A stretch of DNA of 64,000 nt from Antedon mediterranea (GCF_964355755.1 NC_092675.1:25584412-25648411), one strand, 5' to 3'. Shown: positions 1-64,000, numbered from the stretch's first letter. Program-made: numbers and translations. Notes: generated by a model not told the origin, from the sequence alone.

Positions 1-1880
1 AGCTATGTACCAACAGACCATGCCCAGTAATTTTTCAGGAAAATAATTCATATTGGTGACGACATCACAAATGCTTATAGAATTCTAGAGTTATCTGTAT
101 CAATATGGGCTAAAAATATTAAGCGATTGCTCTCTGAATTCTGCAAAGTATTTCGCTCAGTTTCTGAGAGCTTATTTAAGTTGTAGAGTACCATATACAT
201 TGCATTTCTTTATTTGAATTCATATAAAAATTACTTGCTAGTATAGGGTGGATTCAGGGGCTAGGGAAATGTGCACTCCTCCACAGCTAAATTCATATCT
301 ACTATTAACAGACTATTATTGATATTATATGTTAGCGCTCCCTTGTTTTCCTGGATCCTTTTCTGAATTGTGTACCACTGTACTGTACTTCATTATCAAC
401 CATATTTTGACCAACAGACACAGTACAGGATCACTGCAGTGAATAACGAGTACCGTATTAGTACAACAATATTGTCTTGACAGCAAATTTAATGACATTT
501 AAGTTCTGTCATGTTGTTGGTAAAAATGAGTGGAATACATAGTAGTTTACTCAATAGTATAAAACCTACATTAAGTAGCGTAGCAAAAATAGCCTTTGTA
601 GTGATATCTTTCATCAATCACAATTCTAATTCTAAGAATCATTTGAAAGTAGGTAATGCCATTTAGCCTGAGTAGCATACTTAATAATATCTGTCAATTT
701 TATTTCTGTGAAAAATCTGTTAAGATATGATCAAGAAGGTGAAGGAGAGTTTCTTTTTCTAATCCAGTCTGTAGTAAAGAATATTTATTTAAATTTTAAG
801 TTCATTAAAATTGAAGACTGGAGAGGATAATTCTCACTTTTAATTGTTGGTTTTATAATTTGCAATACTGTACTAGTTTATAAATTACTAGTTCACGACA
901 ATTATATTTCATTAAAACTAAAAGAAACCATTTCTTTGTCAAATAAATATTTAGTTTATAATAAGCATCTTGGTATTTTTTTCTATTCAAATTTCATAAT
1001 CAAATAATTTGTCCATATCATTGGGTTAATATCTACACTTTTATTCTTCATTTATTACCTTTAATTATAAATCTAAATTTTCTCAATCAAAGTGAGTAGT
1101 ATATTAAACTCTGTTAGAATGATGTGACTTTAATACATGCCAATGCCTCCATTTATAAGTATCTCTCACAAGATTAGGTACACTTTTGGCCTACCTCACG
1201 CTTAGAATATCATCAAATACTTCAAGAGGGCTTGCTTCACAGTTTGCTCCTTGGTGGGAGACATGCAGGAGGCATAGAATACTTTATTTCCTAGGGCTTG
1301 CCTCACAGATTGTACCATAGTAGGAGACATCTAGGAGGGGCAATACTAGCATAACTGCCATTCTTTTTGATTAGTATATTTTCATATAGGTTAAAGGCTA
1401 AATCTCTAAAGAAAGTACTTAACATTGCTTTATGGTGCTACAGCATTTTACAAAAGTTTTATGTTTTGTTACAAAAGAAAACATACTCGACCGTTCAAAT
1501 GTCAATGTCAAAATGTATCACTAAATACTCTGAAGAAAAGTTTAGGTTTCTTAATTAATATATTAATTTAATATATAATCTTCCATGTTCCTTCATTTTC
1601 ATGTGTATGGTGGTATATGAATTATCACATTTTACATTATTAACGTACAATTTGAATTTGATTTAAATTTATCAATTATAGACTAACTATTGAAGTGGTT
1701 TATAAATAGCTAAAGTCTATACATACAAAATGTATGATACTGTACATGTTGAAATGAGGAGCAACAACATCTATGGCTCCTGAACTGATATAGTTACAAT
1801 ACAAGGAATATTAAGAATTAATTACAGCAATCATTTACAAAAGGAATGCGGTAATTAATATGTTAGTATCTAGACTGTGT
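1..1880. other. AT-rich spacer, no gene seen
   Basis: No open frame here looks like an exon of a known protein. The only structure noticed is an imperfect duplication at about 1225-1340, where a short block around 'gcttgcttcacag' and 'gggagacat' recurs once about 75 bp later. The rest is low-complexity AT-rich sequence. Confidence 0.5.
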
Positions 1881-2054
1881 TCATGTATGGTATTTCTCTA
1901 TTTCTTCAAATTGCTCCATCTTCCAAGTTGCTTTCTGAACCCTGAATGACATCAAAGTGTCTGACCGCTGTACAGGATATATCATTAACTCGTTGCGGTG
2001 TCCTTTATTGTCAACAAGTAACTCGATATGTTTGATGTAAACCGTACAGCCAAG
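1881..2054 (-). CDS. Putative terminal exon of an unidentified gene
   Basis: A 57-codon minus-strand frame ends in TGA at 1881-1883. It is preceded by a plausible splice acceptor: a C/T-rich stretch, then GAG, with the exon starting at 2054 in phase 0. The frame stands out from its surroundings by even codon composition. The peptide (begins LGCTVYIKHIELLVDN, ends WKMEQFEEIEKYHT) looks like a folded-domain C-terminus with alternating hydrophobic residues. I do not recognise the family, and no upstream exons could be matched between 2.2 and 7 kb. It may instead be a fortuitous frame. Confidence 0.3.
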   Translation of the reverse strand, partial: LGCTVYIKHIELLVDNKGHRNELMIYPVQRSDTLMSFRVQKATWKMEQFEEIEKYHT

Positions 2055-2135
2055 CTCAGTGCAACATAGGGTGTGTGTGAAGAAAGCGTGCCAAGGAGAT
2101 GACATATACCTTGGCAACACACTTATAAATGTCAA

Positions 2136-2690
2136 TAATTAAAACCAACGTTAAGTGTGCGTCTACGAAACTTTAATTTCCGGGAACATACCTAGATAGA
2201 TACTGTATATCGGTCATTAATAATTCCTTAACTAGTTTTAATGACACTTTATTTGCAACAGCCAATAAAAAAAGCAGAAAATAGTGATTTTTTTTGTTTT
2301 ACATGCTACAGTACTACTGTACATACTGTATAGAGAATTTGTATGCTTCCACTACAACAATACAATTCAACAATATACATTTTAAAATAGTTTTGTATCT
2401 AGTACTGTACAGTAAATGGTATTCCAATATGCAAGGATTGACCAATAAATATTTGCAATAAAAACATGTTTATCAAAAAACCTAGAGTGTATCATTTTAG
2501 CATTTTTGTGGTTGTACAATACTGTAGCAGAAACTAATAAAGTTCAAGAATTTGGGTTGGAGATTATTTGATACAGATGCTGTTAAATGGTCAAGACAGG
2601 TGTTCAGTGATTATTATATCACCAGATAATACCTGCTGCTGCTGCTCAGGTGTTTGAATTCTTGCTGATCATTACTCAACATTTTTAGTC
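2136..2690. other. AT-rich spacer
   Basis: No supported exon or RNA gene. The sequence is AT-rich, with several TACTGTA motifs of the kind scattered through the whole window. Confidence 0.45.
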
Positions 2691-3430
2691 ACATGGAAGC
2701 GACTCTATAGTTCACTATGTCTGTCGGTCGGTTGGTCGGTCGGTCTGTCTGTCGGTCTGTCTGTCTGTCTGTCGGTCCGGTATCACTATGCGTTTTATTG
2801 CTTTCTGACCTTATCTTGAAATCAGTTTAATCTAGGTAGGTCAATTTTTCACAGTATATTCTTTATGGCCAGGAATCGATGTGGTTATGTTTTCACGGTG
2901 CGCAATAAAAAATTACGCGGTCTACGCACGATTTAACGAAATCACGTTTGTAATCATATCTTCACAACCATGAATCACAATTAAATAAAATTTGGTACTC
3001 ATAAATTTCATGGCATAAATCATCATATGGCAATACAATTACGTGTGTAGCGCATGTAACGCATGCGTACGCGCGCTTAAAATTTTCAAAATTTATTTTC
3101 GATGAAATTAGAGTACGTTTCAGGCAATTTTAAGCGTTTACAAAATTGCCATGAGTGCGCATATTTTTGCGCGCGCACTGCGCGTTAAATGTTATTGCAC
3201 ACACTTTTTGCCCGATTTCTGTTTTCTTGACTTACTTTTCAACTCGAAATTACGTTATACAAGCACGTCAAAAGTGACAGGCTACGAACGTGTAAATTAA
3301 AAAAATATAACTGTTTTTAAACATTTCAACATTTTTAAGCATGTTCAGTAATTTCGGTCAGTTGGTAGGTTGGTCGGTCGGTCGGTAAACACTAAGCACG
3401 CGACTGCAGCCATCTATATGGCCTTGTTTT
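2691..3430. repeat. Repeat block bounded by GGTC/GTCT microsatellites
   Basis: Two runs of a GGTC/GTCT tetranucleotide (about 2724-2780 and 3357-3388) bound roughly 570 bp that is rich in CG dinucleotides and purine-pyrimidine alternation, for example around 3050-3190 where GCGC motifs cluster. This differs from the CpG-poor surroundings. It looks like one inserted repetitive element with simple-repeat ends, but no terminal inverted repeat or coding remnant was found. Confidence 0.45.
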
Positions 3431-6093
3431 TAAATATAGTAAAATTGTGACCCACTACCTTGTGGGACAATGTTTTTTATAATGAATAGTACAGAAGTAC
3501 ATGATATTATATTAATATATGTCTACAAGGCAAATTGTGATTGTGGATTTGAATGTGAACATATTACAATTTATAAAAACTGTGACAATACACATTGTTG
3601 TTGTTGTTCTGTTCATAATTCACCTGAGAGTTGATCTGATGATTTTATTTTGCCTCTTATATCTTGTAATTATTATTATAATAATATTATAATATTACTG
3701 TATGTAAAGTAATTAATCCTAACATCAATTATTATTTGCTTTTTGTCTGTGAATGTAAAATTTCAATCGTTATGCAATAGTTAGATTTAATTCATTCATG
3801 TTTTCATTAATAAAATTTAACATCTATAGAACATTGAATATGAATAGAATTCATGAGGTATTTCTTTACTTGACAGTACTTTTCTCATGAATTCATATTT
3901 TAGTTCAATATAATCATAACTTCTGCTCCTTATTGCTTGTAAAATACTTCACAGAACACAAAAGCTTCAGGTCATTAACCTTAAAAATGTGTCTCCAAAA
4001 TGAAACTCGATCAGTATATGAGATGAAAGTCATTACTGAGCATTCATCTCACCTGGTCGATACTTGGACCATTACAACTCTTCTTTTATTACCAGAGTTC
4101 CAACAGACAAGAAATGAAATGAAATGAAAACTGGTAAAGAAAGTACTGAACTGAGGTTTATTTCATGTGCACCAATTTCAACTGGTGACAATAAGTCTCA
4201 ATGAAAACTGGTAGAAAGTGTACCATAGAGGTTTAGCCTATTTCATGTGTACCGACAGTGTAATGAAGTAGTGAGATTTTGATCCCTTGGGTGCCACCAA
4301 CTGACTGCTGCAAACGTCTGATCTTTGAGCTTGTACTCAACTTTTAAGAAGTGAGTGGGTTTGGATACAAACATCTACAAAGCCATTTACAATCACGGTC
4401 ACTGGTCTACTAAATGTAATTAAAATAATTATCAGGGGTATCTATAGCCATTTAAACATTTAATTGTTATTCTACTTTATAGCAGTGCATTGACATTTAT
4501 TTTTTTATAGTTGAATTTTTTACAGCCATATATCTTGATGCGGAAGAATTAATAATAGTTTATTCTTTAATCCCAACTTAAATAGCTGCTCTAAATGTAC
4601 TGAAATGAAATACCAGTAATGATTGATGTATTTGTAGAGTTGATAAAAACTAAGAAAGTTACTTTTGAAAATATCAACAAGAAATACTAAAATAAATTAC
4701 AAATAAATAAAAGTCAACTGATTGATTAATTAAAGTTGTAATGAAAATGAAATTTTAAAGGTATCGCTAGTAATGGTCAATGGTTTTAAATTTATATAGT
4801 ACAAAATACAAATAGTCTCTATGGGCTGTTTAACACAAGTGTGAAAATGAAAATGTTGATGTACAATAAACCACGAAATAGCCTAAGAAAACCGAATAAA
4901 TTGACCAAGACAACAGGAAAAAAGTCTGAAAACAAATTCTCACATCAGTAAAGTCACAAACAATAAAAAGCCACATCTTAAATTAGAAAAAAAGAAAACT
5001 AGGCCTTATCATTGAAATTGATGGTTTCTTAATAGATACATATTAAATCTATTAAAAGGATGATATATTGAAGGCAAACGCCTATAGGATAAAAGACTAC
5101 CGACACACATACTCACACATTATCAATCATTTAACAACTAGCAAAGATTTATCTTCATTATTCCTATTGTTGGAAGATACATTAATGCTGTATCACAGTC
5201 CTCAAGGTCAGATAATCATGATCAGTACATGCTTATTTAATTATTGTGTGATTAAATCGCAATTACTATTAAAGGTTAATGTAATCATGGAGGTATAAAA
5301 ATAATTAATTAATTCCTCCATGATGCTGTAATATAAATTCAAGGAATTTTTGTGTGATACATATGCCCATGCAGATGTACTGTAAGCAAAGAGCACTATC
5401 ACTCAAATTACTAGAATTTTAAAATAAAAAATGATATGGGTGTGGTTAGCCTGACTTGGTATGTGTTATATGATATGGTACAGCAATTTTGAGAGTATAT
5501 TCATTATTTTACTATTGTCAATAAACATACAAAAAGACACTGTAGTGTAAAAAGACATTAAAAAAAAAATGAACATAAAAACACTATTTTCATTGTTTTA
5601 TTTTTGCTGATTCAATAAACCATTAGTGTCATATTTTATAAGTGAAAACAAGTGTTTTTCTGGTTATTTACTGTTGGCAATTCCATACTTCCGCAACAGA
5701 GACAGGAAAGTTTCAACAACAAGTTAAAAGGTCACATTAAACTAAATTGATATAGTATAGTACTTTGGCAAAAATCTCTGGGTGAGAATGGGGTTAATTT
5801 TTCAGTCACCAAGCTCTAACAGGTGAAGATAAATTATGGTAAGACTGTATAGTGTGTCTATTCATTTTTAATAGTCAAATATTAATACAATTTCAAATGC
5901 AGGTTCCTTTACAGAGTTCCAGTGGGACCAATACAGCTTGTGGTTTGATTTTGCACTTTTTGTATATCTGGTTTTGATTATTTTAAAGTTGCTTGTTTTA
6001 AACCATATTTAATGCGATTATTATTATTTTAACTTAATAATTTAAAACTGCTTTAAATACTTTATGATCTTGTAAACATCATTTACTTAATGA
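3431..6093. other. AT-rich spacer, no gene seen
   Basis: No frame in this stretch resembles a known exon on either strand. It holds short simple-sequence tracts (a TAT/ATA run near 3670-3700 and A-runs near 5560) and scattered stops in every frame. The missing 3' exon of LSM4 could in principle lie here, but no Gly/Arg-rich minus-strand frame was found. Confidence 0.4.
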
Positions 6094-6159
6094 GTGGTGT
6101 TAATTGTTATAATAAGCAAAACACCAGACCAAACAGTAGAATACTTCTATTTAATTACA

Positions 6160-6351
6160 CATAATGCTAGTACCAGATTTACTAATAGATATAATTTTGC
6201 AATTCCGAAAGCTCGCACAGATGCTGGTAAATTTAGAATTTCTTTTAATGAAGCTCAACTTTGGAATAATTTACCCTTAGTTATAAAATGTTCCTCTTCT
6301 AGATTTAAATTCATAAATGAAGTTAAATGTTTACTTTTACAAAAATATTAA
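6160..6351 (+). mobile_element. LINE (non-LTR retrotransposon) 3' end, C-terminal relic
   Basis: The frame from about 6160 to the stop at 6349-6351 encodes a peptide with the block NRYNFAIPKARTDAGKF, then QLWNNLPL and a terminal basic helix. This pattern (YN..IP.AR...G..F.....LWN.LP) is the well-known extreme C-terminus of reverse transcriptases of CR1/Jockey-type LINEs. The 3' tail (to about 6620) ends with GAATAAAGTTGG followed by a TATG-type short repeat, as expected for a LINE 3' end. A diverged relative lies at 14228-14420. Only the 3' end is present, so this is a 5'-truncated dead copy. Confidence 0.65.
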
Positions 6352-7192
6352 TGTTAGCCCTTGTTTACGTTATTTCTTTTATATATTTGTTTCTTTCTTA
6401 TTGAATTATTGTTGTTAGATAAAAATTTATGCTTTATGACAAATTTATTTTTGTGACAGGAGTCAAACCTTGATTAGCGAAAGCTATTTTTTGGCTCCTT
6501 TTCACACACATACATATTTTATTGTATTGTACTATATTTATGTATGTATGATGATGTGAATAAAGTTGGTATGTATGTATGGTATGTATGTATAAGCATA
6601 TTTGGTATATGTTTTGCAATGTTTTAGAATACAGTCATCTGGGAGATATCATTTAATTACAGTATGTACAGATTGAAAAATAACATGTATTATTTAAAAT
6701 CTACATTTGATTTGACGATTGTGGATCACAAAATAAGTCCATTATTTTACGCTCGCGACATTATATTTAATGTGGCGGACAAAAAAGTGTTATTATTTTT
6801 ACAGACAATTTTTAAAATGCTCCTCATTTTAATTGTTTCAAACAAAATATAACAACGAATAATTTTAAAAACTGGTCAGTTGAATATGGAACGGAAATGA
6901 TTTTTTACATAAAAAAACTTCCCAAAAAAACACAGGCTGGTATATCTGTTAAGTGGTTTGCTTTCATCACATTTCAAAAACCAATACTGTACTTAATTTT
7001 GTACATAAACTACAGAGGGCTCACTTCCAATTAAACAAACAGTCACAACTGCTCACTAAGAAAGATTTAATTGAAACTAAAATATTTATATACTGTTTAG
7101 TTTTTTTACAGCAAACAAAGATGAGTTCATACATAAATGACATTTGCTTCGTACATCAGAAGACAGTAATAAATAATGATGTGTAGACTTAC

Positions 7193-9153
7193 CCCTTCCA
7201 GGTCCACCTCTTCCTCTGCCTCTTCCACCACCTCCACGACCTCTACCCTTTGAAATTACTTCTTCTTTCACCATGTCAATAACTTCATCAGGAATTCGTA
7301 AGTACTTTATTGTACTTCCACGTATATAACATTCTGGCATCCGCCAAAAACGATCGCCATCCTACAAAGAAAAAGTTTTAAGCTGTAATCTCTCTGTGAA
7401 ATGGAAGAGATTTAACAAATGCAGAAATTGAAATAAAAAGGTATTTTGTGCACAAATTTTAAAGAGAATTAAAGTAATAGTGCTATTATATATGTTAATA
7501 CGACACGTACCCTTGATGTACAAATCACTTCCCTTAAATTGATGTTCATCCAATTATCACAGGCCACAAGATGTCCGTTATATGTCTCTCCATTTTTCAG
7601 TTCAACAAGCTAAATAACAAAATTGCAGGTTAGGCCTAGCTAGTAAACAGTAGTAGATTATTTGTTTGTTTATTATTTTTTGCTCCATACATACAAACAA
7701 AAATGGTTAAGAAAAAATTAAAAATTCGCACAATAAAATGATTTAAAGTTTGAAAGTATAGCATGCAATGTATACAAATCGGAAGTGGTCAACTATCTTT
7801 TTTTTTTATTAGTGAATGGGCAATTCGAATCAAAATACTAATTCAAATAATTGCACAGGAAATTTAAAGCAAAAGTATTTTCTGTATTTGAATATTTAAC
7901 CAAAGCAAGACTTAATAGTAAATATCCTATATATTTTATAAATAATGAAAATAATTAATATTATTTAAACTTAACAAAATTTGAAATTGCGCAAGAATAC
8001 TTGTCTCTGCCGTATGAAATTTCAAATTGTGCATAACAATTAAATACAGTACAGAACAGGGCTTCCTTTTTTATTTACGCCGTGGTTAGGATTCCGGCAC
8101 CGGAACCCAACTGCCCAGCGTTAGGGAATCCGACACGCTATTGCGCATGCCCAATTCTTTGACTATACAGCGATGGATCATTTCATAGCTGCGCCACACG
8201 GCGAACTAGCCTAGATGCCTACTAATGCGGGATCCACTAATCTAGGCTAGGGCTACCAGTTAGACGTGACCAGTGGGCCTATTTATTTTGTAATTAAAAA
8301 GTGGTTGCTTCATTCATATATAAACTTCATATCATTATGAATTATATAATTACATGACTAGTTTTATGATTTTTCATAACGCATTTAATATACTGTACAT
8401 AACATGCAATCACAAGTTGATTTGTTGACGGCAGCCACCGCGTGGATGTGAAAAAACTGTTCGGGAATTCGGGGTCGCAACGTAAAAAACAGCATTACGA
8501 TTCTTAGATAGATACTGATTCTTATTAATATCATTATAATTATTTTAACGCGTGGCGTAGTCGTATTTTAATTATTAATTCATGTATGGCATAGGCCAAG
8601 TTTCATCCATCTCTCGCTCGCGCAACGACTCGACTATCTAGGCTACAGTAAATCCCTATAACACTCCAACTCTCGGTGGTGTGGTGTGTGGCACTATTAG
8701 TGCAAGCTATAATTCACTTCCCAGAGCTCTGGGCATGCGCAATATCGTGTCGGATTCCCTAACGGTGGGCAGTTGAGTTCCGGTGCCGGAATCCTAACCA
8801 CGGCGTTTTATTTATGCCTAGGCTAGTTGGGCCTACTACATTTCGTGTAATTTGTCTTCAAACAGACGATTCGGTAAATATTTGGTGGGACGATCAGTCC
8901 CACTTTTGGTCCGAAACGTCCTGCTACCGATAGCTAGATATAATTGAGGCCAGAGGACCAGGCAGGCCGGCCAGCCAGCCAGGAGGCGGCCTACCCTTCC
9001 GGGGCCAGCAAGTATCACTTACCATAGGATGATTTTGTGCAGTTCTGAGTAGTGACAAAGGAAGCTAAAAACAAAAACAAAAAATGTCCTCATTATTTGA
9101 AGTTAACATTACAAAGACTACAACAATTTTATTATTTTTAAGGAACTTACCAT
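7193..9153 (-). CDS. LSM4: LSM4, U6 snRNA-associated Sm-like protein (3' end not placed)
   Basis: LSm4 is a subunit of the LSm1-7 (mRNA decay) and LSm2-8 (U6 snRNA) rings. Four coding exons are clear on the minus strand. Exon 1 is only the ATG (9151-9153), directly followed by GTAAGT. Exon 2 (9023-9064) encodes [14 protein letters not shown]. Exon 3 (7511-7609) encodes 33 residues including [12 protein letters not shown] and [10 protein letters not shown] (Sm1). Exon 4 (7193-7361) encodes [25 protein letters not shown] (Sm2) and the start of the Gly/Arg-rich RGG tail. The match to human LSM4 is near-identical across the Sm fold. Exon 4 ends in phase 1 at a consensus donor. The last exon with the rest of the RGG tail was not found; read-through would add 35 non-RGG codons and stop at 7086. 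Intron 2 carries a 730-bp inverted-repeat element. Confidence 0.93.
7612..9022 (-). other. LSM4 intron 2
   Basis: This 1.4-kb intron separates exon 2 (ends 9023) and exon 3 (starts 7609). Apart from the TIR element at 8077-8806, it holds only AT-rich sequence and a short T-run near 7800. No other gene is apparent inside it. Confidence 0.6.
8077..8806. mobile_element. Non-autonomous TIR DNA element (730 bp)
   Basis: Left end ACGCCGTGGTTAGGATTCCG and right end CGGAATCCTAACCACGGCGT are inverted copies. The inverted homology runs about 80 bp into the element with a few mismatches, and the inner parts share GGGAATCCGACACG / CGTGTCGGATTCCC. A direct repeat TTTATTT abuts both ends (8070-8076 and 8807-8813), a probable target-site duplication of 7-8 bp, as for hAT-like elements. 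The interior has no transposase frame. The element sits in LSM4 intron 2. Confidence 0.75.
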
Positions 9154-9548
9154 GTTGTTTTTTATTCCTCGCACAAAAACCGATCAAACAACGATCTTTT
9201 TTAACGATAATGCTGCCCTCTCACGCTTTTACAACCCAACACAAAAAATTATTTTTTTAAAAATCACAATTTATTATGATAAGACCTTGATCTTGAATTA
9301 AATAAATAAATAATTTATCTAAGCAACAACTTTTTACTTATAAATATTAATTTTAAGTTATTCATTAGTAAAAATATTTCTATAAGAATATAAAATTTTA
9401 TTTAAAATCTTCAAATAATAGGCAATGTCAAAGGGTAGACATGTGCTCTTGTTTACTTTTTGGATAAGTGTCACAATCACAATTTTGTTTATCTGCAACA
9501 GCCAATTTCATGATTTAAATGTATTCCTTGTTATTATTGTAGGCAGAA
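9154..9548. promoter_or_regulatory. Divergent LSM4/OGFOD1 promoter region
   Basis: The LSM4 start codon (minus, 9153) and the first OGFOD1 coding exon (plus, 9549) are 395 bp apart and point away from each other. The OGFOD1 start is preceded by TTATTATTGTAG, a good acceptor ending at 9542. OGFOD1 therefore probably has an upstream non-coding exon inside this interval, and the two transcription starts would be within about 300 bp. No TATA box stands out in the AT-rich sequence. Confidence 0.5.
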
Positions 9549-12500
9549 ATGAATTCCAAACGTGGAGAAGTGCATCTTAGTAAAGATGATGAATTCGCCA
9601 CATCAAAACACAAGTCAAAAAAGAAATTTAAATCAAGCAAAATTAATTCCAGGGTTAATCAGATTTATTTTGAGAAAGAATTGATGCAAAAATTCAATTC
9701 TTCTTTCAATGAACGTAAAGGTTTTCTTCATGGTAGGTCTATTTTTAAAAAGGGTGGTATGAAGAGATTGTCTTCACTCTGCCAAATGGAGTGTTATTAT
9801 AATGATGATATAATATCTTTATTAATTTGCATATTTTTGGGTTTATTTTGTAGATGAAACTGACGCCCAGATTCACAGTGATCCATTTACTTGTTGCGTT
9901 TTGCCCAATTTTATTGAAAACGATGAATTTACTGAAGATCTTCAGGATGAGCTTCTCAATCTTGATTTTGTAGAGAAGTCTAACGACCTCTATAAATTCC
10001 ATCAGGTAGAACAGGATATTTATGTACAATATGACTATGTATGCAATGTTTACATTTACTATACCTTTTTTTTCCACCTCAAAATGTGTGTGTGTGTTCG
10101 ACTGTTACTTTATTGACAAAGTATTGGACCTTTGTGACTTTTCTAACTGTTTCGTAGCTTTAACAATATAAAATTACGTTTTTTTAAGCCGTTTTTAAAA
10201 TTATTATGCGGCTATGCTAGGCTTTGAAAACTTCAAACTCATCACAAACAAAACAATAAAAGAACAATCAAAAAGCAATCACAAATTACTAAATAAAAAA
10301 CAAAATGATTTAAAAATATTATTGGGGTCAGTAGAATGTAGCTTTCCATTATTTTTCAATTATCTTTCAGAGCCAAGCCTTACAAAACATTTCCAACCCG
10401 AACATAACAGCATTGAAGTAAGTTGGATTATAAAAAAGCTGAAGAAAATTGATTTCTTTTCATTTTTGGACTGGAAATGAATCTTAAAAATGAAATATCT
10501 CATGCAGCAGTGTTTACAAAGGCAAAGAAACTAATCAAAATATTACATTTTTCACTCCAGGGTAGAGTAATTCATAATATTTTTGGGGAATTACTGCATT
10601 ACTTTTGAGAGGTACATGAATCTAACCTTAGTAGGCTCAATGATCTAGAGGCATGAATGTCATGCTATAATGACCTGGAGCTTGTGTGTTCGAGTCTCAA
10701 CCTAATAATTATTTGCAAAGAGTAGGGCAAACATCTGACCAATTACTTAGATCCCTGACTCAAAACTATTACTAAACATACTTTTATTACAACTGTTTTA
10801 ACAAAAAGTAAAAAAAAATTTATTTATAGGAATCTTTTGTACAAAGATTTCACCAAATGGCTGACATCAGTAACCAATATCAGTTTCACAGAAACTGTTG
10901 ACATGACATGTGCCAAATATGAATATACTGGTAAGCAAGTTCATCAAAATTTGTAAGCTTTGTCTGTACGATCTAGTTTGACAAAATAAGTTTGATGTGC
11001 CCAAATATGGTAGTGATATGCTTAAATATGCTACATATATCTTGTGTAAGATCAAATATGAAACATATATTATTTTGCAATTACATATTCATATTTTATA
11101 TAGATCAAGATTCTAAATACTTTATTGTCTATAACCAAAAGTGCAAACAAGTTAAATTTATCTGCATTTTCCCTTTTATTACACCACAGATACTCTACTT
11201 TGTCATGACGATGAACTTGAAGGAAGGAGAATAGCATTCATATATTATTTGGTACCACCATGGAATGAGGAGGATGGTGGCTCCTTGGATTTGTTTGATG
11301 TTGATGGTATGGAATTCTAGCTCTTATTATGTACTATTCTACATTTATTTTTATAAAGTATTGTTATTACAGTGTATACTTATCTAATATATATATCTGT
11401 ATATTGATTTTTAAATTTTATGTAGTTAAGTTCTTCTGGAGCCCCAGACATTTCATGTTATGGTGACTATGGTTGCTTTTGGGGTCCCAGGACATGATGT
11501 CGAATAAATAAATGAAATGAAATAAGCATTTTCTACAGTTCACATACAGTATGAAACCTTACATTTGTTCACGTTAAAAATTACCTTTGATTGATATGCC
11601 TCCTTCTAAACTACTCCCTGGTTTACCCATGGATGACCAGGGTTGATTTTCTGCAGTTCTCAAATATACAACCATGGAAGAATTACTAATTCCTCTATGA
11701 TACAACTGTGTTTACATTTCATTTACAAAAAAAGTTTTCATTTTTTCTGCGATAGATGACCAGAATATATTTTTTTCATTCTGTATTTTCAACTTGTTTT
11801 GTGTAATTGATATATTACAGATGTAGGGCAACCAAATACTATTGCCAGGTCACTGTTTCCAAAATTCAATAATCTTGTTTTCTTCGAAGTTAATCCAGTT
11901 TCATTCCATCAGGTATGTCGGTATTGTAAGACAGTAGAACCCCTATTAAGAGGACACCATTAGGACCCAAAAAGAGTCCCTTTAATAGGAGTGTCCAATG
12001 AATAGGTGTTGTCTGTATAATTAATCATGTTTTGACCATTGTTCATTTCTTCGAAAAGCGTCCCAATAATAGGTTTCCCAAAGATAGGATTCTACTGTAT
12101 TTACAAGCATTTTTTATTTTTATCTTAAGAATTTGAATTATCAAATCCTACTATGTAGTGATAGAATTTAATCTTTATTTCAGGTAGCAGAAGTTTTATC
12201 AAAGAATAAGTGTCGTCTATCAGTAAGCGGGTGGTTCCATGCGAAGACATTAGCAAGACCACCACCATTTGTGGAACCAAGGAAGATTCGTACATCTCAT
12301 CAAGAAGTTAAGGTACACAAAATAGCATATTCCAGGAAAAGTTTTATTCATAACAAATGGCAATATATGTATTTTAACATTTCATGATGAAATGAAGTGC
12401 TGAACTTGATGTTGATGATGTCCTTTGAATCGTCTGCATTATAATTTTCAAAGTTTAGTGGAGGCTGGGCCTGCTGAGCCTCACATTGAATCTACCTATG

Positions 12501-14859
12501 CACAAAGTCCATACTTCAATTACATTATAATTATTATACAAATCAGAAAAGTTTGGAACATTTTTTTTCTACAGGAAGAAATGTTTTATGATTGGATTAA
12601 TCCATTGTATTTGGATTTGGAAAATCAAACCGAAATCATGGATCGTTTTCAGGATGATTCTGAAATTCAACTTGAAGGATTTTTGGCAGTAAGTACATTA
12701 AATACATTATAATATTGATCAATCTTCAGTTAAAAATACATAATAAATAATTTATTTTCAAATTGGATTTATAGAAAGATAAATATCAATCACTTTGTGA
12801 AGCACTTTCTAATCAAAAAGTAAAATGGAAAAGAATTGGTCCTGCAAACAAACGGTAAGTCATTTGAGTTTACTGTACCATAGTCACAAAGATTCATACA
12901 CTCCAAACAGATTCATCACCTTTTTATGACCATATACCAATCTTTAAGCTCTGTCTACACTATCAAACTTTATGTGACAAAAAAATGTGATGTCCCTTTA
13001 TACGGACATGATTATATATAATGCGACATTTATATAGCGCTATTTATTAGGATCAGAGCGCTTTGAATGTTAGTTGATTATTAAAATTATCTAGACTCTG
13101 AACAGAAAACTTATGTCATATCACTACCATATTTGGGCATATGACTACCATATTTAGGCACATCACGCTTTTTTTGTCAAACTAGTTTGATAGTGTGGAC
13201 ATAGATTTAGATAAATAGAGCTTCATTTGTGTTCCCAGCCAATATGAGATTGCTGAACAAGAGAGTCTGCCTCCTGTAGTCCAAGAATGTCTTTCTGTTA
13301 TGAAGTCTGAAATGATGTTTTTATTACTTTCCAACTTCACCGCATTGAAGCTTCATGCTCTTGCACCTGATCAAGATAGCAGTGATGATGAAGAAGATCT
13401 TAAAGATGACAAGCAAGATCCAGATGATGATACAGATCCTGACAAACCAGAAGACAAGGAAATAAAGGCTATTGAGGAGCCAAGTAGTAGTAATGGTAGT
13501 AACGAAACAAGCAAAACATGTAATAAGGTTAAGCAAGGTCAAAGTTCAATGAAAACTCAAAGAGAAGCATCTGACAATAAGATAAAAGACAAGACTCCAA
13601 GTTGCCATGGTGATGTTAGACGATGGCGACATGGTGATTATACATTACTTCATGACACGGACACAGAAGGATCAGAATTTGCGCTAGACGCTGTTTTGTA
13701 TTTTAACTGTAAAGGTATTTATAAAACAGTTTTTATATTAAATGTTGATGTACTTTTATTCAGATTCAGTTAAAATGTTGGTCAATCTAGATCTCCCCGA
13801 TTGTTTGAATACACACATTGGGTGGATTGTAATAAAGGTTAAGCCTAGGTCTATATTGCAATCCACCCCTGGTTTCCACATCTAGTATATAGTATAAGGT
13901 GGGTTTTGTAGTTTGAGACACACAGCGATGTTGGCAAGGATATTTAAAAGTTAATGATTATTTTTAATTTCACAGATTGGGATAATGAATATGGTGGCTT
14001 TACATCATACCTTGCTAAAGGTGAAGATGAAGAGGTAAATGTTTTATTATATTTTAATTGTAACATACAACGATTGTACTTCACTTTCAGAGCATTACAT
14101 ACATAAAGTAATGGCTCTAAGAAAGGGCTATATTTTATAGTTTTGTTTTTGACTCCTTAAGCACACACATATTGAGTAGTGTGTCATTGGAAAGCTCATT
14201 GCTATAACACATATTTCATCTATTGGACACTCTCATAGTACAAGATTTAATAATGATTATAATTTAGCGTTACCTCAAGCTTGTATTTTTTTAAGGAAAA
14301 TTTAGGATTAGTTTTGAAGGAGCAATTTTATGGAATAACATTTCAGTTGAAATTCGTAGTATTATTTATCGGAAATCATTCATAAACAAGTTAAACAATG
14401 TTTATTTGATGAATATATAGAATAATGTACGTTTAATAATGTTTGTTTTTTCTTTTCAATTCCATCCGTATTTTTTGTAATTTATATTTGTAAAGAGGGT
14501 AAAAACTCGATTAGAGAATTATCTATTTTTTTAACCTATTGCCATGCCATATATATTTACATTTTTTTTTTTGTGGCAATAAAAGTTGAATATTAGTTGA
14601 ATATACAGGTATATATTAGGCAGTCGTACAATAGGTCTATGTACTAAGATTTTTAGATGTTTTCCATAATAATATTTATTATTTATGTGTTTTTTTTCCG
14701 ATATAGTTGTTGAGTGTCACACCAAAAGAAAACTGCCTAAGTTTGGTTTATCGTGATAAAGATACCTTACGTTTTGTCAAGCATATTAATCATAAAGTTA
14801 CTGAATTGGCAGATGGTGCTACCAGCTTTCATGACATTGCATTTGTTTACTATGAATAA
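9549..14859 (+). CDS. OGFOD1: OGFOD1, 2-oxoglutarate/Fe(II) prolyl 3-hydroxylase
   Basis: OGFOD1 hydroxylates a proline of ribosomal protein uS12 and affects translation termination and stress granules. Twelve coding exons join in frame to 567 aa (human 542): 9549-9732, 9854-10005, 10371-10417, 10830-10930, 11190-11306, 11821-11912, 12184-12312, 12575-12688, 12775-12854, 13239-13714, 13976-14034, 14707-14859. The N-terminus is Lys/Ser-rich. The catalytic double-stranded beta-helix has the iron-binding HxD ([12 protein letters not shown]), the distal His (VNPVSFHQV) and the 2-oxoglutarate-binding Arg ([10 protein letters not shown]). The C-terminal non-catalytic DSBH contains [12 protein letters not shown], an Asp/Glu-rich insert in exon 10, and [16 protein letters not shown]. 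The start follows a likely acceptor and gives MNSKRGEV. Introns hold a MITE copy (12944-13205), a truncated copy near 10953 and LINE 3' ends (11425-11525, 14228-14420). Confidence 0.95.
10620..10760 (+). repeat. tRNA-derived SINE-like sequence in OGFOD1 intron 3
   Basis: The stretch beginning AGGCTCAATGATCTAGAGGC resembles a Pol III A box. About 45 bp later, GTGTTCGAGTCTC resembles a B box. This is the A-box/B-box spacing of a tRNA head, but the acceptor stem does not pair, so a tRNA-derived SINE fragment is more likely than a tRNA gene. Confidence 0.4.
10953..11070. mobile_element. Truncated copy of the TTAAGCTCTGTCTACAC MITE family
   Basis: It starts TAAGCTTTGTCTG, close to the family terminus, and contains TGTGCCCAAATATGGTAGTG, the internal motif shared with the copies at 23.8, 39.1 and 52.2 kb. 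The right terminus is not recognisable. It lies in OGFOD1 intron 4. Confidence 0.5.
11425..11525 (+). mobile_element. Probable LINE 3' tail
   Basis: The block containing GGGGTCCCAGGACATGATG ends in CGAATAAATAAATGAAATG plus a further partial repeat. A GAATAAATAAATGAAATGAAAT-type short-repeat tail is characteristic of CR1/L2-like LINE 3' ends. Only the non-coding 3' terminus is present, in OGFOD1 intron 5. Confidence 0.4.
12944..13205. mobile_element. MITE, TTAAGCTCTGTCTACAC family (262 bp)
   Basis: The left end TTAAGCTCTGTCTACAC continues into TATCAAACTTTATGTGACA. The right end is its inverted copy, with TTTGATAGTGTGGACATAG. Internal ATATCACTACCATATTTGGG matches the other family members in reverse orientation. 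The middle (about 13020-13070) carries GCGACATTTATATAGCGC and GAGCGCTTTGAATG, absent from the shorter copies, so it may be a nested insertion. It lies in OGFOD1 intron 9. Confidence 0.7.
14228..14420 (+). mobile_element. LINE 3' end, frameshifted C-terminal relic
   Basis: The peptide block [15 protein letters not shown] is followed, after a frameshift, by [19 protein letters not shown] and a basic tail ending at TAG 14418-14420. It aligns by eye with the relic at 6160-6351 (STRFTNRYNFAIPKA, KFRISFNEAQLWNNLPLVI). It lies in OGFOD1 intron 11, and the homologous 3' untranslated tail runs to about 14600. The frameshift and truncation show a dead copy. Confidence 0.6.
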
Positions 14860-14865
14860 AGTTGA

Positions 14866-15141
14866 ATGGAGTGTTTTAATTCTGCTGGTTGTATTCTGGG
14901 TAATACAGTAAAAAGTCACTACAGCGGTTCCTCTGTCGACATTTTGGCTCTGTCTCAAGATTTTTTAGATGACCTAATCCCAGAGAGATGTAATAAGCTA
15001 AAGGCTAGAGCGCGTACTCCAGATTGAAAAGTGATTCCAACAGGAGGGGATCCAACAAGATGCGATAACATTGTAGTTTGCCATCCAGCCTTCAGCTATA
15101 TATCATTGCCTAATCCTGATAAAGAGACTCGGCTGTTGTAG
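14866..15141 (+). pseudogene. Coding-like ORF with internal TGA, just after OGFOD1 stop
   Basis: Seven bases after the OGFOD1 stop codon an ATG opens a frame of 91 codons to TAG at 15139-15141, interrupted once by TGA at 15025-15027. The first part reads ...SSVDILALSQDFLDDLIPERC..., the second ...GGDPTRCDNIVVCHPAF.... Base composition is richer in G+C than the AT-rich flanks, as in coding sequence. I do not recognise the peptide. It may be a relic of a retroposed or transposon-derived gene landed in the OGFOD1 3' UTR. No selenocysteine-insertion hairpin was sought successfully. Confidence 0.3.
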
Positions 15142-16018
15142 AACGCATGGGTTTCCCACCCTGTAATTACCGAATCATGTATTTTTATTGTGCATTACAA
15201 TACTATATACACAAATCACCTATTTTTTGTTATAGCCCAAAATATCTGATTTGACAATAAATACACTAATATACTTAATATGATAAAATGTGAGACTGAG
15301 TAATGTTACATTTATTATATCAGCATTTTTATTAAAATTTCCATATATTAATACTGTACATAATTTGTGTTAATCTTTTTAAAAAATATATAATTTAATG
15401 AGGCATTATTTGAACACAGCGGCTATTAATGCATTATTTTATATATACAATGAAAAATACAAGATTTCTGTAAAGAAATAAAATATTAAGAATCTCATTG
15501 AGAGATAATAATTAGTTTGTTTATAAAGCAACTATTCATAAATTACAATTTTTGATTAAGTAAAGTGGAAAACAATTCAAAAGCACCATATAATTAAAAC
15601 TGCCACACAATGTATACAGTCAACTCTAATGACATGTACTGTAATTAAAAATGTAATTAATTTAAAATAAGAATGTTCTTGTGGACGCAAATTCATAAAA
15701 TGTTTCTGGGGTAAAAAAAAAGGGTATCTACATTTTGAATTACTGTAGTTGCCTTTCTTGTATACATATGTATTAAAAGTAAAATAACAATTTTTAAATC
15801 AGGTAACAATAACATGGTAAAAAGTAAACATTTTCAATGTTAGTAAAAGTTAAAACAGTATTTAGTTGTATTATACAAACAATATATTGAATCTTCAATA
15901 AAATCTACTTTTGTAAATAACTACATTGATATAATTATATAAAAAATGTATGCAAAAACAAATGACATGTAAAAAAAAAAAATAAAAAATACAGTAAAAT
16001 TATAAATCAAACTCGTAT
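15142..16018. other. AT-rich spacer, OGFOD1 3' flank
   Basis: No exon or RNA gene is supported. An AATAAA at about 15257 could serve as the OGFOD1 polyadenylation signal. The rest is A/T-rich with short A-runs, for example near 15710 and 15970. Confidence 0.45.
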
Positions 16019-16026
16019 CCGGATAT

Positions 16027-16860
16027 TCACCCCCTGGACATTTACCCCCCGGAAAACTACCCCCCGGACAACCACCACCTGGACCACTACCCCCTTAGGA
16101 CAACTACCCCTTTAGGACAACTACCCCTTTAGGACAACTACCCCTTTAGGACAACTACCCCCCGGACAAATACCCCCCGGACAACTACCCCCTTAGGACA
16201 ACTACCCCCTTAGGACAACTACCCCCCGGACAACTACCCCCCGGACAACTATCCCCCGGACAATTACCCCCTAGGGACAATTACCCCCCCGGACAATTAC
16301 CCCCCGGACAATTACCCCCCCCCCCCCCCCCCCGGACAATTACCCCCTCCTCCCCGGGTAATTACCCCGCGGACAACTACCTCTGACACAATACTCCCCG
16401 TAGGACAACTACTTCCTGGACAATACTCCGAGGGCAAATAATCTTTTAGGACAACTACCTCCGTAGGACAACTAACCCCTGGACAACATTTCATTTGTTT
16501 GTTTTCATTTTACAACCCGGATTATACAATATATTTATATACATGATAAAAAAAAACAATAATAGCTCAGTACCACCAGTAACCCGTATCACTGTAATTC
16601 CTTTTTGGTTAATCGTATCAAATTAGAAATTATATTATCATAATCTTATTACCCCGCGGACAACTGCCTCTGACACAATACTCCCCGTAGGACAACTACC
16701 TCCTGGACCTGGACAATACTCCGAGGGCAAATAATCTTTTAGGACAACTTCCTCCGTAGGACAACTAACCCCTGGACAACTACCACCCAGAAAACTATCC
16801 CTTTAGAACAACTACCCCCCGGACGGACAACTAACACCCAGACCATTCAACAACCTGACC
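16027..16860 (+). repeat. C-rich minisatellite, GGACAACTACCCCC unit (left arm)
   Basis: A ~15-18-bp unit, GGACAACTACCCCCC or GGACAACTACCCCCTTA, is repeated dozens of times with variants, and a C-run of about 19 bases lies near 16314-16332. The array is broken at 16490-16647 by ordinary AT-rich sequence. The segments 16362-16483 and 16648-16778 are near-identical copies of one another (both contain CTCTGACACAATACTCCCCG), so a block of about 125 bp was duplicated. The same unit recurs in the opposite orientation at 17914-18148. Confidence 0.85.
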
Positions 16861-17467
16861 TCTGCAACAGCGTATAATAGGAATTAATAACTATATTTTA
16901 ATTCGTTACTTTGACAAATTACTATTCATTATTGTAAACAAAAGTAAAAGATTGAACATAAATATAGCCTGGTATAAACTGAAGATTGTCACATGATCAT
17001 AGGATAGTCGAACGTATTATATAGTACTCCCTGTATTTACTGTAAAAACTGGGTTCGCTAATAATAATAATAATTTTTGCGTCAGGACAATGCTTCGATA
17101 ACCACTGGTCTTAAAAGAATTAATTTTTGTCTCAAATTTGTCATTTGTATTTTTGTACACTTGAAGAATAATATCACTTTTGATATTTGACCTCAATGTT
17201 CACTCACCGAATTAACGGCGATCTTTAAATAAATTCCCCTCAAATAAACGGTGACCATGTCACTCTCATGACACATCATATGGAATAATCGGCGTCTATT
17301 TCCATTAGATTATACCCCCTCCCATTGAATAAACAACTTTCTTCCAATAAATGTCCACCTAAAAACCACCTAAACAATAAACAGCCCAGGCCGTTTTTTT
17401 CAATAAATACGGTACTTTAAATCTAGCAAATCTAGGGCCTAGCGTGCTGTTAAACAGAATAATCGGT
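16861..17467. other. Spacer inside the repeat island
   Basis: AT-rich sequence with no recognisable gene. It separates the left C-rich array from the fold-back element and contains only short simple tracts such as AATAATAATAATAA near 17060. Confidence 0.5.
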
Positions 17468-17472
17468 TAAAA

Positions 17473-17854
17473 ACGGGTGTTTCGAAACTAGAGACCCGAG
17501 ACCAGAGACCATGAGACCCGAGACCCAATACGAAAAGGGAGACCTAAATATACGAAAAGGGAGACCCACGTACGAAAAGGGAGACCCCACTATACGAAAA
17601 GGGAGACCCCACTATACGAAAAGGGAGACCCTAATATACGAAAAGGGAGACCTAAATATACGAAAAGGGAGACCAAATATACGAAAAGGGAGACCCAAAT
17701 ATACGAAATGGGAGACCCAAATATACGAAAAAAGAGACCAGAACGAAAAGGGAGACCCTAATATACGAAAAGGGAGACCCAAATATAGGTCTCCCTTTTC
17801 GTATTGGGTCGTGTCAGGTCTCTGGTCTCGGGTCTCTAGTTTCGAAACACCCGT
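17473..17854. mobile_element. Fold-back element with internal ACGAAAAGGGAGACC repeats (382 bp)
   Basis: Left terminus ACGGGTGTTTCGAAACTAGA and right terminus TCTAGTTTCGAAACACCCGT are exact inverted copies. The inversion continues through the GACCCGAGACCAGAGACC block, giving TIRs of roughly 38 bp. A 5-bp direct repeat TAAAA abuts both ends (17468-17472 and 17855-17859), a likely target-site duplication. Inside are about a dozen copies of a ~21-bp unit built on ACGAAAAGGGAGACC with short AAATAT/CACTAT linkers. One inverted copy of this unit sits near the right end (about 17787-17808). The internal repeats happen to keep one frame open (17511-17867), but this is repeat periodicity, not a gene. 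Confidence 0.75.
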
Positions 17855-17913
17855 TAAAACCAGATGATTTCATTTTTACAGAAACCGGTCCTATATATTT
17901 GTCTACTTTTAGA

Positions 17914-18148
17914 TTGGGGGGGGGGGGGGGGTAGTTGACCGGGGGGTAGTTGACCGGGGGGTAGTTGACCGGGGGGTAGTTGTCCTAAGGGGGTAGTTGT
18001 CCGGGGGGTTGTTATCCTAAGGGGGTAGTTGTCCTAAGGGGGTAGTTGTCCTAAGGGGGTAGTTGTCCGGGGGGTAGTTGTCCTAAGGGGGTAGTTGTCC
18101 GGGTGGTAAACATCCGGGGGGTAACTGTCTAGGGGGTAGGTGTCCTAG
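17914..18148 (-). repeat. G-rich minisatellite, inverted copy of the left array
   Basis: A G-run of about 16 bases is followed by GGGGGGTAGTTGACC, GGGGGGTAGTTGTCC and TAAGGGGGTAGTTGTCC units, the exact reverse complement of the unit at 16027-16860. The two arrays therefore form long inverted arms around about 1.05 kb that includes the fold-back element. The run of G tracts on this strand could form quadruplexes. Confidence 0.85.
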
Positions 18149-19162
18149 AACCATCAAACTAATAGTATAGTACATGCAAATAATATTTTTAAATAACCAT
18201 GACATTAATTTTTTTAAAGCTAAATATGGTATAAAATATTGAAAAATGATTAAATACTTATGTAAATAAATGAGTATATAAAAATTATAAAATGTATTAA
18301 TTGTTATTGGACGACCTTAAAAATATTACATTGATAATACTGTACTTATGCATTAAACCAATATTTATTAATATATAGCACACATAATAACGAACAAAAT
18401 CAAATACACCGGGAAAAAAACATAATACTAATCTAATAAATAATAATAATATATTAATACATAAAAACTATTTTTCAAAAAGAATAATTTTTCAATAGCG
18501 ATATGTTTTGCATTGATTTTGTTTTAAATCTTAGTTTTTAAAAAAGTACAAATAATCAAATCTTAATTGTTGTATTTGAACATTTTCTGAACAATCAATC
18601 ATTTCTTTCACTGCATATGAATTCATTATCAACATTTTAAAATCCTAAATACTTTGCATATAAATTTAGTTCTTTAAAACAAATTAAAGAACATTGAACT
18701 TATTTAAATAGAATATATTTAACTAAAACGTATTGCGCTACTTAGATCTAATTTCTTACCTTGTATATAAAAATTGATATTGGACCATTGGTAAAGCAAT
18801 TATTTGGTAATTGGTTTCCAAACACAAAATTTGTATAGAATGATCCTATAATACATATTTCGTTAAATATGCATTGTCCCCAAAAACGTAAATTAAACTT
18901 AAAACTTTGGCCATTTTGTAGTTTTAATAAAGTTTAAAATTACTTAATGATTCGTTAAAGAAACAGTCAAATTTAACCAGTAACCCATTTACAATGGCCT
19001 TATGTTTGAATATTTTTGCCTTTAAATTAAATAGAGTTTTATCGGATAATTATTTTTTGTTTTCAAAATGCAATTATTTGGCCATTATAAACAATATTTA
19101 AAAATTACTTTTCAGGGCGAAACAATATATTGTTAATATATTTTATAATCATGTTTATATTT
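18149..19162. other. AT-rich spacer, ZIP gene 3' flank
   Basis: No exon or RNA gene is supported. It is the 3' untranslated or downstream region of the minus-strand ZIP gene and is A/T-rich throughout. Confidence 0.5.
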
Positions 19163-20251
19163 TCACCCAACTGCTTCAAACACAGCAAGAAAGGCAAATC
19201 CAATAACGGTAAACAACACTTTCCAAAGGCCATCTCGTTCATTTTCAAATTCATGGTTTAATATTTCAAAAAATGTAACATAGATAAAAATGCCTGCAGC
19301 AAAAGCTTGGAGGATGGCTGAAGACACCTGCGCTACGATTCCCTGAGCTGAACTCACTCCCACTCCAAGCATTATTCCAAATGGTATCATTACAGAGAAT
19401 ATTACTCCGTATAAAATAAAAGTTTTTTTAGTAGCATGCGATTTCAACAAACTAGCACCTAAAGCGAATGCTGCTAACGACTCATGAGCTATCATAGCAA
19501 TGAGAAGATACCAGACCATTCTGGCTTCATTTTGTAACCCAAGAGCCATTCCTTCAAAAACGGAATGTATCGATAAAGCAAATAAAAGAACTAAAGATCG
19601 TAGGCTGTTTATTTGACCACCACCACCTAGGTGACTATGCCCATTTTGATCATGATTGTGATGATTCCGTGAGCTGCCATTTTGAAGCATTGTCAATCTA
19701 TCGGTTTCAGTACTAAATAGTTCATCTTCGCTTGAATGTTCTAGTCCACTACTTTCATTTAAAGGCGTTTCCTTTTTCATCATTTCGATGTCATTCGTTG
19801 CCGATTTTTTTTTCATTGTACATGCTGTCACACATTTTTCAAAAATCAGAATTAGAAAGAAACCAATTATAACTAGCAATTCACAAACAGGATAATCATG
19901 ATTAATGTGTCTTTCTTTGATAATTTGTTGTACTTGTGTCTGTGCAGCTGGAAATAAGCCTAGGAAACAGGTTGCAAGGAATACACCACCAGCTAAGCAA
20001 TTACAGAAACTTAGAATTCTACCTTTGGTACTTTGTTGAACAGGTCCAGATCTGGTCCTGCTCTTGGATCGGAAAAGGAGTATTGGAGATAAGGCACCTA
20101 GAAGTGTGGAAGCAAAGACCAGTCCCATTGATACAACTTTTAACGTCATCAAATCTGCCATGTTTGGAGTGGTGGTATTTACAATCGGCTGGAAGATCTG
20201 GGAAGCAGAAGAATGCTGAGATGTTGTGTAAGAGGACGACATCACCACCAA
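19163..20251 (-). CDS. ZIP-family zinc transporter (SLC39A1/2/3-like)
   Basis: ZIP proteins move Zn2+ and related divalent metals into the cytosol across the plasma membrane or organelle membranes. A single uninterrupted 362-codon frame encodes eight membrane segments, at about 36-60, 80-100, 121-141, 216-240, 248-270, 278-298, 306-330 and 344-360. The His-rich loop between TM3 and TM4 (NHHNHDQNGHSH, about 197-207) is a metal-binding loop. TM4 carries HSVFEGMALGLQ and TM5 HESLAAFALGASL, the family signature with the pore histidines H229 and H256. Motifs and length fit the ZIP1/2/3 (subfamily II) group; which paralogue cannot be settled by eye. Met 1 gives a ~30-residue Ser/Thr-rich extracellular N-terminus; Met 4 or Met 31 are alternatives. 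The coding region has no introns, unlike the neighbours. Confidence 0.92.
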   Translation of the reverse strand: MVVMSSSYTTSQHSSASQIFQPIVNTTTPNMADLMTLKVVSMGLVFASTLLGALSPILLFRSKSRTRSGPVQQSTKGRILSFCNCLAGGVFLATCFLGLFPAAQTQVQQIIKERHINHDYPVCELLVIIGFFLILIFEKCVTACTMKKKSATNDIEMMKKETPLNESSGLEHSSEDELFSTETDRLTMLQNGSSRNHHNHDQNGHSHLGGGGQINSLRSLVLLFALSIHSVFEGMALGLQNEARMVWYLLIAMIAHESLAAFALGASLLKSHATKKTFILYGVIFSVMIPFGIMLGVGVSSAQGIVAQVSSAILQAFAAGIFIYVTFFEILNHEFENERDGLWKVLFTVIGFAFLAVFEAVG

Positions 20252-21142
20252 TGTTGTCTTCTGGCTGTTGTTTATTGAATCTTCTTTTTAAATGATCATA
20301 CTTGTAAGCTGTTATTCAAATCTATGAATGGCAATAAAAAATAGCTAATATAATAAAAATTGTTTGTGTGGAAAATAGTAATATTTATGTTTGTGTATAA
20401 ACTTAGCCAACGCAATATTACAGGACTTTTTATTAATAGTAGAAGTAGGCCCTAGTAGGGTGGGCCTCTAGTGTATTATGAAATACAAAATTTCAAATTG
20501 CCTAAACTAAATAAATACTTGCTTGTATTGTACAATTTAAAACTGAAGAGCTAAATTAAAATTGTACTAGGCCTAGGCTATGTATTGTAATTTTAAAAAA
20601 GCTTTATGCCTACTACCTCAGTAACATCGATTCGATCCTAGGCTAGGCCCTTATCTTATGTCTATGATGAGGCTAGAGTACTACTACTATGCCTAGGCTA
20701 GCTGCGCCTATATAGTATAAGCCTACTAGCTAGGCCTAGACCTAGCTTAGGCTATACGTACTACTTGTAGGCCTACTGCCTCGAAGCTCATATCTAGCCT
20801 ATTTTATAGGTCTGGTGGTTTACATAATTCATACACCTAACGTGTTCACCTTATGCAATCAACAAATATCTTGACCTGCATGTATGAATTGTATTATTAA
20901 AAATAATAAGTTGACGTAGCAGCCTCCACGAAACCAACTTTGACGAAACCAAAACAAGTAGTCTAATTAGCATAGCGCCCTCAGTTTTAGCACGACCACC
21001 ACACACTGCGGCGGGCCGATCAAAGATTTGAGGTACAGTATAATAATGTTATAAAAAACTTTACTTGACAACCACTTTTGGATCAGTGGCAACACACTCA
21101 GTAGTGGTGCAGTAAATGTAAAACATTTAATAAATTAAAAAA
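20252..21142. other. ZIP 5' flank, AGGCCTA-rich
   Basis: Upstream of the ZIP start. From about 20560 to 20800 the palindrome AGGCCT/TAGGCCTA and the related CTAGGC occur many times. No exon was identified, although a 5' non-coding exon is possible. Confidence 0.45.
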
Positions 21143-21347
21143 AAGGTCCACTTTTTTAGGCCTGACATTTATAACCCTCAAAATATCTCTCTTTCAAAAT
21201 AAAAGAAAAACAATATTCATTATTTTCCATTAAAAAATATTCCGTAGAGGTTCGAACCCAATCTACTAGAGCTGAGAGCATTCAAACTTGAGCATTACCC
21301 GTTACGCCACGTATTACATGACTGGACAGCTGATAATAGTGTATTTA
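21143..21347 (-). repeat. tRNA-derived SINE-like repeat, copy 1
   Basis: On the minus strand, GGCGTAACGGGTAATGC resembles an A box and GGGTTCGAACC is a perfect B box, about 45 bp apart. A 120-bp tail ends in AAGTGGACCTTTTT on that strand. The region repeats at 21414-21612 with about 85-90% identity by eye. It reads as a tRNA-headed SINE rather than a functional tRNA. Confidence 0.55.
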
Positions 21348-21413
21348 TTGTCGAGGTTTTATGGCAGTCTATTTATTCGCAAATAATGCAATGCAACTTT
21401 GTTTCTGAATTTA

Positions 21414-21612
21414 AAAAAGGTCCACTTGATTAGGCCTGGCATTTACAACCCTCAAAATATCTCCCTTTCAAAATAAAAGAAAAACATTATTCATTATTTT
21501 CCATTAAAAAAAAAAATTTCGTAGAGGTTCGAACCCAATCTACTACAGCACCCAAACCTGAGCATTTACGACAAAGTAGTACAGGGCTGGACAGCTGATA
21601 ATAGTCTATTTA
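21414..21612 (-). repeat. tRNA-derived SINE-like repeat, copy 2
   Basis: Second copy of the repeat at 21143-21347, in the same orientation. It shares AAGGTCCACTT, CCCTCAAAATATCTC and GTAGAGGTTCGAACCCAATC with copy 1. The A-box half is more diverged and partly deleted. The 270-bp spacing suggests a local tandem duplication rather than two insertions. Confidence 0.55.
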
Positions 21613-21676
21613 TACGTGTATTACGTAATTCATCATTACATCATAAATATCATATTAACCTTGATAAAACCAAAAT

Positions 21677-21737
21677 GATCAGTTAGCTCAGTCGCCTTGA
21701 CAACACGCATGTCGTAGGTTTGATTCCACGCTGGTCG
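21677..21737 (+). repeat. tRNA-like sequence, probable SINE head
   Basis: GATCAGTTAGCTCAGTCGCC matches a tRNA 5' half with A box (TTAGCTCAGTCG), and GTAGGTTTGATTCCACGCTG matches a T arm and B box. The acceptor ends do not form seven pairs and no clean anticodon stem-loop is present, so it is a tRNA pseudogene or SINE head. Confidence 0.5.
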
Positions 21738-22595
21738 ATGGAATAGAGTTAAAGGTATGCGACCAACTGTGTTTGAGGTTTCACAGAAATATACGCCCCT
21801 CTCCCCCCGTCACCACACATCATGAGGCGACAACATCAATGCATCTGGTGATGGTATGATGTGCTGGAAACGACCACAAAATGCTGTGGCAGGGCCTTAG
21901 TGCTGAGGCAGGGAGAGCACATTAAACATCTTTTTACATTAAAAAAAAATCTGTATTCCATGTCGTAAATGTTATGTTTGCTGCCCTCAATTGTAAAAGA
22001 AATTGAATTTATTATTTTCATCGCAGGTGTACGACATGGTATGCTGTGCGTTGTTATGCAATAGTTGTGCAGGTGTAGTGGGAAAGATGGCATTGTTAGT
22101 CATTCACGGTCAACATGCCACACTGTTAAATTTTAGATTTTGTTAATCAATGTTGCTACATTTGTAACGAAAATGTCCGATACATGCTTGATATTGTATT
22201 GTAATAAATTATGTTATTAATAAACGTTTTTGGTAGTTGGTGTGTATGTACATCGTCCCAGAATAAACACATGTTTTAAACAGATAGTTTGTCTCCGATG
22301 GTTTTTGTATGGGGTTAATGGAGAGTGAAATAAGATCAAATATAGAAAATTTGCAAATACGCCGATTTCTAGACCAATTTCGAAGCTTAGACTAATTCCG
22401 CCGCCGGGCTAGGCCTTATGCATATACGAAGTCGAGTTTTTAAAGTAGAAAACCCCACCTAAAATGTTGAAGTCGCGTCTGGATAGTTGAAATTTTAACA
22501 TTATCATAATTATCATAGGTGATTATGTATAGTAATAAGTATAAGTATAAGTGCAATTCTGGGCTTTATTTTCATTAGGCCTATTAGACCTGCCC
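21738..22595. other. Spacer without recognised gene
   Basis: No exon with good splice sites or family resemblance was seen on either strand. Part of it (21740-21940) may be the body of the tRNA-headed SINE at 21677. Confidence 0.4.
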
Positions 22596-22599
22596 CAAC

Positions 22600-22722
22600 A
22601 ATGGTGGACAAGTACTGGAGACTTAATATTTCAATGAATAGGTGCACTTTTCGGGGACACTAAATAGTACTGGAGACTTAATATTTCAATGAATAGGGGC
22701 ACTTTCCGGGGACACTAAATAA
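22600..22722 (+). repeat. Two tandem copies of a ~62-bp unit
   Basis: AGTACTGGAGACTTAATATT followed by TCAATGAATAGG and CGGGGACACTAAAT occurs twice in a row (about 22611-22663 and 22669-22722). The CACTTT.CGGGGACACT part resembles the dispersed 'ttaatagggg...cact' repeat family at 11.9, 38.7 and 55.7 kb. Confidence 0.6.
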
Positions 22723-22829
22723 GTATTTTATCTTAGACAAACGCAAGTTATTAAAATCACTGATATGGCTTGAAACTAATTTTTCTTTTGCATTACGGAT
22801 GGAGTAACCGATATTGAACCTATATAACA

Positions 22830-23500
22830 AGTTTGAAGTATTTTTTCTCGCTGTATTCCACCATTGGCGCCAAATTGAATCCACTGGAGCACAGTGTATT
22901 AACATACGAAAAGATATTAACATTCAGTGACTTATTTCTATGTTTTATCACTGTGCTCCACTGGTGCCAATGTTTCCACTTGAGCACAGTGTATTAACAT
23001 ACGATCGAAAAGATATTGAAATTGAATTGTGACTTTATTTATATTTTATATCACTGTGCTCCACTGTCGCCAAATTGGGTCCACTTGAGCACAGTATTTT
23101 AACATACGAAAAGATATTAAAATTAAATGACTTTATTACTATTTTTTATATCACTGTGCTTCACTGGGCCAAATTGTGTCCACTTGAGCACAGTGTATTG
23201 ACATACGAAAAGATATTAAAACTTCAAATTAGGTCCACTTGAGTGTTTTAACATACGAAAAGATATTACAATTAAATGACGTTATTTCTATTTTATATCA
23301 CTGTGCTCCAATGAGGCCAAATTAGGTCCACTTGAGCACAGTGTATTGACATACGAAAAGATTGAAACTTAAGTGACTTTATTTCTATTTTATATCACTC
23401 TGTGCTCCCCTGGTGACAAATTGTGTCCACTTGAGCACAGTGCATTAACATACGAAAAGATATTAAAATTTAGTGACTTTATTTCTATTTTATATCATGG
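22830..23500 (+). repeat. Minisatellite, ~100-bp unit, about 7 copies
   Basis: The phrases CACTGTGCTCCACTG, CCACTTGAGCACAGTGTATT and AACATACGAAAAGATATT recur in fixed order at about 22.90, 23.00, 23.10, 23.20, 23.25, 23.35 and 23.45 kb. One copy, near 23.22-23.27, is truncated to half length. Within each unit GAGCACAGTG and CACTGTGCTC form an inverted pair, so each unit can fold into a stem. Confidence 0.8.
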
Positions 23501-25415
23501 TTATACAAAAGTACGATACTATTTTGAAGGCATGTTTAGAATTTTATATATCAGCCAACAGACTTGTAATATCCCAAAAATGTATTGTTAACTACGGTAA
23601 TATATACTCAATATTATAATATAATTATTATATTAGAATAAATTATTATTAGAACTTGGGAGGAGAACCTTAAGGGGAGATCGTGACTTTAAAGTAACAA
23701 CTCTTCCCATGAGTAACGTTTTTAGAAAAAAACATATTACTAAGTTCAAAACAATACAAGCTAAAGCTCTGTCTACACTATCAAAGTGTATGTGACAAAA
23801 ATGTGTGATGTGCTCAAATATGGTAGCGATATGCCCAAATACGGTAGTGATATGACATCGTGTCCATATAGGCATCACATTTTTTGTCACATAAAGTTTT
23901 ATAGTGTCTCAGAAAGAAATCATGGTTTTATTCTTCGTTCGTTTGTGCTCATGTTTTAGCTATATGAATAGCATGAATTGTTTAAATTTATCGTAAATAG
24001 GTCTCAGCACCAAATGTAAATATCCGTGTTTATGAAGTACATGAACTTCTGGTGGCAATTACACTTACCTTAATCAATTTAAAGAAAAAGACGAAAATTA
24101 TTTATGAATTAAGTAGCATTGTGCGCTTATTGAAAGCAATATTGGACAAAGGGCACATATCAAGAACTTTAAACTGCACGGTGTCGCAGTGTTTCTTTTG
24201 TTGCGGATTTTGATGAATATTAGTGACTTATCTAGAGCGTCCATTAATAAGTTTGATCAGGGGAAGAGTGGTGATGTATGATGCGTGGAAATAATGACTA
24301 TGCCTAATTTGTAATAACTGAAATCAGTTTGCCATTAAAATAACAGTAGGAATGGGTCATTGTTTATACATTGCATACATTAGTACAATATTTATACACT
24401 ATATACATCCTTTTTTGTCGTTCTCTTGGTTAATATCGAATAGCTATTATCACCCATACTACCCCCGCATGCCTCAAATGTATATAAGTTATTGAAAAAT
24501 AGTAACAATCTCTATCCATGCCTTGGGATAGGCCTACACCAGGCACTTAAATAAATTTAACACACTTCATTAAAAATCAAGTTAAATTTGACTAGGAAAA
24601 CCTTCCTACGAAATAATTCATCTTTGTTGCATTTTCAAACCATTCATTTAATAATAATGAGTAAAGGTTTCATTTCTTTAAAAAAATTGAGCCATCTATA
24701 TCCTAACAATTCGTTCAACATTTCATTCGAAAATGTGCCTTATCAATGTGAAATTATTGCTATTTTTAAATATATGTTTAAATATATGTTTAAAAACATT
24801 ATTCTCCAATTTGATATGAACATTATTGACTTGCTAATAATAATATTGATTAGTCTAATTATTAGATCAGATTTTAAAGTTATCTCTACTTTATTTTATG
24901 TTCCAAATGTTAATGTAATAGAAAGTAAGCAGAAAGTAAATAGGAGTTGAGACACCGATCGCACATTGGCACGTGACGATGAAGGTAGAGCTGAAGCCAT
25001 GTCTCCAACTTGAGGACAGATTCTTTTTTCTAAAGAAACAAAGATTGAGAAAATTAATTTATTATTATACATTATAGACAGTCGGTAATATAGTCCCATG
25101 TAGTGTATTGTGTATTTAGTTGTACATGCATGAATATGTTTGGTCGTTTCCACTGCGGCATCACCTTGTGCTTTCACATTGAGTATATTATTAATTATAG
25201 GCCTACCAGGAAAGTACTATTGTACTATTAATTGTTACTTGGTTGTTTATCTTTGTCAGAAAAAACGAATGACCCCATTGGAAATAAGTCCCACATCGGG
25301 ACTTTCATGGGATATCCTGCATCTCTGTATTTGTCTTTTTAAATGTAAATTGTATATATCTTGTTTCATAAACTTTGTGTTTTTTTTAGATGCTAATAAA
25401 TAAATCAACATCAAA
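23501..25415. other. Ig/FN3 gene 3' flank
   Basis: Contains the MITE copy at 23762-23911 but no supported exon. A TTTATT on the plus strand near 25060 is AATAAA on the minus strand and could be the polyadenylation signal of the Ig/FN3 gene ending at 25416. Confidence 0.4.
23762..23911. mobile_element. MITE, TTAAGCTCTGTCTACAC family
   Basis: Left end TAAAGCTCTGTCTACACTAT and right end containing TTGTCACATAAAG and TTTTATAGTGTC are inverted copies. Between them lie CAAATATGGTAGCGATATGC and CAAATACGGTAGTGATATG, two diverged copies of the family's internal 21-bp unit. No coding capacity. Confidence 0.7.
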
Positions 25416-28400
25416 TCAGATACTACCTGGTGTTAGCGATTTCTCTTTTGAAGTTTCTTCTACCAATAACTCTACAAAGATACGTATAAGAATACAACTT
25501 TTTGGAAATGGTATATTATTAGTCCCGACACTATGCAATTCAGAATATATGTGAATGGCGGTTTCTATTATTTTATATTTATTACATCATTTTGTGTTAT
25601 CAAGCAGCCTGGATGTTCAACAAGTTGACATTTCAATTAATAAACAAAATACTATTTCCATACATGGGCAATTTATTCGATGATAAATTATTCCAATATC
25701 CAACGATCGATTACCTATTGGCATATTTTTCAAAAAGTGCCCTCTAAATGTGAACTTAGCCTACCTGTCGTTATGAAATATATCGGGGTTGATTCATCAC
25801 TTTCTCCAAAATCGTTGGTAGAAGAGACAGTAGCTTTATAGCTCCAATCAGGGTGAAGATTCTCAATGTAATATTCGTAAACAGATGATTTCGTAGGAAT
25901 AGCACCCTTACTTATATATTTTATGACTTGTTGACCTTCCTTTTAAAAACAATTAAAATTATGTTATTTATGTTATATACGAAGCACAAGCACATAGGCA
26001 TATTCAAACAATTATATTTCAATTATTGGTTTTGTATTTATACTTTTACTTGAAGTTGAACATTTTGTATCTTTCGGTTGGAAATTACCAGTAGGCCTAA
26101 AGACTAAAGACGAAAACACGACAATTCATTAACATTAAATACAAACTTACCCCTGTTTGCCAAACATATTGATATTTGATGATGAATCCATTTATTGGAA
26201 TAACATTTCGATGACTTTCTTCAACCCTTTTCGACGCTTTCCATCGCAACAAATAACGAGTAGACCACGAACTGATGACAGAGGAAACTATTGTAGGCGT
26301 CGTTGGTGTTCCTTATTACAATAAAATGCAAAAGAAAAAATGTTAGCAAAATAGAACTCATTTGACGATGTTGCCTTCAGAAATCATTTATTTTCAGTGT
26401 AAAAGTATAGTACAAGATGAGAAATGCAAGGAAGCGAATCGATCCTTCCTCATTCAGAAATTATATTAATGAAAATAAAATAAGAACAAAATGTTAAATG
26501 CTGCATTGTTCCTGTTGTCACCTTTACACTTACCGGTTAATACAATGTTCACATCTGTATACCCAACATCATTGGTTACCCTGCAAGTGAAGTTTCCATA
26601 ATGCCTTGCTTCTATTTTGGATATACACAGCCTAAAAGGATCCAATACAATATATTTAAATAGAAGACTTCTATACTCAGTCCAAATAGCACACATTCAT
26701 GTTTTGCTGATAAAGTCAAAATCTTCGAAACTTGTAAATTTTGAATAGGTTTATGCAATGTTGAGTTAGAAGATTCAACATGGCAAACAATGCATCTCTT
26801 TTCATGCGTACATAACAAAAATAAAGAGGAAATAGAATATTCTGTTGACAGAGGCCTTTTGATGTTCATTCTAGAAATCAAAAGCTTGCCTGTGATGTAG
26901 GCCTACTGTAGTTGTACCTGTTTTGATTTTTCTGAATTTTAGTTCTTTTTTTGTGTGTGCACCTCCCCAATGCCCAACTAGCCACTGTAGTCTGACGACA
27001 TTTTGTATTAATTTTGTAAAGCACAGCGGAGAAGATAGAATCTAAGATGTGCATGTACGTCTTCTTTTAAGACGCCACCGGATTCAGAGTTGTGTACTCA
27101 ATGTGATTACCTTGTTCGCTTTTCGTCACCAGTTATTGAAATACCTGGTTGACGATTTGAAAGCACCGTAGTGTTCTGAAACCATGTAACTGCATCAGGT
27201 ACGGGAAAAGCGTCGATACAACAGGCCATGCAAACATATCTTCCAATACCACTACGATAGAGCTGTCGGCTAGGTTTTATTCGCGGCTTATCTGCAGTAA
27301 TAATACTAGTTTAGGTTATCTAATTCAATATTTAATTCATCTATACTGTTTTAATGAATATTAAAAAGGTCTCTATAATGAGTGTGATGTTCTTAAAAGT
27401 GTTGATGGAAAAAAACAGGCCATTGTAAATACATTATTGCCACCAATAGTGTACAAATACGTCCCTAATTTGAATCCAAATGATCAATACCGGTACTACT
27501 AGCTAGACAAATATACATTTCCACATATCTAGAAGAGTAGTTATTCGAGACACTTAACACGTACATTTGATTATAAGTTTGACAATCTGCCTGTCACCTT
27601 CGGCGTCGTTTAGGTGGTTAGCTGCTGTGCATACATAATCACCAGTATCCTCTACTTTTACGTTCCAAATTCGTGCTACACCTTGACCACAGTCTTTGAA
27701 TCGTGTATCATTGAGTTCTTTTTGTAGGTTTGTCCGATGCCAAGTGACTGTCGGTGACGGCTTACCGTCTGCTATACAGAACAACACTACGTCTCTTGAC
27801 TCTTTGAAATACCTTGCGTTTGGATCCTTTGAACCAAGAGTCCGAGTGCTCATCGGTTCAATTTGAATAATTTTTCCAGGAGCTGAAAATATAAGAGCAG
27901 TTTCCATCTCGATATTAAAACTTTACGATTGAATACTATGCTAAGAAATACTTCGCAACCCACCATCACACTATACAGCTGATATCTCTAGCGACAATAA
28001 GCAGCTTGCACTATCGCTTTTTCTGACAGCAAACTTCATCCCATATTGGATAATGTATGCGTATCTACTCGTCTGCCTATTTTTCTTTTACTCTTTTTTC
28101 AATGGTTTAAGCGTGGTTCCCACTAGACGTAATTGACGCAAGGTGCTGTATTGCATAATCACAAGTGGGAACCGACGACGCAATAGTACTGCAAACATCG
28201 CAGGTTTGAGTTCATGCAGGCGGGGGACAAACACAATGATTGAAAGGGCATTTTCTTACGGTGCGTGTCTACTCTTTCTCTTTTAATCTTGTTTCAATGT
28301 TTTACTATGGATTAATGAATGAATAATGAATATTCATTAATCCATGGGTTTACTAACTCAATTTCGTAATTAACCGGGACTTTCGGGTTATTACTAAAAC

Positions 28401-31400
28401 ACTAATTGTAATTGTTTTTTCTGATTATGTCAATCTACACTTTTTTTTACACAATATTTGTTATGGTATATATTGCTAGGAAACGTCTATACCTAAAACA
28501 TCAACGGTAATCGTGCTTCTCTGGCGCTGGTCAATGTAACATGTATAGTTTCCAGCATCATGTACGGTAATAGATCGTAGAATCAAATTGTTAACACCAT
28601 TTGCAATGTCATATTCCAAGTGAATGTCTCGCTGTGTTGATATTAGCTCATTATCAAACGTCAGCACTATAATATAATTAGATAATGCATTGAGTTTCTA
28701 CTGATTAATCTCTAGCTACCTTAGAAACAAATTTAAATACAAATGTAATAACAAGAAAAGAAAAAATATTGAAATGAAAGTAGTAGATAATGAGAATTGA
28801 AGATAAAAAAGTATTATAATGATGTTTAACTCATTCTGATAGGATGTTGAGTAAAAGTTATAACGACGATAGGATGTGGAAATATTGTGACAAATACAAT
28901 GGCGTTAAAACATAATAAGAATAAGGTAAAATTAAAACAAGTACACGTACATTCAACGTTGTTATGAAACCACGTTGCAGCAAAATTGCCAGAAGTTCCA
29001 GTAGGCATCGTGCAATATAAAATAGCACTTTCACCTGTTGGCACTGTGATTTTCATAGGAGGACAACTTGAGTCCTGGCAATCTTTGGAGAAAACTATAG
29101 TGAAATTAAAAATATGATATTAAAGATTAAGATAATTCTAATAGCAAAATAAGCTTAAAAAATGGGGCGGTACTCTTGTACAAAAAAGTAATAGTTATTG
29201 GCCTTTTTAATTTTCTGTGGAAAGCAGTACACTTTCAATTGTTTTACCTACAATTTTCAATGTATTTCTATCGTGCATTATATTTGATTATTTTCAATTT
29301 GATATTTTAAAATTTCAAAAACTAGATTTGATACTAAAATAAATTTAAAAACGACGATGATTTGTAAACCGACCTTTTAGAGTGGTCTCCAACGGTGTAG
29401 CTGAACTTGTATTTGACATTTCTGCACAAGAAAGGAATGTACACAATTACATTATAAATGGGCTACGTCACCATATTTCTGAATCATAGTAGGTAGAATG
29501 TAGAATTAATGAATGCAGAGAATACCAAACGTAGAAAAATGAAACAACTGTGAAAAAGGATATGCTCTTAAGGCAGTGTGGTCCCTTGGTACTTAAAAAA
29601 TCGTTGGTGCACAATCTATCCCAGACTCCGTGTATTATTTATATGAAAACTAATTTACAGAGTTTGATACCTGTTGATGTTCTAATCGTGGATTCATAGA
29701 GCTCTAATCTGGAATTGATCTTCTCTTGTTTATACGCTTCTAATTGTTCGGTCAGCTCGAGACATCGTGTTTTTAGTGCTTTGTCATCTCCATCAGTGGC
29801 TACAGCTGCTTTAGAACATTTATCACTAACAGTGTAAGAATTTGAACCTTGAGTTAGTTCTGTCAGAGCAATAGCTTCTACTGCTAAAATATAAAAACAA
29901 TAAACGACATTAAAGTACGGATACGGATTTAGAATCGGTTTTGATAAAAATGATTTCATGGTGACATATTATGTCTTAATCCGTGACGTATAACCGGTAT
30001 CCCCTCAGATTTTAATTGACTTGAAATTGATCATCTATTTTCTAATTTATTGATACTAATTCAAATCAAGAAAATTGAGGTGTTTTTGTTCGCCAAATGT
30101 GTGTGTTCCTTAAGTTTGTTAAATTGAGTGAAGTTGAAATGTAACTCTGAAAAGCCTTGAACAACAAAATAATTTATATACATCATAAAAAAATGGGCTT
30201 AATTATGACTCTTTAATGTCTTTATGGCAGACCTAAACTTGTGTTTAATATTGTCGATCAGCACGTCAATACCGGCTCTGATTAGTTCCCGATCATTAAC
30301 TCTGCTCCTCAAAGTCGAGCTAAGCGTCAACCAACAAGTAAATTGAGAATATAAAAAAATAAGCGTATCCGTGACGTAGTGATTGCAATGAGTATCCAAC
30401 TGACTGAAACCGTCAAGTGTCAATCATTCATTTCTTCTTTCTATGTTGACATTGTTCACAATTATTAAGACCAAAACGAGAATATAATTAGTATTAGGAC
30501 TACTTGAAATCTTGATGAAATTTGTTTGGTATTCGTTAATGGTGGCCATAGATTTTCAGACTTATTTTGACCACCATCCTCCTCATAACATTTATAAATG
30601 TATATAGATTTACTAAAATAATGTATTTAATGTGGGAAAACAGTATACCGTAATAAACAATCAATAAACAAACAAAGAAAGAATAGTTATGTTAAGAAGC
30701 AGCAAAATGAAAATAGTTCATTCATTCTTAATGTTTTCTACGGTTTGTTTCCATTTTTGTTTGTTTCGGGCAAGATGGTGGAAATAAATCAACGTTAGGC
30801 TACATCATGTATATTAATTTATACACCTATATCTTGTTAATTATTTCTTAATCAATCATCGATTGCCTCTCTCATATAATAATTTAGCTAATAATAATCC
30901 TTCTATTGATATTTTCTATTTAAGTCTTAGTGCCTTTAAAACCTGTTTAAAACATTCACTACATTTTTAACCATCAGTTGTCACTTGCTAGTTCCCCTTA
31001 CTTTTTTAATACCGAGCGTTCATTTACCCTTACAAGTTTTTTAATTGTTTTTTCCATGTAACCATTTTTTGTCTTTCTGCCTGTTGTTTTCATCTTGTTG
31101 TTTTTTCTGTGTGTTTTGTTTCTGTTATTGGCCAATTGGTTGTTGGTAGTGTATGTGATATAAAATATATAAAATAAATATTAATATATGGAGGGAAAAG
31201 GGCTATCACAGCTCATATACATAATACACTATTGAAAGAAGAGTTAGTGGTAAGTGGTAAAGTACTGTTATACAAGTTGTTTGTTTTTTTAATTTAAACA
31301 TTAAAATCATATACAAGAAGAAACGACATATCTGCTTGGTCCTTAGCCTATTCAGAAAAAATGCTATCGCCTTCAACCCCAGTTGTATCTTTTACGATAT

Positions 31401-34400
31401 TGATAACTATGGAGGAATTACAAACTAATAACCAAGCATAACATAGCTTAACATTAGGGCATATACATTTTTTCTTGTTGTTGCTGCGAGACCATTAAAA
31501 AGGCTATATCATCTGAATTATGTTATTCTGCCTAAAATATGGTTTAATAAAAATAAACATGTTTTTTATACGGTTTACCATATTCGATATACCGGATCTT
31601 TCGATTGGGATCCTGCCTTCTTCTTTATTATTTCAAAGTTGTAATTATTCATATTGTTGTCTCTTTTTATTCCACCATTATAAATTATCTAAATCAAGTT
31701 ATTGTACATACACAGGGAGTAAATGAATGTTATGTTGATTGATTGGCTGGTTGATTGATTGATTGATCCCTACTAGAATCATGGAGCTATAGGCCTAGCT
31801 CCATGCTCGAATCTTCCGAATTTTAGAGAATGTTCTGTGGTGGTCCAGACCCGACACAACATGCGTTCTATGAATCGTCGCAAATCGAAATCTCTCTTTT
31901 ATATAAAAGAGCAAAATACATCTTTATACCTTGTGGAAAATTATACAAACATTAATTTGGTAAAGTTTAATCATTTCATCAGCATTTTTGTTATCAGTTA
32001 ACAGGAAATAAATTAACTAGGTGGTTTTCACTAATATGATTTGTACTTTCTGAGATTAAAAGTAATTTTTAGAAATATGACATCAAAATATTGATCGTAA
32101 TTGATATGTACATAATTATGATACTGATTTATTCTGCTTTTTATTCATCAACAATAGTAGGCCTATAATCATAAAAGCTGGAAATTGGTACGGTTCATTG
32201 TCATGAAGACAACGTACATCAAATCATAATTTAGTTTTTAATTTAATCCTAGACTGATGTCATATTTGTATTATTTTAGCTACAAACACGGAGAAATAAG
32301 TTTCTTCATGACTACGAACAGCCGAATTACAAATAGTTGTTAGAAAATGTGAGTAGACAAAAGCACAGAAATACTCTATCATTGTTCAACATGAATGTGT
32401 GTATTAAGATTACGTTAGAAGTAATTATGGGTGACCGTCTTAATTTTTAATTAATTTTCAATAACTAATTGCGAAAGAATCACTGTTTTCACAACTATAT
32501 TTCTAAAAATTTAATAAACTACAAACTTTAAGAGCGTTTAACAATTAAACATTGATGACCGTTTATCGATGCATGTAGAGCGACCATCATTATATGGCGC
32601 TTGTAAATCTGTGCAGGTCCCCTGCGTGACAGAAGTTTCAGAGTTGGATGCACATGAGTCAAGACATCATGTGATTAGCTATACTAATTATGCATAACGA
32701 ATAAGTGATTTCATATGTCGGGGTTTTGTCCTGGCCTTCGGTAATTTTACGATTAATGTTGTCTGTAATTCCCAAGCAAGGAGAATAAATAAACCTGCTA
32801 TTTCTTCATGCACTAAATAAAATAAAAATATTAAGGATTTCGTTTAGGCATGGATTATTTTTCATCAGCAAATCACTTTCGATCATCCTGAAAATTGTGA
32901 GGATGGGAAAAAGATGTACGTGTGCAGTGGAGTATCTGGGATTTGTAGGAGGGCTGTGGAGGGATGTAGGCCTATTGATGTGTGTATATATATATATATA
33001 AATCCAAAGGCAAATTACTGAAAAAATAACAATGCTGTGGGTATCAGTGGATTTGGGTATAGACCATTATATCACGTTAAAATCAGAGGCAAACTTATTG
33101 TTAGTTATTATGAAGCAGACATATTCATGAAATGTATACATGGTATCGTAAAAATTAAAGTGATTATTTTTCATACATTATTCATTAACAATTTGCAGTT
33201 AATTTGTTAGGTCTACCTTAGGTGAAGTTACTCCAACAGATAATGGAACTGCCAAAAATAGTTATGTGTTTTACTTTAACTGCACTTTTGCATAAAATAA
33301 TAAGAAACATAAAAAATCTCTAGTTATTAATTTTGTATCATATGCACAATAAAAGAATATGATGATGACACAAAATGAAGCCGACATGGTGGAAAGCAGC
33401 AATATTGTCGGCGAATAAATAACAATTTGCTTTCTAGGAAATATTACAAAGAACTCTAATAATTACCTTTTACCTTGAACAGACCGCTTGGGCAGTAATG
33501 TTAAAGATTCAATTTCTTTGCAATAAACTAGTTTGGTTAGTAAATTAAATTGATAACGTAGGCGGTCAAACAAGCACCATAAGGCCATTTTATATCAAGG
33601 TAAAGTCTTTGAATTAATTTACTCTGTAATCAAAATAAATGCTTATTTATGGATGGATACAACTTATTAATGTTTAAAAAAGGGTAATCGACAGTGCGTT
33701 CAGATAATTTAGACATAGTTAAAAATAATTGTTTTAAATAAGACCTTTTTAATATTGTAATTATTACTTTCATTTTGTGAAGTCAGTATGTCGTCGCTTA
33801 TATAAAGAGCGACTTTTCACCTAACCATCATTTTTGTGTGATATTAATATAGCTGTTATTATTATTATTGTCATTATATCAAAATAGTACGGTAGTAGGC
33901 TATGTTGTGTTTAGTTGTTTTTGGCAGACAGTTTTTTTTTCAATTGAGTCATGGGGCCTTAAAGGTAAATGTTAAACAAAATAAACAAACATTTGTTATT
34001 AGAAATTGTATTCAAAATATTTTGTTATAAATTGTAAATATTTTCTTCCACAATAGTGCATTTTAAATTTACATAAATATTCCAAATCGATATGTAGAAC
34101 GCTGTAGCAATTAGAAAGAAACCGGACAAAAGATCAAATTCTTCTGATGCGATCAAAGATTTTTTTAAATCTTAAAACTGAAAAGTGTCATTAAAGATGT
34201 ATTGTCCCCCAAAAACATGAACAAATTAAGGTTAATAAAAATTGTTTGTAGTTTCAATAAATTTAATCACTTCCGTAGGAAAAAACGGAAACAAAAATTA
34301 AAGTTTTCACTTATAAAATGACAAAATAAATGATTAAATTCAACCAAAAACCCATTGGCTGACAGCCAATTTGACTATTTTTTTAGGAAAATGCATTTTT

Positions 34401-35031
34401 TGCGATCAAATTTTTGGTCAAAGTGGATAACTATGGGTGAGATTAAAATGACATATTCAACAACAAAAATAATAAGAATTAATTTTTCAGGGGGACAATA
34501 CATCTTTAATCTAATTGTTAATTACAATAAATCTTATGAAAAAGTACGGTAACCGTCTACGTACTCTAAAAGACGGATACTCAGCTTAAGTCGTATAAAT
34601 AAATTAAATAGGCCTAAACAAACAAACAATGTACCGGGATTTTGTGTGTATTATTTTTCGGGAAATCGCTTGATAACAATTCAAAAACATTGCAAACTAT
34701 TTAGATCTATCAATAACATGACTTAAACTTCAGTATCAAAGTGTATTTAAACAATCAAAATATCGTGCGTGCAAACTAAATGGATCTTTTTTTGCAAATG
34801 CGATATTGTCAACTAACTGCTGTACAGTTAGACAGTTGAAAGATAAATATAAAAAGACAAACACCGATTGATACAAATTTACTTCATAAACTAAAATTAT
34901 ATCCTAACTAATATTAGCTGTCTTTATATATATTTTTTATTTAGTACTTAGGCCTACTTAATATAGTACTTACCGATGCTGGTCAATAGGACTGTTAACT
35001 TAAGTCGACAGTAACTCGTCATCTTATTCAT
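25416..35031 (-). CDS. Secreted protein: coiled coil, three Ig domains and FN3
   Basis: Eleven exons join in frame to 537 aa (minus strand, 5' to 3'): 35031-34974, 29883-29671, 29421-29374, 29082-28951, 28666-28493, 27882-27565, 27291-27111, 26631-26534, 26311-26151, 25939-25765, 25471-25416. Exon 1 encodes a signal peptide (RLKLTVLLTSIA). Exon 2 gives a charged, coiled-coil-like segment (CLELTEQLEAYKQEK); exon 3 a Ser/Thr linker. Ig1 (about 107-208) has ILYC...ATWFHN...DAGNYTCYI. Ig2 (209-314) has VVLFC...TVTWHR...DTGDYVCTAANH. Ig3 (315-407) has VCMACC...VTWFQN...HYGNFTCRVTND. FN3 (408-519) has LLRWK...ENLHPDWSYKATVSS. Ig and FN3 modules are bounded by phase-1 introns. The last exon is the least certain (stop TGA 25416-25418); no membrane segment was found, so the product looks secreted. 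Family assignment beyond IgSF cell-adhesion/guidance type is not possible by eye. The donor after exon 3 (GTCGGT) is weak. Confidence 0.8.
28090..28345. mobile_element. Possible TIR element end in Ig/FN3 intron
   Basis: TAAGCGTGGTTCCCACTAGA with GCAATAGTACTG resembles, in reverse orientation, the stretch at about 35870-35995 (CGTACTAGTGGAAACCAAGC, TTGCGCTTACG). The two may belong to one MITE family, but complete termini could not be delimited. Confidence 0.35.
29884..34973 (-). other. Intron 1 of the Ig/FN3 gene
   Basis: This 5.1-kb intron separates the signal-peptide exon (ends 34974) from exon 2 (starts 29883). It contains a partial copy of the 'ccaaaggcaaattactg' repeat at 33001-33060, just after a TATATA run, and otherwise AT-rich sequence. 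No convincing nested gene was seen. Confidence 0.5.
33001..33060 (+). mobile_element. Fragment of the CCAAAGGCAAATTACTG repeat family
   Basis: AATCCAAAGGCAAATTACTG and AATGCTGTGGGTATCAGTGG match the copies at 36.88, 55.38 (inverted) and 63.69 kb. Only the first about 55 bp is present; the part with the hammerhead-like motif is missing. Confidence 0.6.
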
Positions 35032-36538
35032 CTTGTCAACTACAGTCTTTCAATTATTATGATCTGATTATAAGCTCTGGTCAGTGATAATTAATAAGCG
35101 TACGTACTTCTATTCATCCAATAAAAATCTTTAACACATGACGAGAATGTGATGTTGGCACGCGGGAAAAAGAGCAGACTATGATTCAAAATGCAAACCG
35201 CAGGCGATCACTGATCACTGGGTTATTACACGAATCTTATTATAATGTAACAAGCATTATGAAAAACAGTATAAATGGTCTATGGTGTACTTCGTTTATC
35301 TACTCTCTATATGAGTAGTGATCATGTCTGCTATTCAAGGTTTTGTCAATTTTATACAAAGTAACTGACGATAGCATTAGTTAATGAGCTACATCGGGAA
35401 ATTTAATCAACTTTGATACCAGATCGAGTAAATTAATATCATCATATTGCAATTTGCATTTTAATTTTCTCGAAATTAAAGAAAATACGGTAGGCATATA
35501 CCCTTATTTTCTCTTTTGAGTTGGGAGAAAAATCCATCAGGTTATTAAGAGGATACAATCGTTTTGACAGCGTGTGTGTGTGTATTAATTTGTTGGTAAT
35601 GGTAGTAAGTTGATTTGTTTAATGGACCACGTGTCTTCAAGTTCATTTTCAAAATAATTGAATCTTCCTTAAAACGTAACTGAGTGACAGGTAATTGTCA
35701 GTGCATATAGTGCATGCTGCGAATTATGTCATATTGGTTCGTCATTAACACATTTTCGTTGTATATGTTTACTATGATAAAGTGGATCCAGGATTATGAA
35801 ATATCCTAAACCTATTGGTTGCATTATCTTTTGCGTCATATATTATATATCACCAGGAATGCGCGAATTATAGACACATGGCATAAGCGCAACGCAAGCA
35901 AGTTGACCAATGAAAAGAGAGTTCGAATAACCCATGTCTTGTGATTGGTTGCGCTTACGTCCTTGTATTGCGTACTAGTGGAAACCAAGCTTACACGTTA
36001 TGTTATTGATTAATTTTAATAAAAACTTTTAAAAATTACAATACCAAAATATGTCACAACACAGAAATAATTTTGTTGAAAACATGAGATTTATTTTTCA
36101 ATTAAAAGTACATGTCACAAAGTACGGTACTGCTGCCTAAAACATTTTACATAATGCATGATATTTTAAATACACTTATTCAAAATATTAATTAAAAACA
36201 TTGTTACAGTTGTATGCCCCACAGCATCTTTATTCATTTCAGTTTGACCTTTTCTAAGGTGACTTGTCTCAAATAAATGAATTAAAAAACTGTCAAGCAT
36301 AGCTATTCTGTAGTAATATGTCTACCGCCACCTATAAAGAGCATCTACACTTAAATTGGTCAGCATGGTCAGCATTATTATAGCATAGTTACGTAATAAA
36401 GTTTTCTAAATATTTTGGCACAATTTTTATATCTTATACAAGTCAATAAGCACCTCTTGTTGTATAAAACAATCTAGTCTAAAAATTGATGTTTACTCTT
36501 TCTCCAAGAACTTATAAATCGCAAACGTTTTTTCCTGG
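35032..36538. other. Intergenic spacer between Ig/FN3 gene and PSMG3
   Basis: Holds the promoter side of the Ig/FN3 gene (just above 35031) and the 3' flank of PSMG3; TTTATT near 36230 is a possible minus-strand polyadenylation signal. A repeat resembling that at 28.1 kb lies at about 35870-35995. No exon was recognised. Confidence 0.45.
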
Positions 36539-37624
36539 TTACCATACTTTACATTGTGATAGACTGTCCATAATCACTTTCATCATTTCAGGTGAATCCT
36601 CTTTTAATGCCAAAGTCAATAACACAGGCTTACTGTTCCCAAGTTGATGTAATTTCAAAGCTATATTTCGACCAAAAACATGAGTGACAGGCTGTAAAAT
36701 AAAGTTAATTTTAAATATTATGAAGTAACATAACATTTTATGAAATTTAAAGTTACATTGGAATTCGCAATAAACATTTAACAATTACCTCATCTTTACC
36801 AATAAGCACTTTGGTTTCAAACAATGATTGCTCCAATCCAGAAGTCTCAGCTTCATTAAATATGTACATCTAAAAGTAATATAAATCCAAAAGCAAATTA
36901 CTAAAAATAATGACAATGCTGTGGGTATCAGTGGCTGGAGCTCAATGGAGATACAAAATAAGTAAAACAGCCAGAAAAATAAGCAGAGCTTTCAGGAAAC
37001 ACCAGCCCTTCATCAGTGAAGAATCACTTTACTAAAAGTAATATAACATATATTATATAAAGCAATTTATTCATTCAATAATTATAATTAAATTATATAA
37101 AGTAAATGCTTCTCAGATAAAGATACAGTACCTAAAAGTAATCACAATCATTATTGTAAAATAAGTCTTACCACTGTGCCTAACTTTTGGAACTGAGTCA
37201 CAACCAGCATCAGTTTGTCAGTAAATGAAGTACAAACTATATCTGTATGTATTCCATTGATCTCTACAGCACTCTGTTAAAACAATTGATTAGGTCCCAA
37301 TTCAAAATCTATATTTTCTTTTATTTCTTTGTTTTGATTCCGCACATCATTTAGTTATCGATAATAGAGTAATTACTGGGTCGAAACGACCTGGCCTGAA
37401 TTTGAATAACAACCAACTGCCGCCTGCTAACGTCTAAACAAATAAAGAATCTATCTAGGTAGGCTAGGCCTAGCCATAGAGTGTCTATATTTCACCACAT
37501 TTTGTAAATGTAGGTAATGTAACTTTAAGTAATATTGTAAATACATTTATATCGTTTAAACTAGCTTTAAACGGATTAATACCTTCTTTGATTGTGGAAC
37601 AATTTCCACGCTACCTGCAGCCAT
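36539..37624 (-). CDS. PSMG3: PSMG3, proteasome assembly chaperone 3
   Basis: PSMG3 (PAC3) pairs with PAC4 and helps assemble the alpha ring of the 20S proteasome. Four exons give 125 aa (human 122): 37624-37583 (MAAGSVEIVPQSKK), 37273-37172 (34 residues, includes GIHTDIVCTSF and LVVTQFQKLGTV), 36869-36789 (27 residues, includes ETKVLIGKDE) and 36691-36539 (50 residues and TAA). All introns are phase 0 with GT-AG borders. The order GVPT..VCT.F, VTQFGK.GT, TKVLLG.DEPL.HVF.KN and C-terminal CQVW of human PSMG3 is matched closely here (PVTHVFGRN, QCKVW). The gene is divergent from the P4HTM-like gene. Intron 2 (36870-37171) carries a copy of the hammerhead-associated repeat. Confidence 0.93.
36882..37020 (+). 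mobile_element. CCAAAGGCAAATTACTG repeat with hammerhead-like end
   Basis: Begins TAAATCCAAAAGCAAATTAC, contains AATGCTGTGGGTATCAGTGG and CAATGGAGATACAAAA, and ends with AACACCAGCCCTTCATCAGT. It matches the copy at 63.69-63.85 kb along its whole length. The minus strand of its right end carries the hammerhead-like core described separately. It lies within PSMG3 intron 2. Such a ribozyme-bearing repeat would fit a Penelope-like retroelement or a retrozyme, but that is inference. Confidence 0.6.
36990..37016 (-). ncRNA. Hammerhead-ribozyme-like core
   Basis: Read on the minus strand: CTGATGA, then AGG, a 10-nt loop, CCT, then GAAA. This is the catalytic-core order of a hammerhead ribozyme (CUGANGA - stem II - GAAA). 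Stem II is only three pairs. Stem III and stem I partners with the UH cleavage site were not found with certainty, so this copy is probably degenerate. Confidence 0.3.
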
Positions 37625-37868
37625 ACTACTTCTGCTCTAAGAAACAATAATAAACAAGTAAGATTAGTTATACATTTTTAAATGTTTTTCCAGATTATAT
37701 GATAACAAAATAACTATAATAATTTTTTTTATAGTTGATGAATATTGTTTTATACAAATAAAATGATTTTTCTCTTGAGTTTGTAATACATTTATATCTT
37801 ATTAAAATACTTTTTTATGATTAGGCATAGGTCAGAGAATTATGTTGACCTGTAAAATGTAAACAGAA
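37625..37868. promoter_or_regulatory. Divergent PSMG3/P4HTM promoter region
   Basis: The two start codons point away from each other and are separated by 244 bp, so both core promoters must lie here unless an upstream non-coding exon exists. The sequence is AT-rich, with an AATAATTTTTTTTATAG block in the middle, and shows no CpG cluster. No specific binding site is claimed. Confidence 0.5.
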
Positions 37869-40800
37869 ATGAGGTTCTGCAAAGTTCTTGATACATTTTT
37901 TATTATTTTATTAATTAATTCAGCTTATTGTGATAGTGAAAATAAGTATTCTGATTCTAAAAAACCTTCTGATGCTTGCAACGGGAAAGAAAACGATCAA
38001 AATGATTACTGTAGCAAATTAGAAGCTAAAAAATTGACACGGCTAGATGGAGTTGAGGTACGTATAGTACCTATTATATAGGGAGGCTAGCCTAGGCTAC
38101 AAAACCTTTAAAAAAAAAATATAGCATTTAATAGATAGGCCGTGCCGGCTCCATGGTTACGTGTGGGGAGAGTAATTTTTGCTAGATAATGATAATATAA
38201 AGGCCTAGGCCTAGTAGATTCTAGAATAATGATTAATTATAATTGCTGGCTCTTGTTTGAGTAGGCCTATAGAAAAATAAATTATATTATATTTTAATAA
38301 TAATATTATTTTTTCAATACAAAAATATAAATAATGTAATTATATTATAATAAGCATGTGTTTGTGACTAATTAGTGTCTATATTCACACAAAAGAATTA
38401 AAATCTCGTTATTTAATTTTATTTAAAACAAGTATGTGTAAAATAAAGTATTTCAGTTTTAGGGTTCAGTATAGATAAAATATTTCCTGTTTTCGTTGTT
38501 TTTTTAAGGTTGGATTCTCTCGTGAAGTGAAGGTAGAAGGAGACAAAATTTTACACCTGTCGACGTTGAATATGAAACCATTACTTTTTGGTAAATAGTA
38601 ATGCATAATGAACTGGTCATCAAAACTTATAAATGCAGTATTAAGGGCACACATTGGGACTCAACAAAGTGTCGACCCTTTAATAGTGTCCCTAGGCCTG
38701 AATTAACAAAGTGTCGACCATTTAATAGTGTCCCCTGAATTAACAAATCGTCCCTTATAGTGACCCCTAATAAGGTTTGACCTTTTCCCTTGTTCGTAAA
38801 GTGTCCCATTAATGAATAGGAATAACAATCTTGGTATAGTAACTTTAAAACCATTTCCCCCCATATGTCTTACATATGTATATGTTTTAATTCCAGAAAT
38901 AAAAGATTTCTTGACCAAAAAAGAATGTAGTCATATTATATCTCTTGCCACCAAAGTTGGAATTAAAAGCAGTGTGACGCATCAGGAGACCAATGTTGAT
39001 GGTATAAGAATTATGGATAATAATGGTGACAAGATGCTGGATATTACAGAGGTAATTTTATTCCCCCTCTTAAGTTCTGTCTACACTATCAAACAAGACA
39101 AGAAAAGTATGATGTGCTCAAATATGGTAGTATTGCTCAAATATGATAGTGATATGACATCATCATGTCTATTGGGCACATCATATTTTTTGTCACATAA
39201 AGTTTGATAGTGTAGACAGAGCTTAACAGGTCTTTCACACATGTTCCGGCACGGTTCCCGTCAGGTGTAAAGACCCTTTTAATAATGAAACTTCCAGTTG
39301 ATTATTTAGAGCATACCTGCCAATATTTTTACCAATGTAAAATTGATAGGTTATCTATGTCAACGCTTGTATTTCACCTGCATGTACAAAGCAAGTAATG
39401 AGAAGAAGATAAATATAATATATTTTTATATTGATTTATAATTTTTTTTTTTTTAGCCTACCATAAAAATAATGTACTCTTTTTATTTTTTAGATGAAAA
39501 TAACAATTGAAGATAATTATGATATTTATCTTGATGATGCTGATATTAGAACACTGTAAGTTGATTTACATCCTTTAAAGTCCATCTAGGCCAAGAAGAA
39601 GCCTACAAAATGCTTTTGTAACTATCCTTCATTAATCATTTAGTTGTCTTTGGTACAGTAGTTTTTCACATTTCTCAGCAGTCTTGATTTTTTTTTAACA
39701 CATCAAATTGTGAGTAACTTGCCAAATTAATTGATGGATAAAGTATTACCATGCTTATTTGAGACTTAGGCAGGGAAAAATTTCATTTGAAAATTTTGTT
39801 TAGCAAAATTGCTAATCAAACTGATTTTTTAGACAAGAAACATAGTTTTGTATTGTATTTTTTGCTACACAATTGTAGAAATGTGTAGCAAAAAGGTTGT
39901 TTTGTATAGCTTTTTGCTATGCTACACTGGTGAAATTATTCCCTGTTAGGGAGGTGACCACTGGACCTAGCTTACCTTGGAATTAGAAGTTATATAGTCA
40001 TTGAAATTCATATTTTTTCACAGTTATGCTGATTTAGAAATTGACCCAAATAAAGATGGTAAGTAAATCTTAATTGGTTTGTAACATTCATTTATTTAAT
40101 TAATCTGTACTACAATAAAATGTTGTATATTTGCACAATATTAGAATATAAACTGTACCCAATGAAATACATATCTGTAAGTGTAAGATTGAACACATTT
40201 ACAAAAGGTGTGAAAGGTATTTCGTTGTTGTTGATTTATATAACCTAATGCCAGGCTTTCACTAAAACCCACTTAAATCTGTGAAAAACCATTTTACCTT
40301 TAAATCAATAAAAATAAATTATAATTTACTAAAATGGTGTAATTTCAAATTGTTTAATTTTAGAGGAATTAGTCTATAGTATGAATATTTATTTTAACTA
40401 AATTCGCATGAGCAATAAAATTCTACTTGATTACTTTTGATTATCTTATAAATACATAATTGTCGTGTTGATTATATTATATTGTGATATGCTTGTTTGT
40501 TATTATCTTTAAAGACATTGTTACCAAAGATGAGATGTTGAAACTTTCTCCCAAGGACTTGAGGGCATACCTGAACAATCTTGTCACGACTTCACCAATT
40601 AAGAAATCTCGCTTCAGTGAACAAGCTTGGATTTTCCCAAATGAACACAAAGATAAGCTGTTGGATACCATTACAGACAGGTGAGGAAATGTACTGTAGT
40701 TTTTCACAACTTTCCTTTTTTTACTAATTCAGATAAAATGGTAGAAGTAAATAATATGAATCCCATATAAATAAATTACCTCCCTCTGAACCATGTTACG

Positions 40801-42005
40801 GCCTATCTGAGGTTTACTGTATGTCAGCTCTTTGAGTGATTTTTTTCTTTTTTGAATATGAGAGACATAGTTATTTACCAATAACTACTTATATTATTAA
40901 AGGTTAAAGAATATTCTTGAACTGCCTCCTGTTTTAATTGACAAATACAATGCCATCCAAGTTGTCCACTATGGCAGACATGGTCACTATAACGCTCACC
41001 AAGATTCTGGATCCACTGACCAACCTTGCTGCCATCTTCACAGCAACAAGAAATGCAGCATCTGTCGATACTTAACGTTCATGCTTTATTTGAATGACGT
41101 TGAGGAGGGCGGTGAGACTGCATTCCCCATCGCTAACAACGAGACATTTAATATTCATGTAAGTGTATCAGTTGTAATGAATTTGCTTCTCAACACCATA
41201 TTGTCAATATGGTCTGTTCAAGATCATTCATTCATTTGTAAATCTTCTAATAGTAACCCACACTCTAATAGTAACCTCCTTCTAATAGTAACCCCCCCCC
41301 CTTCTAATAGTAACCTCCTTCTAATAGTAACCCCCCCCCTTCTAATAGTAACCCCCTTCTAATTGTAACCCCCCCCCCTTCTAATTGTAACCCACACTTT
41401 AATAGTAACCCCTTCTAATAGTAACCCCCACGCCTTCTAATAGTAACCCACACTCTAATAGTAACCCACACTCTAATAGTACCCCCCACCCTTCTAATAG
41501 TAACCCACACTCTAATAGTAACCCCCCCCCCCCCACTTCTAATAGTAACCCACACTCTAATAAGTGTGGGTTACTAATAGAAGGGAGATTACTATTAGAG
41601 TGAGGGTTACTATTAGAAGATTTACGGTGACATATTATAGCTCTCCTTCTATCTCTCTTCTCCAACCAACTTCTCCTGGTGGAACTGTGTATTTTAGCAT
41701 TTTTCATGTTGTATCATTGAACATTGATTTTGTTAATATTATTTGCTATCATATTGTAGACTTTCCGCCAAAGCGGCAACACCCATCTAAACAGCCGATG
41801 CAACCAGGCTAACCTAAGAGTGAAACCAGAGCTAGGAAAAGCTGTTATCTGGTACAATCACTTAGTTGATGAAGAGACTGGATGGCTAGGGGATTTGGAT
41901 GATTACACATGGCACGGAGGATGTCCAGTTACGAAGGGAACAAAATGGATCATGAATCGTTGGATTAATGTGAGTCCGGATAGAGAAATCGATCTCAGGA
42001 TATAA
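37869..42005 (+). CDS. P4HTM: P4HTM-like ER prolyl 4-hydroxylase with EF-hands
   Basis: An Fe(II)/2-oxoglutarate dioxygenase of the transmembrane prolyl 4-hydroxylase family (HIF-P4H-like, ER). Eight exons join to 396 aa: 37869-38057, 38509-38590, 38897-39051, 39494-39555, 40024-40058, 40515-40680, 40903-41158, 41760-42005. The N-terminus has a hydrophobic stretch ([13 protein letters not shown], about 9-21) that reads as a signal peptide. Two EF-hand-like loops follow: [12 protein letters not shown] and DPNKDDIVTKDE. The catalytic domain has the HxD iron ligands (NAHQDSGS), Cys-rich [33 protein letters not shown], and the distal His and 2-oxoglutarate Lys ([14 protein letters not shown]). 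Human P4HTM shows the same order with RYLTVLLYLN and GNLRVKP. It is shorter than human P4HTM (about 500 aa), lacking the long N- and C-terminal extensions. It ends DREIDLRI with no KDEL. Confidence 0.92.
38640..38820. repeat. Dispersed 'AACAAAGTGTC..TTTAATAGTGTCC' repeats
   Basis: AACAAAGTGTCGACC and TTTAATAGTGTCCC occur twice in tandem within P4HTM intron 2, then a more diverged third copy. Related phrases (CCCTATTAAGAGGACAC) occur near 11940 and 55665. This looks like a degenerate mobile element family with short tandem units. Confidence 0.4.
39070..39226. mobile_element. MITE, TTAAGCTCTGTCTACAC family (157 bp)
   Basis: Complete copy in P4HTM intron 3, starting 18 bp after exon 3. Left end TTAAGTTCTGTCTACACTAT and right end ATAGTGTAGACAGAGCTTAA are near-perfect inverted copies that include TTAA at both extremes, so the target site is probably TTAA or TA. 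The interior has CAAATATGGTAGTATTGC and CAAATATGATAGTGATATG. Confidence 0.8.
41240..41630 (+). repeat. Minisatellite, TTCTAATAGTAACCC unit, with inverted end
   Basis: About 20 copies of a 15-18-bp unit, TTCTAATAGTAACCC or CTCTAATAGTAACCCACA with C-runs of variable length, fill P4HTM intron 7. At about 41563 the orientation flips: TGTGGGTTACTAATAGAAG is followed by ATTACTATTAGAGTGAGGG, so the array ends in a hairpin-capable palindrome. Confidence 0.85.
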
Positions 42006-45000
42006 TACATTTTGATTTTCTCACAATAGGTTCATTGATCATGATTCCACTGATCATGATCAAGGCGTGTTATGTGATATAATAACATGATTATCTTAAC
42101 TACTTTAGCATGATCAAGTGGAGCATGATAGAGAAACATGATTAACCTTGTTTAACATGCTGAAATCAATAAATAAGATAATAAATCAGCTATGATTTAG
42201 TACGTCATTCTACACAACCGTATTGGTCAATTTTACATGCCTCATTAGCATAAGTAGTTCATGATCTACTTTCTATTTTTATCATGCTTAACTTATCATG
42301 ATGATAATTAAGTCAAGGTATTTTAAATGAACATAACCATTGTCCCACCCTAGACTGTATTACTTCTGGACAGTTTTTCTAATCTGATTACTTTAAATAA
42401 CAGATAATCTTCTATGAAATCCCCTATCTTCTTTCAGTTGGTACTGTAAGTTTAAAAGCTACTTGGCTCTTTAATTTAAATCAGAACGAGATTTTAAATT
42501 TTAAAAACCAGAAGAATAATGTTACAAATAGTAGATATGTATGTCACTGTATTTTTAAAAGTAAAGTAAAAGTACTTAAAAAATATGCAAATAATTATTT
42601 TGTGCAATAAACTGTTTTCGCGGCGAATTCTGGTTATTATCAATTAGATTAAGATTTGTGACTAGTGCCTTATATAATGTTCTATGTAATTAATAAATAA
42701 TTTTCACCACCGAAGACATATGAAATTATATTTTTTTTTAAAGTATGGAATACTTAGGCCTACTTGACATACATATGCGGTCATGATGATAATTCGTTTT
42801 ATGTATTTTTATAATCATTGTTATTGTTGTAAAATAGATTATATTATTACTTTCCAAGTATTGATAATAGGCCTACAAATATTTTACAGTACCTGCTTTA
42901 TATGCATTATTAATTTTATTTTGTTAACAATTTTTACATTTTTCCTTAGGCCTAATTTTATTTTAAACAAATACAAATTGATTTTTGGTAGGAAGATCGA
43001 TGTACTATAATTATTGTTATTAAGATTATGCTGTATATTTTTAAATGGGCCGATATTATAATAATAATAATAATATTTATTTGGTCATCAATGAAAAAAA
43101 ATAAAATATTGCTTAAAAGAAGAAGAAATATAATCAATTATTAAAATTAAAATCTCGAGTTAGAATATGGGCCGAAATATTAAATAGCACGCCCTCTGTC
43201 GCTTTCTGAATTTTGCTACAAGTATTCATTTTTATTATTGTTTTTCTTGTTTTGAATGAAAGTAAAAGGATGTTAACCATCTTTCTAAAATTCACATAGA
43301 CATTTTGTTTAGATAGTTTTATAATATGGCATAGAAGAGAGAAGGGCGGCCCAGTTAATGCACTTTATTATTTGTCACAATGTTTTATTGTCATTTAAAT
43401 GATTCAGGGAAACTTCTTGGAGCATTTAATTATGAAAAGATTGACTTGTGATTGACTTCAGTTTATAAAATCACCACACCATGTCATGCATGGTCGCCAT
43501 AACTGAAATACATCAGCAATACAATTATACTCGATGAATAGACGGGCATTCCAATGCATCTGTTGGTTGTTTAATCTACGACAGAAAAATCCCCACTGAA
43601 TGCACTTGAACAAAAGAATGAAATACTTGAAACTTCAATGCCTTTTGAAATCGTACTTTAAGTAAATCTTTGAACAAACAACATGCTAAACTCACTGAAA
43701 TTGATGTTGTCTTAACCGAAACCATTATCACAACTGTAATGTGCTTTATACAAATATAACTATGTACCGATAGCGTGGGTACGAAAAGTAATTATTTATA
43801 TTAGGCCTAGTATGTGTGTGTATTCAAACTTTAGGTTGTAATAATAACTCGTGGGTAAAACCGTGTGCAGAGTAACAAAACATAATTGGTTATGCTTGAA
43901 AATCGTCTCGCTTGACTAGTAGACCGATACATCCGTTAACTTTGATCGAATGAAACAACAAGGAGTACTTTCAATCATTGCCAACCGACTGGAGCGTATC
44001 CCCCATAGGAAACTAAAGACACCGTTACAAAAAATGCGTTTAAATGGAATGATGTTTACACATCTATACATGTTTCTTTTTCGTGTACAGTACTTAATTT
44101 TTCGTACAGTAGCATACAACACAGATAGCAGCCTGCTATAAAACGCAATGTCTTTGTCTGCTATTATATTTCATAATTAAAAATTACGATAAAAACGAAC
44201 GGACTCCCGTGAAGTGCGTCTGCTGTGGTCCGAATTGATTTCTATTGTCAAAAAATATTAGTAATTACTTAGTGACAGATATGAATATTAATAAGTCAAC
44301 ATGGTGTTGTGAACACTGTATCACGTGCACTCTGGCATTGAACCTGTCTCATAAACATACGGAAGATGAACTCTTATTGATTTATTTTAATATTAATTCT
44401 ATCAAGAATATTATCAGGCATTATTATTATAATTGATGAGGCACCGGTGGATGATGCGTCATCCGAAAACTGCAAATGCAAGAAGCGGACAGTTTAGGCC
44501 TAAAAAATAGTTTGTTATGGTATACTCTGGTTGATATATCGGGCCCTGAAACAGAGTTAGGCCTACTTAGCTTATGAAAGCAAAATTGTATTTAAATATG
44601 TTTCTCAGGCGGTTCCGTAATCTCTTTTTTCGTAACAAAACAAAAATGGATTGAAATGCAAAAATGTTACGGATGCGGATTTATCTTGAAATTGTTTTAC
44701 TGTACTTGCAATTTCTTATCTAGTAAGACTATATTCACGATATACATTTTACTTTTATTAGAATACTTATACAAAATAATAATCCAATGATTCAAGGAAA
44801 CGTGGCGAAAGACATGTAACCGTACTAGGCCTACTATAAAGATGGCAAGAGTTATAGGCGCGGCTCACCTATGTACAATTAATACTGTACAAATATAAAA
44901 ATGCTATGGAGAAATGCAATGGAATAATATCTGTATTAATAATACAGATATTATTACTGTATACCATCGTAAACACTATTTCCAAAACGGTAAAAGGATG

Positions 45001-45277
45001 GAAATGGATAGATATTGGATTTTATGTTACGATCGATTCTAATTTAATTAGTAACTCATAATACGTTTGCAGTAATCCGAAAGCGGAATATAATAAAACA
45101 CAACACTAACCCTAGTCAAGTACATTTACAAAACGATCAATGAATAATACAATAATAATGGGTGTGACCACTCCTTAAAATAACACATTGTATATAGTTC
45201 ACACTTTTGGTAACTGCTAAATAGCTGATGTATGGAATGTAACAATACAGTAGCTAGAATTCGTCATACCTACTTAC
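42006..45277. other. Intergenic spacer, no gene seen
   Basis: P4HTM 3' flank. Candidate polyadenylation signals AATAAA occur near 42166 and 42605. Otherwise AT-rich with stops in all frames and no recognisable exon. Confidence 0.45.
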
Positions 45278-45449
45278 TTAAGCCTTGTTACACCTAGCAA
45301 TGCATAGGCCTTCAACTACACGTCTCCATCTTACACGGTTCTGGGAAATTCCTTCCTCCACTGTCCTGAGTTGTAGCCTGCATCCTTTCACCTCCTTTTC
45401 CAGTTCTCTACTCCATGTGTTCATTGGGTGTCCTCTATTTCGTTTTCCT
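45278..45449 (-). mobile_element. LINE reverse-transcriptase C-terminal relic
   Basis: The minus strand encodes a 56-codon frame ending in TAA at 45278-45280: GKRNRGHPMNTWSRELEKE, then ISQNRVRWRRVVEGLC. The pattern RG.P..TW.R..E.E........A.DR..WR..V..LC is the standard C-terminus of LINE reverse transcriptases that end in a TWRR...DR.RWR..V motif. No upstream RT domain is present, so this is a short dead fragment. Confidence 0.6.
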
Positions 45450-48433
45450 CAAAATTTCAAATTCAAAGAATTCGTCATAATGAACTTAATTTAGCATTTT
45501 TTAATCTGGAAGAATAATAATTTTGCTTTACAAAAATCGAAGCTTTTTCAATAAAATAATTGTTTGCGAATATGAAATTGGTTCAGCGCACTTTTTTTGT
45601 CAGCTCTATTTACATTTATGTCATCTTTTATCGTTTACGGTACTTTATAATGAAATTGCGGCTTAATGCATTCAATAATCCCAGAAGTTATTAATATTCT
45701 TCGATGCGATTTATTATAACATAGAGGAAAACAGTTAAGCTTATTTTTCTTCATGAATAAAAAGACCTGGTATTTTACAATGGAATAAAAAGTTCAAATC
45801 AAAATGTACTAACCAAGTGTCAACTAAAAGATGAACAAATAAAGATTGAAACAGCTAGAATTATAATTGCTTGCCTCACATACCTTATTCTGAGTTTGTA
45901 TATTATCATATAAAATTAACTAAGGATGTATTATTTACAGTATTATAATAATTATATATTTTGTTAATGAGGCATACACGTACAAAATAACAATAAATTT
46001 GTTTTTCAATTCAACTTTTATTTCAGACAATTGTCCATATGGTATAATACATTACAAAGAGAGAAAAAAAGATGAAGGAGAGAGAGAGAGATGTAGGCCT
46101 AGTAACTTTTTGAGGGGGAAAACACAAGAAAAATATCCAAATTAGAATTTGTTTTTAAAAACATGGCATACGATTATGCATAGCTCTTGAAAATCGTTTT
46201 GACTCCTGTAAATTTATTCTTCAAGGGTCCCCCTCCTGGTCAAATACTTAATGATCTTGTACAAATAGCGTTCTAAGGAATTCTAAAGAAAAGGGTAAAT
46301 AGAACCTGAGGGAGTGTACTTTTAGATCGTGTTCACTATGAATAGATTTCAATAGAAGATTTACTTGGTGCATGCATAATGCCGTCTTTTGTTACGAGAA
46401 CACTGCATATTCAATAAAGCTCTTTTTATAAGGTAATGACGAGCTTTTCTATATGCAAGCCGTAGGCATTGAGAAATTGCTTATGCTTTCGTGACAGGAA
46501 GCTACTAAACGAAACTTTTCCAGGCCATTTTGGTTCCGCTGTTTGGCTGGCAAACATACGACGTAAGATTCTGTTTCTGCTGGTTTTCTGGGGTGAATTA
46601 TTAAGGAAGACTTGATCGTTAAGTTGGATTCTACGTACTGTACTCTAATTGGATATCCATATATTTTAGTGCTGGGCTTACAATCGTTAACTCCACCCTT
46701 TTACAGAAAATCAATCGTTCATCTGGCGCGAAGAAAGCCAGTAAATCGTCTGATCGATTGAACAAGAACAAGTAGAGAGGATAAGCACGTCAAGCTTCGA
46801 AGACTTCTTGAAATATCGGTGGTCAACTCTGTGTTTTTATCAGGATCGTTGAACCGTACGCTGGAGAAACTCTCTTCATGATTGGGGAAGACCACGTATG
46901 TTTGAACCAACGCTTCACTGAACTGTAAAGAAAACATTTTTCTATCAGAACCGGTCAACTGTGAGAAGTACTGCTCATCATCATGATGCAAACGGCAAAG
47001 AGAAGACGAACGGGAGGTAAATGGGGTAGGAGGGAGTTATTTTTTGGGTTGTGTGTGAAAGAGTACGAGTAGGCCTATGGAGAGTTTATCTTGTGGAATT
47101 AGCAGAGTGATAGTTTCCTTTCTATTGGAATGAACCAGACTACTAACTGCAATTCCATGTTACAGTAGATTCAGGTATACTGCAATATCTAATTTATTTC
47201 AATATATTTTTGCATTTTAGGCCTATTGTGCGATACAAAATGTAGGCTATCTATTTAAATGTAATCAGAGCTTCTTTATAATATTTGGATTGGTACGAAA
47301 AATGTTCTGCATTAATATAACGAGTTATAATAATAATTATTCCAGATAATGCCTTACATTTAGAGGATATTCAGTATATAAATACCCAGGAATTCAACCC
47401 GCTGTTGTTGTGCAAGCTCTGAGAGAGTTCGGCGATAATTCATTGGGAGACTACAAAATCCGTGTGGATTTAACATTATTTCTTTTAAAAACCGCAACAA
47501 CACATTTTCATTGAAAGAACTTCTTTGAAAACATGGGTTTCTTTATAATATAGGCCTATGCATAATAAGTTGGTCTACCTTTCATTTAGATGTGAAAGAC
47601 TAACAAAAATCGGCCTTGGTGATTTACTGTATTTAAAAAGGGAAAAAGACCTGTATCAACTTGATTAACAATAATGCTTAGCCTTTTTATAAGTACTGGG
47701 CGTTTTCTCAAGTAGCAGACTTGATAATTAAAAGCTAACTTATGATTATGATCAATATATATTCCTCTTTTGTTGAGTATTGACATAAGACCTTGAACGA
47801 ATGCACGTAAAACCGCGATTCTTTTTGAAGTCGAATAAAAAGAAACCTGAATTCCGGTATAGTTCGGGTATTTGTTCAGTTTAGAATTGCTTCAATGGTT
47901 TTGCCCGGCTATTCACTTTGTATTGTGTTTGCGCAAAATAATAAAGTCATGTCAAAATTAGTGATAACGTCACGGATAGATATAGGCAGTATTTTTAAAC
48001 TGAATATATATGTTGCTCCATCACATGCTTCTTCTTATTAGGCCAGTTATTGACTCTACATTCATTCATTTTACGGTAAAAATCTGCATTGTCAATAATT
48101 TACAAAAGAAAAATGTACCAAGCAATAAGATTTTCACTATAGCCCAACCATTATGCCTACTCAGGTTTGGCAAAATAAAACCATAAACGACATGAATCTA
48201 CTATTTGTTCGAGATTTGTTTAAAGGAATGGATTAATTAGAAAAAAATAGGCTCGGTTATAATTAATACTTATTTTGACTTTTTTTTAAAATTGCGCGAA
48301 AAATATGGTGTGATTTAAAGAGGGCGCTCATACACCACGTGGGAGTCTTCTTCTTCGCGGTTGTTTACATGATTGTGCGTTCAAGATCCGTTCCGCTACA
48401 TTGGTCAGAATAAACACAAAATCTGAAGTGCCT
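45450..48433. other. Pax upstream region, no gene seen
   Basis: No supported exon. A short GAGAGAGAGAG tract lies near 46080. The 46480-47040 part is less AT-rich than its flanks and could hold regulatory sequence. Just upstream of the Pax start (48300-48433) are GGGCGCTCAT and CACCACGTGGGAG, the latter containing an E-box CACGTG. Confidence 0.4.
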
Positions 48434-51400
48434 ATGATGACCAACTCTGAAGCGAATACCGAGGAAATTGATAAGGAGAAAAATGAAGAAGAAACTCCTA
48501 AAGTTTCGTCGAAAAAGAGAAGTATGTTTAGATAGTTATTGTCGATAATATCCGTAATTTTGTGAAGATGATTTGCAGCTCCAATATGGCACCACGCCCT
48601 GTCGATTTAGAAGAGTGCTGTTGTTGTTTCTAGGCCTTCTTCTCGCGCTCTGCCTGCTGTGTGTTGTTTGTCCTGGGGATGTAAGCTTTGGAATAAATTC
48701 TTAAAAATCAATAATACAGGTTCTAAATTGTAATTAAGTGGAATATTTATACTTGTTTAACATTATTTTCGAACAATCATCTTCTACATTCAACGATTTG
48801 TTCCATGCATGATGAGAGAAATGTGGCGTGTGTTGAACACTCGCTGTCGATATAACACAGCGCGTGTTGTTCGTTTTGATGGCCATCGTTCGGGGTCGTT
48901 CTGCAATTATAAAAAACGCAGGCAAGGCCTAGGTCCTTTCCTATGTTACACAAAAACACACACGGTAATATGAAAAGATAGATTAATAACATTACTATTG
49001 TTTACGGAATTCTTAAAAAAAAGTTAATACTACACAGTAGGCCTAACCTAGGCTATTTTTACTCGGGGTACCCGAGTCTAGTACTTACTCATTTTCTCCT
49101 TCTCTTCCTCCATCTGGACACTATTGAGTAAAAAGTGCGATTTTTAAAGTACTACTCCTCCCTTATTCGTTATAGTATTGAGCTGGGATTTGGCATGAAC
49201 ATACTACAGGGACATGTCCTCAAAGCTATAGAGCCGGATTTTTAATTTTTTGTTAATTAATTTGTTTAATTAAGAAGCCACAATGTGTGACACACACCAC
49301 AGCGTTATGTAGTTATATGGTTATATGCGGATTCTTGGCGTAGTGGTTATCACGTTTGCTTAACACGCAGAAGGTACCTGGTTCGAGCCCGGACGAAACC
49401 TTTTTTTTTAACTTTATGGTGAAAAGTACTGTATACGCAATATGATAATTATACAGAGTATATCTTATTTTTATTATTTTTTAAAATACTATTGTGTAAT
49501 CGGTAATTATCACTTTTACACATGTTTATTTTGCTTTGTGCTTATTACCATTTATTTGTAATTTAAATGGATTAAAAAACTTTCTGTAACCCACATTTTT
49601 AATGTAAGAGGTTTCGTAGTGTAGTGGTTGTCAAGTCTGCTTAACACGCAGAAGGTCCCGGTTCGAGCCCTGGCGAAACCTATTTTCTTTACTTTCTAAC
49701 TGTATACGTCTGTATACAGCTTCTTTCGCTGTACCCCGAGTATTGCACATTCGTGCTTGTTAGTATAGTAGAGTTTTGATCAATTATAATACATTTTTTT
49801 ATGTAAATGCAATACTTTCAGCTTCAACTGCTTCTTGTTACGTATAATTAATAATAAATATAGGCCTAGGCTTATTTATGTTTTTTTATACTGAAATAAA
49901 TAGATTAATACAGATCGACGTTCATTCATTCATGCTGAATATATATATTTTTTTATTTTATTGTTGTAATGTTTAGGTTTACTGTAGTTGTATATATAAT
50001 AATTTAGTGGGCTACTGCAGGTACCATATTACTTGGTAAAGTCCTTAGAGACGGAATTTGGCAAAAATTATCAGGTGGGATTATAAATTGATTGCAAACA
50101 ATAGATTTATTACCAAAATCTTGTGTCTAAATTTAATCGATCACAAAATACTCTGAACTACTGTTTTAATTGTTGTTTATTGTACCATTTTTCATGCTGA
50201 AATGTGAAAATCTTTAGTATTATAATCATTTTGTTTTTGCTATAATAATTAATATTAGTAGGGACACTATTTCACACCATTAACCAATTAACATTATAAA
50301 TGTTAAAAATCGCTGCGCAATAATTTGTTTTACAGCAGTACAGTACTGGACCATGATTCAAATAAAAGTTAGAAAGCTAATTGCTGTTGAATGCTTCTTT
50401 TACAGAGATTGATACAGTTGGCGTAAACCAACTAGGAGGGTCATATGCAAATGGCCGACCTCTTCCTCCCACCATCCGTCAACATATTGTTGAACTTGCT
50501 CAGCAGGGTGTTCGACCGTGCGATATTTCGCGTCAACTGAAGGTTTCCCACGGCTGCGTCAGTAAGATTTTAGTAAGGTATGGCTTATTCAACACATATT
50601 TAGTCTGTAGTATTTTTAAAGCAATTTTACACGCACATTAATTTTCACTATTTTTTTGAACGAACCAAAATTCCAAAACCAAACGCATTTGGACATTGCC
50701 AACATTGGTTTCCTTCATGAGTAGGCTTCAGTACTTCTTTAAGCACCCAAACTAAACCGTTAATATGTGTCCTGTGATAGAACAATCAAAAAATAAATCA
50801 AGCAATACATTACTACAGTATAACCACCTACAAATTAACCTTTTTGTATTAATGGGTGGTGTCACTCAACCCAGCCTAATTTATACACAGCAACTCCCCA
50901 CCCCACCCTTTAAAGAGCCACACTTACTGTATATCCCTAGCTAGTGCATCCCTAATAGTGACTATTATTAAATATGACCATTCTATTTTTATACCTGTAC
51001 ATTCTGATGTTATTCTGTTGCACTTACTGATATTAAAATTAATGAATATTGGCAATTTATCGTACTTTATATTGCTTGCTTGGATATATGATAAATGTGT
51101 TAATATTTCCCAGGTATTATGAAACGGGGTCAATTAAGCCTGGGGTCATAGGAGGAAGCAAACCCAAAGTGGCGACGCCAGAGGTTGTTACCAAAATCGG
51201 AAATTACAAGATTGAAAATCCAACAATCTTTGCGTGGGAAATCCGAGAACAACTACTGAAGGAGAAGATATGCACAGCAGAGAATGTACCAAGCGTTAGT
51301 TCAATCAATAGGTATAAATTTTTTATTATAATTGAAATAAATCTTTTTATTTTAATTCATGTAAAAAAAAAATATTTAGTAGTTTAATAGTATGAAATGA

Positions 51401-54400
51401 AAAGAGCATCCAATTATAAGATTAAAATTTATTGTTTTAAGTGTTTAAAAAAAAAAATAAATAAATTGACTAAAATATGAGAATTAATAAAAATTCATTA
51501 ATGTATTACAGTGTAAACAATTAATTCTCTTTTATAGTTTCAATGCATTATTATACAGAACCCTATCCTATTTAACCTAATTATTATTATTATTATTATT
51601 GTTATATCATTTTCTTTCATTAGCATTTTAATATTATACACAGTATAATATGTACTATTGATGAATATTATTAGCATTTAATATTTTGAATAATTAAAAA
51701 CACATTTTCTTCCAGAGAATAATGACTCTTTAATTTAAGTTGAAAATAGAGAAATCACATTATGATGATTGTCATTAAGGAAAGCAATCAGTTTTAAAAT
51801 TATTCTCTAATTTGTAAATTGATTATTACGTCAAATCATTCAGTTGAATTGTAAATTAGCTTATTCACACATTTTACATTGACTAACCTTTTGCTAGTCT
51901 ATGACTACAATAGTGCAGGTGATCAACAGGATATTACAGTATCACATTATCACCCTTATTTTTATATTTTATCTGCATCACCATCAAAATAATAATATAC
52001 AAAAATGAATATTTATTAGTTTAATGGGAGAATATTTGTTGAAGAAGAAAATTGTTGAAGTTAAAAGATTGAAGGAAGTAAATAGGGGGTCCACTTTGCA
52101 AGTGGGTTTCCTTTTGCCTACAACAGTGCACCATAATTATTTTAAGAGCATGTAATAGCACGTTCAAATATGGTAGTGATATGCCCAAATATGGTAGTGA
52201 TATGCCCAAATATGGTAGTGATATGCCCAAATATGGTAGTGATATGCCCAAATATGGTAGTGATATGATATCATCATGTCCTTATATGGGCACATCACAT
52301 TTTTGTCACATAAAGTTTGATAGTGTAGACAGAGCTTAAGAGCATGGGATACAGTATAGTACTGTAGATGTTCAATCTTGAAAATGAGAGAAAATATGTA
52401 AACAATTGACTGAAATTAATCAATCAATACTGTAGTTCCATAGAAATTATAATCTTCTGATAAATTGTTAGATTTTGATATTTTTGCCAACTATTTTTAT
52501 GAATAATAAAACATTAATTAATGACTAAACATTTCACATTACCGTACATTAGACAATGTCAGAAAATGTAAATCGACCCAAAGTAAATTTTTAACATCTT
52601 CCTTGTAAAATGTAACATTATTTTATTTGAAAAAAATCAAATAATACAGTACTGTACTGTATAGCATTTTTTTTTGCATTATAAACAATTTTCAATGATT
52701 TTTTTTCTTTCTTCAGTTAACATTTTAAAATTGAACATATTTGAATAATTGAGGCTTTTCAACATTTATCAAATCCAAGAAAGATTGTATAAATGGAGCA
52801 GCAGCCTGCTCTCATTTATAATTAAATACACATGTGTATATTGTATACAATACTAGCACTTCTACATGTACAGTAGTAGCAGTGACATTTTTAGAATATT
52901 TTATGTAAACTCACAATAAATGCAGGTAGAATGTTTTTTTAGTTAATTAAAGTTAAACAGTACTACTGTAACAATTACTTTGTAATAATAATATTTCAAA
53001 CTTTGATTACTGCAAAACATGTATGACATTTGTAAACATTTTTTCAGTTAGTTTTTTTACATAGTCACTGATTACAAATAGATTAATTATTCTTTAAATA
53101 TTGCATTCTAGTTTTAAAATGAGATATCTAGCTTGTAGTATGAACTGTTTGTTTATAAAATCATAATAATATAATAATAATCATCTTATTAATGCATGAT
53201 GGTAACATGGTAGTATCTCACATGTAAATCAGGTGATTATGTGTAAGTTTTGCAGTATACGTTATTATCAGTTTTTTATTTTACAACAAGTTATTTTTTG
53301 TATTAAAGAATATTACGAGGCAAGATCATTGGTGGAGATGAACCATCTCCAAGGCAGAGTGGAGCATCGGCTGTCCCCATCACAAAAGAGCAGCAAGCTA
53401 TTGCAAGTAACGCTAGTATGACAGTAAACGCACTTGCTCACATGAGCCAGGACGAGGCCAAGAAGTATGCAAGCCTCCTTGCAGCCATGAGCATGAATAT
53501 CAACCCACAAAGCTTTCAACAGCAACAGGTTAATAACGGCGTAGTAAACATAGTTCCTTCACCGTACTCGATTCATAGTCTGCTTGGGATACAAGGACAA
53601 CCAATTAAGCAAGAGCCATCAGAAGGTAAGTCATCACTTTATACCAAGATTGATGCATTATTCACTGTACTCTCGTTGAAAAAACAAATATGGTGACTGT
53701 AAAAACACACCAAATAATATTAGATACATTAAAACTATTTTTTAGTCTTTATTTGTCAATTTTTTGTTTAATTTAAATTTTATCTTTAGACATTTTTATT
53801 TCTATATTCAATTCTGATAACATTTAATTGACATAATTATTTAAATACCATTATTGAATAAATGTTTTATTGATATTACAAAAAAATATTACACTTTATC
53901 TGTTCTATAACAACTCTTGCAAATCAGTTATTAACCTTAGCAACAAAAAGGTTAGCAACCGGATACCTAGTTAATTAAACAACAATGCAAAGAAAATAAT
54001 TTGATTGTTATGGTTGAGTGATCCTAAGTTTTCTCTTAGAAACATGATAGGACAGTAGTTCCTTTTTTCTCTCAACCATGTTCGTCTTGTAAGGAATAAA
54101 TTAGACCACTAACTAAAACTAAAAACAGTTCCTTAAACGCAAATCAATTTTAAGACAAAATTGTATTGAGCAAGAAAGCTTGAAATAAAGAGGTGCTAGG
54201 TCAAATGTAATACATAAGGCCTGAGAATATTTTGAATTAAAGATGATTTTATTGGTAAAAATATTGTTTTTATTGGAATATATGAAAAGAAAAGTAAACC
54301 AATTACTGTATGTTCATTTATACATTTATACTCCAAATAATGAAATACTGTACTGTATACTTCATTCTGATAAATCCATTATTTTGACAGTGATCATTAC

Positions 54401-57400
54401 TATGTACTACAATATGTCATTGAAAATGGAAAGCTGCCTTAATAATGTTGCCGATTTTTCTTAGAATTCCCAATTGTGTTTCACAAGTATTTAATACTAT
54501 AGACTTAAACATAATGTATACAAAATATTTACAATATTCATTGCATTTGTCTATAATTGCAGTACTGTATAGTAATAAAAAAATTGTATGATAATCAATG
54601 AAAATTTCCCATTCCTGTTACTTCCTTTGCTATGGCAACCATTGCATCAACGTTGAATCTAATATGCATTATTGACTTTCATATTCTGTCAGCATTATGC
54701 GCTGCCTAGTCAATAAACTACACTGTTTTCTTGTTTGCCAACATCCGCAGGCAAATATTTTTCTACATTTGTACACAATTTTATTGTTGTTATTTTAACA
54801 TTTCTGTGTAGAATACTATAATACAAAGATTATATACAGTAGCTTGTATGTCTGTCTTGTAACAGATGTATTTTTGTTTATAATTAAATGATTAGAATGA
54901 AAGATGGTATCAACATGAAATGAAAAAGAAATGAAAAAAAAATGGATAGATTTGAAAGCTAGAATTAATACTGTTAATACAGTATACAGTACACAAAATT
55001 TGTCTTTTCAAAACTTTAATTAACGACTTATCTAATAATAATAATAAATATATTTATCTAACCTAGCCTTATTACAAATAATTTTGATAAACTGAGAGAA
55101 ATTGTGCAAAATGGTCAAATTTATTTTAACATGTATTATTATTATAACTTTTTTTATGCAAGAAAGACATTTCTTATTATTTATATATGAGAAATTGTTT
55201 ATTTTTCATTAAGAAAATACATTTATTTTATACATGGATTACAAGACTTACCAGAAATTGAGAGTTAATTTTTTCAGTTTTTGAATAAAGTTATGTATAT
55301 ACAGTATATCGAATCTGCAGACAGTACTGTTTCGATCTTATTAGATCTCAGCTCAGGTTTCGAAATGAAATATTATATATACTTTATCGTTTTGATTTAG
55401 CCTTTTGCTTTTTTTTGTATCTCCATTGAGATTCAGCCACTGATACCCACAGCATTGTCATTTTTTTTAGTATTTTGCCATTAGATTTACAGTACAGTAG
55501 TACGTAGTAATCATAAAACAGAGGTTTACAATAGAATTTAAACATTGATTTGCATTTAGATTTTGTTTTATTGCTACAAAGTCTTTTTTAAAGGATTTGC
55601 TTTGTGATTGACTTTATATCAAATGTGTATGGTATACAGTACAACACCTCCTTTGGCACACCCCTATTAAGAGGACACTTGAAAAAACGAACAAGGAGAA
55701 ATATAAAATGTTTATATATGAGAAGCTTTGTTAACTCCCAAAGGTGTACCCTTAATAGGAATTCTTCTGTATTTAAATGGTTGTGGTAAATAAAATATGG
55801 AGTAAAATTATAATATACTGTATGTATGTTACAAATAGAGACAAAATGTAAAACGAACCTTTTTGTTTTATCCTCATGTATCATTCTCTAACCAATTGTA
55901 CGTATTTTGCAGATGAAAAAGCTACAGCTATTGCTATCACTGAAATGGCGAAAGAAAGCAAAGATGGAAAGTTTGATGCCGTTGAGAAAGCATACCAGAT
56001 TGCAACCAACAGTATTGGAGAAAGCGACATCTCTGCACTCGCCAATGTTGCGAGTCTTGTCAGTAACTTACAGGTACTTTCACTGGAAATTTTGTTAGTA
56101 ATTTAATAGTTTTTTTTAGTTATGGGTAAATAGACATTTTGTAATTTAAAGGACATTTTAAAATGTCAGAATGACTACAGGGAGCTAAGAGTTTTTTAAT
56201 TTAGTGTTTATTAATAGTAGAACATCCTTCAGCAATTGACAAATGGTTCCGTTATTGGAAGATAGACATTTTTTAATTTAAAGAACATTTTAAAATGTCA
56301 GAATGACTAGCTACTGTAAGGTTTTTATTTGAGTGTTTATTAAACACAGTAGAACTTCCCTCATCACTCAACAAAGTGTTCCATTATTGGAGTTATAAAT
56401 ATATTGCTCTTGTTAATGTCACAGAGTATCCCCTTGATATGGCTTTACTCTCTACTGTAATAACTAAAAAGCAATTTATAATTGAAATTTATTAAAGAAA
56501 TAATTCTGGACAAAAAAGCCTTTAAACAACACCAGACCAAAACTCTATCTTTTAAATACTATATTGTATATATTTTCAGGTACCTGTCACAGCCCAAAAT
56601 ATTGCAGTGCCTGTCATAACTCATGTTACTTCGTTACAGCATCAGCAAAATGCTAATATTCTCACCACAGACAAAGCAAGAGAAATCGTCGTCCCACTGT
56701 CTTCAGGTAACCCAATCAATTTAACTGAATTCATTTATTTTTAGGTTGTGCTGTTAAAAAATTTGTATTTGGGAAAATTTAAAACTATTTACTGTAGAGT
56801 ATTAAGAGCAACAGCAATCTTGTGTGCATATGATAAACAATTTGTAAATATAAATTTCAGTTCAAACAAGTTTGGCAAACGACAGTGCAACATTGACAGA
56901 GCTGCAACCAGCCGAGGTGTTAACCCTCCAGGCACCTGCTGTACCACAGTCCTTAGCAACAACCAAGCCTAACGAAGCTGCTAAACACCCATTACCAGGT
57001 ATGTTAAGTTCTTATTGACTTCTTAAGTAACCTGTATTGGAAAATAAACTGGCAGCCTGATGTATCAGAGATCGTCAGCCGGATAGGTACTGGTGATAAA
57101 CACTACACATGTCTGGCCCTTCTTTGTATAAACAATTGCATATGTTCAAAAAGAGTATGGGACTATCTCTTGTGTTCTGAAATGGTATAATGCAGATGTA
57201 ATGTTATTCTTATCAATATGGAGCTTTCGAATCATGTTGCATGAAAGGACATTGGTATGACCTTCCTCCAATCGAAAGGTCCCCTAATGGGAAACCATAG
57301 TTCATATAATTACTGGCAATGTAGATTTGTGCAAACTTCAGATTGAACCTTCTTGGCTAAAAACATCAAATTCACAAATTGTAATTAAACTGTAGACAGC

Positions 57401-59194
57401 TGTTTTATAATAAAGACACCATTAATATTTTTAAAAATATTCTTTTTCATTTCCCATAGTAAGATTAATCAGTATATTATCTTATTATAAATCTGGATAT
57501 ATTTTATATTTATCGTTATTCCTTTGTTGTAATTAATTGCAGACATTAAAATATAATTTCAGAATTTGATAAGCAGTTCTTTATATATGATTATTTATAT
57601 GATTAAAATTGTAATCAAAAGATTGATTATGTGGATTGAGATTGTATCTGTTTTTTTTCTAGTTGCTACATACAAGGCTATAGCACCTCGACCAGGATTT
57701 AATGTCACACACCCATCTACCATAAACCAGACGAATGGGAATGTAGCCATTTCAAGCGCAATGCTGTCTACCACAGCAGGTAAGGAGAAAAAACATCTTT
57801 TGAATAAATATACAAATAAAGAATGTTTATGAGTTTGATTGAAAACTATTTTATGAAATTCTCTTTCAATAAATAAAAATATTCTCCTCATCCAATACAA
57901 AACCTTATTATTTGTTACTAATACACCTACTGTTCTAAAGAACAGTTTTATTGAATACACTGCTTCCATGTCTCAAAATGGATTATATATGGCAAACACT
58001 GCAGAATTCTAAAAATAAACGTGCAATATAACTATTGTATATAACTATTAAATACAAATTTTAGCATACAATAGCACATGATACAAAATTAACCAATAAT
58101 GAAACATTTAGTTTTGTTGTACTTAATAAATTACAAAAAATACCTATATCCAAATTATGCTTTCTTATGAGAAATTTATTTCCCCACCATAAAATAGCTA
58201 TCATAATATATTTTTTGTTCCAGCTGACCAATCTGCTCCTCTTCCTTCAATGAGGGTGGCATTCCCTACATCAGTAGGTAATACAGTTGAATTAACAACA
58301 GTTCCAAGTCAGTTGCAGACATCACTGGCACCGCATCAAACCTTAGTGCCACAGTCTATTACAACATCTCAAGGCATTCCGTTATCATCTCTAGGACACA
58401 CCACAGTTCCTCTACAAACAGTCACCTCATTGCCTGGTTCTGTCAGATATGCACCTGGTACAATCTCAGCTCCACAGATGGTTACCTTTCAACAACTGGC
58501 TGCCATTCAAGCTGCTCTACCACCAGGCACCATTGCAGCCCACGCAGCTACGTTGCAACCTTTGCCAACAATGCAGCAGACCTCAACGCTCTTGCAGACG
58601 GTAGTGCCTCAAAATACGATGCCTCAGACAACTACTTTTTTGCAAACAGCAGTGCCACAGAATATTGCACAACAGACATCTGCTCTTCTGCAGACAGCAT
58701 TGACACAAAGCAATGTACCAACAGGCTCTGTCACATTACCTCAACAGACTGTTCCGATTTCAGTTGCAACACAGGGAATTATGCAAGATCAGCGACAAGT
58801 TCTTCAGCAAGTTCCTTTGTCACAGCCAACAACTCTACAGCCGCAACCGGTTGCTCTGGCACAAGCACCTCAGCAGGAACAAGTTGCTACCCCAGTAGTC
58901 GCCCAATCACAAATTGTACTGCAACCACAAGTTATCACCACAGAGGTTGTTGAAGAGGTTGAAGTACAAGAGGTTATCGAAATACAAGAGGTTGTCACAA
59001 CACCAGAAGTAACGGTATCTTCCCAGCCAAACATGGAGACGAATTCAGAGCACAGTGTCACCCAATCCACCCCTCAAGAGCTTGTGACAACAGAAGCACC
59101 AGTTGTATCGATGGAAATTGAGCTGTCAGAAACAGATGCACCGATGCAAATGGTAGAGGTTGTCACATCTTCACCAACAACTACTGCATCATAA
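48434..59194 (+). CDS. Pax transcription factor, Pax2/5/8-like paired domain
   Basis: Nine exons join in frame to 762 aa: 48434-48521, 50406-50577, 51114-51311, 53309-53625, 55913-56073, 56580-56706, 56861-56998, 57663-57779, 58224-59194. A short acidic/basic leader is followed by a complete paired domain (about 35-160): [70 protein letters not shown]. The introns after KILVR and after SSINR are at the positions known from vertebrate Pax2/5/8 genes. The recognition-helix Q..H residues and [15 protein letters not shown] also favour Pax2/5/8. An octapeptide, YSIHSLLG (239-246), is the Groucho-binding motif, and IKQEP nearby fits a SUMO site. No homeodomain, full or partial, follows. Instead there is ~500 residues rich in Gln, Thr, Val and Pro, ending in an acidic [14 protein letters not shown] stretch. 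A divergent PaxA/PoxN-like origin cannot be excluded. Confidence 0.9.
49329..49400 (+). tRNA. tRNA-Val(AAC)-like, probably a pseudogene
   Basis: GGCGTAGTGGTTATCACG matches the D arm and A box of animal tRNA-Val, the anticodon loop TTAACAC gives AAC, and GGTTCGAGCCC is a B box. The anticodon stem (TTTGC/GCAGA) pairs with one G-U. The acceptor stem GGATTCT/CGAAACC has two mismatches, and the T stem has one. A run of nine T follows directly, as for a Pol III terminator. Mismatches make it more likely a decayed copy. It lies in Pax intron 1 on the sense strand. Confidence 0.5.
49610..49680 (+). tRNA. tRNA-Val(AAC)
   Basis: The acceptor stem GGTTTCG/CGAAACC pairs perfectly. GTAGTGTAGTGGTTGTCA is the D arm and A box, the anticodon stem TCTGC/GCAGA is perfect with loop TTAACAC (AAC), and GGTTCGAGCCC is the B box. 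The T stem CCCGG/CCTGG has one mismatch. It closely resembles vertebrate tRNA-Val(AAC) and carries no intron. The downstream T-rich run is interrupted (TATTTTCTTT). It is the better of two copies 281 bp apart. Confidence 0.65.
51312..53308 (+). other. Pax intron 3
   Basis: 2-kb intron between the second paired-domain exon and the exon encoding the paired-domain end and octapeptide. It holds the expanded MITE copy at 52142-52346 and otherwise AT-rich sequence. Confidence 0.6.
52142..52346. mobile_element. MITE copy with five-fold internal 21-bp repeat
   Basis: The right end GATAGTGTAGACAGAGCTTA is the family terminus. The left terminus is missing: sequence passes from TTAAGAGCATG (52142-52152) into CAAATATGGTAGTGATATGCC, a 21-bp unit repeated five times to about 52268. 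The same 11-bp TTAAGAGCATG recurs at 52336-52346, directly after the right end. The internal unit occurs only once or twice in the other copies, so it was amplified here. Confidence 0.75.
53626..55912 (+). other. Pax intron 4
   Basis: 2.3-kb intron. Contains the inverted copy of the CCAAAGGCAAATTACTG repeat (55381-55488) and a 'CCCTATTAAGAGGACAC' repeat near 55665. No nested gene was recognised. Confidence 0.6.
55381..55488 (-). mobile_element. CCAAAGGCAAATTACTG repeat, inverted copy
   Basis: TTTGTATCTCCATTGAGATT, CAGCCACTGATACCCACAGC and TTTTAGTATTTTGCCATTAG are the reverse complement of the copies at 36.88 and 63.69 kb. It includes the ACTTTATCGTTTTGATTTAG part also seen at 63.78 kb. The hammerhead-like end is not recognisable here. 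Confidence 0.6.
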
Positions 59195-60496
59195 CAGAGG
59201 AAGTCACATGAGTGATCATTTTACTTAATAATTCCCAAATTTTTGATAATAACTTATAAATAAAAAAAAATATTTATTTCTTTATTTTAACTAGAACTAG
59301 CTCAGAAAATTTAAATTCCTTGTAAGTGAACACCTACAATAATGTTAAAAATATATAAACGTTCTGTTAACTGTCAGTGTACATTATCTTGAAAATTTTA
59401 AAAGCAATAATTGAGAAATCAGATTTGTTCTAACAAGCGTATTAGTCAATTTATTGAAGACAGAACAAGGATGACTATCTTCATTTTACATATCTTCACA
59501 GTTTGTATTATGAAGTAATTATATAACACCAATATTAATTCTACAATACATAAAGTGTATACTTATACAAATAAATAAAATAGATTAAAATGTAAAGCCT
59601 GGTTTTCATCGAAATCTATGCATGCAGTCACATTGGGCTACAAAATAAAATACATTCGTTTTTTTTGTTGGAACAGTAGTTTGGTGAAGAATAACCAGTA
59701 ATGCAATGATTTGCATAATGCAGACCTATGCATAGTCAATGCTATTCTTGTTGAACGTGATAGCAATTCATACTCACATTTATGAAGCATCTCTAATGAA
59801 ATCATATTAAGAACACCAATTTTAAGAAAACCAGGCTCTGTATTCGCTGTATATTTCGCTTGTCTTTATTCAATAAGTAATAATATATTGGTAGCCTGTA
59901 AGCATCACAATAATGTGTATATTTCTCTCGTATTTTTTAACCGTGTCAACTTTATGATAAACCTTAACTCTAATCTGTATATTTTGAATTTCTAGGTTTT
60001 AAAGGAAAAAATGGTGAAAAACACATTTCTTTAAACAAGATTTTCTTATTAAAATATTCACTCTTTGATTGTAATAAGAAATTTTTAATTTAGAAATATG
60101 TATATATCCTTCTTGGTCTTATAGTAATTACCCATATTCCTTAATAACTTTTAAACCATTTGAGTATATGCTAATTCACAGTAGGGTTGTTGATGCATAT
60201 TTCTGCTGAGCGTAGCTACATTTTGGTGTATTTTCACCAACATTTGCCAGCACTTTCTAATGGTGTTTTTTTAAGTGTAACAGGAAGAAACTGAAATAAA
60301 GTTTAATGAACATAGTTTCCTTACTTTTATATTATTTTTTAAAATAGAATATGACATTAATAATTGTATACGTATCTTTCAAATGAATGGATTTATTTTG
60401 ACCTTTTTGCTATTATACTTGTATCTTTGGTATGATTTAAATGAATGAAGTTGTTTTCTTGTTTATAATTTACATATTTATAGTCAATTTGAATAT
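59195..60496. other. Pax 3' UTR and flank
   Basis: AATAAA signals occur at about 59259 and 60297, so the transcript could end at either. The MITE-like element at 59595-59838 lies inside. No other coding sequence was seen. Confidence 0.5.
59595..59838. mobile_element. Possible MITE with AAGCCTGGTTTTC ends
   Basis: Left end AAGCCTGGTTTTCATCG and right end AAGAAAACCAGGCTC are inverted copies for about 12-14 bp. Internal GAAATCTATGCATGCAG and GACCTATGCATAGTC are a second, weaker inverted pair. No coding capacity. The terminal AAGCCTG is shared with the element at 62711. Confidence 0.45.
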
Positions 60497-61036
60497 ACAT
60501 ACATTACTGAATTTAACGTAAATCTATGTAAATGCTGGTTACCGTTTAATTTCTAAGGAAAAAACATTATATTTTATGCATAAAATATGCTAGTATTATA
60601 GTGTTCAACATTACCGTAATGACATCAACTTAACGATAACTTTGCAAACCTTATTAACATAATATGTCAACCCTATACATACATTACTGAATTTAACTTA
60701 AATCTATGTAAATGCTGGTTACCGTTTAATATCTAAGGAAAAAACTTTATATTTTATGCATAAAATATGCTAGTATTATAGTGTTCAACATTACCGTAAT
60801 GACATCAACTTAACGATAACTTTGCAAACCTTATTAACATAATATGTCAACCCTATACATACATTACTGAATTTAACTTAAATCTATGTAAATGCTGGTT
60901 ACCGTTTAATATCTAAGGAAAAAACTTTATATTTTATGCATAAAATATGCTAGTATTATAGTGTTCAACATTACCGTAATGACATCAACTTAACGATAAC
61001 TTTGCAAACCTTATTAACATAATATGTCAACCCTAT
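60497..61036 (+). repeat. 180-bp tandem repeat, three copies
   Basis: Three head-to-tail copies with an exact 180-bp period (60497-60676, 60677-60856, 60857-61036). Each contains CATACATTACTGAATTTAAC, TTATGCATAAAATATGCTAG and TAACATAATATGTCAACCC. Copies 2 and 3 are virtually identical; copy 1 differs at a few positions (for example TAACGTAAAT against TAACTTAAAT, and a changed base in AATTTCTAAGG against AATATCTAAGG). This indicates recent amplification. Confidence 0.9.
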
Positions 61037-62710
61037 TCTATTTTGTGTTCAATTGTATAATATATATTTTGGTGGAGGCAATCTCAGGAGTTTCCCTTTA
61101 CATTGTCTTTCAAAATTGTTGTAAATACTTTCCCTTATCCATTTAGTGTAACTGATAAAATACCCAATTGTTTACCTTTTACAGGGTAAAATTATTATTC
61201 ACAATTAAATTATAGTTAAATTTTTACCTTTTTTTTATTCGATAAATTCAGAGAATTAAATCAATATGATTATTTTATTTGGCAAGTAGTGGTTTAAATT
61301 ATTGGTTAGTTTTTTTCTAATTATAAATGTCAATGTTACCTTAAATAATTGTTTATATTAATTTTATCAACTCAATTTTTATTTTTGCTTAAAAGAAAAT
61401 AATCTGGAATATCTTCCAGGTTATATACAAAAGCTTTGTTAAGAAAGTGCTAGCAACTTGTTATTTTAAATCTGAATGAAAACTATTATATTAATAATTA
61501 AGTGAAGATAAAAAAACCCCACATTTTAGTAAGGACTTATAAATAGAATTCATACGCAGTATTTATTATGTAGAAATCCAAATATATGGCGCCCTCTTTT
61601 CTCAACTTTCACATTGTCAAGTAAAATTGAAACACATAAACATCATACAGTATTTCAACCCTTCTAATATTTGTTTATATTACATCAAATTTAAGCGGTT
61701 TACTTGTTGTTTTTTTTAGCAACATATCCTTATAGCATACCGTAATATACCTTATTGTGTTTTACCACTTGCTTTACATTACAATTTCTGGGTAATTTTC
61801 ATTGTAAATATTATATCTAAAGTATTTTTCTTCGTGTATTTTGCCTTTTCATTTTGTAAATTCTTTTTATTAGTATTGTTGTGTTTGTCATAATTTTGTA
61901 TAATATCGGCCTACATCTTTTCTGTAGAAATGTAGTATATTTTTTTTAATCTGTTGCATTTATATAAGTAGAATACTGTATGCTGTTCATTGGATGTGGA
62001 TATTGAGTTGACTACATCCATAATCCAATGTTAATATTCTTGTAGGCCAAACATTTTTATTTCTATCTTTATGTATCCACGAAATAAAAGGCTTGCCAAA
62101 AGCATTGTTTCTTTTTTGTTGTTGTATTTTTTTAGAATTCATTTAATTTTGTATTATATGCTAGTAATTTAGAGGTAGGCCTACTCCTCTATATTGTGCA
62201 GATGATTTAAATACATTTTTCATATCATAAAAGAATAATACAAAATGACTATAGAAAAAAAACAAAGAGAAGTGAAAACGATATATTTATTCCAATTCAA
62301 TTCCTTTTTATTGAAAATAGATACTGAATATAAAATGAAAACATTGTTACACATTATTACTGTTTTCTGAAAACGAGATTCTCAATAAACCGTTTCATGT
62401 GATCCGATCCGGTCATCAAAGCTATCATCTATCATTGTAATCAAGATTACCACCAACAATACCTCAATGACACATAAAGACAAAACCAAACAATGAAAGA
62501 AATTTGGTTTTACAAATTACTTCGATTAAAAAATGAATGGTTTTTTTTTCGTAATCTGTGCATAAAAGTCCCTAGGAAATAAACAAACTTGATAAAATAC
62601 ATATTTGTTTGTAAATATTTGTCCATAATATCTGTCTCTGTTGACACTACAATAAACCATGTCGTAAGATAGAAGATAAAATTTCATGAACAAAAAAAAT
62701 CACCAACAAA
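61037..62710. other. AT-rich spacer
   Basis: No gene seen. An AATAAA within CACGAAATAAAAGGCTTGCC near 62085 could be a distal polyadenylation signal of the Pax transcript. Confidence 0.4.
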
Positions 62711-62902
62711 GCCTGTTTTCCTGTGGACGTTATTCGACGCTATCGTCGTTGATCGTTAACAGTTCAACGACGATCGTTTGAAAACGATCAAGTTGAAATG
62801 ATACCTTTTCTTGGAAATCATTAAAATTTCAATGTTTACGTAAAAGATTGCCGATTATTGTTAACGATAGCATCGAATAACGTCAACAGGAAAACAGGCT
62901 TA
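62711..62902. mobile_element. MITE with ~35-bp TIRs (192 bp)
   Basis: Left AAGCCTGTTTTCCTGTGGAC continuing GTTATTCGACGCTATCG, and right CGATAGCATCGAATAACGTC continuing AACAGGAAAACAGGCTT, are inverted copies with two or three mismatches. A second inner pair, GTCGTTGATCGTT / AACGACGATCG, could extend the stem. No target-site duplication could be fixed with confidence. Confidence 0.75.
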
Positions 62903-63470
62903 AGAAAGTTAATTTATCATGCAGTGGTGGTGGTTGTAAGATTTTAGCAATAACTATGTGCACTTCCTCTTAACGTGTATGACCTCAGAAAAAAGATGCA
63001 GGCCTATATCAATTTCGGATAATATTCTTTGTTATTTTCATAACGAATTTGAAAATATACAATTTTAAAAACGTTACTCTCTCGGGCTCCCTACCTCCAC
63101 CCTATAAGGGCCCTACCAACCAATAAACTCTATACTTTAAAATGTTATGTGAAACAGAGTATGTTTAGTTCTACGAATATCAAGCATTTCAATAAGGCTA
63201 ATAATAATAACCGACCGAAAATGTCCAGGCCAAAACGTCCTTCTAAAACCTTTTTTTAATTTTTTTTATTTATTTCATATTTCATGATACCAAAAACAGG
63301 ACCGACGCAGCGGTAACACACACACAAAATAAATATAAATATCAAATTCTGCAATTAACAAACCTTATGCAGGACATTGTGCGTAATACTGAAGATTCCG
63401 AAAACATTACATCCTTAAATAGGAGAAATAATAAAATCCAAGGAAGGAAGGACACGATTAGTCTAACAAA
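62903..63470. other. Spacer and possible promoter of the gene starting at 63471
   Basis: No coding sequence recognised. It lies directly upstream of the signal-peptide exon and so should contain its promoter or 5' UTR. No motif is strong enough to annotate. Confidence 0.35.
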
Positions 63471-63567
63471 ATGTTTTCTCCAGTATACATCGTTGTCTGG
63501 TTCTCCATGGTACTTTTGCATATTACGAGATCTCAACAATGTTCAAGCTACGATTCGTTAGAATTAG
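63471..63567 (+). CDS. First exon of a secreted or membrane protein (partial)
   Basis: ATG at 63471 opens a frame of 32 codons plus one base, ending in G followed by the consensus donor GTAAGA. The peptide MFSPVYIVVWFSMVLL HITRSQQC has an uncharged hydrophobic core of about 14 residues and small/polar residues before QQC, a typical cleavable signal peptide. The rest of the gene lies beyond the window, so the family is unknown. The same sequence also lies in other open frames, but only this one combines signal peptide and splice donor. Confidence 0.5.
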
Positions 63568-63688
63568 GTAAGAAAAAAAACTTCGTTTTCAACTTTGTTT
63601 ATTGTTATTAATAGAGGAAAACAATTACATATAATTGACAAAAAAATAATATTAAAAAAATATAACAAAAATAGATATAGAAATGTTT

Positions 63689-63848
63689 TAAATCCAAAGG
63701 CAAATTACTGAAAAAATGACAATGCTGTGGGTATCAGTGGCTGGATCTCAATGGAGATACAAAAAAAAACCGAAAAGCTAAATCAAAACGATAAAGTAAA
63801 ACAGTCAGAAAAGTTAGTTCGGGCAACACTAGCCCTTCATCAGTGCAA
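63689..63848 (+). mobile_element. CCAAAGGCAAATTACTG repeat with hammerhead-like end
   Basis: Most complete copy in the window. It starts AAATCCAAAGGCAAATTACT, has AATGCTGTGGGTATCAGTGG, GGATCTCAATGGAGATAC and AAAACGATAAAGTAAAACAG, and ends ACTAGCCCTTCATCAGTG. It lies in the first intron of the gene starting at 63471. Confidence 0.65.
63817..63843 (-). ncRNA. Hammerhead-ribozyme-like core, second copy
   Basis: On the minus strand: CTGATGA, A, GGGC, a 7-nt loop, GCCC, then GAAC. Stem II has four perfect pairs, better than the 36.99-kb copy, but the conserved GAAA is GAAC here. The two copies are complementary in what they keep, as expected for decayed members of a ribozyme-bearing family. Confidence 0.3.
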
Positions 63849-64000
63849 GTGAAGGAAATGTTTTAAATATACATGTTAAATACTTCTACAACACTTTTTT
63901 TTAAATAACACATTTCTAACGGAAGGACTAAGATTAGTTGTACCAACACATGGAAGTATATATACCTGAATTAATACGAGGTATCTTTTAGGATTATGCC

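Follow-up and report, generated by a model that had tools for sequence, protein, structure and literature searches.

A probable fast-evolving Pax2/5/8 paralogue without a homeodomain remnant in a genome that keeps a canonical Pax2/5/8

Results

The window, the whole 64,000-nucleotide stretch of DNA analysed here, carries a Pax gene on its plus strand at 48434-59194. As the earlier note had proposed, nine exons could be rebuilt in frame, all with GT-AG borders, and together they encode 762 residues closed by a TAA stop; this model and that of the canonical Pax2/5/8 described below were made from genomic sequence alone. Consensus splice sites are present at all eight introns, and the frame is continuous across each. 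Eight of the nine exons have one open frame only, and the required frame is the open one in all nine. Exon 9 lies within an open stretch of 333 codons (against at most 188 in 200 random 64-kb sequences that follow the local dinucleotide composition), and G+C is 36-50% in the exons and 24-33% in the introns. The window Pax gene is real, intact and protein-coding.

Exon 1 (48434..48521) begins at the first in-frame ATG downstream of an upstream stop, encodes residues 1-29, an acidic/basic N-terminus with KKRK, and is followed by a phase 1 intron; its sole basis is the splice model and the frame, and the paralogue gives it no support. Pfam and the splice model place the N-terminal (PAI) half of the paired domain in exon 2 (50406..50577), which ends in phase 2 within the Arg of KILVR/YYETG (the slash marks the intron). 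Exon 3 (51114..51311, 198 bp) covers the linker of the paired domain and the greater part of its C-terminal (RED) half, ending in phase 2 within the Arg of SSINR/I. The end of the paired domain, a linker, the octapeptide YSIHSLLG (53565..53588), a motif of Groucho-binding type judging by its family, and an IKQE SUMO-type motif follow in exon 4 (53309..53625), whose donor is reached without a preceding stop and which closes in phase 1. Exon 5 (55913..56073; phase 1 in, 0 out) encodes 54 residues rich in Ala, Ser, Lys and Glu. The tail continues through exon 6 (56580..56706; phase 0 in, 1 out), exon 7 (56861..56998; 138 bp, phase 1 in and out) and exon 8 (57663..57779; phase 1 in and out) to exon 9 (58224..59194), a proposed activation domain of 323 residues up to the TAA stop that contains 15% Thr, 15% Gln, 12% Val, 11% Pro and 0.9% Lys plus Arg.

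The paired domain spans residues 35-158. The Pfam match (residues 35-156, E 1.7e-65) covers all but three of the 125 model positions, in agreement with the full paired domain claimed earlier, and Pfam detected nothing else of substance in the 762-residue protein, the tail being without a match. The closest solved structures in the PDB are Pax5 (6e-62) and Pax8, then Pax6 and Paired. Unusual substitutions had been pointed out within this domain: S42 and Y43 (GGSYANG) and K75 are indeed missing from all nine other paired domains compared, but A44 is not unusual.

Residues 159-258 comprise the linker and the octapeptide. For the linker, structure prediction gave two probable helices at low confidence (pLDDT 52). 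The octapeptide was correctly recognised in the earlier note: YSIHSLLG fits the pattern Y[ST]IxxILG with L replacing I at position 6, and its likeness to YSIAGILG of the animal's own Pax2/5/8 was equalled in 50 of 100,000 linker shuffles. After it, PIKQEP holds the sole psi-K-x-E motif of the whole protein. The low-complexity tail described as about 500 residues long was confirmed at 504, but it starts at residue 259, behind the linker and octapeptide. It contains 14% Thr, 12% Gln, 11% Val, 11% Ala and 1.6% aromatic residues, with no Cys or Trp. Tail and exon 9 are single copy in the genome; a tail borrowed from another gene was ruled out by the absence of a second copy. As one would expect of an animal gene, viral and prokaryote contigs contained no relatives. 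Neither the window protein (E values up to 10) nor the animal's own canonical gene matched Pax2_C, the C-terminal transactivation/inhibitory region of Pax2/5/8; the Pax2_C search matched nowhere in the animal's own genome and thus says nothing about the window protein.

No partial homeodomain follows the octapeptide in the exons or introns of the window gene, and one is present in the animal's own canonical Pax2/5/8. A Pfam search of intron 4 in three frames gave no homeodomain, and Pfam is blind to the control remnant too. We therefore rely on a permissive prd-class profile, built from one of the animal's own homeodomains and five others and run with filters off. This profile ranks the remnant of the own Pax2/5/8 first (4.5 bits) and found no homeodomain at 48-60 kb, where the best score was -0.5 bits, across a stop. 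The human Pax5 partial homeodomain used as a query gave weak matches at other places only. With the profile's working control, no homeodomain is detectable in the window gene, and the idea that intron 4 hides a homeodomain exon was rejected. Exon 5 was also rejected as a recognisable decayed homeodomain; its phases fit, but its sequence does not (p 0.36).

To expect a partial homeodomain in Pax2/5/8 proteins at large is too sweeping. In one survey no lophotrochozoan Pax2/5/8 had one (PMC5333810), yet a partial homeodomain of Pax2/5/8 has been reported in molluscs (PMC4625944); because these surveys disagree, the yardstick is best for chordates.

Eleven large contigs of 22-41 Mb each and a further seven small ones make up the 354-Mb assembly, with the window on contig C6. 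Eleven chromosomes would suit a crinoid, and the animal is probably a feather star or one of its relatives. A paired-domain search of the genome returned ten matches in seven genes. Besides the window gene, the identities read from translations are Pax1/9 (C10), Pax6 (C7) and PoxN (C9); two genes on C8, one eyegone-like and carrying a homeodomain (C8:15.32 Mb), the other PoxN-like or Pax-alpha-like (C8:10.50 Mb); and, on the minus strand at C6:9.71-9.72 Mb, a canonical Pax2/5/8. Pax3/7 was not among the seven Pax genes detected by this search. The own Pax6 carries its paired domain, as far as IPSVS, in a single large exon, as has been described in echinoderms and hemichordates (PMC4488758).

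A second, canonical Pax2/5/8, which the earlier note had suggested looking for, is thus present 16 Mb from the window gene on the same contig, with the octapeptide YSIAGILG and a partial-homeodomain exon. Its exons encode, in order, the paired domain, the octapeptide, the partial homeodomain (SNRSAFTSDQIKAFERGTHFPSDYYVRDESTKLEMNDSRTQ), a poly-Gln stretch and further sequence up to YNEWQRFTNP, which we take to recall the C-terminus of Pax5. The donor of the homeodomain exon is uncertain, either GTTGGT after SRTQ or GTAAGA after SDYY, both in phase 0. This gene was rebuilt without a located first exon.

The window gene and the own Pax2/5/8 have a common gene structure. The introns KILxR/YYETG and SSINR/I interrupt the same codons in both, each in phase 2; the own Pax6, PoxN and Pax1/9 differ at these sites, and neither intron occurs in any other own Pax gene that was read. 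In each of the two genes the octapeptide exon closes in phase 1, and the intron-phase series 1,2,2,1,0,1,1,1 is common to them through exon 8. Exon 3 (198 bases) and exon 7 (138 bases) are of equal length in both. Intron 1 has the same phase, its position differing by about two codons relative to the paired domain. Arithmetic with typical phase frequencies puts a chance match of the four tail introns at about 1 to 2%. Exon 5 has the phases of the partial-homeodomain exon of the own Pax2/5/8.

Sequence likeness in the tail is weaker. Exon 6 has a weak local likeness to its counterpart (p 0.02), as does exon 7 (p 0.014; SATLTELQP against SSTLTVLQP), and exons 5 and 8 have no similarity to theirs. 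A mis-paired, off-diagonal comparison, own exon 9 against window exon 5, did equally well (p 0.009), so the descent of the tail is not proven by sequence alone.

By paired-domain identity, the window gene is closest to Pax5 (77.4%), with the own Pax2/5/8 at 76.6% and Pax2/5/8 proteins spanning 75.8-77.4%. Identity is 75.8% to the own PoxN, 70.2% to the own Pax1/9, 68.5-71% to Pax6 (71.0% to the solved Pax6) and 63-76% to others. The paired domain of the own Pax2/5/8 is 89.5% identical to Pax5 and 87.1% to Pax8. In the best tree the window gene stands on a long branch beside Pax2/5/8, with support of 78/79, below significance, and outside all sampled bilaterian Pax2/5/8. AU tests rejected a grouping with the C8 Pax gene (p 0.046), but not with PoxN (p 0.16) or Pax6 (p 0.20), nor one holding the window gene together with the own Pax2/5/8 (p 0.18); a Pax1/9 grouping, 6.9 likelihood units lower, was not rejected either (p 0.10). 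The larger paired-domain tree includes seven reference paired domains whose exact sequence is less certain, and for this reason we treat it as a lead only. Gene structure is stronger evidence of kinship than the paired-domain trees.

Discussion

The window gene is a divergent member of a known family. It resembles Pax2/5/8 (Pax2, Pax5 and Pax8; shaven/sparkling of Drosophila) in its 76-77% paired-domain identity and an octapeptide starting YSI, and the animal's own Pax2/5/8 in both paired-domain introns and the intron-phase series. Unlike Pax2/5/8, the window protein lacks the partial homeodomain and the basic KRKR stretch after the octapeptide, and has a 504-residue Gln/Thr/Val-rich tail and Lys for Arg at paired-domain position 44. 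Pax1/9 (Pox meso) also combines a paired domain and octapeptide with no homeodomain. However, paired-domain identity to it is only 70%, and in the own Pax1/9, a separate gene, a single exon holds the paired domain and the octapeptide is of HTVNDILAF type; the window octapeptide is of Pax2/5/8 type, not HSVTDILG-like. PoxN/PaxA is similar in having no homeodomain, with 76% paired-domain identity to the own PoxN. The latter is again a separate gene, and it differs: its residue at position 44 is L (RQLLVSHGC), and its only paired-domain intron falls at another site, in SKPKV/ATP; the window gene has RQLKVSHGC and GVIGGSK, not the RQLLVSHGC and GSIGGSK of PoxN type.

A counterpart may be found in sea urchins. 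The original description of sea urchin paxB is reportedly that of Czerny et al. 1997. In P. lividus, pax2/5/8 (AF016884) and paxB (AF016885) are separate genes (PMC9231221), and SpPaxB has been named as a ciliary-band gene (PMC1929154). Compared by description only, paxB (AF016885; SpPaxB) is likewise a second echinoderm Pax gene beside pax2/5/8.

At a probability of about three in four, we favour the reading that the window gene is a fast-evolving, full-length Pax2/5/8 paralogue and probably orthologous to paxB of sea urchins, the animal being echinoderm-like and keeping its canonical Pax2/5/8 as well. The paired-domain introns and phase series in common with the own Pax2/5/8 make a full-length duplicate likely. 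Of the two origins offered in the earlier note, a Pax2/5/8 without its homeodomain remnant is therefore favoured over a separate Pax lineage. That note coupled the loss to the gain of a long activation domain, but it is more likely that the C-terminal exons of Pax2/5/8 were inherited: the structure of the gene suggests that the long tail is probably the old Pax2/5/8 C-terminus, drifted and with an enlarged last exon, rather than a fused foreign domain. Similarly, exon 5 occupies the place and phase of the partial-homeodomain exon, so loss of the remnant is most simply explained by decay in place, exon 5 having changed beyond recognition. Most likely, judging by its sequence, the paired domain stayed functional-looking while the rest of the protein evolved fast.

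Other origins were weighed against this one. The window gene could stand for a Pax family that predates bilaterian Pax2/5/8 or runs parallel to it, sister to the whole group and not nested within it, surviving in echinoderms and a few others, with a conserved long Gln-rich activation domain replacing the homeodomain remnant; we consider this unlikely. A separate ancient lineage, for example close to PoxN, that retained an ancestral Pax gene structure is improbable: the branch position outside all sampled Pax2/5/8, the nearly equal identity to PoxN and Pax2/5/8 and the survival of PoxN and Pax6 groupings in the AU test speak for it, but the only own Pax gene to agree with the window gene in both paired-domain introns and in the later phase series is Pax2/5/8, and the C8 Pax gene grouping was rejected. 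A recent duplication confined to crinoids and unrelated to sea urchin paxB is improbable too. Both copies lie on C6, 16 Mb apart, yet the own Pax2/5/8 is nearer to Pax5 and Pax8 than to the window gene (76.6%), and the best tree sets the window gene outside bilaterian Pax2/5/8, although the own-pair grouping is not rejected. That exons 5-9 belong to a different gene, the true Pax gene stopping after exon 4, is very improbable: in its favour, neither a domain nor a database relative is recognisable for the tail, but the frames run across eight introns with consensus sites, the phases equal those of the own Pax2/5/8 C-terminal exons, and exon 4 is open up to its donor.

How might the fast-evolving paralogue work? 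Paired-domain positions 42, 44 and 47 (Gln42, Arg44, His47 in Pax2/5/8) are the sites that distinguish Pax2/5/8 from Pax6 specificity. The window gene has Gln, Lys and His there, Lys for Arg being conservative, and its paired-domain linker is identical to that of Pax5. Because Gln42 and His47 are kept together with this linker, Pax2/5/8-type sites are expected, and it is such sites that the paired domain would bind. In the Pax family the octapeptide binds Groucho corepressors (PMC4488758), and YSIHSLLG would accordingly be expected to recruit Groucho/TLE for repression. IKQE within PIKQEP is a putative SUMO/synergy-control site that may provide SUMO-dependent damping. By analogy with the Sp1-type domains it resembles, the Gln/Thr/Val-rich tail would activate. 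With these parts, the protein should be able to repress as well as activate Pax2/5/8-like targets, switching from one to the other, with no contacts made by a homeodomain remnant.

If the unlikely older-family reading were true, echinoderms would split the work of Pax2/5/8 between a homeodomain-bearing and a homeodomain-free protein. Under the favoured reading, a Pax2/5/8 duplicate keeps the gene structure, paired domain and octapeptide, while its homeodomain remnant and C-terminus have been overwritten. Comparison of the window gene with paxB and with the canonical copy would test whether the remnant becomes dispensable once a second copy is present, and how the two genes divide their roles. 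The two-gene pair offers a way to test which purpose the homeodomain remnant and the C-terminus serve in Pax2/5/8.

Genomic surroundings of the Pax2/5/8-type gene

Intron 1 of the nine-exon Pax2/5/8-type gene contains two tRNA-Val (AAC) genes on its sense (+) strand, at 49329-49401 and 49609-49682, of which only the latter (47.4 bits) passes the Rfam gathering score. A perfect minisatellite (21-bp unit, 4.9 copies) lies in intron 3 at 52165-52267, and three tandem copies of a 180-bp unit, 99% identical, lie a short distance past the end of the gene at 60494-61036. Neighbouring genes in the window are represented by an OGFOD1-like C-terminus (13219-13770, +), a single-exon ZIP zinc transporter (19166-20287, -), an immunoglobulin-domain exon (27557-27922, -) and a P4HTM-like 2OG-Fe(II) oxygenase exon (40901-41359, +).

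Pax complement of the genome

A whole-genome search with a paired-domain model revealed seven Pax loci in the assembly containing the window (G000). Pax3/7 was not among the matches in the searchable part of G000, which does not imply its true absence from the genome.

Two other Pax genes lie on the minus strand of contig C8. One, in L016 (G000:C8:15313000-15322900), is eyegone-like and has a homeodomain; its upstream exon translates as HYSELSRQLMMSQECFSKLFGKK, which resembles a paired-domain PAI half that has decayed. The other, in L014 (G000:C8:10490000-10499900), holds its paired domain in a single exon, carries an octapeptide-like FSVENILG and pairs in the tree with PoxN on a long branch (support 88/89). 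This gene is possibly a member of the deuterostome Pax-alpha family.
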